From assembly GCF_016817355.1 (NCBI RefSeq), contig NZ_JADOTT010000004.1, positions 186,001-250,000 of the forward strand: a stretch of DNA of 64,000 nt, given 5' to 3'. Positions 1 to 64,000 of this stretch are shown here, piece after piece. A model generated the notes under the pieces. It saw nothing but the letters and a program-made list of their open reading frames with translations, did no database searches and was not told where the DNA came from. Origin of the DNA: Maricaulis parjimensis. Its GTDB lineage: Bacteria; Pseudomonadota; Alphaproteobacteria; Caulobacterales; Maricaulaceae. How positions within the stretch are numbered: the first letter of the stretch is position 1; each line of letters opens with the position of its first letter. The position numbers were made by a program, and so were the translations under genes.

Positions 1-5
1 AGTCA

Positions 6-55
6 GGACCCAGTCGGCCGGATGGACTGGGTCCCGGCATGCGCCGGGATGACGG
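6..55. repeat. REP-like intergenic palindrome, copy 1
   Basis: Two nested inverted repeats occupy the gene-free start of the window, just past the 3' end of era. Arms at 6-15 and 25-34 (GGACCCAGTC and its complement) pair, and a second hairpin pairs TCCCGGC at 32-38 with GCCGGGA at 43-49. It ends in GGGATGACGG, the same ten bases that end the element at 27209-27303, and both share a GGATGGA..GGTCCC core. It resembles a dispersed extragenic palindrome and could also act as a terminator or mRNA 3' end stabiliser for the era operon. Confidence 0.55.
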
Positions 56-66
56 TGATGAGCGGA

Positions 67-1011
67 CTAATCCACATCAAAATCCAGACCGACATCCTTG
101 TAGTGCGAACGCCGCGCCATCCACTTCGCGTCGACCTTCACATTGAGGAAGAGGTGGACCTTGCAGCCCAGGATTTCCTCCATCTCCTTGCGGGCGGCCT
201 CGCCGATGGCTTTCACGGCGGAACCGCCCTTGCCCAGCACAATCGGCTTTTGCGTGTCGCGCTCGACGATGATGGATTGTTCCACACGCAGGGAGCCATC
301 ACGCAGCTTCTTCCAGACCTCGGTCTCGACCATGGAGGCGTAGGGCAATTCCTCGTGCAGGCGCAGATAAACTTTCTCGCGCGTGATCTCGGCAGCGAGA
401 ATGCGCGAGGGCAGATCGGCGACCTGGTCTGCCGGATAGTGCCAGACGCCCTCCGGCATTTTCTCCGCCAGGAAGCTCTTGAGTTGTTTCACGCCGGACC
501 CAGTCTTGGCGGAAATCATGAAAACGTCGGAATAGACGCCGGTCTCGAAAAGGGCCTGGGACATGGCCAGGAGTTTGTCGCGCGGGATCAGATCGACCTT
601 GTTGAGCGCCAGGATCGCCTTGCGGCCGGACTTTTCCAGACCGGCGGTGACGCGGTTGTCATCATCCACCATCAGCCGGTCGCCGCTCTTGGGTGTGCCG
701 TCTTCCAGACGTGAGCGGGCGCCCGCATCGATTACATGGACCACGGCATCGGCATCCTCGGCCCCGGCCCAGGCGGCGGCGACCATGGACTTGTCCAGGC
801 GGCGCTTGGGCGCGAACACGCCGGGCGTGTCGACCAGGATGATCTGGCTGCCGCCCTCCAGGGCCACACCGCGCACGGCAAAGCGCGTGGTCTGGACCTT
901 GTGGGTGACGATGGAGACTTTCTCACCGACCAGCGCATTGGTCAGGGTGGATTTGCCGGCATTGGGCGAACCGAGAATGGCGGCGAAACCGCACCGGGTT
1001 TGATCAGACAT
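67..1011 (-). CDS. era: GTPase Era, ribosome assembly factor
   Basis: Era is a GTPase that binds the 3' end of 16S rRNA during small-subunit maturation. The protein is about 314 residues, normal for the family. It shows the G1 motif GSPNAGKST near the N-terminus, G3 DTPG, G4 NKVD and a C-terminal KH domain with GKGGSAVKAIG. The reading frame also opens at a GTG at 1023, but I chose the ATG at 1011 because AAGGA sits five bases upstream and Era proteins usually begin close to the G domain. The ATG overlaps the end of rnc by eight bases, so translation is probably coupled. It is the last gene of the minus-strand operon that begins at folK. Confidence 0.96.
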   Translation of the reverse strand: MSDQTRCGFAAILGSPNAGKSTLTNALVGEKVSIVTHKVQTTRFAVRGVALEGGSQIILVDTPGVFAPKRRLDKSMVAAAWAGAEDADAVVHVIDAGARSRLEDGTPKSGDRLMVDDDNRVTAGLEKSGRKAILALNKVDLIPRDKLLAMSQALFETGVYSDVFMISAKTGSGVKQLKSFLAEKMPEGVWHYPADQVADLPSRILAAEITREKVYLRLHEELPYASMVETEVWKKLRDGSLRVEQSIIVERDTQKPIVLGKGGSAVKAIGEAARKEMEEILGCKVHLFLNVKVDAKWMARRSHYKDVGLDFDVD

Positions 1012-1690
1012 GCTGTCCTTCACGTTTCAAAAGCGTCGTGGCGGCCTCGCGTTCGGCTGCCTGTTTGGAACCGCCCTCGCCCACCGCCGGATCGAGCGGG
1101 GCGACAAAGACTTCCACCGTGAACACCGGACGATGATCCGGGCCGGAGCGTTCCGTCAGAGTATAGCGCGGCGCGGCATGGCCGACACGGGCCGCCCATT
1201 CCTGCAGCGCGGATTTGGGATCCTTGGGCTTGGCTTTGAGAGCCTCGATCTTGGCGCCCCAGAAACGGTCATAGAAGGCCTGCACCGCGGGACGCCCGCC
1301 ATCGAGATAAATGGCCGCGATCAGCGCCTCACAGGCATCGCCGAGGATGGAAGTCTTGTCGCGGCCACCGCCCTTGTCTTCCGACCGGCCCATTTTCAGC
1401 GCCTCGCCCAGACCGATATCGCGCGAGACATCGGCGCAGGTTTCCTTGCGCACGAGCGAGTTCAGTCGCGGTGCGAGGGCGCCCTCATCGGCCTTGTCGA
1501 AGAGTTTGAACAGGGCTTCCGCCGTCATCAGGCCGAGCACACGGTCGCCGAGAAATTCCAGCCGCTCATAGGAGCGCACACCCTTGCGGCCATCGCCAAA
1601 ACTGGCATGGGTCAGGGCGCGGTCGAACAATTCGCGATCCTGGAATGTGTAGCCGATGCGCGCTTCCAGCCGGGCTTTCTCGTCAGCCAT
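1004..1690 (-). CDS. rnc: ribonuclease III
   Basis: RNase III cleaves double-stranded RNA in rRNA precursors and structured mRNAs. The 228-residue protein has the N-terminal catalytic domain with the signature [13 protein letters not shown] around residue 42, a second acidic cluster [16 protein letters not shown], and a C-terminal double-stranded RNA-binding domain starting near [11 protein letters not shown]. Length is typical. It overlaps acpS by eight bases and era by eight bases, so it lies in the same transcript. In many alphaproteobacteria lepB lies between acpS and rnc; here nothing does. Confidence 0.96.
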
Positions 1691-2111
1691 GCGCCATCCC
1701 GTCCAGATGATGGCCCAGCGGATGCACCTCGATCACCACGAAGGCCTGGGCATAGGGATGGTCATCCGTGATCGTGATATGGGTGAAGGCCTGATAGCCT
1801 TGCGGGGTCAGCGCCTGCAAGCGCTCCAGCGCCCGGCCGCGGAATTCCAGGGTCGGCTTGCCCCCGGGCAGGTTCACCACGCCGATTTCCTTCCACGACA
1901 CACCGCGCGCAATCCCGGTGCCCAGTGCCTTGGCGCCAGCCTCCTTGGCCGCAAAACGCTTGGCATAGCTCGCCGCCCGCATCCGCCGCTTGTCGGATTT
2001 TGCCTGCTCTATCTCGGTGAAGACACGCTGCACGAACCGGTCGCCGAAACGCTCCAGCGATTTCTCGATACGCCGGATATCCATCAAGTCGGAGCCGAGG
2101 CCGATGATCAT
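1683..2111 (-). CDS. acpS: holo-[acyl-carrier-protein] synthase
   Basis: AcpS transfers 4'-phosphopantetheine from CoA to acyl carrier protein, activating it for fatty acid synthesis. The 142-residue protein begins with the family motif [13 protein letters not shown], which carries the metal-binding aspartate, followed by the [17 protein letters not shown] segment with the conserved glutamate and lysine. It is slightly longer than the roughly 125-residue norm. Its start overlaps the upstream membrane protein stop in an ATGA arrangement, and its end overlaps rnc. Confidence 0.95.
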
Positions 2112-2461
2112 TTCGCACCCCGCTTCACGAGACTATCGCGTCCCCGCCAGGCGCTGCCCAGCATGGGGATCGCCAAAGCGAGCAAGGACAGTGCAAATCC
2201 ATTGAGCATGCCGTAGCGCTCAAATCCCATTGCGAACATCACTAGGCTGGCCACAACCACCAAGACGCCTGAAAGGCCAAAAGCCGGAATCGGCGCTCGA
2301 AGACCAAGAAACATGCAGCCGATCAACATCATCTCGATGATGATCAGCATCACGTTCCCTGATGCAAATGCAATCGCTCCGAAAAGTACGATCACCGCAA
2401 GCAGCCCCAATAAGGCGACGTGGTGTCGGAATGCGGAATGATGTTGGCCCCGCCAAAACAT
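2108..2461 (-). CDS. small multi-pass membrane protein, unknown function
   Basis: A 117-residue protein with about four hydrophobic segments (roughly residues 17-34, 37-52, 56-75 and 87-103) and a basic C-terminus ending KRGAK. I recognise no family or catalytic motif. It is embedded in the operon: its ATG overlaps the pdxJ stop by one base and its stop overlaps the acpS start, so it is very likely translated. Base usage is a little less GC-rich than its neighbours. It occupies a position where no gene is expected in the usual pdxJ-acpS-lepB-rnc-era order. Confidence 0.75.
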
Positions 2462-3216
2462 CAGGAGCGCGCCTCGAGGATCAGTCCACGCATCGTCTCG
2501 ACGCTTTCGCGCAGGCCGCGGAAGATCGCTTCGCCGATCAGGAAATGGCCGATATTGAGCTCGGCAATTTCGGCGATGGCGGCGATGGGTTTGACGGTGT
2601 CATAGGTCAGGCCGTGACCGGCATGGACTTCCAGACCGCGCTCATGGGCGATCTGGGAGGCCTCGATCATGCGTTCCAGCAGGCGCTGTTGTTTGGCGGC
2701 ATCGCCCTCCAGTGCAGCTTCACAATAGGCGCCCGTGTGGAGTTCCACGACGGCAGCGCCCATGGCTTCGGCGACGGCGATCTGCACCGGGTCCGGCTCG
2801 ATGAAGAGTGAAACACGACAACCCGCCTCACCCAGCTGGCGGACATAGGGGGCGATATGGTTGTGGCCGGCAGCGACATCCAGACCGCCCTCGGTCGTGC
2901 GCTCTTCGCGCTTTTCCGGCACCAGGCAAACCGCATGCGGCTTGTGACGCAGGGCGATTTCCAGCATTTCCGGGGTCGCGGCCATTTCCAGATTCAGCGG
3001 CAGATCGATCTCGGCCATCAGCCGGTCGATATCGCTGTCCGTGATATGGCGGCGGTCCTCGCGCAGGTGTGCGGTGATGCCGTCCGCGCCGCTCTCAGAC
3101 GCCTGGCGCGCCGCGCGCACGGGATCAGGATGCGCACCGCCGCGCGCATTCCTGATCGTCGCGACGTGGTCGATATTGACCCCGAGGCGGACGCTGGACG
3201 GAAGCGGCCGGCTCAT
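2461..3216 (-). CDS. pdxJ: pyridoxine 5'-phosphate synthase
   Basis: PdxJ condenses 1-deoxy-D-xylulose 5-phosphate with 3-amino-2-oxopropyl phosphate to form pyridoxine 5'-phosphate, the closing step of the DXP-dependent vitamin B6 route. The 251-residue TIM-barrel protein shows [17 protein letters not shown] near the N-terminus, with the conserved histidine, and later [11 protein letters not shown] and [11 protein letters not shown]. Length is typical. Its ATG overlaps the pyrE stop by four bases. Confidence 0.96.
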
Positions 3217-3797
3217 GCGAGGCCGCGGCTGCCCGGCTTGATCGCCGGAATGGCTTCCAGCTCCGGCGGCAGATTGTCCGCCTCATAGGCCGGCACCTTG
3301 TACTCGGTCAGCGCGATCAGCGGCACGCCGACATCGGCTTCGCCGCCGGACCGGTCAACCAGGCAAGCCTCGGCAATCACCGTAGCGCCCGTGGCATTGA
3401 TGGCCTCGATGCATTCGCGCGAGCTGAGGCCCGTGGTGACGATGTCCTCGACCACCAGAACCTTGTCACCCTTGGAGAGTTCGAAGCCGCGACGCAGGGT
3501 GAATTCGCCGCCCTCGCGCTCGACATAGAGGGCTTTCAGCCCCATCTGGCGCGCGGTTTCATAGCCCGGAACAATCCCGCCCACGGCCGGCGAGACGATG
3601 ACGGTCGGCGTCTCCTTGAGTTCCGCCTTCACCTTGTCGGCCAGCGCCTTGCAAAGCCTGGCCGTGGTCTGCGGATCGGCGAACACCTTGGCTTTTTGCA
3701 GGAAGACCGGGCTGCGCAGGCCGGAAGACAGGATGAAATGGCCCTCCAGCAGGGCACCGGCAGCCTTGAATTCGGCCAGGACTTCGTCACGGGTCAT
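3213..3797 (-). CDS. pyrE: orotate phosphoribosyltransferase
   Basis: PyrE joins orotate to PRPP to give orotidine 5'-phosphate in pyrimidine synthesis. The 194-residue protein carries the PRPP-binding loop [14 protein letters not shown] and the upstream segment [16 protein letters not shown], in the order expected for type I phosphoribosyltransferases. The start codon follows the rsh stop directly (TAAATG), so it is probably translated by reinitiation or coupling. The stop overlaps pdxJ. Confidence 0.95.
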
Positions 3798-6029
3798 TTA
3801 GTCGTCGCTCTCTTCATGTTCGGCGCGCTTGCGCTCGGCCGAGACGACCGAGGGGCACATGCGCAGGGCGGCCAGGATATTGGCCAGATGCCGTGTGTCG
3901 AACACCTCGACATCGAATTCCATGTCGAAGAAGTCCGTGGCGCGATTCTTGGTGCGCACGCTGGCAATATTGCCGCGGTTCTCGCTCACCGTCTTGGCAA
4001 TCTCGGCGAGCACGCCGCGGCCATTGTGCAGCACAGCCACGATGCGGGCGATGGACACGGCATTGGCCTCGGCCTCGGCCGTCCAGGCCAGGTCGAGCCA
4101 TTTGTCCATCTCGTCCTCTTCGTGCTCGGCAAGGACATTGCAGTCGATCGTGTGAACCTCGATCCCCTTTTCCGGGATCAGGAGGCCGACAATCCGGTCG
4201 CCCGGCAGGGGCGAGCAGCAATTGGCGAAATGCAGGGTCACGCCGGGCGTCAGGCCACGGCCGCGCACGAAGAGACGCGCCTTCTCGTCCTCGATCAGCT
4301 CGCGATTGATGACGTCCTCGCCGCGCTCGTCGAGCCGGCCCGGGAAAGCCGCATTGAGCAGATCACCGGTGGAAATCCGGCCCCGGCCCAGCGCCTCATA
4401 GACATCGTCCATCTCTTTCAGATCGAGGCGGGCCCGCGCATCCGCGAGATCCTTCTCGATCAGGGCATGGCCTTCGCGGCGGAAGGCGTGCTCGGTCATG
4501 ATCCGGCCGATACGCTGGAATTCATCGCGTTCGCTTTCGCGGATCAGGCGGCGGATGGCGGCACGGGCGCGGCCGGTAATGGCCAGGTTTTCCCAGCCCT
4601 GCGGCGGCTGGCGCACCCCGCCCTTCACGATCTGGACGACATCGCCATTGCGCAATTGCGTGCGCAGCGGACGTTCGCGGCCATTGACCTTGGCAGCCAC
4701 CGTCGTGTGGCCCAGCTCGGTATGGACCGCATAGGCAAAGTCCAGCGGCGTGGCGCCGGACGGCAGGGAGATGAGGTCCCCCTTGGGTGTGAAGCAATAG
4801 ACCTGGTCGGCGAACATTTCGAGCTTGGCATGCTCGAGGAATTCGTCCGGATCGCCGCCCTGATTGAGGATTTCCACGAAGGGACGCAGGCGTTCCAGAG
4901 GATCGCCACCGGCTGCCTGGGCGGCTTCCGGGTCATAGCGATAGGTGGAGTTCTTGTAGCGCCAATGCGCCGCCACGCCGCTCTCGGCCACTGCCTCCAT
5001 CTCCTCGGTGCGGATCTGCAGCTCGACACGGACATTGTGCGGGCCGATCACCGTGGTGTGGAGCGAGCGGTAATTGTTCGGCTTGGGCAGGGAGATGAAA
5101 TCGCGGAAGCGTTCCGGCATGCAGCGCCAGGCCTGGTGGATCACGCCGAGGGCCCGATAGCACTCATCCGGCGTCTGCACGATCAGGCGGAAGGCGTAGA
5201 TGTCGGCGATTTCCTCGAAGGTCAGCCCCTTGCGTTCCAGCTTGCGCCAGATCGAATAGGGCCGCTTCTCCCGGCCGAAAATCCGCGCTTCGATCCCGGC
5301 ACTCTCCAGATGATCGATCAGCGTGGCCGAGACGTCCGCCACTTCATCACTATGCTGCTCGCGCAGCAGTTTGAGCCGGTTATTGATCGATTCATGGGCG
5401 GCCGGATTGATGTGCTCGAAGGCGAGGTCTTCCAGTTCCACACAAACCCGGTTGATCCCGATCCGGCGGGCCAGCGGGGCGTAGATTTCCAGCGTCTCCA
5501 GCGCGATCCGCTCGCGCTTGTCCTGGCGCGAGATCGCATCCAGCGTACGCATATTGTGCAGCCGGTCGCACAGTTTGACGATCAGGACGCGGACATCCGC
5601 GGAGATCGCGACAACCAGTTTCTGGAGATTTTCAGCCTGTTTGGTCCGTTTGGAGCGCAGCTCCATCTGGCCCAGCTTGGTGACGCCATCAACCAGATTG
5701 GCCGTTTCCTCGCCAAACTCGCGGACAATATCCTCATGCGTAGCCGGCGTGTCTTCCACCGTATCGTGGAGCAGGCCCGTGCACACGGTCGCCACATCCA
5801 TGCGCAAATCCGCCAGGATCATCGCAACCGCGGCAACATGCGCGAAATAGGGTTCGCCGGAGGCACGGCGCTGCGGCCGGTGTGCCTCTTCGGCAAAATC
5901 ATAGGCGCGGCGTACAAAGTCCGCGTCGACCTTGGGGAAATACCGCCGGATACGGTCGATCAGCTCGTCCGCACTGGGAATGGCGGGCGGCGGCGAGGCC
6001 AAGTCCGGTGACGTCGCGCCGAGGGTCAC
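3798..6029 (-). CDS. rsh: bifunctional (p)ppGpp synthetase/hydrolase (RelA/SpoT family)
   Basis: This is probably the single long alarmone enzyme of an alphaproteobacterium, making and degrading (p)ppGpp in the stringent response. The 743-residue protein has an N-terminal HD hydrolase domain with H64 and the intact LLHDTVEDT motif (H88, D89), so hydrolysis should be active. A synthetase domain follows, with GREKRPYSIWRKL and IADIYAFRLIV. A TGS domain (VYCFTPKGDLISLPSG) and a C-terminal ACT domain complete the protein. It lies six bases after rpoZ. The combination of an intact HD and an intact synthetase region argues for a bifunctional Rsh, not a specialised RelA. Confidence 0.95.
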   Translation of the reverse strand: MTLGATSPDLASPPPAIPSADELIDRIRRYFPKVDADFVRRAYDFAEEAHRPQRRASGEPYFAHVAAVAMILADLRMDVATVCTGLLHDTVEDTPATHEDIVREFGEETANLVDGVTKLGQMELRSKRTKQAENLQKLVVAISADVRVLIVKLCDRLHNMRTLDAISRQDKRERIALETLEIYAPLARRIGINRVCVELEDLAFEHINPAAHESINNRLKLLREQHSDEVADVSATLIDHLESAGIEARIFGREKRPYSIWRKLERKGLTFEEIADIYAFRLIVQTPDECYRALGVIHQAWRCMPERFRDFISLPKPNNYRSLHTTVIGPHNVRVELQIRTEEMEAVAESGVAAHWRYKNSTYRYDPEAAQAAGGDPLERLRPFVEILNQGGDPDEFLEHAKLEMFADQVYCFTPKGDLISLPSGATPLDFAYAVHTELGHTTVAAKVNGRERPLRTQLRNGDVVQIVKGGVRQPPQGWENLAITGRARAAIRRLIRESERDEFQRIGRIMTEHAFRREGHALIEKDLADARARLDLKEMDDVYEALGRGRISTGDLLNAAFPGRLDERGEDVINRELIEDEKARLFVRGRGLTPGVTLHFANCCSPLPGDRIVGLLIPEKGIEVHTIDCNVLAEHEEDEMDKWLDLAWTAEAEANAVSIARIVAVLHNGRGVLAEIAKTVSENRGNIASVRTKNRATDFFDMEFDVEVFDTRHLANILAALRMCPSVVSAERKRAEHEESDD

Positions 6030-6035
6030 GATGGC

Positions 6036-6407
6036 TTAAAGGCGGCCGTCGGGCGCGCCATCCCTGTCGTTCTGGAGAGCCTTCAGCATTTCCGCTTCGT
6101 CCATCTCGACGGGCGGTGCCGGCAGAGCTTCCAGCTCCGGCGTGGCTTCTTCGCGGGCAGCCTCTTCCTCGTCCTCGCTCGGCAGCACGCGCTGCAGGCC
6201 GTGGACCAGGCTTTCCTTCAGGCTGTCCATATCCAGGGTTTCGTCAGCAATCTCGCGCAGGGCGACAACCGGATTCTTGTCATTGTCCCGGTCAATCGTC
6301 AGCGCCGAACCCGCGGAAATATTGCGAGCGCGATGCGCCGCCATCAGGACGAGGCGGAAACGATTGGGGATTTTTTCGATACAATCTTCGACGGTGACGC
6401 GAGCCAT
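6036..6407 (-). CDS. rpoZ: DNA-directed RNA polymerase omega subunit
   Basis: Omega assists assembly of core RNA polymerase and is a target of (p)ppGpp in many bacteria. The 123-residue protein starts [20 protein letters not shown] and contains [33 protein letters not shown], which is diagnostic. The C-terminal half is acidic and low in complexity ([20 protein letters not shown]), as is common in this class. It sits directly upstream of rsh. Confidence 0.95.
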
Positions 6408-6452
6408 GCGCGCGATCTCCTTGAAACAGCGCTGGTGTTGGAACCGCGCTAA

Positions 6453-7013
6453 CTACCCTTCCCGTCTTGCAAAGGCAAGGCTTTCGGGTGTGCCGGAAGC
6501 AAGAGTTTGCAGCTTGGACATGGCGTCACGATCCGCTTGCGGCAAGCGCGCGACCAATTCTTCAATACCCATGCCCGAGACCGGGTCCTGCCAGTCCGGC
6601 GCAATCTCCTGCAGCGGCAGAAGAACAAAGGCGCGCTGCACCGCCCGTGGATGGGGGATTTCCAGACCGTTTTCCTGCTTCAACACCTGGCCGGAATGAT
6701 CCAGCAGATCCAGGTCCAGCGGCCGGGGGGCATTGAGCACGCTCCGCTCCCGCCCGAAATCCGCTTCGATCGCGTGCAGCGCATCCAGCAAGTCCCGGGG
6801 CGGCAAGCCGGATTCGATCCGCGCCACGGCATTCACATAGGGCGGATCGCTCGGGTCCGGCCAGGCCGGGCTCGACCAGGCCGAGGACGCGGCGACAACC
6901 GGCAGCCCCGCCTCATTCAGCGCCTCCAGCGCAGCGGCGATCGTCTGCAAAGGCGTGCGCCCGCGAGATGGAAGATTGGCGCCGAGCGCTATATAAATGG
7001 CGGCATCATTCAT
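6453..7013 (-). CDS. folK: 2-amino-4-hydroxy-6-hydroxymethyldihydropteridine pyrophosphokinase
   Basis: HPPK transfers pyrophosphate from ATP to 6-hydroxymethyl-7,8-dihydropterin in folate synthesis. From the ATG at 7013 the protein has 186 residues and begins MNDAAIYIALGANLPSRG, the typical HPPK opening. It also shows RPLDLDLLDH and IPHPRAVQRAFVLLPL, the metal and ATP-binding signatures. The open frame extends far upstream without supporting homology, so I set the start at this ATG. It is the first gene of the minus-strand housekeeping run; the next gene, rpoZ, begins 45 bases downstream. Only 33 bases separate it from the divergent NYN gene. Confidence 0.93.
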   Translation of the reverse strand: MNDAAIYIALGANLPSRGRTPLQTIAAALEALNEAGLPVVAASSAWSSPAWPDPSDPPYVNAVARIESGLPPRDLLDALHAIEADFGRERSVLNAPRPLDLDLLDHSGQVLKQENGLEIPHPRAVQRAFVLLPLQEIAPDWQDPVSGMGIEELVARLPQADRDAMSKLQTLASGTPESLAFARREG

Positions 7014-7046
7014 GTTCAGACCGATATATTTCAGAGGATAAACCCA

Positions 7047-7586
7047 ATGGCATTTTACCCGGACGAGCGCATCGGCCTCTTCATCGACGGCGCCAATCTC
7101 TTTTCGACCACCAAGGCGCTCGATTTCGACATCGACTTCAAACGCCTTCTCGACGAGTTCCGCAAGCGCGGCAAGCTGATCCGTGCCAATTACTACACGG
7201 CCCTGCTCGAGCAGGAGGATTACAATCCGCTGCGCCCGCTGGTCGACTGGCTGGACTATAACGGCTTCTCCGTGATCACGAAGCCTGCCAAGGAATACAC
7301 GGACGAAAACGGCCGCCGCCGCATCAAGGGCGATATGGATATCGAGCTGACCGTCGACATGATCGAGGCAGCTTCCTATCTCGATCACATCATTCTCTTC
7401 TCCGGCGATGGCGATTTCCGCCGCGCCGTGCAGGCGGCCCAGCATCGCGGGGCCCGCGTTAGCGTCGTCTCCTCGCTCAAGACCAATCCGTCGATGATTT
7501 CGGATGATCTGCGCCGCGCCGCTGACACCTTCATCGAACTCTCCGATCTGGAAACCATGATCGGCCGCTCCGGCGGACCGAACTGA
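7047..7586 (+). CDS. NYN-domain protein of the LabA/DUF88 type
   Basis: A 179-residue PIN-like (NYN) protein. The N-terminus GLFIDGANLF carries the first conserved aspartate and asparagine. KGDMDIELTVDMIEAA and ILFSGDGDFRRAVQAAQ supply further acidic residues of the nuclease-like site. Family members are predicted or shown RNases, but the substrate here cannot be told. I chose the ATG at 7047 because AGAGGA lies upstream at good spacing and the NYN fold starts immediately; the open frame begins earlier, overlapping folK on the other strand. Confidence 0.85.
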   Translation: MAFYPDERIGLFIDGANLFSTTKALDFDIDFKRLLDEFRKRGKLIRANYYTALLEQEDYNPLRPLVDWLDYNGFSVITKPAKEYTDENGRRRIKGDMDIELTVDMIEAASYLDHIILFSGDGDFRRAVQAAQHRGARVSVVSSLKTNPSMISDDLRRAADTFIELSDLETMIGRSGGPN

Positions 7587-7593
7587 CGCGATC

Positions 7594-8256
7594 ATGCCTG
7601 TTTCGAAATCCCATCCGGCGGAAGCCCCGCTGGACTGCCCGCTCTGCCCGCGCCTCGTCGCCTTCCGCGAAGCGACGGCCGTGGATCATCCTGACTGGCA
7701 CAATGCGCCTGTGGAGAGTTTCGGCAATGCGGATGCCCGACTTCTCGTGATCGGGCTGGCCCCGGGTCTTCGCGGTGCCAACCGGACCGGCCGTCCCTTC
7801 ACCGGCGACTGGGCGGGCGATCTTCTCTACGCGACCATGGGCAAGTTCGGCTTCACGCGCGGCACCTATCAGAGCCATGCCGGGGACGGGCTGGAATTGG
7901 TCGATGCGATGATCACGAATGCCGTGCGCTGTGTGCCACCGGAGAACAAGCCGGTCGGAGCCGAGGCCAACGCCTGCCGCCCCTTCCTGACCAGCCGGAT
8001 CGCCGCCCTGCCCCGGCTGGAAGCCGTGCTCTGTCTCGGCAAGATCTCGCACGACAATACGCTGCGCGCGCTGGGACACCGGATCAAGGACGCCACATTC
8101 GGGCATGGCGCCCAGGCGGAACTGGACGGGCCGAACGGAAAGCTCCGCCTTTTCGACAGCTATCACTGCTCCCGCTACAACACGAATACCGGCCGGCTGA
8201 CGGAAGCCATGTTTGACGCCGTCTTTGCTGATATCCGCACCTTCCTGGACCGCTGA
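7594..8256 (+). CDS. uracil-DNA glycosylase, family 5 (UDGb type)
   Basis: Removes uracil, and in this family also other deaminated bases, from DNA. The 220-residue protein has four cysteines placed like the [4Fe-4S] ligands of families 4 and 5: CPLC at 15-18, then VRCVPPENKP and a cysteine after EANA. Motif 1 reads GLAPGLRGANRTGRPFTGD, which fits family 5 in having alanine where other families have an acidic residue. The later motif DSYHCSRYNT supplies the histidine. It starts eight bases after the NYN gene stops and is probably co-transcribed with it. Confidence 0.88.
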   Translation: MPVSKSHPAEAPLDCPLCPRLVAFREATAVDHPDWHNAPVESFGNADARLLVIGLAPGLRGANRTGRPFTGDWAGDLLYATMGKFGFTRGTYQSHAGDGLELVDAMITNAVRCVPPENKPVGAEANACRPFLTSRIAALPRLEAVLCLGKISHDNTLRALGHRIKDATFGHGAQAELDGPNGKLRLFDSYHCSRYNTNTGRLTEAMFDAVFADIRTFLDR

Positions 8257-8391
8257 TCACCGCGCCACGGCGTTAACCATGGCAGAATTGGTGGGCCCAG
8301 CCGGACATGGCGGATGGGACGAAAACCCCGAGCGAGCCCGTGAAACAAGGTTAATGCAGCGCCGCTGAGGCATTTTGCACAACTGGCAGTT

Positions 8392-8601
8392 TCAGCCACT
8401 CGCCTCTCCGGCTTGTTCCGCCTCGGCCCGGTCTATGGCTGCGTCGAAATGCGCGATGGCCCGTTCGAACTTGTCCCGGCAGGTTGGATTGCAGAATCCG
8501 ACCACATGACCGCGATATCGCGTCAGACTGTCGTTCCGGACCGGATTTCCCGACCAGGGACAGCTTGCATTTTTTGATACATCGCTCTTAAGTGCGTTCA
8601 T
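8392..8601 (-). CDS. small three-cysteine (TRASH/YHS-like) protein
   Basis: A 69-residue protein with C14 in CPWSGNPV and C37/C41 in GFCNPTCRDKFE, followed by a helix. This spacing resembles the metal-binding part of YHS or TRASH domains. Similar short proteins are often labelled glutathione S-transferase in databases, which the sequence does not support. It is transcribed away from the GlxA-type regulator, with 67 bases between the two likely starts, so the pair may share a regulatory region. Function unknown. Confidence 0.7.
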   Translation of the reverse strand: MNALKSDVSKNASCPWSGNPVRNDSLTRYRGHVVGFCNPTCRDKFERAIAHFDAAIDRAEAEQAGEASG

Positions 8602-8668
8602 ACTTCTTCAACCCCTACAGCTCTGAAACCCTTTGCTAGGACAGGCTCCGTCTGGCACAAATGACATA

Positions 8669-9694
8669 ATGTCTACTTTTTCTGCCAAATCTGACACGCT
8701 CACGCGGCACATCGCCTTCCTGATTTTCGATGGCGCAAAACTGCTCGATGTCACGGGGCCGCTGCAGGTGTTTGCCGACGCCAATGAAATCCTGGGCTGG
8801 CAGGCCTATACGACGACGCTGGCCTCGCTCTATGGCGGGCCGGTAACGACGGATACGGGCGTCTTGTTGAATACGCGTCGCCTGGCCGGTGTCGGACTGG
8901 ATACCTCTGACACGCTGATCGTATGTGGCGGACAGGGGATTGAAACCGCCTGCCGGGATCTGCGCCTGGTCTCGGCCCTGCAGAAAACCGCGGAAAAAGC
9001 CGGCCGGCTGGCGTCGGTCTGTACCGGTGCCTTCTTGCTGGGTGCCGCCGGCTTCCTGGATGGCCGCTCGGCAGTCACCCACTGGAAGAAGTGCGACGCC
9101 CTCGCCCGCGCCTGTCCCAAGGCCAAAGTCGATCCCGATCCGATCTTCATCGAGGATGACGGGGTGTGGACGTCTGCTGGTGTCACCGCCGGCATCGACC
9201 TGGCCCTGGCCATGGTGGAAGCGGAACATTCCCGCGAGATCGCGCTGGAACTGGCGCGCAGCCTCCTGGTCTATGTCAAACGCCCGGGCGGCCAGTCACA
9301 ATTTTCCGAAGCGCTGAAACAGCAAACCCAATCGGCCAGCGGCCGGTTCGACGCGCTGCACATGTGGATGCGGGACAATCTGACGGCCAATCTGCGCGTG
9401 GATGCCCTGGCCGAACGCTCGGGCATGAGTCCGCGCAATTTTGCCCGGCTCTACACCGACGAGACCGGCCAGACCCCGGCCCGGGCCGTCGAACACATGC
9501 GGGTGGAAGCGGCGCGGGCCATGCTGGAAAATCCGGCGGTCAGCATCAAGACGATCGCGGTCCGCACCGGTTTCGGCAATGATGAGCGCATGCGGCGCTC
9601 CTTTGCCCGCCTGCTGGGCATCACACCCCAAGCCTATCGGGACCGGTTTGCCGTCGACGTCGCGCAGAGCCTGCGCGAAGAGATCACGGCCTAG
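8669..9694 (+). CDS. GlxA-family AraC-type transcriptional regulator with DJ-1/PfpI domain
   Basis: A regulator of about 341 residues. The N-terminal DJ-1/PfpI-like sensor domain begins [21 protein letters not shown] and has [17 protein letters not shown] with a cysteine at the nucleophile elbow. The C-terminal AraC domain has two helix-turn-helix units ([38 protein letters not shown]). The frame opens at 8633, but the ATG at 8669 fits better with the start of the DJ-1 domain. Its target is unknown; the divergent small cysteine protein is a candidate. The stop shares the bases CTAG with the convergent smpB stop. Confidence 0.9.
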
Positions 9695-10161
9695 CCGTAA
9701 TTCTTCATCAGGCGGGACTTCTGCTTGTCCCAATCGCGCTTCTTGATCGTCTCGCGCTTGTCGATCGTCTTCTTGCCCTTGGCCAGACCGATCTGGATTT
9801 TCGCCAGACCCCGACCGTTGAAATAGAGCTTCAGCGGAATGATGGTCCGGCCATCGCGTGAGACAGCACCCGCCAGCTTCTCGATTTCCTTGCGTTTCAG
9901 AAGGAGTTTGCGGTGACGGCGCGGCTCGTGATTGAAGCGGTTCGCCGGACCATAGGTCGGAATGTCCGCATTGATCAGCCAGATCTCGTCCCGCTCCGGA
10001 GAGACATAGCTCTCCGCGATATTCGCCCGCCCTTCGCGCAGGGATTTGACTTCCGAGCCCTGCAACATCAGGCCGGCGTCAAAGACTTCCTCGATCTCGT
10101 AATCAAACCGGGCCCGTTTGTTGACGGCGACGGTCCCGGTTTCCGTCTTGGGCTTGCTCAT
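9691..10161 (-). CDS. smpB: SsrA-binding protein
   Basis: SmpB binds tmRNA and delivers it to stalled ribosomes for trans-translation. The 156-residue protein contains [26 protein letters not shown] and ends in the basic segment [19 protein letters not shown], both typical. It follows dapA by six bases on the same strand, so the two are probably co-transcribed. No ssrA gene was recognised in the window. Confidence 0.96.
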
Positions 10162-10167
10162 CGCTCT

Positions 10168-11055
10168 CTACGCGTGCGCGCTTTCCAGGAGACCCGCATG
10201 CAGCATGGCATAGCGGACCGCCTTCTTTGACGCTTCATCCGGCTCGGTCAGCGGCAGGCGAAGCTCGGTATTCATAACGCCCAGCAGGGACATGGCATAT
10301 TTCGTCGGGCCCGGGCTGGCGGAGGTAAAGAGGGCATGGTGCAGCGGCATCAGCCGGTCATTCAGCGCCCGCGCCGTCTCCCAGTCGCCGGACAGAGTGG
10401 CTTCCTGGAACTGGGCGCACAAGGCGGGTGCCACATTCGAGGTGACCGAGATTGCACCGACCCCGCCCGTGGCATTGAAGCCCAGGGCGGACGGATCATC
10501 ACCGGACAGCTGGATGAAGTCCTCGCTGATCAGACGGCGATGCTGGCTGACACGGGCCATGTCCCCGGTCGCATCCTTGATGCCGACAACGCGCTCCAGT
10601 GTCGCAATTCGGGCCACCGTATCGGCTGACATGTCCACAACGGTCCGTCCCGGGACATTATAGGCCACGATCGGCAGGTCGACCGCATCGTGGATCGCCT
10701 TGAAATGCTGGTACAGGCCTTCCGGATTGGGCTTGTTGTAATAGGGCGCGACCACCAGGCCGGCATCGGCACCGAGGGTTTTGGCACGGGCATGGTTCTC
10801 GATCGCCACAGCCGTATTGTTCGACCCGGTGCCGGCAATCACGGGCACACGGCCCGCCGCCACCTCGATCACGATCTCGACCACACGCATGTGTTCATCA
10901 AAGGTCAGCGTGGCGTTTTCGCCCGTGGTGCCGCACGGAACCAGGCCATGCGTACCGGCCGCGATCTGACGTTCCGCCAGTGCCGCAATGGCGGTCTCGT
11001 CAACGGCCCCATTCTTGAACGGAGTGACGAGCGCAGTGATGGACCCTTTGAACAT
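10168..11055 (-). CDS. dapA: 4-hydroxy-tetrahydrodipicolinate synthase
   Basis: DapA condenses pyruvate with aspartate semialdehyde in the lysine and diaminopimelate pathway. The 295-residue TIM barrel shows [14 protein letters not shown] for the pyruvate carboxylate site, the tyrosine in [10 protein letters not shown], and the Schiff-base lysine in [12 protein letters not shown]. Length is typical. It begins 145 bases from the likely start of the divergent lytic transglycosylase and is followed by smpB. Confidence 0.95.
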
Positions 11056-11200
11056 GTTTCAATCCCGGATACGGCAAAATGAGCGCGCGACCATATCCAT
11101 GGTGGCGGACTCGGCCAAGCCTCATTGTCAAGTCTGGACAGTGAGGGAGGAATGGGACGAATATGGGGTTGTTACTCGATCAGAAAGTGTCCTTGCGTCC

Positions 11201-13300
11201 ATGATCGCATCTTGCTGCCGTCTCCAGGCCCCGCATTTTCGCGGATTGAGCCTCCTGACGCTGAGCCTTCTGGCTCTGCTTTGCCTTGTGCAACCCGCCT
11301 TCGCCCAGATCCCGACACCGCGCCAGCGGCCCGAACCGGTGAACTTCTCGCAATACCTGTCCGATGCCGATTTCGAACGCTTCCGGCGCGGCCTCGATGC
11401 GGCCGATGACGAGGAATGGGACCGGGTCCGCGACATCCGGCTGGAACTGACCGACACGTCGGCCCGCAATGTCCTGCTTTGGCGGATTGCCCTGGGCGAT
11501 CCCCGCGCCACCTTCCTGGAACTCGATCTCGCCCTGAGCGAGCTCGACAATTGGCCGCGCGACAGTTTCATCCGCTCCGAAGCGGAGTCCAAGATCAATG
11601 AAAGCGGGCTGACCGCCCCCTTCGTCGTCAACTGGTTTGATGCCAATGGCGTGGCAACCGGACGGGGCCGTGTCGCCTATGCCGAAGCCCTGATCGAAAC
11701 GGGCCGCATCCAGGAAGGCGAGCAAATGCTGCGCGATACCTGGCGCGGCGAATTCCTGCCCCTCGCCGTCCAGCGCGACACTTACCGGGACCACAGCGAC
11801 TTCTTTACCGAAGACGATCACATGGCCCGGATCGACTATCTGATCTGGTCGAACCAGCGGACCGCGGCCCGCCGCGTCCTGCCCCTCCTGTCCGGCACCA
11901 ATCGCGATTTGGCCGATGCGCGGCTTCGCCTGGCCGGCCGCCAGAGCGGTGTGGACCGCGCGGTCGACCGCATTCCGGCTTCGATGGCGAATGATCCGGG
12001 CCTGGTGTTCGAGCGGGCCCGCTGGCGCCGCCGCTCCGGCATGCGCGACACCGTCCTGCCGCTGCTGCTACAACTGCCCGACGCCCATGGCGATGTGAAT
12101 GCGCTGGAACTGATGTGGACCGAGCGCAAGCTGATGATCCTCAATCTGATCCGTGACCAGGACTTCGTGACGGCTTACGAGCTGGCCCGGGCCCACGGCC
12201 TGTCCTCCGGTGCGGATTTCGCCGACGCAGAATTCATGGCCGGCTGGCTCGCCCTGGTTCATCTGGACCGGCCGGACTCCGCCCTCACCCATTTCACGCG
12301 CCTGCGGGACAATGTGTCCACGCCGGTGTCCCAGTCGCGCGGCGCCTACTGGATGGCGCGGGCCAATGATGCGCTGGGCCGGGCCGATGCCGCCGCGGCG
12401 CTCTATGCCGAGGCCGGCTCCCACTCGACCGCTTATTACGGCCAGCTGGCCCTCACCCAGCTGAGTGCCGACACGCCCATCCTCGCCCTGGAACAGGATC
12501 CCGAGCCGGATGACGCCACGCGCGTGCGCTTCGAAGCGCGGCCCTTGGTACGCGCCATGCGCCTGCTCGCGGAACAAGGGGAGGAGTATTATTTCCGCCT
12601 CTTCTCCTACCGGCTGGATGACCAGCTGACCGATCCGGCCGAGGCTGTGCTCCTGTCGGAACTGGCGCGCGACTATCTCTTCCTGCGTCAGGCGGTTCGC
12701 GCGGCCAAGGCGGCCCGCTTGCGCGGGATCATCCTGCCGCAATCGGCCTATCCCACGATCGACCTGCCGGCCCAGACCGTCGCGGCCCTGCGACCGGAAG
12801 AGGCCCTGGTGCATTCCGTGATCCGTCAGGAAACCGAATTTGGCCAGCACGCCGTCTCCGGCGCCGGCGCTCGCGGCATGATGCAGATGATGCCTGCGAC
12901 AGCGCGCTCGACAGCCCGCTCCCTGGGAGAGCCCTACCGGTTCAACTGGCTGACCGATGATCTGGACTATAATCTCACCCTCGGCATGCACCATCTGGCC
13001 GAAGTGGTGGATGAGTTCGACGGCTCCTACGTCCTCGCCCTGGCGGCCTATAATGCCGGCGCCCACCGCGCCCGCCGCTGGATCGAGGATTATGGCGATC
13101 CGCGCGACCCGGACGTGGACCCGATTGACTGGGTGGAGAGCATTCCCTTCTCCGAAACCCGCAATTACGTCCAGCGCGTGCTGGAGAATCTGCAGGTCTA
13201 CCGGTCCCGCCTGAACGAGGATACGAGCGTGCCGCTGGAGATCGACAATGATCTGCGCCGCGGCGAATCCGTCCGGATCGTCATCGATGACGGGAATTAA
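11201..13300 (+). CDS. soluble lytic murein transglycosylase
   Basis: A periplasmic enzyme that cleaves peptidoglycan glycan strands to anhydro-muropeptides. From the ATG at 11201 the protein has 699 residues. It opens with a signal peptide (hydrophobic LLTLSLLALLCLVQPAFA, then cleavage after AFA), continues with a long alpha-helical superhelix, and ends with the SLT domain. The catalytic glutamate is in RQETEFGQHAVSGAG, followed by GMMQMMPATA and ALAAYNAGAHR. The frame is open upstream into the dapA region, but only this start gives a signal peptide. No strong ribosome-binding site is visible before it. Confidence 0.9.
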   Translation: MIASCCRLQAPHFRGLSLLTLSLLALLCLVQPAFAQIPTPRQRPEPVNFSQYLSDADFERFRRGLDAADDEEWDRVRDIRLELTDTSARNVLLWRIALGDPRATFLELDLALSELDNWPRDSFIRSEAESKINESGLTAPFVVNWFDANGVATGRGRVAYAEALIETGRIQEGEQMLRDTWRGEFLPLAVQRDTYRDHSDFFTEDDHMARIDYLIWSNQRTAARRVLPLLSGTNRDLADARLRLAGRQSGVDRAVDRIPASMANDPGLVFERARWRRRSGMRDTVLPLLLQLPDAHGDVNALELMWTERKLMILNLIRDQDFVTAYELARAHGLSSGADFADAEFMAGWLALVHLDRPDSALTHFTRLRDNVSTPVSQSRGAYWMARANDALGRADAAAALYAEAGSHSTAYYGQLALTQLSADTPILALEQDPEPDDATRVRFEARPLVRAMRLLAEQGEEYYFRLFSYRLDDQLTDPAEAVLLSELARDYLFLRQAVRAAKAARLRGIILPQSAYPTIDLPAQTVAALRPEEALVHSVIRQETEFGQHAVSGAGARGMMQMMPATARSTARSLGEPYRFNWLTDDLDYNLTLGMHHLAEVVDEFDGSYVLALAAYNAGAHRARRWIEDYGDPRDPDVDPIDWVESIPFSETRNYVQRVLENLQVYRSRLNEDTSVPLEIDNDLRRGESVRIVIDDGN

Positions 13301-13303
13301 GCG

Positions 13304-14296
13304 CTAGAGCCGCTCCAGCGCCCGGCCGAACATCTCGCGGTCGACATTGCCACCCGTCACCAGGACGCACACGGTCCGGTCTTTCACGGGCACATGTCCG
13401 GCCAGCACGGCTGCCAGAGCGGCCGCCCCACCCGGTTCGGTGACGATCTTGAGGTGGCGCCAGGCGAAAGCCATGGCGTCGAGCGCCTCGTCATCACTGA
13501 CCGCCGCACCACCGGACAATTGCCGGGCATTCAGCTGCCAGGTCAGCTCGCCCGGCGTCGGGGTGATAATGGCGTCACAAATGGATCCGGTCCGCTGCGC
13601 ATTGGTTTCGCGTTTGCCGCTTTCCAGCGAGCGCTTGTGGTCATCGAAGCCGGCCGGTTCGGCCGCCCAGACTTCGGTCGTGGCGTCATGATGCTTGAAG
13701 GCCAGGCCAACGCCGGCAATCAGTCCACCACCGCCTGCGCAGCATACAACGGCATCCGCCCGGGCACCGGCTTCATCGAGTTGTTCGATCGCTTCCAGAC
13801 CGGCCGTGCCCTGCCCCGCGATGATGAAGGGATCCTCATAGGGCGGAACGAGAATACGGCCCTCGCGCTCGGCAATCTCCCGCCCCATCGCTTCACGGCT
13901 CTGGGTCGCGCGGTCATAGCCGACGACTTCCCCGCCCCAGAATTCCACGCCCTCGACTTTCGCGCGCGGTGCGTCCAGCGGCATCAGGATCTTGGCCGTG
14001 GTACCGGTCAGGCGGGCTGCAGCCGCGACGCCCTGGGCATGATTACCGGAGGAATAGGCGATCACACCGCGCGCCTTCTCGGCATCGTCCAGGCGGGAGA
14101 TCCGGTTATAGGCCCCGCGGAATTTGAAAGAGCCGGTGCGCTGCAGGCATTCCGCCTTGATGAAGACCCGTCCGCCCAGGCGCTCATCCAGCACATCACT
14201 GCGCAAAAGCGGCGTTCTGACAGCGACGCCCTTGAGGCGTTCAGCCGCCCTGACAATATCACTAGGGGTCGGCGGAGTGAGCGGGACCTGGTTCAT
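13304..14296 (-). CDS. PLP-dependent threonine/serine dehydratase
   Basis: A fold-type II PLP enzyme of about 330 residues, likely deaminating threonine or serine to the 2-oxo acid. The PLP lysine is in GSFKFRGAYNRI, the substrate loop is SSGNHAQGVA, and the glycine-rich phosphate loop is CCAGGGGLIAG. There is no C-terminal ACT-type regulatory domain, so it resembles a catabolic dehydratase or racemase more than feedback-regulated IlvA. I set the start at ATG 14296; an in-frame extension to 14362 adds no recognisable sequence. It converges on the lytic transglycosylase, with stops four bases apart. Confidence 0.85.
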   Translation of the reverse strand: MNQVPLTPPTPSDIVRAAERLKGVAVRTPLLRSDVLDERLGGRVFIKAECLQRTGSFKFRGAYNRISRLDDAEKARGVIAYSSGNHAQGVAAAARLTGTTAKILMPLDAPRAKVEGVEFWGGEVVGYDRATQSREAMGREIAEREGRILVPPYEDPFIIAGQGTAGLEAIEQLDEAGARADAVVCCAGGGGLIAGVGLAFKHHDATTEVWAAEPAGFDDHKRSLESGKRETNAQRTGSICDAIITPTPGELTWQLNARQLSGGAAVSDDEALDAMAFAWRHLKIVTEPGGAAALAAVLAGHVPVKDRTVCVLVTGGNVDREMFGRALERL

Positions 14297-14479
14297 ACGC
14301 GTTTTCAGCCTCTGCATTGGGTGCCCCCCGGAGCCGGAACGAATCCGGTTCAGCCACCGCACCAGAAGCCTTAGGCAAAACAGTAGGATTGAGCAAAGGG
14401 ATTGCGCTGCCGCCAGTTAGGCCCTTTCATGGGCGAAAATACCAAAACGTCGAATGGTCGATCAGATTAGGGGAGAAAC

Positions 14480-16123
14480 ATGACCTTGCGCGCACATATG
14501 ATGGATTGTCCGTTGATGATTTCGGACATCCTTGTCCATGCAGCCAAGTGCCATGGTGACCAGGAAATCGTGTCCCGCCTGCCTGAGAGCGGCACGATCC
14601 ACCGTGAAACCTATGCCGAGGCCCACGAGCGCACCAAGCAGCTCGCCAATGCCCTGACGAAAAAGCTCAAGATCAAGGAAGGCGACCGCGTCGCCACCAT
14701 CGCCTGGAATTCACACCGGCATTTCGAGCTCTACTACGCCATTTCCGGCGTGGGTGCCGTCGTGCACACAGTCAATCCGCGCCTCGATCCCAAACAGATC
14801 ATCTGGATGCTGGATCACGCCCAGGCCAAGGCCGTCTTCTTCGACAAATCCTTTGCTCCGATCGTCAATGCGATCGCCAAGGCCTGCAAGTCGGTGAAGA
14901 ATTGGGTGCTGATGACCGACAAGACCCATTCCGATGCGGTCGACGTCAAGCACAAGACCTATGAAGAACTGATCGCCGACCAGTCCACCGATTTCGACTG
15001 GCCGGTCTTCGACGAATATGCCGCTGCCGGCCTGTGCTACACATCCGGCACCACGGGTGATCCCAAGGGCGTGCTCTATTCGCACCGTTCCAACGTGCTG
15101 CACGCCATGGCCACATCGGCTTCGGACGTGGTTGGGGTGGGTGCCCGCGGCGTGATGATGCCGGTCGTGCCCATGTTCCACGTCAATGCCTGGGGCGTGC
15201 CCTATGCGGCGCCGATGAACGGTACAAAACTCATCATGCCGGGCGCCCAGCTTGACGGTGCCAGCCTGCATGAACTCATCGAGAGCGAGGATGTCAGCTA
15301 TGTCGCCGGTGTTCCGACCGTCTGGCTCGGCCTGCTCAATTATCTGGAACAGGAAGGCAAGCGCATCGACAGCGTCCAGCGCGTGCTGATCGGCGGCTCC
15401 GCCCTGCCGGAATCCCTGCTGCGCGCTTACGAAGACAAGTATGGCGTCGTCATGCAGCAAGGCTGGGGCATGACCGAGATGAGCCCGCTGGGCACGGTCA
15501 ATGTCCTCCTGCCCAAGCAGGAGAAGCTCGATCGCGAAGAGCAGATCAAGATCAAGCTGAAACAGGGCCGTCTGGTCTTCGGCGTCGGCATGCGTGTCGT
15601 CGATGATGAAGGCAAGGAACTGCCCTGGGACGGCAAATCCTCCGGCCATGTCCAGGTCCGCGGTCCGTGGATCGCCTCGGCCTATTACCGTGGCGCTGGT
15701 GCCGAGAGCTTCACCGATGATGGCTGGTTCCAGACCGGCGATGTCGCCCATCTGGACGGCAATGGATTCATGACCATCACCGACCGCTCCAAGGATGTCA
15801 TCAAGACCGGCGGCGAGTGGATTTCCTCCATCGACCTGGAAAACGCCGCCATGGGCCATCCCGATGTCGCCATGGCCGCCGCCGTCGGCATGCCGCACCC
15901 GAAATGGCAGGAGCGCCCGCTCCTCGTCGTCCAGGTCAAGGACGGTGCCGAACAGAATGCCGAGAGCATTCTGGACTATCTGCGCGGTGAAGTGCCCAAA
16001 TGGTGGGTGCCGGATGCTGTCGAATTCATCGACGAAATGCCGATCGGTGCCACCGGCAAGATCCTCAAGACCAAGCTGCGGGAAATCTACAAGGATTACG
16101 AATTCCCGAGCGTCGAGGCCTGA
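14480..16123 (+). CDS. long-chain fatty-acid-CoA ligase (AMP-forming)
   Basis: A 547-residue acyl-adenylate-forming enzyme that likely activates medium- or long-chain fatty acids with CoA. It has the ATP loop YTSGTTGDPKGVLYSHR, GWGMTEMSP, the hinge TGDVAHLDGNGFMTITDRSKD, and the catalytic lysine in IGATGKILKTK near the end. Length and motif order fit the fatty acyl-CoA synthetase group. GGGGAG lies upstream of the ATG. A strong hairpin with a T run follows, so it looks monocistronic. The exact chain-length preference cannot be read from sequence. Confidence 0.9.
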   Translation: MTLRAHMMDCPLMISDILVHAAKCHGDQEIVSRLPESGTIHRETYAEAHERTKQLANALTKKLKIKEGDRVATIAWNSHRHFELYYAISGVGAVVHTVNPRLDPKQIIWMLDHAQAKAVFFDKSFAPIVNAIAKACKSVKNWVLMTDKTHSDAVDVKHKTYEELIADQSTDFDWPVFDEYAAAGLCYTSGTTGDPKGVLYSHRSNVLHAMATSASDVVGVGARGVMMPVVPMFHVNAWGVPYAAPMNGTKLIMPGAQLDGASLHELIESEDVSYVAGVPTVWLGLLNYLEQEGKRIDSVQRVLIGGSALPESLLRAYEDKYGVVMQQGWGMTEMSPLGTVNVLLPKQEKLDREEQIKIKLKQGRLVFGVGMRVVDDEGKELPWDGKSSGHVQVRGPWIASAYYRGAGAESFTDDGWFQTGDVAHLDGNGFMTITDRSKDVIKTGGEWISSIDLENAAMGHPDVAMAAAVGMPHPKWQERPLLVVQVKDGAEQNAESILDYLRGEVPKWWVPDAVEFIDEMPIGATGKILKTKLREIYKDYEFPSVEA

Positions 16124-16145
16124 TCCGGGCCTCACAAAAACAGAC

Positions 16146-16176
16146 AAAGCCCCGGTCCTTCGACCGGGGCTTTTTT
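16146..16176 (+). terminator. rho-independent terminator after the acyl-CoA ligase
   Basis: A 12-bp perfect stem (16146-16157 with 16162-16173) with loop CTTC is followed by a T run to 16176. It lies 22 bases past the stop of the acyl-CoA ligase. Confidence 0.9.
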
Positions 16177-16257
16177 GTGGCGCAGCTGGGGGGACAAAAT
16201 CCCGTCTGTTCCCCCCTGCTCCTCCCTTGTGCCCCGCGGCAGACGCTCATACATTCA

Positions 16258-16272
16258 TATCGAAATTCGATA
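16258..16272. promoter_or_regulatory. palindrome upstream of the small membrane protein
   Basis: TATCGAA and TTCGATA flank a single central base, forming a perfect inverted repeat 16 bases before the ATG at 16289. It overlaps GATAAT at 16269-16274, which could be a -10 element, so it may be an operator. The word TTCGATAA recurs at 16693 upstream of the next gene. Confidence 0.4.
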
Positions 16273-16288
16273 ATACGGAGCAGTCGAG

Positions 16289-16495
16289 ATGGAGATCGTG
16301 ATGTTGGGTGGTGTGGAGACGGGAATTGCGGCACTGGTCGTTTTCTTCCTGCCGGCCCTGATCGCCTTGCTGCGCGGACATGACAATACGTTCGCGATCT
16401 TCCTCACCAATCTGCTCCTGGGTTGGACCGGGATTGGCTGGCTTGTCGCCCTGATCTGGTCTTTCACCGCCATCCGCAGACGCGTGCGGGCCTAG
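16289..16495 (+). CDS. superinfection-immunity-family small membrane protein
   Basis: A 68-residue protein with two transmembrane helices (about residues 8-29 and 36-60). Between and within them runs RGHDNTFAIFLTNLLLGWTG, the pattern of the T4 Imm-like superinfection immunity family (Imm_superinfect). The C-terminus is basic (AIRRRVRA). GGAG lies ahead of the ATG. In phage T4 the family blocks DNA entry of related phages. Chromosomal copies are common and mostly uncharacterised, so a defence role here is only a possibility. No phage genes lie nearby. Confidence 0.75.
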   Translation: MEIVMLGGVETGIAALVVFFLPALIALLRGHDNTFAIFLTNLLLGWTGIGWLVALIWSFTAIRRRVRA

Positions 16496-16827
16496 AGGGT
16501 TGCCCACCCTGAACGAAGGAACCGGTCCCTGCCTCACTCCCGGACCTTCACGGCATACGCGTCCCGACAGACATAACGGTTGGTCGGAAATCAGACGCCC
16601 GGATCGCCCCAGATCCGGGCGTTCTTTTTGCCCGTCAGACGGGCCGGTGCAGCTTTCAATTAGACATTCATCAAAATAACTCTTGCCTTCATTTCGATAA
16701 TTAGCTAATCTTCTACTCATGAACTGATCCGCGCGAAAACGCGCACTTATCGCAATCCGGCCACCCCCGAACGGAGACCGCCCCAACGGGCGAACGGGTC
16801 CGGCTTGCCTGAACACAGGAGACTTGA
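16496..16827. other. 332-base gene-free stretch with several short hairpins
   Basis: No credible gene is seen here. It contains a terminator at 16595-16628, a hairpin GCCCG..CGGGC at about 16629-16644, and a GCGCG-AAAA-CGCGC hairpin near 16733-16746. An AT-rich stretch at 16660-16720 probably contains the promoter of the hydrolase at 16828. A GGAG-type site precedes that gene. Confidence 0.5.
16595..16628 (+). terminator. rho-independent terminator after the small membrane protein
   Basis: An 11-bp stem pairs 16595-16605 with 16612-16622, with a six-base loop, and is followed by TCTTTTTG. It lies 99 bases beyond the stop of the small membrane protein. Confidence 0.85.
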
Positions 16828-18561
16828 ATGGCTCACACTTTCAAACTGGCTACGGCCATGACGCGGACCGCCCTGATGATCGGCCTGGGCCTGGCTGGCC
16901 CGGCGCTCGCCCAGGATGACCGTTCGGGCGATTGGCTGGGCACGCTGACCACGCCGAATGGCGCGCTGCGCCTCATGGTGCATGCCCGCGAAACCGATGA
17001 TGGCGCCATGACCGCAACACTGGAAAGCCTCGACCAGGCGCCCGGACAACGCATCCCCATGTCCGCCTTCCATATCGATGACACAGAAATGCGGTTCGAG
17101 ATCAGCGCGCTCGGCGCCAGCTATCAGGGCGAATGGGATGCCCAGGCCGGGCATTATGATGGCGAATTCACCCAGGGCGCGACGCTGGAGCTGGACTTCG
17201 CCCGCCCCGAAACCGTTCCTGTCGTCGTGATCGACGGCCTGGACGGCAGCTGGACCGGCCAGCTCGACCGCGAAGCCATCCAGCTGGAATTCACCCTCAA
17301 TATCGAAACCGGCGAAGATGGCACGATTGCCAGTCTGGATTCGGTCACCCAGGGCGCCTATGGCATTCCGGTCGCCGGCCTGGAACGCGAGGGCGACACG
17401 GTCCGTTTCCGCATTCCGGCCGCCAATGTGACCTATGAGGGTCAGCTGGACGCGGATGGCCGCGCCCTGACGGGCAGCTGGCAACGCCCGGGCTTTGACG
17501 ATGCCGTCGTGCGCTTTGAGCGCCAGTCGATGGAAGTGGAACAGCCCAACCGCCCGCAAACGCCCGTCGCCCCCTTCCCCTATCGCGCGTTCGACGTGCG
17601 CATCGACAATCCGGCGGCCGAGGGTGTCACCCTGGCCGGCACGCTGACCCTGCCCCAGGGCGAAGGCCCCTTCCCGGCAGCCGTCCTGATCTCAGGCTCG
17701 GGCCCGCAGGACCGCAATGAAACCGTCTGGACGCACCAGCCCTTTGCCGTTCTGGCCGACCATCTCACCCGCAATGGCATTGCCGTGCTGCGCTATGATG
17801 ATCGTGGCTATGCCGAATCCACCGGCGATTTCGCCGCCTCGACCTCCATGGATTTCGCCAGCGACGCACAGGCCGTCACGGACTGGCTGCGCACCCAGCC
17901 CGTCATCAATGCGAACGCAATCGGCCTGATCGGCCATTCCGAGGGCGGGCTGATCGCCCCGGTTGTTGCCGCAGACAATCCGGACATCGCCTATATCGTC
18001 CTGCTCGCCGGGCCGGGTACGGACGGGCAAGAGATCGTGTTGGACCAGTCCATCGCCGCAGCCCGCGCCTCGGGCCGCAGCGAGGCGGATCTGGAACGTT
18101 TGCACGGCATTGTCCTGCAGATCACCGACGCCGCCCGCACAGCCCCGGATGAAGCCGCCGCCCGCGCCGCGCTGGACGAGATCCTGACGCCCGACGTGCT
18201 GACCTTCCTGGGGGCCACGCCGGACCAGAAATCCCTTTTCATCAGCCAGAATGTGCGGGCCTGGCAGCGCGCCTTCCTGAACCATGACCCGGCGGATTAT
18301 CTGGGTGATGTGGACCAGCCGGTCCTGGCCCTCAATGGTTCCCTGGACCTGCAAGTCGTGCCAGGCCCCAACCTGGCCGGCATCGAAGCGGGCCTTGCCC
18401 ATAATGGCGATGTCACGCTGATGGAATTGCCCGGCCTCAATCACATGTTCCAGACCGCCCAAACCGGCACGATCCCGGAATACGCCCGGATCGAGGAGAC
18501 CTTCAATCCGCAGGCCCTCGCCCTGATCGAAGACTGGATCAATGCGCGTTTCGGACGGTAG
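16828..18561 (+). CDS. secreted alpha/beta hydrolase with duplicated N-terminal module
   Basis: A 577-residue exported hydrolase. A signal peptide ends near LAGPALA-QDD. Two related beta-rich modules follow: about residues 33-128 (GDWLGTLTTPNG ... ALGASYQGEWDAQAG) and 133-232 (GSWTGQLDREAI ... PAANVTYEGQLDADG). The alpha/beta hydrolase domain occupies the rest. The nucleophile elbow is GHSEGG, an earlier oxyanion-type segment is LISGSGPQDRNE, and a late histidine is in GLNHMFQ. The layout matches secreted esterase/peptidase-like hydrolases of the S9 relatives. Substrate unknown. Confidence 0.85.
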   Translation: MAHTFKLATAMTRTALMIGLGLAGPALAQDDRSGDWLGTLTTPNGALRLMVHARETDDGAMTATLESLDQAPGQRIPMSAFHIDDTEMRFEISALGASYQGEWDAQAGHYDGEFTQGATLELDFARPETVPVVVIDGLDGSWTGQLDREAIQLEFTLNIETGEDGTIASLDSVTQGAYGIPVAGLEREGDTVRFRIPAANVTYEGQLDADGRALTGSWQRPGFDDAVVRFERQSMEVEQPNRPQTPVAPFPYRAFDVRIDNPAAEGVTLAGTLTLPQGEGPFPAAVLISGSGPQDRNETVWTHQPFAVLADHLTRNGIAVLRYDDRGYAESTGDFAASTSMDFASDAQAVTDWLRTQPVINANAIGLIGHSEGGLIAPVVAADNPDIAYIVLLAGPGTDGQEIVLDQSIAAARASGRSEADLERLHGIVLQITDAARTAPDEAAARAALDEILTPDVLTFLGATPDQKSLFISQNVRAWQRAFLNHDPADYLGDVDQPVLALNGSLDLQVVPGPNLAGIEAGLAHNGDVTLMELPGLNHMFQTAQTGTIPEYARIEETFNPQALALIEDWINARFGR

Positions 18562-18584
18562 CCGGACCGTCGAACCCGCACATG

Positions 18585-18616
18585 AAAGGGCCGGCTCATC
18601 GAGCCGCCCTTTTTTT
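18585..18616. terminator. bidirectional terminator between convergent genes
   Basis: A stem pairs AAAGGG-CGGCTC at 18585-18597 with GAGCCGCCCTTT at 18601-18612, with one bulged base and loop ATC, and is followed by T residues. It serves the plus-strand hydrolase and sits five bases outside the convergent nitroreductase stop. Confidence 0.8.
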
Positions 18617-18620
18617 GGTG

Positions 18621-19295
18621 TCAGAGCCAGGACGTGATGTCGCTCAGTGATTTCTTGATCAGCGCATGTTCCGGCACGGTCGCATGCTTGGCCGGATAGC
18701 CGCCGACGATCAGCATATAGGGCTTCTCATCAACCGGACGTTCGCAGACCTGATTGAGGAAACGCATCGGATTGGGCGTGTGGGTCAGGGTCACCAGTCC
18801 GGCCTCGTGCAGGGCCGCCAGCAGGAAGCCACAAGCAATGCCAACGCTTTCATTGATGTAGTAATTCTTCTTGGACTGGCCGGCCTTCTCGCCGCCGCGC
18901 TTCTGGGCGAAAACGGCAATCAGGACAGGCGCATGCTCCAGGAAGGGCTTGTTGGCATCCGTGCCCAGCGGGGCCAGGGCTTCCAGCCATTCATCCGACG
19001 CCTTGCCGGCATAGAAGGCCCGTTCTTCCGCTTCGGCGGCTTCGCGCAGGGCGTGGCGCTTGGCAGGGTCCTGGATGACGGCGAAATGCCAGGGCTGGTG
19101 ATTGGCACCCGACGGGGCCGAACCGGCCGCCAGGATGGCCTGTTCGATGATGGACTTGTCCACCGGCCGATCATCGAAATCACGCACGGTGCGGCGGCGG
19201 CGCAGATTCTCGGAGAATTCCGTCACCCGCGCGGACATTTCTGCTTCGGGATATTCGATGAACCCTTCCAGAGGGACGCGTTTTTCAGCGGACAT
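18621..19295 (-). CDS. nitroreductase family protein
   Basis: An FMN-dependent oxidoreductase of 224 residues. The FMN-binding N-terminal segment reads RRRRTVRDFDDRPVD, followed by SAPSGANHQPWHF. A later stretch is ESVGIACGFLLAALHEAGL, and the C-terminal segment is LIVGGYPAK. I set the start at ATG 19295, two bases after the tdh stop; a TTG at 19301 would overlap tdh. The substrate is unknown. It is probably co-transcribed with tdh. Confidence 0.88.
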   Translation of the reverse strand: MSAEKRVPLEGFIEYPEAEMSARVTEFSENLRRRRTVRDFDDRPVDKSIIEQAILAAGSAPSGANHQPWHFAVIQDPAKRHALREAAEAEERAFYAGKASDEWLEALAPLGTDANKPFLEHAPVLIAVFAQKRGGEKAGQSKKNYYINESVGIACGFLLAALHEAGLVTLTHTPNPMRFLNQVCERPVDEKPYMLIVGGYPAKHATVPEHALIKKSLSDITSWL

Positions 19296-19297
19296 GA

Positions 19298-20326
19298 TCA
19301 ACCCCAGTCCAGCACGACCTTGCCGGATTTACCCGAGCGCATGGCCTCGAAACCCTTGGCGAATTCATCGGCCTTGTAGTGGTGGGTGATAATGCGGGAG
19401 ACATCCAGACCGCTCTCCAGCATGGCGATCATCTTGTACCAGGTCTCGAACATTTCCCGGCCATAGACGCCTTTCAGCGTGATCGCCTTGAGGACAAGCT
19501 GGCCGAAATCGACCTCGATCGGCTTGGCGGGCAGGCCCAGCATCGCGATCTTTCCGCCCATCACCATATTGTCGAGCATGGAGCCGAAGGCCTTCGGCGC
19601 GCCGGACATTTCCAGCCCGACATCAAAGCCTTCCGTCATTTTCAGCTCGGCCCGGACATCATTCAGGTCTTCCTTGGAGACATCCACGGTGCGGATGTTC
19701 GGGGCGACCTGGCTGGCCAGGTGGAGACGGTGGGTATTGATATCGGTCAGCACGACATGACGGGCACCGACATGGCGGGCAATCGCGGCGGCCATGATGC
19801 CGATCGGACCGGCACCGGTGATCAACACATCCTCGCCGATCAGGTCGAACTGGAGCGCCGTATGCACGGCATTGCCGAGCGGATCGAGGATCGCCCCCAT
19901 TTCATCCGATACATCAGAAGGCAGGGGTACAACATTGAAAGCCGGGAGTTTCATGTATTCGGCGAAAGCGCCGGGGATGTTCACACCCACGCCCATCGTG
20001 TCGGGATCCAGGTGGAAGCGTCCCGCCCGGGCGGCGCGGCTGGACGCGCCCACGACATGGCCTTCACCAGAGACGCGCTGGCCGACTTTGACGCGGGTGA
20101 CATTGCCGCCCACCTCGACGATCTCGCCGGAATATTCATGGCCGACCACCATGGGTGTCGGCACGTTTTTCGCGGCCCAGTCATCCCAATTATAGATATG
20201 GATATCGGTGCCGCAGATGGCGGTCTTGCGGATGCGGATAAGCACGTCGTCCGGACCGATCTTCGGTGCGTCGACATCTTCCATCCAGATGCCTTCTTCC
20301 GGTTTGGCTTTGACCAGCGCTTTCAT
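19298..20326 (-). CDS. tdh: L-threonine 3-dehydrogenase
   Basis: Tdh oxidises threonine to 2-amino-3-ketobutyrate using NAD, the first step of the Tdh-Kbl route to glycine and acetyl-CoA. The 342-residue protein aligns along its length with the E. coli type: catalytic zinc cysteine and neighbours in [13 protein letters not shown] and [17 protein letters not shown] loop [22 protein letters not shown], and [11 protein letters not shown]. The lobe that holds the structural zinc in E. coli lacks all four cysteines here ([17 protein letters not shown]). kbl is not adjacent but lies 5.6 kb upstream on the same strand. Confidence 0.93.
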
Positions 20327-20358
20327 GGACTTCCTCGGGATTGGGGTTGCGGCCGCGT

Positions 20359-21189
20359 CTATCGGCGGCGCTTTTTATGACCCAGAACATACATCACCGC
20401 AGCGACGGGAAAAGTGAGCATGAAGGGGATCAGCACAAGCGACATCAGTTCCGCCGCTATCCCCGCGCCTGTCCCCGTCATGACCGCCACCCAGCAGGCG
20501 CCCAGCGACAGGGCTGCGAGGGTTGGCGGGATGGCCAGAATGGGCCGTTTGGCCAGGAAAAACAGGATGGCGAGCCAGCCGGCATAGGCGGCGATCAGCC
20601 CCCATTTGATCCAGGTGTCTATGCGCAGCATTTCCACCCGCAGGGGCAGAAAACTATCCAGAGCAAAACTCGCAATATCCAGCGCCGGCGAGGCCTCGGC
20701 CAGCGCGTCTTCGCCCAGACAATCGCGCAGGACATAATCCCCGGCCCGCTCCGGCGGGATGGTCGCCTCATTGCAGACGGGGTTCTCGATCTCGTCGAGA
20801 ATGGCATTCATCGTGGCGTTCTCCTGCCAGTCGGCGGGAATCGTCGCCAGCGCCAGACCTACCCCGATCAGGGCCAGGAAATTGCCGCGCAGGGCCAGTG
20901 CCATGAAGAAGCTGGCGGCCATGCCGGCATAGGCGACGGGGAAGAACCAGTCGAGAAACTGGACATGGCGCAAATAGGTCCGCATCTCCGCGCCGGCTTC
21001 GCCCTGCAGGAAGGCGAGATGCTCCACCCGTGTGGCGAATTCAAAGGCGAGGATGGGTGTCTTGAACCCGTCCTGCAGCGGTGCGGCGGGTTCCGGCGGC
21101 GAACCGAACAGGGCCAGCGGAAAGGCCAGTGTCAGAACGGCCAGTAGAAGCGTGAGCCCGAAAACCCACAGGCTTGCCTTGATACGCAT
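20359..21189 (-). CDS. multi-pass membrane protein, unknown function
   Basis: A protein of about 276 residues with around six predicted membrane segments: one at the N-terminus, two in the middle ([34 protein letters not shown]) and three near the C-terminus. A soluble loop between segments has cysteines ([21 protein letters not shown]). I do not recognise the family. The frame opens at 21219, but the ATG at 21189 is preceded by a G-rich stretch and leads straight into the first helix. Confidence 0.65.
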
Positions 21190-21260
21190 GCGGCCCCATC
21201 CCCCAATGAAGAGTTGCACGGGGAATGAGGCCGCAAGCCAGAGTTCAGGTCAAGCAATGC

Positions 21261-22439
21261 CTAGCCGACAGCGCCATTGGCCGGCGGGAAAATGCGGGCC
21301 AGCGGGCCCTCGCTCGGCAGCGGCGTCAGCAGGATCTTGCGGACCGGGTTCCAGGCCGCGCCCAGCAGGACAACAATCCCGCCCAGGACCAGCATGGTCA
21401 CCGCGACGACGGCACCGACACCCAGACCGGACGAACCGACCAGGACACTGATGGCGACACCGGCAGTCAACAGGCCGGACACGATCAGGGCGCGGCGATT
21501 GATCAGCAGGGAGATCACGGCGAAGACGCCAATCACCGCCAGGGCAATCGCGGCCAGACCGGTCGCTTCAGCCCCGTCATTGGCCATGGCAGCCAGCAGG
21601 GAGAAGGCTTCCGGGTTCTCGAAATCGGCTTCCGAGAAGCTCCAGCCCAGCTGGGCGACATTCAGCACGGCCGTCAGCAGGATCGGGGCGGCAAAGAAGT
21701 GCAGCCAGAAGGCCGTGCCCGAAATGCGCGTATTGCGGTCCGGGTCGCGGCTGTCGAACATGATGCCCGCCAGCAGCAGGGCGGCACCGGCGGCGACATT
21801 GACGGCCGGCATCCAGATGATCGTGGTGTAGGGATCGATCGTGAAAACCGTGGCCACGGCCAGACCGACCAGGCCGACGCCCGTCAGGCCACCCGCGAAG
21901 GGCAGGCGGAAATTCAGATAATAGGCGATCATCGGCGCCAGGGCTGCCAAGGCGGCGACAATCGGCAGGATGCGGACCCAGACCGGCAGGGCATTGGCGA
22001 CAGCCAGTACGGCTTCCCGGCCGAACTCCATGTCCTCGACAGGCGCCACGGCGGCTTCCAGCGAGGCTTCGCTGATGCCGACACCGTGGATCAGGAACTG
22101 CACATAGGCCCAGACCAGGACGATCATCGAGGCGACGGCGAAAGCGCCGCTCAGCACGATCCCGGGCAGGATGCGGCGTTGCTTGCCGACCAGCAGGGCG
22201 GACAGCGCCCAGACGATAACCGCGATACCGCCGATCAGGCCCATCAGCACGGCCTGCCAGCCCTGCTCGCCTTCCGGCAGATCCAGCGAATTGAGCACCT
22301 GGACTGCGCCGGCACCCAGCCCGCCCAGCAGGATCAGCACGCCGATCGTGGTGAAGATGTCGTGGAAATTATTCAAGAAGGGCAGCATTTCGTCCTGGGG
22401 ACGTGCTGCCAGGTTTTCCGTCGTGTTCGAGTCCGTCAT
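21261..22439 (-). CDS. multi-pass membrane protein, unknown function
   Basis: A 392-residue, strongly hydrophobic protein with around ten to eleven membrane segments and an N-terminal cytoplasmic tail ending LPFLNNFHDIFTT. The segments are alanine-, valine- and glycine-rich. I see no transporter signature or catalytic motif and cannot name a family. It lies 71 bases upstream of the other membrane protein at 20359, on the same strand, so the two may be linked. Confidence 0.65.
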   Translation of the reverse strand: MTDSNTTENLAARPQDEMLPFLNNFHDIFTTIGVLILLGGLGAGAVQVLNSLDLPEGEQGWQAVLMGLIGGIAVIVWALSALLVGKQRRILPGIVLSGAFAVASMIVLVWAYVQFLIHGVGISEASLEAAVAPVEDMEFGREAVLAVANALPVWVRILPIVAALAALAPMIAYYLNFRLPFAGGLTGVGLVGLAVATVFTIDPYTTIIWMPAVNVAAGAALLLAGIMFDSRDPDRNTRISGTAFWLHFFAAPILLTAVLNVAQLGWSFSEADFENPEAFSLLAAMANDGAEATGLAAIALAVIGVFAVISLLINRRALIVSGLLTAGVAISVLVGSSGLGVGAVVAVTMLVLGGIVVLLGAAWNPVRKILLTPLPSEGPLARIFPPANGAVG

Positions 22440-22593
22440 GGCTCCCCTCCAAACAGGTTACCGTTGTGATGCCCCCAAGCGATCAAACGGATGCAAATTC
22501 GCCTGATTGGCGAACCACACACCCTCACTGTCTACGCCGCTTTGTAGCAAGGGTCACCGGGAATGAAGCCAGGCCTGTCCCCTCAAACGGAAA

Positions 22594-22618
22594 CGGCCGG
22601 CCCGTGAAGGACCGGCCG
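22594..22618 (-). terminator. possible terminator after the SPFH-tail protein
   Basis: On the minus strand a stem GGCCGGTCC pairs with GGGCCGGCC (one wobble pair) around a short loop and is followed by GTTTCCGTTTG. It lies about 20 bases past the stop at 22637. The T run is interrupted, so this is moderate evidence. Confidence 0.5.
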
Positions 22619-22636
22619 CACCGCTGTGTGTTTCGC

Positions 22637-23023
22637 CTATTGGGCGATGTGGCGGCTGGCTTCCAGAATGGGAAGTCCGGCCTCGGTCGGGATGTAGATC
22701 ACATCCTGCGCGTTCTCGCCGAGCGACTGGATCCACAGATAGCGCAGATAGCCATCCGGCCCGCCCAGCCCTTCCGCCACAATGGCATTGGCTTCCGCCA
22801 CACCATGAGCGCGGGCAATCTCGGCCTGGGCATTGAGCTCTTCAGCTTCCAGGCGCGCCTGGGCTTCCAGAACGGCAATGCGGCGGTTCTGCTCCGCCCG
22901 CACCAGTTCGGCGCGGCCTGCCAATTCCTGCTGCCAGACCCCGTATTGGGGCAGGCCCCACATCAGTCCGGCGATGAAGACGGCGGCAATCGCCGCACCC
23001 GTCACAAGAATACCAATTCTCAT
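22637..23023 (-). CDS. short membrane-anchored protein resembling the C-terminal tail of SPFH proteins
   Basis: A 128-residue protein: one N-terminal membrane helix (about residues 5-24), a charged coiled-coil (about 30-75: VRAEQNRRIAVLEAQARLEAEELNAQAEIARAHG broken by no proline), then a GVAEANAIVAEGLGG turn and a final YIPTEAGLPILEASR. The turn and end resemble the region after the SPFH domain in prohibitin, stomatin and HflK-type proteins, where it drives oligomerisation. The SPFH domain itself is absent. Function is unknown; a membrane scaffold or a partner of a full SPFH protein is possible. Confidence 0.65.
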   Translation of the reverse strand: MRIGILVTGAAIAAVFIAGLMWGLPQYGVWQQELAGRAELVRAEQNRRIAVLEAQARLEAEELNAQAEIARAHGVAEANAIVAEGLGGPDGYLRYLWIQSLGENAQDVIYIPTEAGLPILEASRHIAQ

Positions 23024-23080
23024 GGACGTCCCTCCTTTGAAATCTCATGAACACGGACAGATTAGCCTGTCATAGCAGGT

Positions 23081-23167
23081 CATTTCAGAGGGAATGGAAA
23101 CGTTTGAATCCGGGAGGGATTGGACAGTCTGCAATCCGGGAGGGAATGGAAGACCGGGAATCCGGGG
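23081..23167. repeat. decaying 26-bp tandem repeat
   Basis: Units begin at 23081, 23107, 23133 and 23159, each 26 bases apart. The two central units start AATCCGGGAGGGA and share TGGA; the first is diverged in its opening bases and the last is cut off after AATCCGGGG. The array lies between the FAD oxidoreductase stop (23168) and the start of the SPFH-tail gene (23023), both on the minus strand. It is therefore in the 5' region of the latter. Confidence 0.65.
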
Positions 23168-24292
23168 TCAGGCCCGGCCCGACACCTGGCAGAGCTCGCC
23201 GGCCACCGCTTCGCCGATCGCCAGCGATCCCGTCAGGCCCGGGCTTTCAATCCCGAACAGGGTGATCAGGCCCGGCAGTCCATGCACCGCCTGGGTGTCG
23301 ATCCGCCAGTCCGGCATGGCCTCACCGGGTCCGTGCAGCTTGGGGCGGATGCCCGCATAATCCGGCACCAGCGCCCCGTCCGGCAGGTCCGGCCAGAAAC
23401 GCCGGATCGTGTCGTAGAAAGCGTCCGCGCGCGCGGGATCGACGCTGTAATCTTCTGCCTCGACGAATTCCAGATCAGGCCCGAACCGCCCCTGCCCGCC
23501 CAGATCGCGCCGGTAATGCGTGCCCAGCGCGCCGGGGATCGGCAGCGGATAGACCAGATGCTCAAAGGGCGCCTTGCCGGTCAGGGCGAAATAAACGCCC
23601 TTGCCATAATGCAGTTCCGGGATCTGTGCGGCCGGATAATCCGTGATCATCGCTGCCGCCGCCTGCGCGCCCAGTCCGGCGGCAATGACCAGATAGCGGC
23701 AGACGACTTCGGTGGCCTGATCACCGCCCGTGCGCACCACGAACCCGCCTTCCGGACGCGCCTGCGCCCCGGCAAAAGGCGTGTTGAGCGCGATGGCACC
23801 GCCCCGGGCACTCAGCTCTCCGGCGAGCGCTTCCATATAGGCATGGCTGTCCATCACCCCGCTCTCCGGGGAGAGCAGCGCCGCCTCGGCGCGCAGGCTG
23901 GGTTCCAGCTCGCGGGCTTCATCACCGGAGATCAGCTTCATGCCCGGCACGCCATTGGCTTCGGCCTGCTGCAGGATGAGCTGCAGGCGGGGCACTTCGT
24001 CGGGCTCGGTGGCCACGACCAGCTTGCCGCATTTGGCGTGATTGACCCGGTGCAGATCGAGGAAGGAATACATCAATCCCCGCCCGATATTGCAGAAACG
24101 CGCCTTCAAAGAGCCGGTCGGATAGTAGAGCCCGCCATGGATGACCTCGGAATTGCGCGAGGACACGCCCTGGCCTATCCCCGCTTCGCGCTCGAGGACA
24201 ATCGTCTCATAACCCCGCGCCGCAAAGGCCCGCGCACAGGCCAGACCGACCGCTCCGGCCCCGACAATGATGGCATCCGTTTCAAACGCCAT
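23168..24292 (-). CDS. FAD-dependent oxidoreductase, L-2-hydroxyglutarate dehydrogenase-like
   Basis: A 374-residue DAO-family flavoprotein. The N-terminal dinucleotide loop is DAIIVGAGAVGLACARAFA, followed by SSRNSEVIHGGLYYPTGSLKA, the pattern of the LhgO/YgaF group that oxidises L-2-hydroxyglutarate to 2-oxoglutarate. Later segments YGKGVYFALTG, DYAGIRPKLHGPGE and FGIESPGLTGSLAIGE also fit. Histidine catabolism elsewhere in the window yields glutamate, but no direct link is visible. A related FAD-dependent 2-hydroxy acid or amino acid oxidase is the alternative. Confidence 0.82.
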   Translation of the reverse strand: MAFETDAIIVGAGAVGLACARAFAARGYETIVLEREAGIGQGVSSRNSEVIHGGLYYPTGSLKARFCNIGRGLMYSFLDLHRVNHAKCGKLVVATEPDEVPRLQLILQQAEANGVPGMKLISGDEARELEPSLRAEAALLSPESGVMDSHAYMEALAGELSARGGAIALNTPFAGAQARPEGGFVVRTGGDQATEVVCRYLVIAAGLGAQAAAAMITDYPAAQIPELHYGKGVYFALTGKAPFEHLVYPLPIPGALGTHYRRDLGGQGRFGPDLEFVEAEDYSVDPARADAFYDTIRRFWPDLPDGALVPDYAGIRPKLHGPGEAMPDWRIDTQAVHGLPGLITLFGIESPGLTGSLAIGEAVAGELCQVSGRA

Positions 24293-24376
24293 GACACCTC
24301 AATCCATGCGCAAACACCGCGCATTTTAATGTAATCGCGCCAACGGCCATGCGTCACCCCGCAGACGGGGTCCGGA

Positions 24377-25810
24377 TCAGTCCGCTGCGGCGCGGAAGCT
24401 GTCCCGCGCATGCGCTTCGCCGTGCAGGATCACCGTGTCGATCCGGTTCCAGGCCGTCACATCCTCCAACGGATTGGCCTCCAGAAGAAGCAGATTGGCG
24501 ATCTTGCCCGGCTCCAGCGTTCCATAATCCGCATCCAGTCCAAAACGGCGCGCATTATTGATCGTGCCGGCCTCGAAAATGGCCTGCGGCGACACACCGG
24601 CTTCCGCCATCAACAGGATTTCCCGATAGGTGCACAGGCCGGGCTGGTTGGCATGGTTCGGGCTGCCGGGGCAGTCGGAGGCCAGCAGCAGCGGATGACC
24701 GGCCTGGTGGAGATAGGCCGTGGCCTGCTGGTCCCGCCGGATCGCGAACCCCATGATGTCGGCCATCTCCTCGCGCGGCATGGCGGGCGGGAAGTCCGAC
24801 GCCAGTTCCTCGGTGAAGAAATCCGAACCACCAGCGCGGTAGAAATCCATCAGGGCGGACGGCACGACCGGAAGCAGATCCGGATCATCCAGCGAACCGG
24901 GGCGCAATTGCGCGGAAATCCCGCTCATCACCATCAGGGTCGGCATATAGCCGGTGCCGGATGCTGCCAGACGGTCCAGGGTTTCCACGACCGGCGGGTC
25001 GCCCTCCGGCCAGTTCCAGTTCCACAGACCATGGGCGAGAATGTCCAGCTCGGCGTCCAGGGCGATCTGGTACATGTCGATGGCATTGGCATGGGCCAGC
25101 ACGGGCAAGTCCCGGGCATGGGCGGCCTCGCGGATCTCGCCGAGGGTTTCGGCGTCAAAGACCGGCCAGTCACTCGCCGCACCGAACCCGTCCTCGATAT
25201 AGAGTTTCACGCAGATCGCGCCGTCTTCCACCATCCGGTCGACCAGCGGACCGGCGGCTCCGGCCTCATCCGGATCGAGTTCATAACTGTGCAGACCGGC
25301 CTCGGCGCCCTCGTCCTGCTGATTGCCGGGATAGCCGCCCGGCGTGGGGATTTCCCCGCAGCGGAACAGGTCCGGCCGCACGTCCGAGGCTTCAAAATCG
25401 CGCCAGGCATTGAGCGGCGAGGGATCGAGGATCTGGGTCACACCATGATAGAGCAGGCTGCGCGGCTGCTGGTCCATGTAGAGCGCGACGAGATCGGGAT
25501 TGTCCGCCGCGACCGTGATCCCGGCCGGACCCATGCCGGGAACCAGCGAGACATGATGGTGCGCATCCATCAGGCCGGGCACGAGATAGCGCCCCGCCCC
25601 GTCGACAATCTCCACCCCGGTCGGCAAATCGGCATCGGCCGTCAGGATCGCCTCGATCCGTCCGTCCCGGATCCAGACAGACTGGCCGGCCAAAGGCGCC
25701 TCGCGTTCCGGCGAGATGAGAACAACATCGCGCAACACCCATCCATTATCGGCCTGGGCGCTGCAGGCAGCGAGGCAGGCGGGGACCAGGGCGGCCAGAA
25801 TACGTGTCAT
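24377..25810 (-). CDS. amidohydrolase lipoprotein
   Basis: A protein of 477 residues from ATG 25810, exported as a lipoprotein: the N-terminus MTRILAALVPACLAACSAQ has a lipobox ending LAAC. The amidohydrolase barrel keeps the metal-site pattern: DAHHHVS (HxH), a lysine in CVKLYIEDG that could be carbamylated, histidines in VLAHANAID and ILAHGLWNW, and an aspartate in LLASDCPGS. The C-terminal segment GLDADYGTLEPGKIANLLLLEANPLED is typical of imidazolonepropionase or prolidase-like members. Substrate unknown. The open frame adds two methionines upstream. Confidence 0.85.
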   Translation of the reverse strand: MTRILAALVPACLAACSAQADNGWVLRDVVLISPEREAPLAGQSVWIRDGRIEAILTADADLPTGVEIVDGAGRYLVPGLMDAHHHVSLVPGMGPAGITVAADNPDLVALYMDQQPRSLLYHGVTQILDPSPLNAWRDFEASDVRPDLFRCGEIPTPGGYPGNQQDEGAEAGLHSYELDPDEAGAAGPLVDRMVEDGAICVKLYIEDGFGAASDWPVFDAETLGEIREAAHARDLPVLAHANAIDMYQIALDAELDILAHGLWNWNWPEGDPPVVETLDRLAASGTGYMPTLMVMSGISAQLRPGSLDDPDLLPVVPSALMDFYRAGGSDFFTEELASDFPPAMPREEMADIMGFAIRRDQQATAYLHQAGHPLLLASDCPGSPNHANQPGLCTYREILLMAEAGVSPQAIFEAGTINNARRFGLDADYGTLEPGKIANLLLLEANPLEDVTAWNRIDTVILHGEAHARDSFRAAAD

Positions 25811-25892
25811 CATCATCTCCCATGCGTTCGGACCGCAGGGGATCGGTGATCAAGCCCCGCAACTCAACACAAATAGTTGTAATATTTCAGAT

Positions 25893-25910
25893 ATCTGACC
25901 GGGGTCAGAT
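25893..25910 (-). terminator. possible terminator overlapping the kbl stop
   Basis: ATCTGAC at 25893-25899 pairs with GTCAGAT at 25904-25910 around a four-base loop. On the minus strand it is followed by an AT-rich stretch with only short T runs. It includes the kbl stop codon. Confidence 0.35.
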
Positions 25911-27107
25911 CACACCCAGCTCCTTGCCGACCTTGGTGAAGGCGGCGACGGCGCGGTCGATCATTTCCGGCGTGTGGGCGGCGGACATCTGGGTGCGGAT
26001 ACGGGCCTGGCCCTTGGGCACGACCGGGAAGAAGAAGCCGATCACATAGACGCCCTCGCCCATCAGCTTGGCCGCCATGTCCTGGGCCAGTTTGGCGTCG
26101 CCCAGCATGACCGGAATGATCGGATGCTCGCCCGGAAGGAGGTCGAAACCGGCCTCCGACATGCCCTTGCGGAAACGTTGGGCATTGTCGAACAGGCGGG
26201 CCCGCAGATCATCGCCCCCGGCCACCAGCTCCAGCGCCTTCAGCGAAGCACCGGCAATCGCCGGAGCAATGGAGTTGGAAAAGAGATAGGGGCGCGAGCG
26301 CTGGCGCAGCATGTCGATGATTTCCTTGCGCGCCGCGGTGAACCCGCCCATCGCGCCGCCCAGCGCCTTGCCCAGCGTGCCGGTGATGATGTCGATCTCG
26401 CCCATCACACCGCAATGCTCCGGCGTGCCGCGCCCCTTGGCGCCCATGAAGCCGTGCGCATGGCAATCATCCACCATGGTCATCGCGTCATAGCGCTTGG
26501 CCAGGCTGACGATCTCGGGAAGCTTGGCGATATAGCCATCCATCGAGAAGACGCCATCGGTGACGATCAGGATGTGGCGCGCGCCATCGGCCCGGGCCTG
26601 TTTCAGCTGGGTCTCCAGATCATCCATGTCCGAATTGGCATAGCGATAACGCTTCGCCTTGCACAGGCGCACGCCGTCGATGATGGAAGCATGGTTGAGC
26701 GCGTCGGAAATGATCGCATCCTCCGGCCCCAGCAGCGGTTCGAACACGCCGCCATTGGCGTCAAAAGCGGCCGCATAGAGGATGGCATCCTCCTGCCCCG
26801 TGAACTCCGCGATCTTGGCTTCCAGCTCCTTGTGGAGGTCCTGCGTGCCGCAAATGAAGCGCACCGAAGCCATGCCGAAACCATGACTGTCCAGCGTATC
26901 CTTCGCCGCCTGGATCAGCGCCGGATGATTGGCGAGGCCGAGATAGTTGTTGGCGCAGAAATTGATGACATGGCTCTCCTGCCCGTCCGCCGTCACATCG
27001 ATCTCGGAGAACTGCTCCGACGTGATGATCCGCTCGCGCTTGTACAGCCCGTCCGCCTCGATCTGGGCGAGCTCGGCTTTGAGATCAGAGAAAAACGCGT
27101 CGGACAT
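25905..27107 (-). CDS. kbl: glycine C-acetyltransferase (2-amino-3-ketobutyrate CoA ligase)
   Basis: Kbl cleaves 2-amino-3-ketobutyrate with CoA to glycine and acetyl-CoA, completing threonine breakdown by Tdh. The 400-residue PLP enzyme shows [52 protein letters not shown] and the PLP lysine in [13 protein letters not shown]. The C-terminal [22 protein letters not shown] is also characteristic. It is a full-length member. In E. coli kbl and tdh form an operon; here four genes lie between them on the same strand. Confidence 0.95.
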
Positions 27108-27208
27108 GAAGGGGCTCCTGCGGATGAGTCGGGGTTTGGGGCGTTCTATCCACCCACCATGAGCTTGTCATCCCTGGGCCTATATCCTGGCCTCCAATCA
27201 TCCAAACA

Positions 27209-27303
27209 CCGTCATCCCCCGGCTTGTCCGGGGGACCTGAGCTCACCCGTCGTCAGGATGGATGAGGTCCCCCGGATGCCCTGCGGGCACCGTGGGATGA
27301 CGG
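27209..27303. repeat. REP-like intergenic palindrome, copy 2
   Basis: A composite inverted repeat between kbl and hutU. Outer arms CCGTCATCCC (27209-27218) and GGGATGACGG (27294-27303) are perfect complements. Inside lie a CCCCCGG-CTTGT-CCGGGGG hairpin and a GGATGGATGAGGTCCCCCGG stretch ending in another hairpin. The right half is similar to the element at 6-55. It is probably a dispersed extragenic palindrome and may also end transcription of the hut operon. Confidence 0.65.
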
Positions 27304-27333
27304 GTCAGAGGTGTAGAGGGAGAAGGAGTTGGA

Positions 27334-29000
<1,667 letters not shown>

Positions 29001-29001
<1 letters not shown>

Positions 29002-29816
29002 TACTTCACCTCTCCGGAATACAGCATGGCAGCGGCATCCAGGGCCGCCTTGATCGTGTCTTTCAGGGCCGCGCGCAGGGCGTCGGCCTTGGTCTCGTCA
29101 AAGGCCCAGGGGGCGCTTTCGGTTTTCATGTAGGCGGACTGGGCCAATTCCATCTGCAGGGCGTGGACATTCTGGCTGGGCCGGCCATAGGCCCGCGTGA
29201 TCCAGCCGCCCTTGAAACGGCCATTGACGATGGAGGCGTATTCCTCGTGATCCATCATGGCTTTCACGGCCCAGCGCTCGATCGTGCGATCACAGCTCTC
29301 ACCACCATTCGTGCCCAGATTGAGATCCGGCAGCACGCCCTCGAACAGGCGCGGCACTTCGGACGCGATGGAATGGGCATCCCAGAGCAGGACATAGCCA
29401 TGCTCCATGCGGGTCTGCACGATCAGCTCGGTCAGGGCGCGGTGATAGGGGTCGTAATACTCAAAGCGCCGCTGCTCGATCTCGTCTTCGTCGGGCTCTT
29501 GGCCGTCCTTGTAGATCGGCGTGCCATCAAACAGCGTGGTGGGAACCAGCTCCGTCGTGGCCTGGCCGGGATAGAGCGAAGTGCCGGTGGGATCACGATT
29601 GAGATCAATCACATAGCGTGAAAAGTTCGCCTTGATGACCGAGGCCTTGAAGCCGGAGAGGAAGTTGTAGAGCTGCGGCACATGCCAGTCCGTATCGGGC
29701 AGGCCCCGGCCCTCGCCCGTCAGGCGCGCTTCAAGACCCGGCGACAAGGCCGTGCCCGAATGCGGCATGGAAATGATCAGCGGGGAATGTCCCCGGTGCA
29801 GCTCAAAAACGTCCAT
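29001..29816 (-). CDS. hutG: N-formylglutamate deformylase
   Basis: HutG hydrolyses N-formylglutamate to glutamate and formate, the last step of the five-enzyme histidine pathway. The 271-residue protein belongs to the N-formylglutamate amidohydrolase family: [16 protein letters not shown] near the N-terminus, [12 protein letters not shown], and [14 protein letters not shown]. This is the zinc-type HutG used together with HutF, not the arginase-like formiminoglutamase. It overlaps hutH and hutU by one base each. Confidence 0.94.
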
Positions 29817-31345
29817 CAGACGATCCCCGGAACCTCGCCCGCCGCCGCTACCAGCCCACCGCCGGCAACCAGATCGCGGGCTGCTTCGATATCGCTGGCA
29901 AAATAGCGGTCATCGCCATAGGCGGGAACGGCCTCGCGCAAGCTTATCCGCGCTTTTTCGAGCCGGGCGGAGGATTGCAGGCCGAGATGGAACTCCATCC
30001 CCTGCACCGCGCTGAGCGCCTCGATACCGACCACGGCATGAAGATTGTCCGCCATTTTCAGAAGACGGAAGGCGCCATGGGTGGCCATGGAGACATGGTC
30101 TTCCTGATTGGCCGAGGTCGGAATGCTGTCGACCGAGGCCGGATAGGCTTTCTGCTTGTTCTCCGAGACCAGGGCAGCGGCCGTGACATGGGCGATCATG
30201 AAGCCGGAATTGATACCCGGATTGGGTGTCAGGAAGGCCGGCAGGCCGGAGACGGCCGGATCGGTCAGAAGCGCGATACGCCGCTCGGAGATCGAGCCGA
30301 TCTCGCAGGCGGCCATGGCGATCTGGTCGGCGGCGAAAGCGACCGGTTCAGCGTGGAAATTGCCACCGGAAATGGCTTCGCCCGTATCGGTGAAGACGAG
30401 CGGATTGTCGGTCACGGCATTGGCCTCACGCTCCAGCACCTGCGCGGCCTGGCCGAGCAGATCCATCACCGCGCCCATCACCTGGGGCTGACAGCGCAGG
30501 CAGTAGGGATCCTGGATCTTGTCGCAATTCTCATGGCTGGCGAGGATGTTCGATCCGTCCAGCAGCGCCCGCAAACTACCGGCCACGGCGATCTGGCCGG
30601 GATGGCCGCGCAGGCTGTGAATGCGCGGATCAAAGGGCGCAACCGAGCCCTTGGCCGCTTCCACGGAGAGCGCGCCGGAAACAAGAGCCGCCTGGAAACC
30701 GGCCTCGACGCCGAACAACCCGGCCAGAGCCAATGCTGTCGAGGTCTGGGTGCCATTGAGCAGGGCCAAGCCTTCCTTGGGGCCCAGCTGGAGCGGTTTC
30801 AGACCCGCCTTGGCCAAGCCTTCAGCGGCCGGCAGGCGTTCGCCCTTGTATGTCACCTCACCTGCCCCGATCAGGGCCGCGGACATGTGGGCCAACGGCG
30901 CGAGATCGCCAGACGCACCAACCGAACCCTGGGAGGGGATGACCGGCAGGCAGTCGGCATCCAAAAGGGCCTGGATGCCCTCAATCGTGGTCCAGCGCAC
31001 ACCGGACGCGCCGCGGCCCAGAGAGGCCATTTTCAGCGCCAGGATGAGGCGGACAATCGGCGCCGGCAGCGGGTCGCCAATCCCGGCGGCATGGGAGAGG
31101 ACAAGGCGCTCCTGCAGCGTCGCCAGCTCATCATCCGCGATCCGCGTCTGGGCCAGCTTGCCGAAACCGGTATTGAGACCATAGACGGCCTGACCGGAGG
31201 CGATGAGATTATCGACCGTCTGCGCGGCCGCATCGACCTCGGTTTTCGCCGCCGGATCAATCGTGACCGAGGCACCGCGATAGATCGCGGCCCAGTCCGT
31301 CAGGCGCATTTCGCCCGGTTTCACGACAACAGATGTCACAGCCAT
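29816..31345 (-). CDS. hutH: histidine ammonia-lyase
   Basis: HutH eliminates ammonia from histidine to give urocanate. The 509-residue protein contains the Ala-Ser-Gly triad (A144, S145, G146 in [14 protein letters not shown]) that cyclises to the MIO cofactor, and [11 protein letters not shown] near residue 55. Length is normal. The start is uncertain: ATG 31345 has GGAGG only three bases upstream, while a GTG at 31339 has better spacing and a four-base GTGA overlap with the hutI stop. Either way it is coupled to hutI. Confidence 0.96.
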
Positions 31346-32544
31346 TCTCCTCCGAGGATACGGCCATGCAGGGGCCGTTTTCCCATCCATTGCACCAGCT
31401 CGGCCGGGCGTTCGATGTCCCAGATCGCCAGATCGGCCATCTTCCCCGGCTCCAGGGTTCCGATCTCGTCCAGCTTGCCCAGGGCCCGCGCCGCTTCGCG
31501 CGTAATACCGGCAAAGGCCTCTTCCACGGTGAGGTGGAAGAGCGTGCAGGCCATGTTGGCGGCCATCAGCAAGGAGACCATGGGCGAGGTGCCCGGATTG
31601 GCATCCGTGGCTACCGCCATTTTCACCCCCGCCGCGCGCATCGCCTCGACCGGCGGACGCTGGGTCTCGCGCAGGGCGTAGAAGGCGCCCGGCAAGAGCA
31701 CGCCCACCGTGCCCGCCTTGGCCATGGCCGCGATCCCGGCCTCATTCGTGTATTCGATATGGTCCGCCGACAGCCCGCCGAATTCAGCGACCAGCTGGGC
31801 CCCGCCGGTATCGGACAATTGGTCGGCATGGAGTTTCACCGGCAGATCGGCTGCCTTGGCCGCAATGAAGAGACGACGTGTCTCTTCCGGGCTGAAACCA
31901 ATGCCCTCGCAATAGGCATCCACCGCCTCGGCCAATCCGGTCTTGGCAATCTCGCGGACCAAGGGAATGCAGACCTCGTCGATATAATCGCCCGAACGTC
32001 CCTCATATTCCGGCGGCACGGCATGGGCGGCCAGCAGGGTCGGAACAATCCGCATGCCCGAGGCCAGGCCAACACCCCGCGCGGCTTTCAGCTGGGCCAG
32101 CTCGGCTTCAACCGTCAGCCCATAGCCCGACTTGATCTCGATCGTGCCGACACCTTCGGCCGCATAGGCATCCAGCCGCGTCAGGGCGAGCGCTGCCAGT
32201 TCGGCAGCCCCGGCCTTGCGCGTCGCGGTCATCGTCTTGCGGATACCCCCGCCCTCACGCGCGATGACTTCATAGCTCTCGCCCGCCAGCTTGCGCTCAT
32301 ACTCGTCCGACCGGTCACCGGCGAAGACGAGATGGGTGTGACAGTCGATCAGGGCCGGCGTGACCCAGCGGTTTTCCAGATCCTCGGTGATATCCGCCGT
32401 GCCGGGAATTTCATCCATCGGCCCGACCCAGGCGATCTTGTCGCCGGAAATCCCGATCGCACCATGACCGATCTCGCCATAGGGCGTGCCGGTCTCGGCC
32501 AGGGTCGCAATCCGGGCGTTGGTCAGCAATCTGTCGAAGTGCAT
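31336..32544 (-). CDS. hutI: imidazolonepropionase
   Basis: HutI hydrolyses 4-imidazolone-5-propionate to N-formimidoyl-L-glutamate. From ATG 32544 the protein has 402 residues. Metal-binding [19 protein letters not shown], the substrate region [37 protein letters not shown] and [11 protein letters not shown] are all as expected for the family. An in-frame ATG at 32562 would lengthen it by six residues. It is the promoter-proximal gene of the minus-strand hut run, 80 bases from hutF. Confidence 0.95.
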
Positions 32545-32569
32545 CGCAGGCACCCTTTGCAATCGGCTA

Positions 32570-32583
32570 ATTGTCTATACAAT
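32570..32583. promoter_or_regulatory. probable HutC operator in the hutI-hutF divergent promoter
   Basis: ATTGT-CTAT-ACAAT is a 5-bp-arm palindrome at the middle of the 80-base gap between hutI and hutF. It closely resembles the TTGTATATACAA-type sites known for HutC. One site could repress both directions, with urocanate as inducer. The site is seen in the sequence; the assignment to HutC is inference from position and family knowledge. Confidence 0.7.
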
Positions 32584-32624
32584 AAAAACCCGGAAGTGAG
32601 TCTGTCCAGCCGGGTTGAACCGTG

Positions 32625-33992
32625 ATGACTGAATTTTTCGCCGAGTGCGCCCTTCTGCCGGAAGGTTGGGCTGATCGTGTTGCGATCAGTGTGGACGCCC
32701 ACGGTGATATTGTTTCAGTGACGCCGGACGCTGATCCTGATCCCCATTCGATACGTCTGCGATGCTGTTTGCCCGGCATGGCGAACCTGCATTCGCACAG
32801 TTTTCAGCGTGCCATGGCCGGTCTGACCGAGCGCCGTGGACCCGGTTCGGACAGTTTCTGGTCCTGGCGGAAACTGATGTACGCCTTCAATGAACGCCTC
32901 ACCCCGGACCATGTCGAAGCGATTGCCGGCCTGGTCCAGGTGGAGATGCTGGAGGCGGGATACACATCCGTCGGCGAATTCCACTATCTCCACCATGCCC
33001 CCGACGGGTCGCGCTATGACGACCCCGCGGAAATGGCGGGCCGGATCTGTGCCGCGGCGGGGACAAGCGGCATCGCCCTCACCCTCCTGCCCGTCTTCTA
33101 TCGCTGGTCCGGTTTTGGTCAGCAGGCGCCCAGCGAAGGCCAGCGACGCTTCCTCAACACGCCGGACAGCTATGCCGAGCTGCACGCCGCTGCGGCCCGT
33201 CATGTGGCAGTGCTGGAGCATGGACAGATCGGGATCGCGCCGCACTCCCTGCGCGCGGCAGACCTGTCGGATATCGACGAGATCCGGCCGCTGGCAGACA
33301 ATGCGCCCATCCATATCCACATCGCCGAACAGGTGCGCGAAGTGGAGGATTGTCAGGCGACGACCGGGGCGCGGCCGGTGCGCTTCCTGCTGGACCATCA
33401 GCCGGTGGATGAGCGCTGGTGCCTCGTCCACGCCACCCATATGGACGCTGGCGAGACAGGCGATCTGGCCCGCAGCGGGGCTGTCGCCGGCCTGTGCCCG
33501 CTGACCGAAGCCAATCTGGGCGACGGCCTCTTCCCGGCCGTGGATTACCTGGCCGCCGGCGGCGCGATCGGTATCGGGTCGGACAGCCATATCCGCATCG
33601 ATCTGGCCGAGGAAATCCGCCTGCTGGAATATGGCCAGCGCCTCACCCGGCGCGAACGCAATGTGCTCGCTGAGGCGGGACAGAGTACGGGCCGCCGCCT
33701 GTTCGAGGCCTGTCTTGCCGGCGGTGCCCGGGCGCTGATGCAGAAACAGGGCAGGCTGGCGACCGGTTATCGCGCCGATTTCGTGGAACTGGACATGGAC
33801 CATCCCAGTCTGATCGGGCGTCGTGGCGACTCGCTGTTGGATAGCTGGCTGTTCTGCGGCGAGCGAAGCCTAGTCCGCTCCGTCCATGTCGGCGGGACAG
33901 AATGCGTGCGCGAGGGCCGCGCCCTCGCCCGCGACAGCGTGGACAAGGCCTGGCGCCGCGCGATGACAGACGTGATGGAGGGATTGGGATGA
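32625..33992 (+). CDS. hutF: formimidoylglutamate deiminase
   Basis: HutF deiminates N-formimidoyl-L-glutamate to N-formyl-L-glutamate, feeding HutG. The 455-residue amidohydrolase has LPGMANLHSHSFQRAMAG at the metal site, a long FWSWRKLMYAF stretch specific to HutF, IHIHIAEQVREVEDC, LVHATHMD and IGSDSHIRIDLAEEIRLLEY. I chose ATG 32625 over the adjoining GTG at 32622. It is followed by hutC with a four-base overlap. Confidence 0.95.
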   Translation: MTEFFAECALLPEGWADRVAISVDAHGDIVSVTPDADPDPHSIRLRCCLPGMANLHSHSFQRAMAGLTERRGPGSDSFWSWRKLMYAFNERLTPDHVEAIAGLVQVEMLEAGYTSVGEFHYLHHAPDGSRYDDPAEMAGRICAAAGTSGIALTLLPVFYRWSGFGQQAPSEGQRRFLNTPDSYAELHAAAARHVAVLEHGQIGIAPHSLRAADLSDIDEIRPLADNAPIHIHIAEQVREVEDCQATTGARPVRFLLDHQPVDERWCLVHATHMDAGETGDLARSGAVAGLCPLTEANLGDGLFPAVDYLAAGGAIGIGSDSHIRIDLAEEIRLLEYGQRLTRRERNVLAEAGQSTGRRLFEACLAGGARALMQKQGRLATGYRADFVELDMDHPSLIGRRGDSLLDSWLFCGERSLVRSVHVGGTECVREGRALARDSVDKAWRRAMTDVMEGLG

Positions 33993-34729
33993 GCAATGTG
34001 ATCAGCGATATCCGGCTTGATGGCGAGGGACCGGTCTATGACCAGATCAAGCGCGCCATCTCCGGCCTGATCCGCTCGGGCCACTGGAAACCCGGCCACC
34101 GCCTGCCCGCCGAATCTGAGCTCAGCGACGCCCTCTCCATCGCCCGCATGACCGTCAATCGCGCCCTAAAGGAATTGACCGAGGATGGCCTCCTCGTCCG
34201 CAAGCGTCGCGCCGGAACCTTCGTGGCGCAGCCGGACGCTCCAGCCGCCATTTTGCAGATTGTCGACATGGCGACGGCCATTCCCGCCCGGGGCGAGACC
34301 TATGGCTACCGGCTTGAAATCAATGAGACCATTCCGGCGCCGGACGCGATTGCCAAGCGCATGCGCCTGCCCTTCGGGACACGGCTGCAGCATGTGGAAT
34401 GCCTGCACACGGCCGATGGCAAGATCGTCGAATACGAGCAGCGCTGGATCAATCTCAATCTCTTGCCGGAAGCCGCCCGGGCAGACTTTTCAGAGGTCGG
34501 GCCGGGCAGCTGGCTGTTGCGTGCAGCCCCCTGGACCGAGGCGGAACACACGGTCTCCGCCGTCAATGCCACGCCCGACCAGGCCCGCCGCCTGGGCACG
34601 GCCCCGGGTGACGCCCTCCTGGTCCTGGAACGCCGGACCTTCCAGGGCGAGGACGTGGTTACCTATGCCCGCCTCATCCACCCGGGCAACCGGCACTCCA
34701 TGACCGAGCGTTTCGGCCCGGGGGCCTAG
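33989..34729 (+). CDS. hutC: histidine utilization repressor
   Basis: A GntR/HutC-family regulator of 246 residues. The N-terminal winged helix runs VYDQIKRAISGLIRSGHWKPG and LSIARMTVNRALKELTEDGLL. The C-terminal UTRA ligand domain has LQHVECLHTADGKIVEYEQRWIN. Urocanate is the usual ligand. The ATG at 33989 overlaps the hutF stop (ATGA). The frame is open further upstream within hutF, but this start matches the family N-terminus. The palindrome at 32570 is its likely target, which would make it autoregulated. Confidence 0.94.
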   Translation: MSNVISDIRLDGEGPVYDQIKRAISGLIRSGHWKPGHRLPAESELSDALSIARMTVNRALKELTEDGLLVRKRRAGTFVAQPDAPAAILQIVDMATAIPARGETYGYRLEINETIPAPDAIAKRMRLPFGTRLQHVECLHTADGKIVEYEQRWINLNLLPEAARADFSEVGPGSWLLRAAPWTEAEHTVSAVNATPDQARRLGTAPGDALLVLERRTFQGEDVVTYARLIHPGNRHSMTERFGPGA

Positions 34730-34736
34730 GCCCGGC

Positions 34737-35636
34737 TCAATCCCGCGGCAGGGATGGCAGATCCATATTATTGTAGGCCGCCGACCAGACATTCGGTGAG
34801 ATATCGCACTGCACTTGCGGCGCATTCGGGTCCGAAGGCGTGCTTTGCGGATATTCCTGACCGACCTGATAGGGACCGTCATAGGTCGGACAGGTACACG
34901 TCGTCTGGCCGTTCTCGTCAGGCCCCGTGCACGGGGCCGTCATGCAGCCGGCATAAAGCGGGTCCGCCTCGCTGGAGCAGTCGGTCGAGCCGAAATACAT
35001 CACATCCTGATAGGCCATGGAGAAGGTCGAGATCAGCTCGACATCGGGCTGGTCGGGATAGAGCGTCTGCGGCGTACCGGTGACGACATCGCCGAGATAG
35101 CTGCAGACCGGGGCCGGCTGGCAAGCCTCCAGCGCCGCAATGATCGGATTGTCGCTGTAATCGCACAGCCCCGTCGCCAGGCTCGCCATGTTGAGACAGT
35201 TTGAGCCGTCCTCGTGACAGACCTCAATCGTTTCCGCCCGCACGCGCGGGTTCAGGATCGAACCGATCTCCACGAAATTATAGACCAGCGGCTCGCCATC
35301 CTCGACATAGACCCCGTTTGTCACCGCAAAACAGGTGCAGTCGGCCGCCGTTTCCGTCGAATTCGGATTGCAGGGCAGGATCTGCGTGCTGCCATCCAGC
35401 GTCGGCTGGGCACCCGGAGGACCGGAATAATAGCAGAGCGCATAGGGATTGCCGCTGCAGGCAAGGAAATTCGAAACATGCTCGAAAGCATCGGCCCGCG
35501 GGGGCGGATCATCGCTACGGACCGCCTCGGCAGGCGGTTCGGCTTCGGCGGTCGCCGCTTCAGTCTCGGGCGATGAACACGCCGCCAGAAGCCAAGTCCC
35601 CAACAGAACCACACTCAACGCACGCAGATCCCGCAT
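34737..35636 (-). CDS. cysteine-rich lipoprotein, unknown function
   Basis: A protein of 299 residues from ATG 35636. A signal peptide ends in a lipobox, LLAAC-SSPE, followed by an acidic alanine-rich spacer (ETEAATAEAEPPAEA). The mature part has sixteen cysteines beyond the lipid-modified one, many in close pairs (DCTCF, TTCTCP, GCMTAPC). This suggests a disulfide-stabilised periplasmic or surface protein. No metal-binding CXXCH motif and no recognised domain is present. It converges on hutC, with stops seven bases apart. Confidence 0.72.
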   Translation of the reverse strand: MRDLRALSVVLLGTWLLAACSSPETEAATAEAEPPAEAVRSDDPPPRADAFEHVSNFLACSGNPYALCYYSGPPGAQPTLDGSTQILPCNPNSTETAADCTCFAVTNGVYVEDGEPLVYNFVEIGSILNPRVRAETIEVCHEDGSNCLNMASLATGLCDYSDNPIIAALEACQPAPVCSYLGDVVTGTPQTLYPDQPDVELISTFSMAYQDVMYFGSTDCSSEADPLYAGCMTAPCTGPDENGQTTCTCPTYDGPYQVGQEYPQSTPSDPNAPQVQCDISPNVWSAAYNNMDLPSLPRD

Positions 35637-35770
35637 ATCCATGCCACGCCCCTCCCATTGTCGCGAGACCCGGCAAGGACTCGCTTCTGAGGCGTATTTT
35701 GGAGTGAACGGGCCCGCGAAGCAATTTCAAATTGAAAGCGCCAGTCAAGCAACCCTGACGGCGAAGCGCC

Positions 35771-36970
35771 CTACTCGTCTTCGATCGCCGCCATCAGCCG
35801 GCGGATGAATTCATTGCGCTCGGAGGCCTGGATCCAGCGGACCACGGCAATGATGTCGTGCTCGGGATCGATATAGATCATGTTCGCGCCGGCACCCAGA
35901 TACGCAAAGCTTGAGGCCGGGGCTTCCTCGACCGAAATGGCGGCGCGATCATCGCTGGGCGTGTTGAGGAAGAAGTTCATATAGCCATAGGACGGCATGA
36001 CATCGGTCGGCGTGGTCGCCGCCGTGTAGAACGCGTCCGGCACGAGCTGCTCACCGCCCCAATTGCCGCGGCGCAGACCCAGCAGGCCGAAACGGGCCTG
36101 GTCATAGGCGGACAGCATCATCCCGCCGCCCCAATGCCCGCCGCCGGACACGGACCACATCTCCTCGCCATTCAGCGTGACATAGCTGTTTTCATAGCCG
36201 TGCCATTCCCATGTCCCGGAGGAACCGATCGGATCCATGATGCGCTCGGCCAGCACGTCCGGCAGTTCACGCCCCCAGACATGCAGCCCGGCCAGGGCCA
36301 GGGCGTTCACACGGACATCATTATACTCCCAGGCCGAACCCGGCTCCGGCGGACCAGCAACCAAATCGCGAGCGGGATTGTCACGCGCCGGACGGTCCGC
36401 CCAGGCCGGCTTGTCCCAGAGCGTGCCCCACCAGCCCGAGGTCTGGCGCAGCATCTGGTCCCAGGTGATCGGTGCGTTGTGGTCTGTGTGGAAGAGCGGG
36501 TCGGCGACGTCGGACGAGACCGCATCGCTGACATCCCCGATCAGCCCATCGGCCAGGGCCAGGCCGATCGTGTGGGAAAGGAAGGTCTTGGAGATGGAGA
36601 AGGTCATGTCGACCCGTTCCAGCTCGCCCCAGGAAGCCACAATATAGCCGTCACGCAGGATGATGCCGGATGGCTCGCCGCGCGGACGCAGCTCACCGAC
36701 CGGGCTGGAATGGGGTTCATAGGCCCAGGTCAACGGCACCATGAGGGAGAGATCACGGACATCAATCCCGTCATAGCCTTCCGGCGCAGCGGTCTCATTG
36801 GCGATGGCGAAATCGATGGCGTCCTGCAGAGCGACCGGATCAAGTCCGAGCGATGCCGGGTCGCGATGTTCCCAGTTTTCATCCCCGCGGGGCGGGACAT
36901 AGTCCTGGGCGCAGGCTGGAAGGGAGACCAGGAAAAGGGCTGACAGACCCAGCGCTGCGGACTTCATCAT
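35771..36970 (-). CDS. secreted serine hydrolase of the beta-lactamase/penicillin-binding family
   Basis: A 399-residue exported protein: signal peptide ALGLSALFLVSLPACA, which also contains a cysteine in a weak lipobox context. The class C beta-lactamase-like fold is shown by SISKTFLSH (serine and lysine of SxxK) and EYNDVRVNALA (tyrosine and asparagine of YxN). Members include esterases, D-aminopeptidases and 6-aminohexanoate-dimer hydrolases. A true antibiotic-hydrolysing role is unlikely from this pattern. It ends before the lipoprotein gene and may follow hisIE in a separate unit, 11 bases downstream of it. Confidence 0.85.
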   Translation of the reverse strand: MMKSAALGLSALFLVSLPACAQDYVPPRGDENWEHRDPASLGLDPVALQDAIDFAIANETAAPEGYDGIDVRDLSLMVPLTWAYEPHSSPVGELRPRGEPSGIILRDGYIVASWGELERVDMTFSISKTFLSHTIGLALADGLIGDVSDAVSSDVADPLFHTDHNAPITWDQMLRQTSGWWGTLWDKPAWADRPARDNPARDLVAGPPEPGSAWEYNDVRVNALALAGLHVWGRELPDVLAERIMDPIGSSGTWEWHGYENSYVTLNGEEMWSVSGGGHWGGGMMLSAYDQARFGLLGLRRGNWGGEQLVPDAFYTAATTPTDVMPSYGYMNFFLNTPSDDRAAISVEEAPASSFAYLGAGANMIYIDPEHDIIAVVRWIQASERNEFIRRLMAAIEDE

Positions 36971-36981
36971 CGGTCTGATCC

Positions 36982-37614
36982 TTATTTCTCACCCGGTTTG
37001 GAGGCCCGCACGGCATGGCGTTTGCGCAGAACGGCCACGACATCATCCAGGCTGAGATCGCGGGATTCCAGCAGGACCATGAGGTGGAAGAGCAGGTCCG
37101 CCGCTTCGCCCTTGAGCGCGGCCTTGCTTTCCGACACGGCGGCCATGGCGACCTCGACGCCCTCTTCGCCAACCTTCTGGGCCGGGCGTTTCGGGGCGCG
37201 GGCCATCAGGCCTCCGACATAGGAGCCCTTGGGCTTGTCCTTCTTGCGCTTGCGGATGATCGCCCGCAAATGCGCCAGGAAGCCCAGGCCCGGAGCCGGG
37301 TCATCGCCGAAACAGGTCACCGTGCCGGTATGGCAGGCCGGGCCTTTCGGCTTCACCTCGACCAGCAGAGTGTCATTGTCGCAATCAGCCGCCAGGGAAA
37401 CGAGTTTGAACGTGTTTCCGGAGGTTTCGCCCTTTTTCCAGAGTTCCTGGCGCGAGCGGGAATAGAAATGCACCTTGCCGGTCTCGACCGTCCGGGCGAG
37501 CGCCTCTTCATTCATATAGCCCAGCATGAGGACCTGGCGGGTGGCATGGTCCTGGATAATGGCCGGGATGAGCCCGTCGGACTTTTTCCAGTCCAGGCTT
37601 TTGGCATCAATCAT
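36982..37614 (-). CDS. hisIE: bifunctional phosphoribosyl-AMP cyclohydrolase/phosphoribosyl-ATP pyrophosphatase
   Basis: Catalyses steps two and three of histidine synthesis. The 210-residue protein has an N-terminal HisI domain ([36 protein letters not shown]; zinc cysteines in ADCDNDTLL and [12 protein letters not shown]). A C-terminal HisE domain follows ([30 protein letters not shown]). Its ATG overlaps the hisF stop by four bases. It is the last gene of the his operon. Many alphaproteobacteria keep hisI and hisE apart, so this is a second fusion in the operon. Confidence 0.95.
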
Positions 37615-38378
37615 GGTCTGACTCTGAGTCCCTCATCACCGAGATAGGCTTTCAAATCGCCGATTTCGATGACCCCCTTGTGAAACACGCTGGCCGCCAG
37701 CGCTCCATCGACATTGGCCAATTCGAAGACGGATTTGAAGTGCTCTTTCCGTCCCGCGCCGCCCGAAGCGATCAAAGGTGTGGAACACACGGCCCGCACG
37801 GCGGCCAATTGCTCGATGTCATAGCCATCGCGCACACCGTCCATGTCCATGCAATTGAGGACGACCTCACCGACACCGCGTTCAATGCCTTCGCGCACCC
37901 AGTCGAGCGTCTTGCGATGATCGGTCAGCGTCTTGTCGGGATCGCCGGTGAACTGGTGCACGCGCCAGGCCCCGTCAATGATGCGGCTGTCCACTCCCAG
38001 CACGATGCACTGGCTGCCGAATTCGCGGGCCAGCGTGTCGATCAGGTCCGGGTTTTCCAGCGCCGGCGTATTGATGGAAATCTTGTCGGCCCCGGCGAAG
38101 AGACGCGCGCGGGCATCCTCGACAGAGCGGATTCCACCCGCCACGCAAAAGGGAATATCAATCTCGCGGGCCACCCGGCTGACCCATTCCGGTTCGACCG
38201 TATCGCCGCGCGCCGAAGCGGCGATGTCGTAGAAGACCAGCTCGTCGGCCCCTTCGCGGGCATAGCGGCGGGCGAGTTTGACGATATCGCCGACATCCTC
38301 GTGGTCGCGGAATTTCACGCCTTTCACGACGCGGCCATCGCGCACATCGAGGCAGGGAATTATGCGCTTTGCGAGCAT
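37611..38378 (-). CDS. hisF: imidazole glycerol phosphate synthase, cyclase subunit
   Basis: HisF uses ammonia from HisH to make imidazole glycerol phosphate and AICAR. From ATG 38378 the protein has 255 residues and opens [23 protein letters not shown], the standard family start, with catalytic D11. The second aspartate region is [13 protein letters not shown], and phosphate loops such as [11 protein letters not shown] follow. The open frame runs far upstream inside hisA without homology, so that extension was discarded. It overlaps the 3' end of hisA by 19 bases. Confidence 0.95.
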
Positions 38379-39094
38379 GCCAGCGCCTCTTCGATGGTGA
38401 AGCGTTTCTCGTAGATCGCCTTGCCGGAAATGGCCCCGGCCACGCCGGTTTCCCGGGCCGCTTCGATATCTTCCAGCGAGGCAATGCCGCCAGAGGCCTG
38501 CCATTGCACATCCGGAAAGCGTTCGACCAGACCACGATAAAGCGCCAGATTCGGACCGGACAGATCACCATCCCGACCGATATCGGTCACCAGGGCATGG
38601 GCCAGCCCCGTCCCGTCATAGGCTTTCACGACATCATCCAGCGTGGTCATCATCAAATCGGTCCAGCCGGACAGGGCCGGACGGTATTGGCCGCCTGTGC
38701 GTTTCACATCCAGTGCCAGGGTGATGTGGTCGGGGCCATAGCGTTCCAGCCAGCGCGAGACCTGTTCAGGCTCGGTGACGGCGAGCGAGCCGACAATCAC
38801 CCGCTCAACGCCAATGGCCAGAAGGCTCTCCACATCTTCCGCGGAACGCACACCGCCGCCCGTCTGGACGCGCAGACCCGTGCGGCAGAGCTCGCGGATC
38901 GTATCGCTCTGGCGGCGTTTGCCATCGCGGGCGCCGGAGAGGTCGACGACATGCACCCAGCTGGCCCCGGCCTCGCCGAAGCGTTCCGCGACCGCCACCG
39001 GGTCGTCGCCATAATCGGTGACCGCGTCAAAAGCGCCCTTGTGAAGACGCACGACACGGCCGTCGAGCAGATCGATTGCAGGATAGAGGATCAC
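38360..39094 (-). CDS. hisA: ProFAR isomerase
   Basis: HisA isomerises the N-glycoside of ProFAR by an Amadori reaction in histidine synthesis. I start the protein at GTG 39094, which gives [19 protein letters not shown], the normal HisA opening with catalytic D8; the length is 244 residues. Other conserved parts are [36 protein letters not shown] with the second aspartate, and [14 protein letters not shown]. The longer open frame overlaps hisH and lacks homology. Four bases separate it from the hisH stop. Confidence 0.94.
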
Positions 39095-39098
39095 GGGA

Positions 39099-39692
39099 CT
39101 AGCAACTCGCGAAGTTGGAAAGGATACGGGCACCGACACGGCCGGAGCGTTCCGGGTGGAATTGGCAGCCGGCAATGTGTCCGGAACGGACGATGGCGGA
39201 GACTTCAGCGCCATAATCGGCCTGCGCCACCGTGGCGGGCCCGACCGGGGCATAGAAGCCGTGGACGAAATAGGCGTATTCACCCAGCGACACATGGCGC
39301 AGAAGCGGCTCGTCACTGGCAAAGGCCTGCAGGGCATTCCAGCCCATATGCGGCCAGACCAGGCCTTCGGTCAGAGGCAGTTTCTCCACCCGGCCCGGGA
39401 TCAGACCCAGCGTATCCACATCGCCTTCCGCGGAGTGTTCGAACAGGAGCTGCATGCCCAGGCAAATGCCCAGGAGCGGCCGGTCATCCGTGCGGAAGGC
39501 CTCCGGCCAGCCGCGCTCGTCCAGCCGCGCCATGGCGGCACCGGCGGCACCGACACCGGGCAGGATGAGCCGGTCGCAATCGCCGGTCTCGGACGGATCA
39601 CGCACCACGACATGATCCAGCCCGGCCCGTTCCAGGGCAAAGCGGACCGAGGCAATATTGGCACAGCCGGTATCGATCAAACCGATGGTCAT
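39099..39692 (-). CDS. hisH: imidazole glycerol phosphate synthase, glutaminase subunit
   Basis: HisH releases ammonia from glutamine for HisF. The 197-residue class I amidotransferase has LPGVGAAGAAM, the nucleophile cysteine in LGICLGMQLLFEHS, and histidine and glutamate in GCQFHPERSGRVG. The oxyanion region VWPHMGWNAL fits. Its ATG overlaps the hisDB stop by four bases, consistent with coupled translation. Confidence 0.95.
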   Translation of the reverse strand: MTIGLIDTGCANIASVRFALERAGLDHVVVRDPSETGDCDRLILPGVGAAGAAMARLDERGWPEAFRTDDRPLLGICLGMQLLFEHSAEGDVDTLGLIPGRVEKLPLTEGLVWPHMGWNALQAFASDEPLLRHVSLGEYAYFVHGFYAPVGPATVAQADYGAEVSAIVRSGHIAGCQFHPERSGRVGARILSNFASC

Positions 39693-41596
39693 GCCAGCAT
39701 GCCCTTGGTGGATGGCAGGGCATCGCCCTCAATGCGAACCGCACCGCGCAGGGCCCGGCCAAAGGCCTTGAAACAGCCTTCCACCATGTGGTGGGCGTTC
39801 TCGCCCTCCACTTTCACATGGATGGCCGCACCCAGGCTTTCCGCGATGGAGCGGAAAGCGTGCGGCGTCATCTCGACGGGAAAACCGCCGACCATCTCGC
39901 CCGGGATCTCGCCCTCGAACTTGGCGTAGGGCCGGCCGGACAGATCGATCCAGACCGAGGCCAGCGTCTCGTCCATCGGCAGTTCAAAGCCGAAACGGGC
40001 AATGCCGCGCTTGTCACCCAGGGCTTCGCGCAGGGCTTCCCCGAAGGTCAGGCAGACATCCTCGATCGTGTGGTGGGCATCGATGTGGAGATCCCCCTCC
40101 ACCGCCACGTCCAGCGCAATCCCGCCATGGCGGGCGATCTGGTCCAGCATGTGGTCGAAATAGCCCACGCCGGTCTCGATCCGGTTGGGGCCATTGCGAT
40201 CCAGATTGACCGTGACCGTGACATCCGTTTCGCCGGTCTTGCGGCGCTTGGTGCCCGCGCGCGGACCGGCGGCCGCCGTGGACTGGACCTTCAGCGCTTC
40301 GGCCTTCTCGCGGCGCAGACGCATGGCCGTGGCGTGGGCTTCCAGACCTTCCAGGGCGGCGAGCCGTTCCACGGTCGGGGCGAGCCCGGCAGCGCCTTCG
40401 GCCGACGCGCGCAGGATGGTCGTGGTCTTCTGGAAGCTTTCCACCGACACCCCGCCATAGGCGCGGCCGGCGCCCGAGGTAGGCAGGGTGTGGTTGGGTC
40501 CGGCGGCATAATCACCGGCAGCTTCCGGGGTCCACGCGCCCACAAAGATCGAGCCGGCATGACGCACCAGATCGACCAGGCGTTCCGCACTTTCCGTCTG
40601 CAGGATCAGGTGTTCCGGCGCATATTGATTGGCGACCTCCGCGGCGTCTTCAAGACTCTCGCAGATCACGGTGCGGGAATTCTCCAGAGCCGCGCGGGCA
40701 ATCTCTTCGCGCGGCAATCGGGCGAGCTGGGTTTCTGTGGCCGCCAGTACGCGGTCGCGCGTGGCGGTGTCGAAACAGACCAGGACGACCTGGGCGGACG
40801 GATCGTGTTCAGCCTGGCTCAACAAATCGCTGGCAACGAAGTCGACATCGGCCTCAGCATCGGCGATCACCATGACCTCGCTGGGTCCGGCGGGCAGATC
40901 GATGGCGGGTCCGCCCGGCAGGCCAGCGACATAGGATTTGGCGGCCGCGACATAGGCATTGCCCGGTCCGAAAATCTTGTCGGCACGCGGCAGGCCGGCC
41001 GTACCCGTCGCCAGGGCCGCCACGGCCTGGGCCCCGCCAATGGCGTAGACTTCGTCAAGGCCGAGGATTTCGGCGGCGGCCAGAAGAGCCGGATTCACCC
41101 CGCCCTGCCCGTTCGGCGGCGCCACGACGACAATCCGCGGCACGCCAGCCAGCTGGGCCGGCACGGCCAGCATGATCAGGGTGGAAACCAGAGGCGCGCT
41201 GCCGGCCGGCACATAGAGTGCTGCGACATCAACCGGGGTCGCGCGGCGAGACGCCTTCACACCGGACCAGGTCTCCACGGAATAGGACGAATACCCCTGC
41301 TTGATGTGGAAACGGCGCACCGCATCGGCAGCGGCCTTGATGGCTTCGACATCCGCCGCGTCCATGGCTGCGCGGGCTGCAGACAGGGCCTCAGCCGGGA
41401 TGCGGAAATCCTCCGGCGCATAGCCATCCAGCCGCGACGCATAGGCCCGCACGGCGGTCTCGCCCTGGGCACGTACGGCATCGACGATCTCGCGGGCGGC
41501 CGCATCGGCCGTTCCGGTCTCGACCGGACGGGCCAGAGCCTGGCGGCGCTGCGCCTCGGAGGCGTCTCTCCAGATCAGGGTTTCAAGCATGCTCAT
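39689..41596 (-). CDS. hisDB: fused histidinol dehydrogenase / imidazoleglycerol-phosphate dehydratase
   Basis: One uninterrupted 635-codon frame encodes two histidine enzymes. Residues 1 to about 435 are full-length HisD: zinc ligand candidates Q261 and H264 (LLSQAEHD), D362 and H421, and the E328/H329 base pair in YAPEHL. After a short Ala/Gly linker (about 438-449) comes full-length HisB: FDHMLDQIARHGG (H482, H490), HIDAHHTIED (H504, H508, H509, E512) and ENAHHMVEGCFKAFGR (H602, H603, E606). Codons across the junction contain no ATG, GTG or TTG between M425 and the HisB core, so HisB has no obvious separate start. The gene begins two bases after hisG ends and overlaps hisH. Confidence 0.93.
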   Translation of the reverse strand: MSMLETLIWRDASEAQRRQALARPVETGTADAAAREIVDAVRAQGETAVRAYASRLDGYAPEDFRIPAEALSAARAAMDAADVEAIKAAADAVRRFHIKQGYSSYSVETWSGVKASRRATPVDVAALYVPAGSAPLVSTLIMLAVPAQLAGVPRIVVVAPPNGQGGVNPALLAAAEILGLDEVYAIGGAQAVAALATGTAGLPRADKIFGPGNAYVAAAKSYVAGLPGGPAIDLPAGPSEVMVIADAEADVDFVASDLLSQAEHDPSAQVVLVCFDTATRDRVLAATETQLARLPREEIARAALENSRTVICESLEDAAEVANQYAPEHLILQTESAERLVDLVRHAGSIFVGAWTPEAAGDYAAGPNHTLPTSGAGRAYGGVSVESFQKTTTILRASAEGAAGLAPTVERLAALEGLEAHATAMRLRREKAEALKVQSTAAAGPRAGTKRRKTGETDVTVTVNLDRNGPNRIETGVGYFDHMLDQIARHGGIALDVAVEGDLHIDAHHTIEDVCLTFGEALREALGDKRGIARFGFELPMDETLASVWIDLSGRPYAKFEGEIPGEMVGGFPVEMTPHAFRSIAESLGAAIHVKVEGENAHHMVEGCFKAFGRALRGAVRIEGDALPSTKGMLA

Positions 41597-41598
41597 GA

Positions 41599-42483
41599 TC
41601 AGGCCAGCATTTTCTCAATGGGCAGGACGAGGATGGCGCGGGCACCTTCCTTTTCGAGGGCTTCCAGGGTTTCCCAGAAGACCCGCTCCCGGCAGACCGC
41701 GTGCAGGGCGACGACATCATCGCGGCCGGCGATCTGGGCCACGGTCGGGGCATCAGCCCCCGGCAGAAGCGAGCGGATGGCTTCCAGACGGTCCACCGGC
41801 GCGTTCAGCATGATGTATTTGGTCTGGGCGCAATCGATCACGCCGCGGGCGCGACGCATGAGGATATTGGCAATCTCGTCGGCGGTCGCATCCCGGCCGG
41901 ATTTGCGACGGATCAAAACCGCCTCGCTCTCCAGCACGGTCTCGAAAGCCTTGAGCCCATTGGCCTGCAGCGTGGCACCGGAAGAGACCAGGTCACAGAT
42001 AGCGTCAGCGATGCGCAGACGCGGGGCCACTTCCACCGAACCCCGCATTTCCACGATCTCGGCTTTCACGCCATTATCGGCCAGGTATTTCGCCGTCAGC
42101 GCGGGATAGGATGTCGCAACGGCCTTGCCGTCCAGATCCTTCACCGAGGTGATCTCTCCGCCTTCAGCCGCAGCGAGTTTCAGCGTGCAGCCGGCAAAAC
42201 CGAGACGCAGGGCGATCTCCAATTCCTGGGCGCGGCCACCGGCGGCCTGCTCCTCGGCCAGAACATTCTCACCGACAATCCCGTAATCACAGGCGCCGGA
42301 GGCGACAAAGTTCGGAATGTCGTCATCCCGTACCAGCATGAGATCGACATCCATGTTCTCGGCGCGCTGGTGCAGCTTGTCACGGCCATAGGCGAAACGC
42401 AGACCACAGCGCTTGAGCAGATCCATGCCGCCCTCGGCGAGGCGGCCCTTGCTTTGAACGGCAATACGCAGACGCGAACTCAC
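41599..42483 (-). CDS. hisG: ATP phosphoribosyltransferase
   Basis: HisG carries out the first committed step of histidine synthesis, ATP plus PRPP to phosphoribosyl-ATP. The 294-residue protein has E. coli-type length: a catalytic N-terminal part (RIAVQSKGRLAEGGMDLLKRCG; SGACDYGIVGENVL; ICDLVSSGATLQANGL) and a C-terminal regulatory domain of about 75 residues. It should therefore not need HisZ and should be feedback-inhibited by histidine. The start is GTG 42483, which overlaps the yerC stop (GTGA), indicating coupling. Confidence 0.95.
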   Translation of the reverse strand: MSSRLRIAVQSKGRLAEGGMDLLKRCGLRFAYGRDKLHQRAENMDVDLMLVRDDDIPNFVASGACDYGIVGENVLAEEQAAGGRAQELEIALRLGFAGCTLKLAAAEGGEITSVKDLDGKAVATSYPALTAKYLADNGVKAEIVEMRGSVEVAPRLRIADAICDLVSSGATLQANGLKAFETVLESEAVLIRRKSGRDATADEIANILMRRARGVIDCAQTKYIMLNAPVDRLEAIRSLLPGADAPTVAQIAGRDDVVALHAVCRERVFWETLEALEKEGARAILVLPIEKMLA

Positions 42484-42797
42484 GAGTCCTGCTCCTTCAA
42501 TCGGTTGAGAATGGTGCGATAGCCCTGCCAGGGTTCCTGGCTGAGAAAACGGGCGACCCGGGTGACCGTGGTGGTGGAGGCACCGGTCATTTCGGCGATC
42601 TCGCGATAGGAAATCCCGCCCTCATTGAGCAGACGGGCGACGCGCCAGCGTTCGGTCAGCGTCTTGATCTCCCCCGGTGTGAGAAGATCACGCAGGAAGC
42701 GTTCGGCTTCAGCACGGTCCTCGATCAGCAGGATCGCCTCGCAAAGTGGGCCCAGATCAGGCTGGGCGGAACGGGTATCGGCAGTCATTTCGGCCAT
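42480..42797 (-). CDS. yerC: YerC/YecD-type TrpR-like transcriptional regulator
   Basis: A 105-residue TrpR-superfamily DNA-binding protein: LLTPGEIKTLTERWRVARLLNEGGISYREIAEMTGASTTTVTRVARFL spans the helix-turn-helix. I chose ATG 42797 because AAGGAG lies eight bases upstream; the frame opens at 42902 on the far side of the operator. It is the first gene of the his operon and overlaps hisG by four bases. By position it probably represses the operon, with histidine as a likely corepressor; that is inference. Confidence 0.88.
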   Translation of the reverse strand: MAEMTADTRSAQPDLGPLCEAILLIEDRAEAERFLRDLLTPGEIKTLTERWRVARLLNEGGISYREIAEMTGASTTTVTRVARFLSQEPWQGYRTILNRLKEQDS

Positions 42798-42818
42798 GGA
42801 TTTTGCTCCTTGACCGCC

Positions 42819-42846
42819 GATATAGCGTGTTAGCGCGCTAACACAA
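42819..42846 (-). promoter_or_regulatory. his operon promoter with embedded 18-bp palindromic operator
   Basis: Read on the minus strand, a -35-like TTGTGT (42841-42846) and a -10-like TATATC (42819-42824) are 16 bases apart. A perfect 18-bp palindrome, GTGTTAGCG and its complement (42827-42844), fills the spacer and touches the -35 box. A protein bound there would block RNA polymerase. It lies 29 bases before the yerC ATG, so YerC is the natural candidate for binding it. Confidence 0.72.
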
Positions 42847-42869
42847 TAGCTCAACTGCGGTGAAATGCA

Positions 42870-42894
42870 GAAAGGCGGCCCGAAGACCGCCTTT
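42870..42894 (-). terminator. terminator hairpin after the esterase gene
   Basis: GAAAGGCGG pairs with CCGCCTTTC around an eight-base loop between the esterase stop (42926) and the his promoter. On the minus strand it is followed by TGCATTTC, a weak T tract. It would insulate the his promoter from upstream transcription. Confidence 0.6.
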
Positions 42895-42925
42895 CCAAGC
42901 ATCTCATTTCCGAATGAGGCCGGTG

Positions 42926-43906
42926 TCAGCCCAGGCGTTTCTTCACGACCTGAAAGGCCGGCCTGGCTTCCGGCATGACCCCGCTGAGGCCCATGAAACC
43001 GTGCACAGTGGTCTCGAAACAGAAGAGTTCGGCCTGGCCGCCCGCGCGCCGGACGCGGCGGACAAAATCAGCACCCTCATCCCGCAGCGGATCATAACCC
43101 GCCGTGATCACACTGACCGGCGGCAAACCGGTGAAATCCTCCGCCAGAAGCGGCGAAACATCCGGTGTCGTCGCCAGATCAGGATCGGCGAGATAATTGC
43201 CCGCCGCCCAGCTGACATCCTCCCGCGAAAGGAAATAGCGGCCATCGCCCAAGAGCTCACGGGAGGCATGTTCCGGCAGATCCGGGATCACCATCACCGG
43301 ATAGAAAAGCGCCAGATGGGCCAGCGCAAACTCCGGCTGTTTGGCCAGCCGCAGGGCAAGCGCGGCAGCCAGCGTGCCGCCGGCACTGTCGCCAGCCAGG
43401 CTGATCGCGTCCGTCTTCAGCTTGCGCCGGACCATCTCCTCCCGCGCCCAATGCACAGCCGAGAGACCGGCCTGCAGGGCGAGTGGATATTTGTGCTCCG
43501 GTGAGAGCGGATAATCGACACTGGCGACAATCTGGCCGGTCGCCTGGCACAGGCGGCGGGCAAACCCGTCATAGGAGGCCACACCGCCCAGCGTCCAACC
43601 GCCACCATGAAAGAAGACCAGAATGCCACGCGCCCTGCCCTTGGGCTCATAAACGCGCAAGCTGGCAGACTGACCCTCGACCTCCGGCCCCGTGACGTCC
43701 GCTACGGATTTCACGGCAGGTCCCGGCTGGTCGATCTCGCCCATCATGGCGTCCATCACGGCGCGGGCCTGGTCCAGCGGCATGTCCCGGATCGGCGGCG
43801 CGTCGGGATCCGCACTGTCCAGAAAGGCCCGGGTTCCCCGAGAAAGAGGCCGCCGGCGTGCCTCACGCACGCCGACGGGCCGAGAGGAGTAGGGTTTGAA
43901 CCACAT
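42926..43906 (-). CDS. alpha/beta hydrolase, hormone-sensitive lipase-type esterase
   Basis: A 326-residue family IV esterase. The oxyanion motif is FFHGGGWTLGG, the nucleophile serine lies in GDSAGGTLAAALA, and the acid and histidine lie in YDPLRDEG and TVHGFMGL. No signal peptide is evident, so it is probably cytoplasmic. It starts ten bases after the TonB receptor stops and is probably co-transcribed with it. This suggests that it acts on the imported compound. Confidence 0.88.
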   Translation of the reverse strand: MWFKPYSSRPVGVREARRRPLSRGTRAFLDSADPDAPPIRDMPLDQARAVMDAMMGEIDQPGPAVKSVADVTGPEVEGQSASLRVYEPKGRARGILVFFHGGGWTLGGVASYDGFARRLCQATGQIVASVDYPLSPEHKYPLALQAGLSAVHWAREEMVRRKLKTDAISLAGDSAGGTLAAALALRLAKQPEFALAHLALFYPVMVIPDLPEHASRELLGDGRYFLSREDVSWAAGNYLADPDLATTPDVSPLLAEDFTGLPPVSVITAGYDPLRDEGADFVRRVRRAGGQAELFCFETTVHGFMGLSGVMPEARPAFQVVKKRLG

Positions 43907-43915
43907 GGGTCCGGC

Positions 43916-46174
43916 CTATCGCCGCAGGACGAGCCGCACATCGAAGGTGCGGGGCGCGCCGTAATAGGCCAGCTGATAGCCGGGGAATTCAGCCAGATCG
44001 AAAGCCTGAGTGACATAGTGTTCGTCGAACAGATTGCGCACACCGGTCCGCACTTCCCAGGCATCATCGCCCGCGCCGAAGGCGATGAAACCGTTCACCA
44101 CCGCATAGCCGTCCTGGGCCAGGGTCTCCGAGCTGGACACGGTGGGATAGGTCTTGGAGCGCCAGGCGGCGTCGGCATGGACCCGGGCGAAGAGGTCATT
44201 GTCCAACACCCATTCATAGGTCGCGGCCAGACCCCCGCTCCAGGCGGGCGCATTCACCAGTTCGCGCTGATCAGAAATATCGATCCCGCCGGGGCCGATA
44301 TATTCCTCGTAATGGGCATCCATCACGCCGACATGGCCGCTGAAGGTCAGGCCCGGTGCCGCGCGCCAGATGGCTTCAGCCTCCAGCCCCTGGATCACGG
44401 CTTCACCGGCATTGGTGAACTGCGCCTCGAAGGCGCCGGTTCCCGGATTGGCCGTGAAACTGGAGAGCTGGAGATCGGTATAGTCATTGCGGAAGAGCGC
44501 AAAGTTCAGCGTGACATCGCCATCTGCCAGCGTGGACTTCACCCCGGCCTCATAGGACCAGACAAATTCGGGATCATAGGGTTCTGCGTCGAAAGGCGTA
44601 TTCGAGCGTCCGTCAAAACCGCCACTCTTGAAGCCCCGCGAAGCGAGCGCGTAGAGCAGGAGATCATCATTGACCCGATAGTCGAGGCCGATGCGCGGCG
44701 TGAGCGCTTCAAAGTCTTCCTCGACATCGACATTGGTGACCTCAAATCCGGTTCCGTCCCGGAAGGGCGGCGGATTGGGCGTGCCCGGAGCATAGAGTTC
44801 CTGGATGCGGGCGAAGGATTTGCTTTCCCGCGTATAGCGCAGCCCACCGGAGAGACGCAGATTATCGCTCAACGCGTAGCTGGCGTCGAAATAGGCCGCC
44901 CAGGCCTGCGTGTCCTGGTCATTGGTCGAGGCGCTCTGCAGCGGATAAGGGAAGTAGACACCCCCGCCAAGCGGCAGGGCGATGGAGGCACCGGCCAGAC
45001 CGTTGAACGTGTCATCGGCATCGTCGAAATAATAGACACCCCCGGTCATCTGCAGCGGGCCACCGGCATCATATTCAGCCCGGAATTCCTGGCTGAACTG
45101 CTCGGCTTCCTGGCGCACGAAAATCTCGAAAATCTCCAGCTCGGTCGCGTCGAGATCCAGATTGCTGTCATAATCCATCTGGCGCAGCGCGGTGATCGAG
45201 GTGAGCTTGATCGCATCGCTGACCTGCCACTCGGCGCGCGCGGTCACGCCCCAGCTGGACAGGTCGTCCAGATCATTGAAGCTGGCGCGAATGGAATAGG
45301 GATCATCCTGGGCATCGAAGATTGCGATATTGCCCGTGCCCGGATCGACACCGGCCACCGCCGTTGCCCGTGCCGGGGTCCGTGACGTGTCGGGCCGGTC
45401 GACCATGCCTTCCAGCGTGATCTCGAATTCGAAATCATCACGCGGCGTGAACAGAAGCCCCGTCCGGCCCGCAATCCGGTTCACATCGCCATCATCCGTA
45501 CCGTCCAGCTCGTTGGTGGCATAACCGTCACGGGCCGAATAGAAGAGTGCCAGCTTGCCGGCGACCTGATCCTCGACGAGATCACCGGACAGGCGCGCCC
45601 GACCGAAGACATGGTCATAACTGCCATAGCCCATCTCCAGCTGGAGACCGGGATTGTCGCCGGGGCGTGTGGAAATGAATCGGACGGCGCCGCCGATCGT
45701 GTTGCGGCCATAAAGCGTACCCTGCGGGCCGCGCAGGACTTCCACGCGCTCGACATCGAAGACATCGAGGATCGCGCCCTGGGTGCGGGCCAGATAGACA
45801 TCATCCAGATAGACGCCGACCCCGGGTTCCGCGAAAGCCAGCGAATCCACCTGACCGACACCGCGGATATAGATCACGGCATTCTCGGCATCGCCGGTAT
45901 GGATGGTGAGATTGGGAACCGCATTCTGCAGCGTGGTGATGTCGGTCGCCTGCAAGTCTTCCAGCTGGGTCTCGCCGAAAGCGGAAACCGAAAGCGGCAC
46001 GTCCTGCAGCGATTCCTCGCGGCGGCGCGCCGTGACGGTGATGACGTCCTCGCTGGCGCGGCTGGACGGCGCATTGTCCTGTGCCACGGCCGGAGCCGTG
46101 GTGGCCAGGCCCAGGCCTGCAGCCGCCAATGCCAGAACGCGCAAAGATGCGGATTGAGTGAGTTGTTTCTTCAT
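43916..46174 (-). CDS. TonB-dependent outer membrane receptor
   Basis: A 752-residue receptor. The signal peptide ends TTAPAVA-QDN, and a TonB-box-like DVITVTARRREESLQD follows. The plug domain contains VPNLTIHTGDAENAVIYIRG and EPGVGVYLDDVYLART, and the rest is a 22-strand-type barrel with a C-terminal extension. ATG 46174 was chosen because GGGAGG lies just upstream and it gives a clean signal peptide; the frame opens 14 codons earlier. The ligand is not identifiable. The motifs match the large uncharacterised receptor group common in oligotrophic alphaproteobacteria. Confidence 0.92.
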   Translation of the reverse strand: MKKQLTQSASLRVLALAAAGLGLATTAPAVAQDNAPSSRASEDVITVTARRREESLQDVPLSVSAFGETQLEDLQATDITTLQNAVPNLTIHTGDAENAVIYIRGVGQVDSLAFAEPGVGVYLDDVYLARTQGAILDVFDVERVEVLRGPQGTLYGRNTIGGAVRFISTRPGDNPGLQLEMGYGSYDHVFGRARLSGDLVEDQVAGKLALFYSARDGYATNELDGTDDGDVNRIAGRTGLLFTPRDDFEFEITLEGMVDRPDTSRTPARATAVAGVDPGTGNIAIFDAQDDPYSIRASFNDLDDLSSWGVTARAEWQVSDAIKLTSITALRQMDYDSNLDLDATELEIFEIFVRQEAEQFSQEFRAEYDAGGPLQMTGGVYYFDDADDTFNGLAGASIALPLGGGVYFPYPLQSASTNDQDTQAWAAYFDASYALSDNLRLSGGLRYTRESKSFARIQELYAPGTPNPPPFRDGTGFEVTNVDVEEDFEALTPRIGLDYRVNDDLLLYALASRGFKSGGFDGRSNTPFDAEPYDPEFVWSYEAGVKSTLADGDVTLNFALFRNDYTDLQLSSFTANPGTGAFEAQFTNAGEAVIQGLEAEAIWRAAPGLTFSGHVGVMDAHYEEYIGPGGIDISDQRELVNAPAWSGGLAATYEWVLDNDLFARVHADAAWRSKTYPTVSSSETLAQDGYAVVNGFIAFGAGDDAWEVRTGVRNLFDEHYVTQAFDLAEFPGYQLAYYGAPRTFDVRLVLRR

Positions 46175-46332
46175 TTTGCCCTCCCTGCGTTCCGATTCAT
46201 CGCCGGAACTGTCCAAGTGGCGCCATCATCGGGAATGAGGGCTGATCGGCTCAACGGGAGATATAGCGGAGAGAATAGCCGCAAAATCTGCGGGTATTTC
46301 CGCGCACCGCTTGCGGGCATCCGCAAGCCGTA

Positions 46333-46731
46333 TCAGATCCGGGGCAGAACGCCTTTCGCCATGACCAGGGTGCGTTCAAAATGGGAGCGCAGCATGTCTT
46401 CCAGGCGCGGGGATGGCATCAACACCGTCTGGCGGCGGTCATCCCCGGCTTTTTCCTTGCTCAGGAAACCATCGGATACCGCACGATTGATCCGCTCTTC
46501 CCGCGTCCGGTTGGAGCCGGTTTTCATGACCTGGCAGGCCTGGGAAATCGTCAGCGGCGCACCGCGCCATTTGGCGCGAAGGCAGGCCACGAAAAGATAC
46601 CAGAATTCCTGCGTGAAATAGTGCGGTTGACCGGCAAAGGTCGCATCCCAATCACGGGCATAGTCTTCCAGAAATTCAGTCCAGTCTGCCAGTTCACCCG
46701 GTTCGGCGGTGTCTACACTCGTCTCGACCAT
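46333..46731 (-). CDS. putative winged-helix (MarR-like) regulator
   Basis: A 132-residue protein with an acidic N-terminal stretch, then QEFWYLFVACLRAKWRGAPLT and a helix-turn-helix-like ISQACQVMKTGSNRTREERINRAVSDGFLSKEKAGDDRR, where the basic loop resembles a winged-helix wing. I cannot assign it firmly to a family. It is encoded upstream of the TonB receptor on the same strand with 158 bases between, so it may regulate it. The start at 46731 was preferred over the upstream extension to 46848, which has no matching pattern. Confidence 0.6.
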   Translation of the reverse strand: MVETSVDTAEPGELADWTEFLEDYARDWDATFAGQPHYFTQEFWYLFVACLRAKWRGAPLTISQACQVMKTGSNRTREERINRAVSDGFLSKEKAGDDRRQTVLMPSPRLEDMLRSHFERTLVMAKGVLPRI

Positions 46732-46850
46732 GTTGTCCTGTTTCTCCCCATTTGAGGACAAAGTACCGCCCGGAAAAGCGGGATGACAAGCAGGCTGACC
46801 GCCGCTTCCGCTGCACCCGGCCCGGCGAGCCCTGCTATTCAACATCACTT

Positions 46851-46876
46851 CTTATTTGCACAAGTCTGCACATAAG
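46851..46876. promoter_or_regulatory. inverted repeat upstream of the ArsR gene
   Basis: CTTATTTGCA (46851-46860) and TGCACATAAG (46867-46876) are inverted copies with one mismatch around the spacer CAAGTC. The TGCA-N6-TGCA core is the same as in the site at 47656-47677. It ends 15 bases before the ArsR ATG, and TTGCAC within it could be a -35 box. It is a likely autoregulatory operator. Confidence 0.65.
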
Positions 46877-46891
46877 CGCAGAATATGCGCC

Positions 46892-47188
46892 ATGAACTAC
46901 CAGACCATGCTCCCGGTGGCCGAAGATGTCGCCGAACTGATGAAAACCCTGGCGCACCCCAACCGTCTGCTCGCCCTTTGTGCGATGACGGAGGAAGAAC
47001 GCTCTGTCGGGGAACTCGCGGAGCAATTGGGACTGACCACGCAGGCCATGTCGCAGCAATTGGCGATCCTGCGGAACAAGGGCCTGGTGAAGACGCGCAA
47101 GTCCGGCCAGACCGTGTATTACGCCCTGGCGGACGAAAAACTGCGCAGCATCATGTCCGCCCTGTACGCGACCTACTGCCAGACCTAG
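46892..47188 (+). CDS. ArsR-family regulator of the BigR/SqrR persulfide-sensor type
   Basis: A 98-residue winged-helix protein. The DNA-binding part is SVGELAEQLGLTTQAMSQQLAIL and the wing is LVKTRKSGQTVYYAL. Two cysteines are placed as in SqrR and BigR: C30 in RLLALCAM and C96 in LYATYCQT. In those proteins the pair reacts with persulfides and releases DNA. The neighbours (rhodanese, Blh-type protein, SulP) fit that role. The metal-binding cysteine box of arsenic sensors is absent. Start at ATG 46892. Confidence 0.88.
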   Translation: MNYQTMLPVAEDVAELMKTLAHPNRLLALCAMTEEERSVGELAEQLGLTTQAMSQQLAILRNKGLVKTRKSGQTVYYALADEKLRSIMSALYATYCQT

Positions 47189-47598
47189 CTGGCCCAATTG
47201 CCGATCAGGCGGGCCAGGATGATGACGGCGAAAAAGCCCAGGATCCAGGGCAGGCCCGGCAGGGAGAGACCGCCTCCCCCCTTGCCTTCCACCGGCAGGC
47301 CCGCCGATTTCCAGGCCATGATCCCGCCGCGCATGTGACCGGCCGGTTTCAGTCCCTCCTCACGCAGGCGCTGGAAGGCCGAACGCGATCGCATGCCGGA
47401 CCGGCAATGCAGGATGACGCTCTTCCCCTTGGCTTTAGGAAGCTGACCCGCCTCCAGTTTGGACAGCGGACAGAGAATGGCGCCAGCAATGTGTTCGCGC
47501 GCATGCTCGCCCGGTTCCCGGACATCGATGAGAAGGCAGCGGCCAGCGTCCAGCTCCGCCTGCACTTCGGCGGGTTCAAATTCTCGCAGGTCTGTCAT
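47185..47598 (-). CDS. rhodanese-domain protein with C-terminal membrane anchor
   Basis: A 137-residue sulfurtransferase. The rhodanese domain shows LLIDVREPGEHAREHIAGA and the active-site loop ILHCRSGMRS with the catalytic cysteine. A glycine-rich hinge (GKGGGG) leads to a membrane helix (PWILGFFAVIILARLIG) near the C-terminus, so it is tethered to the membrane with the domain probably cytoplasmic. It is convergent with the ArsR gene, overlapping its stop by four bases, and divergent from the Blh gene. The start could be ATG 47604 or 47598. Confidence 0.87.
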   Translation of the reverse strand: MTDLREFEPAEVQAELDAGRCLLIDVREPGEHAREHIAGAILCPLSKLEAGQLPKAKGKSVILHCRSGMRSRSAFQRLREEGLKPAGHMRGGIMAWKSAGLPVEGKGGGGLSLPGLPWILGFFAVIILARLIGNWAS

Positions 47599-47655
47599 AG
47601 TCACTCATCTTTCCTGTCCGGACGGCCCGGCCGTTCCGGATATCCGCAAATCGCA

Positions 47656-47686
47656 TACTTGCATAACTCTGCAAGTACACTATATC
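47656..47686 (+). promoter_or_regulatory. promoter of the Blh-SulP operon with overlapping operator
   Basis: TACTTGCA (47656-47663) and TGCAAGTA (47670-47677) form a perfect inverted repeat around TAACTC. A -35-like TTGCAT (47659-47664) and a -10-like TATATC (47681-47686) are 16 bases apart, so the repeat covers the -35 box and most of the spacer. It lies between the divergent rhodanese and Blh genes and could control both. It matches the site before the ArsR gene. Confidence 0.7.
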
Positions 47687-47732
47687 AACAGCGAGATGCG
47701 GTGCATCGCGTTTGACCGAAAGCAGAGACGAC

Positions 47733-48602
47733 ATGGCACAGACTCCCCAGATCAAGGCCTTCTTCGACCCGGACACGTTCACCGTGAGCTATGTCGTAAG
47801 CGACCCTGAGACCGGACGGGCCGCCATTGTCGATTCCGTACTGGACTTCGATCCGGCCTCCGGCCGCACCTCGACCCGTTCGGCCGACCAGCTTCTCCAA
47901 TATGTGAAGGACAAGGGGTTCACGATCGACTGGATCCTGGAAACCCATGTCCATGCCGACCATTTGTCCGCTGCCCCCTATCTGCACAAACAGGTCGGCG
48001 GAACGATCGGCATTGGCGGCCATGTCACCGATGTCCAGAAAGTTTTCGGCGATCTGTTCGATGCCGAACCCGGTTTTGCCCGGGACGGCTCCCAGTTCGG
48101 CCATCTCTTCACCGATGGCGAGACGTTCAGGATCGGCAATCTGGAAGCGGAAGCCATCTGGACGCCGGGCCATACGCCGGCCTGCATGGTCTATCATATC
48201 GGTGATGCGGCCTTTGTCGGCGACACGCTCTTCATGCCGGATTTCGGTACGGCACGCTGCGACTTCCCCGGCGGCGATGCGGCGACGCTCTATCAGTCCG
48301 TCCAGAAAATCTACGCCCTGCCCGACGAAACCCGCCTCTTCATGTGCCATGATTACAAGGCCCCGGGCCGGGACTATTTCGCTTGGGAGACCACGGTGGC
48401 GGAGGAAAAGGCGAAAAACATCCATCTAAATGCCAACACCACGCAGGAAGCCTTTGTCAAAATGCGCGAGGAACGGGATGCGACCCTGTCCATGCCGCGC
48501 CTGATCCTGCCCTCGGTCCAGATCAATATGCGCGCCGGCAATCTTCCGGAGCCCGCCGATAATGGCGTGCGCTATCTCAAACTCCCGATCGATGCTGTCT
48601 GA
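47733..48602 (+). CDS. metallo-beta-lactamase-fold protein of the Blh/ETHE1 persulfide dioxygenase type
   Basis: A 289-residue protein. The metal motif THVHADH gives H72, H74, D76 and H77. Further ligands are the histidine in WTPGHTPACM, the aspartate in VGDTLFM and the histidine in LFMCHDY. The pattern GTARCDFPGGDAATLYQSV resembles the glutathione persulfide dioxygenase region of ETHE1 and of the Blh protein from bigR operons. The likely job is oxidising persulfide sulfur to sulfite. ATG 47733 is preferred over an upstream TTG. Its end overlaps the SulP start by 11 bases. Confidence 0.87.
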   Translation: MAQTPQIKAFFDPDTFTVSYVVSDPETGRAAIVDSVLDFDPASGRTSTRSADQLLQYVKDKGFTIDWILETHVHADHLSAAPYLHKQVGGTIGIGGHVTDVQKVFGDLFDAEPGFARDGSQFGHLFTDGETFRIGNLEAEAIWTPGHTPACMVYHIGDAAFVGDTLFMPDFGTARCDFPGGDAATLYQSVQKIYALPDETRLFMCHDYKAPGRDYFAWETTVAEEKAKNIHLNANTTQEAFVKMREERDATLSMPRLILPSVQINMRAGNLPEPADNGVRYLKLPIDAV

Positions 48603-50358
48603 CCTGAAACCCAGCCGATATCTCCCGCTTCTGGGATGGCTGCGATCCTATGATCGTGCCACGCTGGGCGCTGACGCGCTGGCCAGCATCATCACGGCCA
48701 TATTGCTGATCCCGCAGAGCCTGGCCTACGCTCTGCTCGCCGGATTGCCGCCCCAGGCCGGGCTCTATGCCTCCACCACACCACTGATCGCCTATGCCCT
48801 GTTCGGCTCGAGCCGGGTGCTCGCCGTGGGGCCGGTGGCCGTTGTGTCCCTCATGACCGCCGCCGCGATCGGATCGCTGGGATTGCAGGACCCGGCCGAG
48901 ATCATGGCGGCAGCCGGAGCGTTGGCCCTGCTGTCCAGCGGCTTCCTCTTTCTGTTCGCGATTTTCCGTCTGGGCAGTGTGGCGAACTTCCTGTCGCGCC
49001 CGGTCGTGCATGCCTTCATCACCGCCTCGACCATCCTGATCATCGGCAGCCAGCTGCGCCACATTCTGGGCCTGGACATGCACGGCGCCACCGTGCCCGA
49101 ACTGGTCCATTCCCTGTTTCAAAGCGGACTTTCGGTTCATTGGGTGCCGCTCATCGTGGGCGGCGCCAGCCTGGCCTTCCTGCTGGGTTCGCGGGAGGTC
49201 CTGCCCGGCCTGCTGAAGCGTGCCGGCCTGCCATCGGCAATCGGCGACGCGATCGTGCGGGCAGCCCCGGCCATTCTCGTTGCTACGGCCACTTTTCTGG
49301 CCTGGCAGCTCGACCTGCATGAAACCACCGGGCTGGCGATTGTCGGCACCCTGCCCACCGGGCTGCCGCCCCTCGCCTTCCCGCTGATTGACCTGACCAC
49401 GTTGCGCGCCCTGATCGGTCCGGCCGCCCTGATCTCGCTGATCGGTTTTGTGGAGAGCGTGTCAGTCGGTCAGTCCCTGGCCGCCCGCCAGCGCGAGCAC
49501 ATATTGCCCAATCGGGAATTGGTCGGGCTGGGCGCGGCCAATGCGGCCGCCGCCCTGTCCGGTGGTTATCCGGTCACCGGTGGCTTTGCCCGCTCCGTGG
49601 TCAATGATGCCGCGGGCGCCCGTACACCGATTGCCGGGATCTTCACCGCTCTCATCATCCTGGCCGTGGCGATCTTCCTGACCCCGGCCTTCCACCATCT
49701 GCCCAAGGCCGTGCTCGCCGCGACCATATTGGCAGCGATCTGGAAACTGGCGGATTTCAAGGAAACCTGGGAGGCCTGGCAATATGCCCGGGCCGATGGC
49801 GCGGCGGCCTTCCTCACCCTGTTCGGCGTGCTTTTCCTGGGCGTGGAGTTCGGCCTCACACTGGGCGTGACCGTCTCGGTCGGCCTGATCCTGCAACGGA
49901 CGATGGCCCCGCACTGGGCGCGGCTGGGCCAGGTCCCGGGCTCACACCATTTCCGCAATGTGAACCGGCATGATGTGGTGGTGTCGCCCCATGTCTATTC
50001 GCTGCGCGTGGACAGTGCGCTCTATTTTGCCAATGCCCGCTTCCTGGAAGACCTGGTGGCCCGGCTGATGGCCGAACATCCCGACACGACAGACCTCGTC
50101 CTGATGTTCCCGGCCGTCAATTTCGTCGATGCCAGCGCGCTGGGCTCCCTGCGCGAGATCAATGACCGCCTCAAGGATGCCGGCGTCCGCCTCCATTTGT
50201 CAGAGGTGAAGGGCCCGGTCGCGGACGGGCTCATCAAGGCCGGCCTGTTCGAAGACCTGACCGGAGATGTCTTCCTGTCCCATTATGCCGCCCTGCGCAG
50301 CCTCGACCCGGAGACAACGCTGCGGGCCGAGGGTGTCACGCCCGCCGAGGACGCCTGA
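48592..50358 (+). CDS. SulP-family anion transporter with STAS domain
   Basis: A 588-residue inner-membrane protein. The N-terminal Sulfate_transp part has AIGLLIPQSLAYALLAG-like AILLIPQSLAYALLAGLPP and GLYASTTPLIAYALFGSS. It is followed by about ten to twelve helices, with NRELVGLGAANAAAALSGG and FARSVVNDAAGARTP. The C-terminal STAS domain starts near HVYSLRVDSALYFANARFLED. It probably moves sulfate or sulfite. Coupling to the Blh gene suggests export of oxidised sulfur or matching uptake. Substrate and direction are inferred only from context. Confidence 0.88.
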   Translation: MLSDLKPSRYLPLLGWLRSYDRATLGADALASIITAILLIPQSLAYALLAGLPPQAGLYASTTPLIAYALFGSSRVLAVGPVAVVSLMTAAAIGSLGLQDPAEIMAAAGALALLSSGFLFLFAIFRLGSVANFLSRPVVHAFITASTILIIGSQLRHILGLDMHGATVPELVHSLFQSGLSVHWVPLIVGGASLAFLLGSREVLPGLLKRAGLPSAIGDAIVRAAPAILVATATFLAWQLDLHETTGLAIVGTLPTGLPPLAFPLIDLTTLRALIGPAALISLIGFVESVSVGQSLAARQREHILPNRELVGLGAANAAAALSGGYPVTGGFARSVVNDAAGARTPIAGIFTALIILAVAIFLTPAFHHLPKAVLAATILAAIWKLADFKETWEAWQYARADGAAAFLTLFGVLFLGVEFGLTLGVTVSVGLILQRTMAPHWARLGQVPGSHHFRNVNRHDVVVSPHVYSLRVDSALYFANARFLEDLVARLMAEHPDTTDLVLMFPAVNFVDASALGSLREINDRLKDAGVRLHLSEVKGPVADGLIKAGLFEDLTGDVFLSHYAALRSLDPETTLRAEGVTPAEDA

Positions 50359-50367
50359 ACCGCCTGC

Positions 50368-53300
50368 CTAGAAACGCCAGCCGAGACGGGCTGTGGCTTG
50401 CTGGCTGGTCTCAGAGCCCAACTGGAAGGCGTCCAGCGCCAGACGGATCGTCAATTGACGGCCCTGGCTTTCCAGCCCGACAAATCCGCCGGCATGAACA
50501 CCCAGATCATCCACATCGCTGGCCGGCCCCCGCACATCGAACGGGTGCGTCGCGCCCGGGACCATGGCGGTCGCGCTGGCGGCATCCTCGCCACGTCCTG
50601 TAAGAACGCCACCTGACGCGCCATAGAGCCAGGCATGGCCGGACGCCCCGCGCTCCGAGCGATGCTCGTAGAAGGCATCGAGAGACCAGGTCTGGCTGCG
50701 GAAACCATCGGTCTGCACCGCCAGATCAAACAGGCCACCGCCGGACTGGGTATGGGCATCCATTTCCGAATAGGCATAGCGGCCGCTGGCATCGAGGCCG
50801 ACCACGTGCGGGCCGACGACATGCTCTGCCCGGACGTCCAGCTCAGCAAAGGTCACCGAACCGCCCGTTTCACCCTCTGAAAACCCGCCCGGTACCGGAC
50901 GCAGGGTTTCCAGATCAAGATCGGAATAACCGGCAGTCATCGCGACCGTGAAACCGCCCAGTTTCGCGCGGCCATAGACGCCGGCACCCAGGCTTTGGGA
51001 ATTGCCGGAACCCAGCCCTGCACCAACGCGAACCTGACTGCGGCCACCAGCCAGGAAACCGCCGAGGGAGAGCCGGTCATTGAGTGCGAAATTGAGCCCC
51101 TGGGCCAGAACCGAGACACTTTCTTCCACCGCGGCGGCATTACCGTCGCTCTCCAGATCGGCTGATCCGCTAGTATAGGCCGTCCAGGTGCTGATCCGGC
51201 CCCGCTCTTCGCTTGAGTCGCAGGCCGCACCGAGACGCCCGATGGCACAGTCGGAGACCAGCCGGGCCAGTTGGCTGCCCTGACGGGCGGCCGAACGCGT
51301 GATCGCGGCCGTCTCTTCAGCCGAATAAGCCGCCAGGACCGGCGCGGATGAGGCCCCGGCATTGAGCGAGAGAATGAGATCATCCACCGCACTCGCCCCG
51401 GCATTCCAGCGCGATTGCAGGCCCAGCGCGGCCTGGGTCTGGTTATAGGTCGAGGCGCCCAGCGCCGTGTCAAAATTCTCGGTCAGGAAATTCAGGTCGA
51501 GTGTGGTCGCCCCCAGAGACAGATAGGGCGTAAAGAGCACGCCTGTCGCTGCGTTCAAGACGGGCGAACCGGAGACACCGCCACCAGCCGTCAACAGGGT
51601 CACACCCTGCCGCGCGCGGGCCAGTTCGCTCCAGTCGCCATTGATCAGGATTTGCCCGCCAAGCGTCGCTGAACCTGCCACCGTCATCGAGTCGACCAGC
51701 AATCCAGTGACGTCGAACCGCAGAGCCCCGGAATTGACGAGCTGGCCAGTGACATGAAGACCGTCGACATCAACAAGCGCCTGATTGTCGAGATTGCCGT
51801 CCAAAATCCCCTGACCGCCCAGGAGGAAACCCAGATTGAGCGTATCCTGAGCCAGCAGAGTGTGGCCCGCGAGGTCGGTTGTGCCGAGATTGGTGAAAAT
51901 GTCGAAGGCCCAGTCGTCCCGCGCCAGGGTCAGCGAACCCGCGACGCCAACGACACCCTCTTCAAATTCGGCAATGCCGGCTGTTCCTGTCCAGCTTCCC
52001 TGGACGATGAAAGTGTCATGGCCATCGCCACCCAGGATATCGCCATCGACCTGCCCGCCGTCTGACATCGCGAACATATCATCACCATCACCCAGACTGA
52101 CCGCAACGCCCGATCCGCCGGTAATCAGACCTGCATTGACCACACTGTCCGAGCCGGTATCACCCACAATTCCGCGTCCGCCTTCGATCACGCCGAAATT
52201 GGACACAAGCGTATTCGTCCCCTGGATTCGCAGACCGATCGAACTGTCTTCATCGACATCCGCGCCGACAAATCCGGAATAGGTATTTTCGAACCGCACG
52301 GTGCCTTCACTGGCCGCGTACGCGCCGTTCTGATTGCCGTAAATATGGCCGGCATTGAGCACGTGCAAATCACCATCTGGATAGACGTAGAGCCCGCGAT
52401 AGCCGCCATAAATGGTGCCCGTCGCACCATTGAAGAGGGTCAGTTCGTGCGGCGCGAAATTCCATACGGACAATCCATTGCCGGTTCCGCCGTAGATTTC
52501 TCCCGCATTGAATACGAATTCGCCCAGATAATTCTGCAGCTGTGCCCCGTCCCAGGCGCCGGCGATCACACCGCCCAATTCATTGGAGAAATTGCCCTGG
52601 ATATCGGTCATGACGAGTGCGTCATCCGTCATACTCAGAATGGTGCCTGAATTGACGACTTCGCCAGCGACGCCGCCAATTGCGAGAACACCGCCATAAC
52701 CCCCGATGATGTCGCCGGAATTGTAGAAATTGCCGTCCACGCCGGCGAGGAAGACCACGCCATAGCTGAAATCATCGGGATCACCGACGATGGCGCCATA
52801 ATTGACGAAATCACCCCCGAGCGGCGTCGTCGTGCGAAGGAAAACGCCGCCTTCCGCGCCATAGATCAAGCCGCGATTGATCAGGTCGCCGCCAATACCG
52901 GCCCCCGAATCCACGACCAGGCCAAAGCCGACCAGATAGTCCGTATTGTCCGTCGTGATGACACCAGTCGCATCATTGATGAAGTCGCCGCCCACCGTTC
53001 CGAGAATGTGGACGCCAGTGCCCGCTGAATCGATCAGTCCGGAATTGCGGAAATCCCCACTTACGGTGCCTGCCAGATAGATGGCGCTGGCATCCGGATC
53101 GAAACTCGTGATGGAGCCCGTATTCACGAACTCCCCGACCGTGACGCCTGCTTCCAGCTCAACCCCGTGCATGTCGTCGCTCGTCAGAACGCCTTCATGG
53201 ACAAAAGCCTCAAAATCGATACCGGCACGGATGAGGATGGCGGACGTCCCAATCGAGCCATTCGTGTCGGTCGTGCCGCGCACGGTCAGGACACCGCTAT

Positions 53301-53529
53301 TGTCGATGAAGACCAGGCCGCGGGAATCAAAACCGGCTTCCAGCGTCACATCATGAAAACCGGGAATGTAGAAAATCGCGTAGTCGAGACCCGACGTACA
53401 CGTCACATTGTCAGCGCCCGCTTCGGCATCCGGTTCAAAGCTGCAGGTCTGAGCCTGCACCGCCGCCGAAAGAGCCAACGCACTCACGCCAGCCGTCAGG
53501 CCGGACTTGATGACTGTCAATGCACGCAT
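50368..53529 (-). CDS. autotransporter with beta-helix passenger (paralog 1)
   Basis: A type V secreted protein of 1053 residues. The signal peptide ends SAAVQA-QTC. The passenger (about 30-690) is built of irregular 20-25-residue repeats such as GDFRNSGLIDSAG and GDLINRGLIYGAE, typical of a parallel beta-helix. A linker with an AAQ-rich helix follows, and residues about 780-1053 form the autotransporter barrel ending GWRF with a terminal phenylalanine. Cysteine pairs flank the passenger: TCSFEP..VTC at its start and DCAIGRLGAAC before the barrel. ATG 53529 was chosen because it gives the signal peptide. It has no catalytic motif, so an adhesin or surface structure is likely. Confidence 0.85.
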   Translation of the reverse strand: MRALTVIKSGLTAGVSALALSAAVQAQTCSFEPDAEAGADNVTCTSGLDYAIFYIPGFHDVTLEAGFDSRGLVFIDNSGVLTVRGTTDTNGSIGTSAILIRAGIDFEAFVHEGVLTSDDMHGVELEAGVTVGEFVNTGSITSFDPDASAIYLAGTVSGDFRNSGLIDSAGTGVHILGTVGGDFINDATGVITTDNTDYLVGFGLVVDSGAGIGGDLINRGLIYGAEGGVFLRTTTPLGGDFVNYGAIVGDPDDFSYGVVFLAGVDGNFYNSGDIIGGYGGVLAIGGVAGEVVNSGTILSMTDDALVMTDIQGNFSNELGGVIAGAWDGAQLQNYLGEFVFNAGEIYGGTGNGLSVWNFAPHELTLFNGATGTIYGGYRGLYVYPDGDLHVLNAGHIYGNQNGAYAASEGTVRFENTYSGFVGADVDEDSSIGLRIQGTNTLVSNFGVIEGGRGIVGDTGSDSVVNAGLITGGSGVAVSLGDGDDMFAMSDGGQVDGDILGGDGHDTFIVQGSWTGTAGIAEFEEGVVGVAGSLTLARDDWAFDIFTNLGTTDLAGHTLLAQDTLNLGFLLGGQGILDGNLDNQALVDVDGLHVTGQLVNSGALRFDVTGLLVDSMTVAGSATLGGQILINGDWSELARARQGVTLLTAGGGVSGSPVLNAATGVLFTPYLSLGATTLDLNFLTENFDTALGASTYNQTQAALGLQSRWNAGASAVDDLILSLNAGASSAPVLAAYSAEETAAITRSAARQGSQLARLVSDCAIGRLGAACDSSEERGRISTWTAYTSGSADLESDGNAAAVEESVSVLAQGLNFALNDRLSLGGFLAGGRSQVRVGAGLGSGNSQSLGAGVYGRAKLGGFTVAMTAGYSDLDLETLRPVPGGFSEGETGGSVTFAELDVRAEHVVGPHVVGLDASGRYAYSEMDAHTQSGGGLFDLAVQTDGFRSQTWSLDAFYEHRSERGASGHAWLYGASGGVLTGRGEDAASATAMVPGATHPFDVRGPASDVDDLGVHAGGFVGLESQGRQLTIRLALDAFQLGSETSQQATARLGWRF

Positions 53530-53679
53530 GATCGTCCCCGAACGCCAAAACACGGCCACCTTGTTCCACAAGGACGCGTTGAGAAAAAGGTTTAACTCGC
53601 CTAATTCGCGAAACGACAATCACCGCGTTGCCTCAAAGCACCACATTGATTTTGCATATGTTTATGCAAGCGACCGCGG

Positions 53680-56600
53680 TCAGAAACGCCAGGCGATCCG
53701 GGCGCTGGCCTGGCTGCCGCTCTCCTCACCCAGCCGATAGCCGTCCAGGCTCACCCGAATGGTCAGATCGCCGCCAGCACTCTGCAATCCGACAAAGCCA
53801 CCGGCTTGCATCCCGAGATCACCGATACCCGTGGCCGGCCCCCGGACTTCATAGGCCTGACCAGCACCCGGGATTTCCAGAATACCGCTGGCCGCATCTT
53901 CGCCCGTACCGGACAGGAAGCCGCCCGAAGCCCCGAAAACGAAGTGGTGGCCAGTTTGGGTGGGGGCCGCCGTGTACTCAACGAACGCGTCTGCCGTCCA
54001 GGTGAGGCTGCGGAAGCCGTCGGAATGGACATCCAGCGTGTACAGGCTGGCACCCATTTGCGAATGGGCATCGATCTCCGAATAGGCATAGCGTCCGGAC
54101 AGGTCGATCCCGTAACGGGCCGCCCCGGATTCACGCTGAAGGCGGGCATCGAGGCGCGCGAAAGCGACACTGCCGCCTGTGCTGCCTTCAACCCGTCCAC
54201 CGGGCGTGGCGCGTCCGGTCTCGATATCCAGGTCTGCATAGCCTGCCGTCAGCGCCAGGCCGAGCCCGCCGAACCGGGCGCTGCCGTAAAGGCCGCCCCC
54301 GAGGCTGTCCACCGTGCCATTGCCGATAGCATCACCGACCCGCGCCTGACCCCGGCCGGCCGCGATGAAGCCGCCAACGGCCAGATCGCCCGACAGCGCG
54401 TATTGGACGCCCTGCGTCGCAACGCCGAAACTCTCTTCCACGTCAGCGGCATTGCTGTCCGCGACCAGCGTCGCCGATCCGGTCGTGTAGGACGCCCACA
54501 GGGTCACACCCTGGTCGTTTCCGGCCGAATTGCAGGCGGAACCCCGACGACCCAGTGCGCAATCAGACACGGCTTGCGCCACATGGCTGCCCTGCCTCGC
54601 CCCGGCCCGCATGACGGCTGGCACTTCCTCGGCCGACAGGCCTTGCAGAACCGGCCCGGAAGCCAGGCCCGCATTCAGCGCCAGGATCAGATCATCCACC
54701 GCGCTCGCGCCGGCATTCCAGCGCGCCTGCAGACCCAAGGCTGCCTGCGTCTGATTATAGGTCGATGGCGCCAGTGCGGTGGCGAAATCTGCGGCCTGGA
54801 AAATCAGGTCCAGACTGTTGGCCGAGAGGCTGAGCTGAGGCGTGAAGAGAAGGCCCGCTGTAGCGACCAGGTCCGGCGAACCGGACATGCCACCCGCCGC
54901 GGTGATCAGGCTGGCGGTCTGGCGCGACCGGGCCAGCTCGGTCCAGTCACCCCGCAAGGCAATGGTGCCGTTGATGGACGCGGCCCCGCCGATGATCAGC
55001 TGGTCATGCGTCGTACCGGACACATCGAAAATGAGTGTCCCGTCCTGAGGAGAGGTGATCGAAGCGGGCGTGAGGGGTTCAGCCGACGCGGTCATCCCGC
55101 TCGATTGTGAGGGCAGGCTGAACTCTTCACCTTCTGCCAGATTGAAGAAGTCGCCCTGGAAAGTGAAGGTTCCGATCCCGGTTCCGGCCGGATCAATCCG
55201 GGTCAGATTGATGACATCGCCGGTGACAGTGAGCGAGGAGCCGAGCAACTCCCCGGCATTGAAGAGGGAGGCATCAATGGTGCCACCGCGACTGACAAGG
55301 GTGCCGTAATTTTCGAAGTTTTGCGCCTCGAACGTGTGATCGGCGATATCGAGCCAACCCGAATTGCGACCCTCTTCGAGCGCGATCAGGTCCCGACGCA
55401 GCGCGACATAGGTCTGCCCGGCACGCGAGCCGGTGCCGATGCCCAGGAAAACCACCTCCTCAAAGCCGTCGATCAGCATGTCCAGAAAGTAGGTACCACC
55501 GTTCAGGACCAACTCATCCCGGCCACCCCCGCCAATCAAATCGCCGACCAAATGGCCCGTCGACATGTTGATGACAAGACTATCGCCATCGCCCAAATCC
55601 ATCGCCGGCCCCGACAATCCCCGGATCGTGCCAGAATTGACAACCACGACCTGACCGTCAGACGCTTCGATACCCACTTCGCCTTCGATCACACCACCGA
55701 ATCCATTGAAGACCTCAACAATGGAATCTGCCGCTGAGATGGCGACGCCATCGGGATTGGTGGCCTGGATGATACCCAAGTTTAAGATGCTGACTTGGTC
55801 ATGCCCCGCGGTGAACACGCCCTGATCCCCGCCCTGGATCAACCCCCAGTTCTGGATAAACGCGGTCTGGGCGCTGGCCGGATCCGTGGATACGAGGGCA
55901 AGGCCGTACAGCTGTTCGCCCAAAATGGTTCCGGTATTCTCGATGAACGACTGACCCAGGTAGGAATTGTTCAACGCAACCCCGAAGCCACTGGCCTGGA
56001 TGAGACCATCATTCAGGAAAACCGGCCCGCCGAAGTCCCCGATGTACACACCCGAGTTGTTGCCGACGATCTCACCGGTTCCACCATTGTAGAAATACCC
56101 GCCCAGCGCGTTGATGGAGACCGCGTAATTGCCTGAAATCCTGCCGGTATTCTCGAAACGACCAGCAAGGCCCGTGAAGAACTGCAAACCAAACTGATTG
56201 CCCAGCTCGCTGGTGCCTCCGATATAGCCGGAGTTCTCAAAATTTCCCGACACGAGCCCGCTGATGTAAAACGAACCATATCCGGCACTGATACTTCCCC
56301 TGTTCTCGATCGAACCGAGCACCCGGCTCAGCTGGATGCCGCCGGTATATCCGGTAATCGTCCCTGAATTGCGAAACCCGCCAACACTGGAATCGGAACT
56401 GATACTGGCGACGGCCACGTCGGCAATAATATCGCCAGTATTCTCAAACACGCCGGCAATACTGTCGCTATCAATCAAAACACCGAAATAATTGCTCGAA
56501 ATTATCCCGCCATTGTAGAAAATGCCGCCGATATTACCGCTAAGCTGAACTCCGAGACCGAAAAGAGATGTGTCCGATGCAATCGTCCCCGCATTGAATA

Positions 56601-57204
56601 CATCGCCCCCGACGTCACCCAGAACCACCAAGCCAAAGGCACCCGCTGTCAGGTCTCCGAAATTCAGGATACTGCCCCCGACCGGCCCGCCCAGCCGGAG
56701 TCCCGTACTGCCCCGGATCGATCCGTTGTTCACGACATCCCCCGTCACGCCGCTCAGCGAAACAGCAATGCCATCGCCGGTGATATCTCCATTGTTCAAG
56801 AAACCGCCGAGCTCGTAATCCCCTGCGACCTGCACGGTCGTTCCAAACCCTGAAACCAGACTTCCCCGATTGTGGAAGCTATAGGTCGAGCCGCCCGCTC
56901 CTCCGGTGAGGATAACGGCCGATGCCAGCGAGGCGGACGTGTCGATATCGCCGTGGATAAACACCTGGTAGGGAATGTCCTCGAAGATCGCTGTCGCCGT
57001 TGACGTCCAGTTCCCGTCCAGGACGATAAAATCGCCTGTATCGAAGGTCACGGGCGTGCTGCCTTGGTCGCCCGTACATGTCAGTCCGAAGAGGACGTCC
57101 TCAAAGGTCGGTGTACAAACCGTCTGCGCCTCGGCGCCCGCGGAAATGGCCAGACTGGCGACACCGGCCAGCAAAGAAAGCTTCATCGTTTGACATACAG
57201 ACAT
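53680..57204 (-). CDS. autotransporter with beta-helix passenger (paralog 2)
   Basis: A 1174-residue protein closely related to its downstream neighbour. The signal peptide ends SAGAEA-QTV. The passenger carries repeats like FENTGDIIADVA, FRNSGTITGYTG and IENRGSISAG. The barrel covers roughly residues 900-1174, ending AWRF. The same two cysteine pairs are present (VCTPTFEDVLFGLTC; DCALGRRGSAC). GGAGGGGG lies upstream of ATG 57204. The paralogs are 150 bases apart on the same strand and share the passenger-barrel linker (YNQTQAALGLQ..RWNAGASAVDDL), so they arose by tandem duplication. Confidence 0.85.
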   Translation of the reverse strand: MSVCQTMKLSLLAGVASLAISAGAEAQTVCTPTFEDVLFGLTCTGDQGSTPVTFDTGDFIVLDGNWTSTATAIFEDIPYQVFIHGDIDTSASLASAVILTGGAGGSTYSFHNRGSLVSGFGTTVQVAGDYELGGFLNNGDITGDGIAVSLSGVTGDVVNNGSIRGSTGLRLGGPVGGSILNFGDLTAGAFGLVVLGDVGGDVFNAGTIASDTSLFGLGVQLSGNIGGIFYNGGIISSNYFGVLIDSDSIAGVFENTGDIIADVAVASISSDSSVGGFRNSGTITGYTGGIQLSRVLGSIENRGSISAGYGSFYISGLVSGNFENSGYIGGTSELGNQFGLQFFTGLAGRFENTGRISGNYAVSINALGGYFYNGGTGEIVGNNSGVYIGDFGGPVFLNDGLIQASGFGVALNNSYLGQSFIENTGTILGEQLYGLALVSTDPASAQTAFIQNWGLIQGGDQGVFTAGHDQVSILNLGIIQATNPDGVAISAADSIVEVFNGFGGVIEGEVGIEASDGQVVVVNSGTIRGLSGPAMDLGDGDSLVINMSTGHLVGDLIGGGGRDELVLNGGTYFLDMLIDGFEEVVFLGIGTGSRAGQTYVALRRDLIALEEGRNSGWLDIADHTFEAQNFENYGTLVSRGGTIDASLFNAGELLGSSLTVTGDVINLTRIDPAGTGIGTFTFQGDFFNLAEGEEFSLPSQSSGMTASAEPLTPASITSPQDGTLIFDVSGTTHDQLIIGGAASINGTIALRGDWTELARSRQTASLITAAGGMSGSPDLVATAGLLFTPQLSLSANSLDLIFQAADFATALAPSTYNQTQAALGLQARWNAGASAVDDLILALNAGLASGPVLQGLSAEEVPAVMRAGARQGSHVAQAVSDCALGRRGSACNSAGNDQGVTLWASYTTGSATLVADSNAADVEESFGVATQGVQYALSGDLAVGGFIAAGRGQARVGDAIGNGTVDSLGGGLYGSARFGGLGLALTAGYADLDIETGRATPGGRVEGSTGGSVAFARLDARLQRESGAARYGIDLSGRYAYSEIDAHSQMGASLYTLDVHSDGFRSLTWTADAFVEYTAAPTQTGHHFVFGASGGFLSGTGEDAASGILEIPGAGQAYEVRGPATGIGDLGMQAGGFVGLQSAGGDLTIRVSLDGYRLGEESGSQASARIAWRF

Positions 57205-57371
57205 GGTTTCCCCCTCCGACGGTGAACGCCCCCGCGTTAACCTTCATCCGGTCTTTTCACATTTCCCGCAGCATTTAAAGACCAAACGGGACATCATTTC
57301 GCGGACCGCGCGATTGCCTGGCCGCACTGAATCAGTATCGTGCCGTCTCCTGGCGACCCACGGAGCCCGCT

Positions 57372-59327
57372 ATGTCCCACCATGACCCCAACGCCCTCTA
57401 TCCCGTGCCCGCTGATCGCGCCAAGACCACGCTGATCAACAAGGCGCAGTATGAAGAGAAATACCGCCAGTCGATCGAGGATCCGGACAAGTTCTGGCGC
57501 GAGGAAGCCCGCCGGATCGACTGGATCACGCCCTTCACGGAAATCTCCGATGTGAGCTGGGACAAGGATGATCTCCATATCCGCTGGTTCGGCGATGGCC
57601 GGCTCAACGCCTCAGCCAATTGCATTGACCGCCATTTGCCGGAAAAGGCCGATGATACGGCCATCATCTGGGAGGGCGATGATCCGGATGTGTCCAAGAC
57701 CATCACCTATGGCGAACTGCACGAACAGGTCTGCCGCCTGGCCAATGGCCTGAAATCCCTCGGCGTCCAGAAGGGCGACCGGGTCACGATCTACATGCCG
57801 ATGATCCCCGAGGCCGCCTATGCCATGCTGGCCTGCGCGCGGATCGGGGCCGTCCATTCCGTCGTTTTTGGCGGTTTCTCCCCGGACGCGCTGGCGGGCC
57901 GCATCACGGATTGCGAGAGCCGTTTTGTCATCACCGCCGATGAAGGCGTCAGGGGCGGCAAGCCGATCCCGCTGAAAGCCAATGTCGACAAGGCGATTGC
58001 GTCGGCGGGCGATGTCGACCGGGTGATCGTCGTGCGCCATACCGGCAATGATGTCGCCTGGGACGAGACCCGGGATGTCGACTATACCGAGCTGACCGCC
58101 GCCCAGGACACCGATTGCGAGCCGGAAGTGATGGGCGCGGAAGATCCGCTCTTCATCCTCTACACCTCCGGTTCGACCGGAAAGCCCAAGGGCGTGCTGC
58201 ACACGACCGGCGGCTATATGGTCTGGGCGTCGATGACCCATGAATACGTGTTCGATTACAAGCCGGGCGACATCTACTGGTGCACGGCCGATGTCGGCTG
58301 GGTCACCGGCCACACCTATATCGTCTACGGCCCGCTCGCGAATGGCGCAATCACGCTGATGTTCGAGGGCGTGCCGACCTGGCCGGGACCGGACCGGTTC
58401 TGGCAGGTGGTGGACAAGCACAAGGTCAACACCTTCTACACGGCACCGACCGCGATCCGCGCCCTGATGCGCGAAGGCGATGAACCGGTGAAGAAGCATT
58501 CGCGGGCCTCCCTGCGCCTGCTGGGCACGGTGGGCGAACCGATCAATCCGGAAGCCTGGACCTGGTATCACAGCGTCGTCGGCGATGAGCGCTGCCCGAT
58601 CGTGGATACCTGGTGGCAGACGGAAACGGGCGGCGCGCTGATCACGCCCCTGCCCGGCGCAACCGACCTCAAACCGGGATCGGCCACGACGCCGATGTTC
58701 GGTGTCACGCCGGCCCTGGTGGATGCGGAAGGCCAATTCCTGCCGGATACGGGTGCTGCGGAAGGCAATCTCGTCATCACCCGCTCCTGGCCGGGCCAGA
58801 TGCGGACCGTCTATGGCGATCACCAGCGTTTCTTCGAGACCTATTTTTCCACCTATCCCGGCCTTTATTTCACCGGTGACGGTGCCCGCCGGGATGCGGA
58901 CGGATATTGGTGGATCACCGGCCGGGTGGATGATGTGCTCAACGTGTCCGGCCACCGTCTGGGCACGGCGGAGATCGAGAGCGCGCTGGTCGCCCATGAT
59001 GATGTCGCCGAGGCGGCCGTCGTCGGCTATCCGCACGATGTGAAGGGTCAGGGCATTTATTGCTATGTCACCCTGATGGGCGGACGCGAAGCCGCCGACG
59101 AGGATGTCGCCGCGCTGAAAGCCTGGGTGCGCCAGGAGATCGGCCCGGTCGCGACGCCCGACCTGATCCAGTTCGCGCCAAGCTTGCCCAAAACCCGTTC
59201 CGGCAAGATCATGCGGCGCATCCTGCGCAAGATCGCCGAAAATGAGTTCAGCAATCTGGGTGACACGTCTACACTCGCAGACCCGAGCGTCGTCGACGAG
59301 CTGATCGAGAATCGGAAGAACCGATGA
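57372..59327 (+). CDS. acs: acetyl-CoA synthetase
   Basis: Acs activates acetate with ATP and CoA to acetyl-CoA. The 651-residue enzyme has [19 protein letters not shown] as the ATP loop, [38 protein letters not shown], and the regulatory acetylation lysine in [13 protein letters not shown]. Length and motif order match Acs, not propionyl-CoA synthetase. GGAG precedes the ATG. It is divergent from autotransporter 2, with 167 bases between, and overlaps the following lipoprotein gene by four bases. Confidence 0.96.
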
Positions 59328-59851
59328 AGCGTGTCCTGTTTGCCTCCCTTGCCGCCAGTGCAGCGATCCTGACCGGCTGTGCCACCGAAACCGTGCCCGC
59401 CTGCCGGGCTCCGGCGAGTTATGAAATGGAGGCCTTCCGGGCCATCATGAGCCATGACCGCGCCGCGCTGGCCAATGCCACAGCCCCGGGTCCGCTGCGC
59501 GATGCCGTGAGCTATTCCGATCCGGCTGTGACCAGTCATGTCTGGGGCTCCCAGGGCATAACGCGCGGGTCGGTGACCGGTCTGCTGGCCCGCCCGCCCC
59601 TGTGCATCCTGGATGATATGCGCACGCCGCCGACCGATGCGATGCGCCAGATCCTGGTCTATCCGCAGGAGAATTTCGACCGCGTCGCCCCACTGCCGGA
59701 AACACCGCTGGTGGATGCACCGCCGCCCTATGGCGTGGCGCGCCGCGATTATCTGTCCTGCCGCTTCGAACAGACCGCGTCCGGCTGGAAACTGGCCGAT
59801 CTGTGCGGCTATACACGGCCCGTCGCCCCGGTGAATACCGGCGCGCGCTGA
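59324..59851 (+). CDS. small lipoprotein coupled to acs, unknown function
   Basis: A 175-residue protein. The signal peptide ends in the lipobox ILTGC, so it is anchored as a lipoprotein. The mature part contains three further cysteines ([22 protein letters not shown]) plus LCGYTRP at the end. I recognise no domain. The start overlaps the acs stop (ATGA), which implies co-translation with acs; why a cell-envelope lipoprotein should accompany acs is unclear. A terminator follows 27 bases downstream. Confidence 0.75.
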
Positions 59852-59876
59852 TCGCAAATCTGACATCCGGACACAC

Positions 59877-59906
59877 AAAAAGCGGGGCCTGAGGGGGCCC
59901 CGCTTT
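59877..59906. terminator. bidirectional terminator between acs operon and malate synthase
   Basis: AAAGCGGGGCC (59879-59889) pairs with GGCCCCGCTTT (59896-59906). On the minus strand it is followed by a five-T run, which favours ending the malate synthase transcript; on the plus strand the T tract is short. Confidence 0.8.
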
Positions 59907-59930
59907 CCGTTTCGCACGCCTTCGGCGTGG

Positions 59931-61574
59931 TCAGTCCTCGAATTCGGCCAAAGCCATCGGCTTTTTCAGATCCGAGGTGATGCGGTCATAGGCCGGCAGG
60001 GTCAGGAATTCGGCGAATTCCTCGTTCAGCACCAGATCAGCCAGGATGTCGGCAGCCGTCTGGATACGGGCGATGAGCTCGTCCTGACCGGGAACCTCGT
60101 CCTGGATGGCCGCGCAGATATCCGCGATCTTGTTCTCCAGGAAGGCCGCCGTCAGAGCCGTGCCTTCCTTGGTGGAACAATCATAGGTGCGCCACTGCCA
60201 GAGCTGGGCCCGGGCAATCTCGGCGGTCGCCGCATCTTCCATCAGATGATGGATCGGCACGGCACCACGGCCACCCAGCCAAGCGGCGATATAGCGGATC
60301 GCCACATCGATATTGCCCGTCACACCCTGATCGGTGATGTCTCCCTCCGGCGCGGCCAGCAATTGCTGGGTCGTCACCGGGAGTTCATGCGGATCCGGAG
60401 CGCGGTCGACCTGATTGGCCTTCGGCATGAATTCGTCGAACACCGCCTTGGCGACCGGAACGAGATCCGGGTGCGCGACCCAGGTACCGTCATGGCCCAT
60501 TTTCACTTCACGCAGCTTGTCCTGACGGACTTTTTCCTGCGCGGCGGCATTGGCTTCGGCATCACCCTTCACCGGAATGAAGGCCGACATGCCGCCCATC
60601 GCATGGGCGCCCCGGCGGTGGCAGACCGCGATCACGCGACGCGAATAGGCATTCATGAAGGGCACAGCCATGGTCACGGCCGCACGGTCCGGCAGGACAT
60701 GCTCTTTGCGCGACTTCAACCGCTTGATGTAGCTGAAGATATAGTCCCAACGGCCGCAGTTCAGAGCGACGATATGGTCTTTCAGCTCGTAGAGGATCTC
60801 ATCCAGCTCGAAGGCCGCCGGCAGGGTCTCGATGAGCACGGTGGCGCGCAGCGTGCCGCGATCCAGGCCCAGCTCGTCCTCGGCATGCTGGAAAACCAGG
60901 CTCCACAGACGCGCTTCCAGACGGCTTTCCAGCTTGGGCAGGTAGAAATACGGACCCGTGCCACGCTCTTTCAGAGCCGCGTGATTGTGGAAGACATAGA
61001 GGCCGAAATCGAACAGCGAGCCGGACATGGCGACGCCATTGATCAGGACATGGCGTTCGTCCAGATGCCAGCCGCGCGGGCGGACGATCAGGACGGCGGC
61101 GTCATCATTGACCTGGTAGCGCTTGCCATTTTTCGGGTCGGTGAAATCGATCTCGCGACGGATGGCATCGCGCAGATTGATCTGGCCTTCGACCAGGTTC
61201 GACCAGAGCGGGGCCGTGGCGTCCTCAAAATCGGCCATGAAGCATTTGGCGCCGGAATTGAGCGCATTGACCACCATTTTGCGGTCGACGGGGCCGGTGA
61301 TCTCGACACGGCGGTCCTGCAGATCGGCCGGGGCCGGACGCACGGTCCACTCGCCGGCACGGATGTCGGCGGTTTCGTGCGGGAACATGAGCAGAGCACC
61401 CTGGTCCAGCTCGGCCTGGCGTTCCTTGCGGTAACGCAGCAGGGATTGACGGCGCTTTTCAAAGCGGCGGTGCAGACCCGCGAGGAAGCTCAGCGCCTCG
61501 TGAGAGAGAATGTCGCGATAGCCGGGTTCCAGATGGCCCAGAACTTCGACACCGGTGGGAGCAACGAGAGTCAT
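59931..61574 (-). CDS. aceB: malate synthase A
   Basis: Condenses glyoxylate with acetyl-CoA to malate in the glyoxylate bypass. The 547-residue protein matches the A-type enzyme in length and sequence: VRPRGWHLDERHVLING, the signature KDHIVALNCGRWDYIFSYIK, and GGMSAFIPVKGD. The G-type enzyme is about 720 residues, so this is not glcB. It lies 87 bases after aceA on the same strand, separated by a strong hairpin. CTCCT on the complementary strand gives a ribosome-binding site before ATG 61574. Confidence 0.95.
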   Translation of the reverse strand: MTLVAPTGVEVLGHLEPGYRDILSHEALSFLAGLHRRFEKRRQSLLRYRKERQAELDQGALLMFPHETADIRAGEWTVRPAPADLQDRRVEITGPVDRKMVVNALNSGAKCFMADFEDATAPLWSNLVEGQINLRDAIRREIDFTDPKNGKRYQVNDDAAVLIVRPRGWHLDERHVLINGVAMSGSLFDFGLYVFHNHAALKERGTGPYFYLPKLESRLEARLWSLVFQHAEDELGLDRGTLRATVLIETLPAAFELDEILYELKDHIVALNCGRWDYIFSYIKRLKSRKEHVLPDRAAVTMAVPFMNAYSRRVIAVCHRRGAHAMGGMSAFIPVKGDAEANAAAQEKVRQDKLREVKMGHDGTWVAHPDLVPVAKAVFDEFMPKANQVDRAPDPHELPVTTQQLLAAPEGDITDQGVTGNIDVAIRYIAAWLGGRGAVPIHHLMEDAATAEIARAQLWQWRTYDCSTKEGTALTAAFLENKIADICAAIQDEVPGQDELIARIQTAADILADLVLNEEFAEFLTLPAYDRITSDLKKPMALAEFED

Positions 61575-61602
61575 GACAGGCTCCTTTGGGGTTGAGGCAG
61601 AG

Positions 61603-61639
61603 AGGTGGGGCGGCCGCGCCCGGCGGCGCGCCCCAACCT
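61603..61639 (-). other. intergenic hairpin between aceA and aceB
   Basis: AGGTGGGGCG (61603-61612) pairs with CGCCCC-ACCT (61629-61639, one bulged base), with a GC-rich loop that can pair further. It has no T run, so it is more likely a processing or stability element between two genes of one transcript than a full terminator. Confidence 0.45.
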
Positions 61640-61661
61640 GTATGGCAGACCGGAAACGGTC

Positions 61662-62954
61662 TTATTCAGCGGCGGTGAACTGGGCCGTTTCGGTCGATTC
61701 ACCCATGGCCGTCGTGGACGACTTGCCCGCGGAGATGGCCAGATTGACCTTGTCGAAATAGCCGGTGCCAACCTCGCGCTGGTGGCGCGTTGCGGTGTAG
61801 CCATCGACTTCCGACGCAAACTCGGCCTGTTGCAGTTCCGAATAGGCGCCCATGCCGCGATCGCGATAGCCCTGGGCCAGCTGGAACATGCCGTGATTGA
61901 GCTGGTGGAAACCGGCCAGCGTCACGAACTGGAACTTGTAACCCATCGCACCCAGCTCACGCTGGTAGGTTTCGATCGTGGCCTTGTCCAGATTGGCTTC
62001 CCAGTTGAAGGACGGCGAGCAGTTATAGGCCATCATCTTGCCCGGATAGGCTTTCTGGATGGCTTCAGCGAAGCGCTTGGCCTCTTCCAGGTTCGGCTTG
62101 GAGGTTTCCCACCACAGCAGGTCAGCCACTTTGGCATAGGCCAAGCCGCGCTTGATGCAGTGATCAACGCCAACGCCCTGCTTCAGACGGAAGAAGCCTT
62201 CCGGCGTACGGCCAGCGTCGAAATCGATGAATTCATGATCGCGCTCATCGATGTCGGAATTGATCAGCGTGGCGGATTCAGCGTCGGTCCGGGCGACGGT
62301 GATCGTGGAAACACCCATCACGTCAGCCGCCAGACGGGCTGCTGCCAGATTGCGCTCGTGCGCGGAGGTCGGGATGAGGACCTTGCCGCCCAAATGGCCG
62401 CACTTCTTCTCTGCCGCGACCTGGTCTTCGAAGTGAACGCCCGAGGCGCCAGCTTCGATGAAGGCCTTCATGATCTCGAAGCAGTTCAGCGTACCGCCGA
62501 AACCGGCTTCAGCGTCGGCCACGATCGGGGCGAACCAGTCACGGGTCGTCTTGCCGCTTTCGGACATTTCGATCTGGTCGGCGCGCTGGAGCGTGCGGTT
62601 GATCTTCTTGGCCAGTTCCGGAGCGGAGTTCGCCGGATAGAGCGACTGGTCCGGATACATGGCACCAGCGGTATTGGCGTCGGCGGCAACCTGCCAACCG
62701 GACAGGTAGATGGCTTTCAGGCCGGCGCGCACCATCTGCATCGCCTGGTTACCCGACAGGGCACCCAGCGCATTGATGTAGGGCTCGGTCTTCAGCAGGT
62801 TCCACAGCTTCACGGCACCCTGTTCAGCGAGCGTGTGCTGGATCTGCACGGAGCCGCGCAGCTGCAGGACATCTTCCGGGGTGTAGGGGCGCTCGATGCC
62901 ATCGAAGCGACCAGCCGGGGCGGAGGGAACCAGATCCGTGAATTTCGTCATCAT
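61662..62954 (-). CDS. aceA: isocitrate lyase
   Basis: Splits isocitrate into succinate and glyoxylate, the entry to the glyoxylate bypass. The 430-residue protein contains the catalytic [13 protein letters not shown] segment, [18 protein letters not shown] and [15 protein letters not shown]. Two adjacent ATGs (62954 and 62951) are possible; GGGAG is five bases before the first. The frame is open to 63011 without homology. It lies opposite the ScfR-type regulator, with 156 bases between starts. Confidence 0.96.
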
Positions 62955-63057
62955 TTTTCTCCCTGACGGGTTTTTGAACTGACGCGGTATGCGTTGCGTC
63001 GAAACTGTCAAACGGCAGGGATGGTGTCGATACAGCTTTTCCTATAAAGAGGATCAG

Positions 63058-63108
63058 ATGTATGATAATTACATTGTGTAGAAGTAACTCTGTAAATTTT
63101 GGTACAAA
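63058..63108. promoter_or_regulatory. candidate operator region between aceA and its likely regulator
   Basis: Two short inverted repeats lie in the divergent promoter: ATGTA-N7-TACAT (63058-63074) and TTTG-GTA-CAAA (63098-63108). The second is just before the regulator ATG. Either could bind the regulator, but no second matching copy was found in front of aceB or acs, so this is weak. Confidence 0.35.
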
Positions 63109-63110
63109 TC

Positions 63111-64000
63111 ATGAGTGAGAACCAGGCCCTAGAAAAAATCTTCGCCGGCGCCCGCCTGCGCCGCCTGCGGCGCGAGCGCGGCCTGACCCAGGCCGAAGCC
63201 GCCGAAGCCCTGGGCCTGTCCGCCAGCTATCTCAACCTGCTGGAACGCAATCAGCGCCCGGTCACGGCCCGCGTCCTTCTCTCACTCGCCGACGCTTTCG
63301 ATGTCGATGTGCGCGCCTTTGCCAATGAGAGCGACCGCCAGCTGATCGCCGATCTGCAGGAAGCGGCCGCGGACCCGGTCCTGTCCGGCATGGAAATGGA
63401 CCGGATGGAGCTGTCGGAATTTGCCGACGCCCAGCCGCGTGCGGCCGAAGCCTTTGCCCGCCTCTTCCACGCTTTCCGCGAAGTGAATGCCGCCACGGCG
63501 GACCTGGCCACACGCATGGCCGGCCCTGGCGCGACCTCCGGAGGACCGGGAGCCGTGCTGGAAAGCGTGCGGGACGCGCTGGATGCCCGTCAGAACCATT
63601 TCCCCGAACTGGAAGAGGCCGCAGAAGCCCTGAGTCAGCGGATCGGGCTGAAGCCCCGCAATCGTGATCGCATCCTGTCGGACTATCTGCAGAGCCAGCA
63701 CGGTTTCACCGTGCGTGTCCTGGACGAGGAGATCATGGCCGGCGCACGGCGCCGGCTGGATTTCCACGGACGCCGCCTCCTCCTGTCCGAGGCCCTGGCC
63801 CCTGGCTCACGCGCCTTCCACATGGCGGTGGTCCTCGCGACACTGGAACTGGGTGACACGCTGGATGCACTGACCGAGGCCGCCAAGCTGGAGGCCCCGG
63901 AAGCAAAGAAGCTCTACCGTGTTGGCCTGGCCAATTATTTCGCTGGCGCCGCCCACATGCCCTATGCCGCCTTCCTCAAGCATGCGGAAGAGACGCGCTA
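63111..64000 (+). CDS. XRE-family short-chain fatty-acid regulator (ScfR/RamB type), truncated by window end
   Basis: At least 296 residues are visible and no stop occurs before the window ends. The N-terminal helix-turn-helix reads RLRRLRRERGLTQAEAAEALGLSASYLNLLERNQRPVT, followed by a long region with HFPELEEAAEALSQRIGLKPRNRDRILSDYL, the IrrE-like/ScfR C-terminal architecture. Family members regulate acetate, propionate and glyoxylate genes in actinobacteria (RamB) and alphaproteobacteria. Location directly opposite aceA supports that role here. The first codon ATG 63111 matches the family start. Confidence 0.85.
   Translation, partial: MSENQALEKIFAGARLRRLRRERGLTQAEAAEALGLSASYLNLLERNQRPVTARVLLSLADAFDVDVRAFANESDRQLIADLQEAAADPVLSGMEMDRMELSEFADAQPRAAEAFARLFHAFREVNAATADLATRMAGPGATSGGPGAVLESVRDALDARQNHFPELEEAAEALSQRIGLKPRNRDRILSDYLQSQHGFTVRVLDEEIMAGARRRLDFHGRRLLLSEALAPGSRAFHMAVVLATLELGDTLDALTEAAKLEAPEAKKLYRVGLANYFAGAAHMPYAAFLKHAEETR

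Follow-up and report, generated by a model that had tools for sequence, protein, structure and literature searches.

Fusion of HisD and HisB in Maricaulis and its probable origin by erosion of an intervening HisC domain

The stretch of DNA analysed here, 64,000 nucleotides of a Maricaulis parjimensis contig (hereafter the window), contains a histidine operon in the order TrpR-family regulator, hisG, hisD::hisB, hisH, hisA, hisF and hisIE (Table 1). The first-pass annotation, made from the sequence alone, read HisD and HisB as a single continuous protein that retains the catalytic ligands of both enzymes. Both readings hold: the 635-residue frame is uninterrupted and its two domains are complete. 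Histidinol_dh (PF00815) scores 481 bits at residues 29-428 and TIGR00069 scores 482 bits, each full-length and above the curated cut-off. IGPD (PF00475), at 475-616, scores 196 bits against a cut-off of 27, and the full-length match to NF002111 scores 240 bits against 231. The HisNB model NF003937 reaches 282 bits, below its cut-off of 443, and covers model positions 143-355 only.

Table 1. Features of the his operon, in window coordinates
Feature	Position	Strand	Remarks
TrpR-family (YerC-like) regulator	42480-42797	(-)	head of his operon
hisG	41599..42483	(-)	PF01634 and TIGR00070; directly upstream of fusion gene
hisD::hisB fusion gene	39689..41596	(-)	635 aa, single frame, two Pfam domains; frame in 17/17 Maricaulis genomes
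HisD part, about residues 1-437	40286..41596	(-)	PF00815 at 29-428; active site aligns with that of E. coli HisD
linker, about residues 438-443	40268..40285	(-)	pLDDT <50, between HisD helix 419-440 and first HisB strand 447
HisB part, about residues 444-635, plus stop	39689..40267	(-)	PF00475 at 475-616; phmmer matches to solved IGPDs starting near residue 440
hisH	39099..39692	(-)	TIGR01855; 4-base overlap with fusion gene end
hisA	38360..39097	(-)	TIGR00007 from ORF residue 84; start approximate, ORF to 39337
hisF	37611..38378	(-)	TIGR00735 from ORF residue 43; start approximate, ORF to 38504
hisIE fusion gene	36982..37614	(-)	NF002747 above cut-off

HisD residues Gln261, His264, Glu328, His329, Asp362 and His421 align to E. 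coli HisD sites (alignment to 1k75) that we take to be the zinc ligands and the catalytic pair. In the HisB part, the candidate metal-site residues are His482, His508, His509, Glu512, His579, His602, His603 and Glu606, which presumably fit the metal sites of the enzyme. All of these residues are invariant across 15 aligned fused proteins. The window's genome (99.98% complete) has one copy each of hisD and hisB. In four Maricaulis pairs dN/dS is 0.01-0.24 for HisB and 0.07-0.19 for HisD; all dN/dS values given here come from simple counting, and dS is high in several pairs. Both activities appear to persist, given that the active-site residues are retained in each half and that each half is under purifying selection. 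The AlphaFold2 model of the protein (mean pLDDT 80.6, pTM 0.64) shows a helix of HisD spanning 419-440, with the first strand of HisB starting at residue 447. The linker, initially put between about residues 435 and 450, is indeed short, and its extent now narrows to about six residues (438-443), where pLDDT falls below 50. HisD catalyses the last two steps of the histidine pathway, not the last one alone as first annotated. The remaining part of that reading stands, namely that the fused steps are not consecutive in the established pathway, and we agree that direct substrate channelling is for this reason unlikely. HisB forms a 24-mer and HisD a dimer.

The accessible text of PMC9413887 gives YerC-like proteins of the TrpR family the name HisR. 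The proteobacterial HisR motif presented in that text has no match in the window with up to two mismatches allowed. Just upstream of the regulator, at 42827-42844, lies the 18-base palindrome GTGTTAGCGCGCTAACAC, found exactly or nearly so in many Maricaulis loci; it is a candidate operator. An N-terminal extension of HisG by 88-90 residues (genera g5, g6 and g16) was rejected: two examples gave no regulator match, and the extension looks like an overlapping frame. A HisD from another family of the class (G515:C5:271196-272500, family f90) is 62% identical to Maricaulis HisD, as close as those of other f1 genera, and transfer of this operon type is possible there.

A search of 398 genomes of the order finds the fusion as a single frame in all 17 Maricaulis genomes, the 16 others at 62-94% identity. 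Isolates with species names (M. alexandrii, M. salignorans and M. maris) have it too. These independent genomes exclude the frame error at the junction that the first-pass annotation had raised, and an assembly or frame error merging two genes, for which we found no supporting point, has practically no chance of being correct. Outside Maricaulis, the same order-wide search finds the fused frame in one genome of the Hyphobacterium lineage (G360; family f1, genus g3) and in ten genomes of genus g30 in family f4. G266 has the fused frame too, its start being absent at a contig end. Among 385 genomes of the class, no full-length HisD::HisB other than the window's own appears at E 1e-100. Among the best 80 of 87 relatives, L092 is the full-length fusion beyond loci named as or assignable to Maricaulis, and the distant loci L102, L119, L136 and L137 give a gapped match across both domains. 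A match in Acidimicrobiia (L117, coverage 17-633) was rejected as a fusion; it consists of two ORFs of 446 and 199 aa.

The first annotation also stated that no ATG, GTG or TTG lies between Met425 and the HisB core. This holds in the window, where the first such in-frame codon is the GTG of Val477, inside the core, and fails as a general Maricaulis trait. The start-codon scan covered 20 Maricaulis rows, three of which repeat another row; the 21st locus (L159) was left out for a pattern mismatch. Two of the 20 have no ATG, GTG or TTG in the 50 codons ahead of the core, and half of them (10/20) have a GTG 18 codons ahead of it. That GTG could allow HisB to be produced alone as well, by internal initiation within the fused frame. 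It sits inside the first HisB strand, however, no start position is common to all 20 rows, and the window itself offers none between Met425 and Val477. We therefore give internal initiation a very slight chance.

Relatives with separate hisD and hisB were originally expected to refute the fusion. Rather, they help to explain it, because hisB in these genomes makes up the 3' portion of a longer gene, either HisC::HisB or an eroded form of it, and the stepwise loss of the HisC domain therefore becomes our main point. In the unfused loci examined, what separates hisD from the HisB domain belongs to the hisB ORF, as its N-terminal region. UPF0262 was rejected as the content of this gap; in the window's genome it lies on contig C11 and the window on C12, and the sequence in the gap is the 5' portion of the hisB frame. 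From 64 loci, 63 were classified (43 separate and 20 fused, two of the 63 repeating another row); the other, L196, was truncated and gave no HisB. The state of the catalytic lysine, which we take to be the PLP-binding residue, was read directly from the sequences. The resulting series is graded. Fourteen of the 63 loci have a separate gene with a full HisC of 355-365 aa and the lysine motif, that is, HisC::HisB. G099 has an N-terminal region of 345 aa in which the lysine is replaced by serine. In 11 loci the region measures 257-310 aa and can still be aligned to HisC, again with the lysine replaced, and in 17 it is down to 186-222 aa with no lysine motif seen. The remaining 20 are HisD::HisB fusions with no remnant: in Maricaulis, in G360 and in part of family f4, HisD is joined directly to HisB.

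The shortest regions are the least recognizable. BLASTP with Maricaulis HisC yields no match to the 186-222 aa form, and Pfam yields none for the one example searched. A profile of twelve such regions, compared with the HisC-domain profile by HHalign, matches with a probability of 91.4% (E 9.1e-7) over 132 columns in the C-terminal half of the HisC profile. The AlphaFold2 model of a 210-aa remnant from Oceanicaulis (pLDDT 84.8) retrieves PLP-enzyme folds in Foldseek, the best being an ornithine aminotransferase at an E of only 5e-4. In VIA-align, the hits ranked 1-11 are all annotated as HisC, and the best of them (3hdo_B) has a Z of 12.3 over 190 residues at 3.5 Å. These results indicate that the 186-222 aa region shares descent with HisC, and the 210-aa remnant is predicted to keep the aminotransferase fold, closest to HisC structures. 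Furthermore, the 222-aa remnant of G128 aligns with the intact HisC domain of G218, from the same genus, at 35% identity over about 75 residues (BLASTP E 0.004). The two members of this genus (g9) differ in state: G218 has an intact HisC::HisB together with a separate HisC, and G128 has the remnant. The pair should be useful to date HisC decay. On the operon tree, G128 groups with rows from f3 and f4, its branch being long.

The fate of the fused HisC is complementary to the distribution of a separate one. Among the genomes whose fused HisC is intact, 19 of 26 have no separate HisC scoring above the TIGR01141 cut-off; among those in which it is eroded or lost, 33 of 34 do have one. The single exception (G291) is a genome that is 65% complete. 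G330 was counted as intact on its lysine motif and 556-aa ORF, to which the IGPD pattern did not match, and G404 was left out of the table as its match is cut off. The association has a Fisher p of 5e-9, a value that ignores shared ancestry. Redundancy alone does not force HisC decay, because seven of the 26 genomes with an intact domain (five of g2, G398 and G218) have a separate HisC as well. A quick HisC tree with 77 rows puts the fused domains in one clade and 41 separate HisCs in another, which includes those of other alphaproteobacteria; gammaproteobacterial HisCs are placed between the two. A hisC::hisB-type operon thus may have come to coexist with a native HisC, the redundancy later being resolved in either direction.

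The number of fusion events was addressed with a tree of operon genes (65 rows, 1614 columns; L079, L115, L131 and L139 were dropped beforehand). The fewest state changes to the fused form are four. The AU test rejects a single clade comprising the 19 fused rows (p 6.5e-15), so the HisD::HisB fusions have at least two origins and up to four. The other possibility is that the fusion arose once, in an ancestor or a donor, and then spread by operon transfer. For the operon genes, Maricaulis and G360 as one clade are not rejected (p 0.39), nor are the two groups of g30 fusions as one (p 0.47 and 0.46). In addition, the his operon of G360 diverges far more from Hyphobacterium than its HisC does, with an end branch of 0.63 on the operon tree, as would be expected of a transferred operon, and transfer into G360 is possible because of this unusual divergence. 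On the other hand, its separate HisC groups with Hyphobacterium-genus genomes and rejects a grouping with Maricaulis (p 2e-5), and rejection of a common clade means that the fusions in f1 and in f4 must have arisen separately. One origin followed by transfer is thus quite unlikely for the fusions as a whole, and G360 itself does not count as a firmly independent origin. A binning error in G360 was rejected: the LepA on its his contig is 93% identical to those of four Hyphobacterium-genus genomes (one partial) and 82-86% identical to those of three Maricaulis genomes, and the contig fits the Hyphobacterium lineage. We note that the LepA of G143 (G143:C1:2081711-2082910) matches over residues 1-400 of 600 only, with other LepA rows reaching at least 588; this is either a broken gene or a sequence error.

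Taken together, we consider it probable that the gene encodes one bifunctional HisD-HisB protein that arose by erosion of a third enzyme located between the two. The earlier operon is proposed to have read hisG-hisD-[hisC::hisB]-hisH-hisA-hisF-hisIE and to have encoded an active HisC joined to the N-terminal end of HisB. This fused domain would have been redundant in genomes that also encoded, at another locus, a HisC of the alphaproteobacterial type. Genomes without the separate enzyme would have kept the fused HisC; in those with it, the catalytic lysine would have been lost and the domain would have shrunk by in-frame deletions within the N-terminal region, from about 360 to 345, then 310-257 and finally 222-186 aa. 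Throughout this shrinkage, HisB may have kept using the start codon of the HisC frame. In 27 of the 43 separate loci, the mechanically chosen start of the hisB frame overlaps the hisD stop by four bases, and hisD and hisB are consequently in different frames. One frame-changing deletion that removed the remnant, the hisD stop and the hisB start would then have fused HisD with HisB; this would have happened in Maricaulis and, as a separate event, in one or more other families. We infer both the order of these events and the single deletion.

Simple decay does not appear to be the whole story, because the remnants show purifying selection. Their dN/dS is 0.07-0.41 in nine pairs, compared with 0.04-0.09 for HisB in the same pairs, and in an Oceanicaulis pair the remnant value of 0.067 is below that of HisD (0.115). 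The remnants are thus constrained, though usually less so than HisB, and may have a structural role. This raises the alternative that the fusion is adaptive, with HisD filling a needed N-terminal place on HisB for reasons of stoichiometry or assembly, and is not a neutral leftover. The constraint on the remnants and their predicted fold speak for it. In f1, moreover, none of the 41 separate HisB rows among the matches listed is a bare HisB of this type; each sits in a frame no shorter than 365 aa. HisC and HisD each occur as the N-terminal partner of HisB, as does HisN (PMC8305728, available text). A HisB without a start of its own would, however, give the same pattern with no selection for a partner, and an adaptive fusion seems possible if somewhat unlikely. 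A more specific proposal is that, in operons of this type, HisB would depend for its assembly on a partner at its N-terminus, which would be an active HisC at first, then a catalytically dead remnant of ~190-210 aa and lastly HisD in the same structural post. The remnant would represent a retained pseudoenzyme scaffold, and HisD::HisB would swap one dimeric scaffold for another on the HisB 24-mer, where twelve dimers could be accommodated at the two-fold axes. We view this proposal as rather unlikely.

Functional partnership is commonly deduced from gene fusions. The present fusion joins non-consecutive steps and is best explained by history, probably the erosion of HisC. Living relatives display several stages of that history (active fused HisC, lysine lost, shrunken fold and nothing), and the same genomes also reveal the redundancy that could have allowed it. 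The distinction between a selected and a leftover fusion therefore becomes testable. We regard the decay of HisC between HisD and HisB as a more interesting result than the fusion itself.

The first-pass annotation did not count HisD-HisB among the standard his fusions, and indeed it is absent from the five listed in PMC1963479, as far as the available text extends. The accessible parts of PMC1963479, PMC8305728, PMC10138114, PMC11237513, PMC6029752 and PMC4921024 name hisNB, hisIE, hisHF, hisIED, hisA/hisF and a large Acanthamoeba protein; neither HisD::HisB nor HisC::HisB was found in them. To the his fusions named there we add these two, neither of which we found in the literature searched, which covers few subscription papers; the string 'hisD-hisB' does occur in PMC3828012. 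Each of the known systems resembles the present one in part. The HisNB of enterobacteria also has a later-step enzyme at the N-terminus of HisB and is encoded in a his operon (PMC8305728, available text), whereas the partner here is HisD, or HisC in relatives, instead of HisN, and there is no phosphatase domain. Fungal HIS4 (HisI-HisE-HisD) likewise fuses HisD to other his enzymes (PMC1963479, available text), but its HisD is C-terminal, not N-terminal as here, and the partners differ. The heptafunctional his protein of Acanthamoeba again includes HisD in a multi-enzyme chain, with IGPD supplied from a separate gene, according to the accessible portion of PMC6029752. A further comparison is the gammaproteobacterial operon hisGDC[NB]HAF[IE], which has the gene order G-D-C-B-H-A-F-IE in common with the ancestral arrangement proposed here. 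The quick tree places the HisC domains fused to HisB closer to HisCs from his loci of gammaproteobacteria than to the separate ones of alphaproteobacteria. The present operon differs in having no hisN part, and in that hisC would have been fused to hisB and eroded before hisD was in turn fused to hisB.
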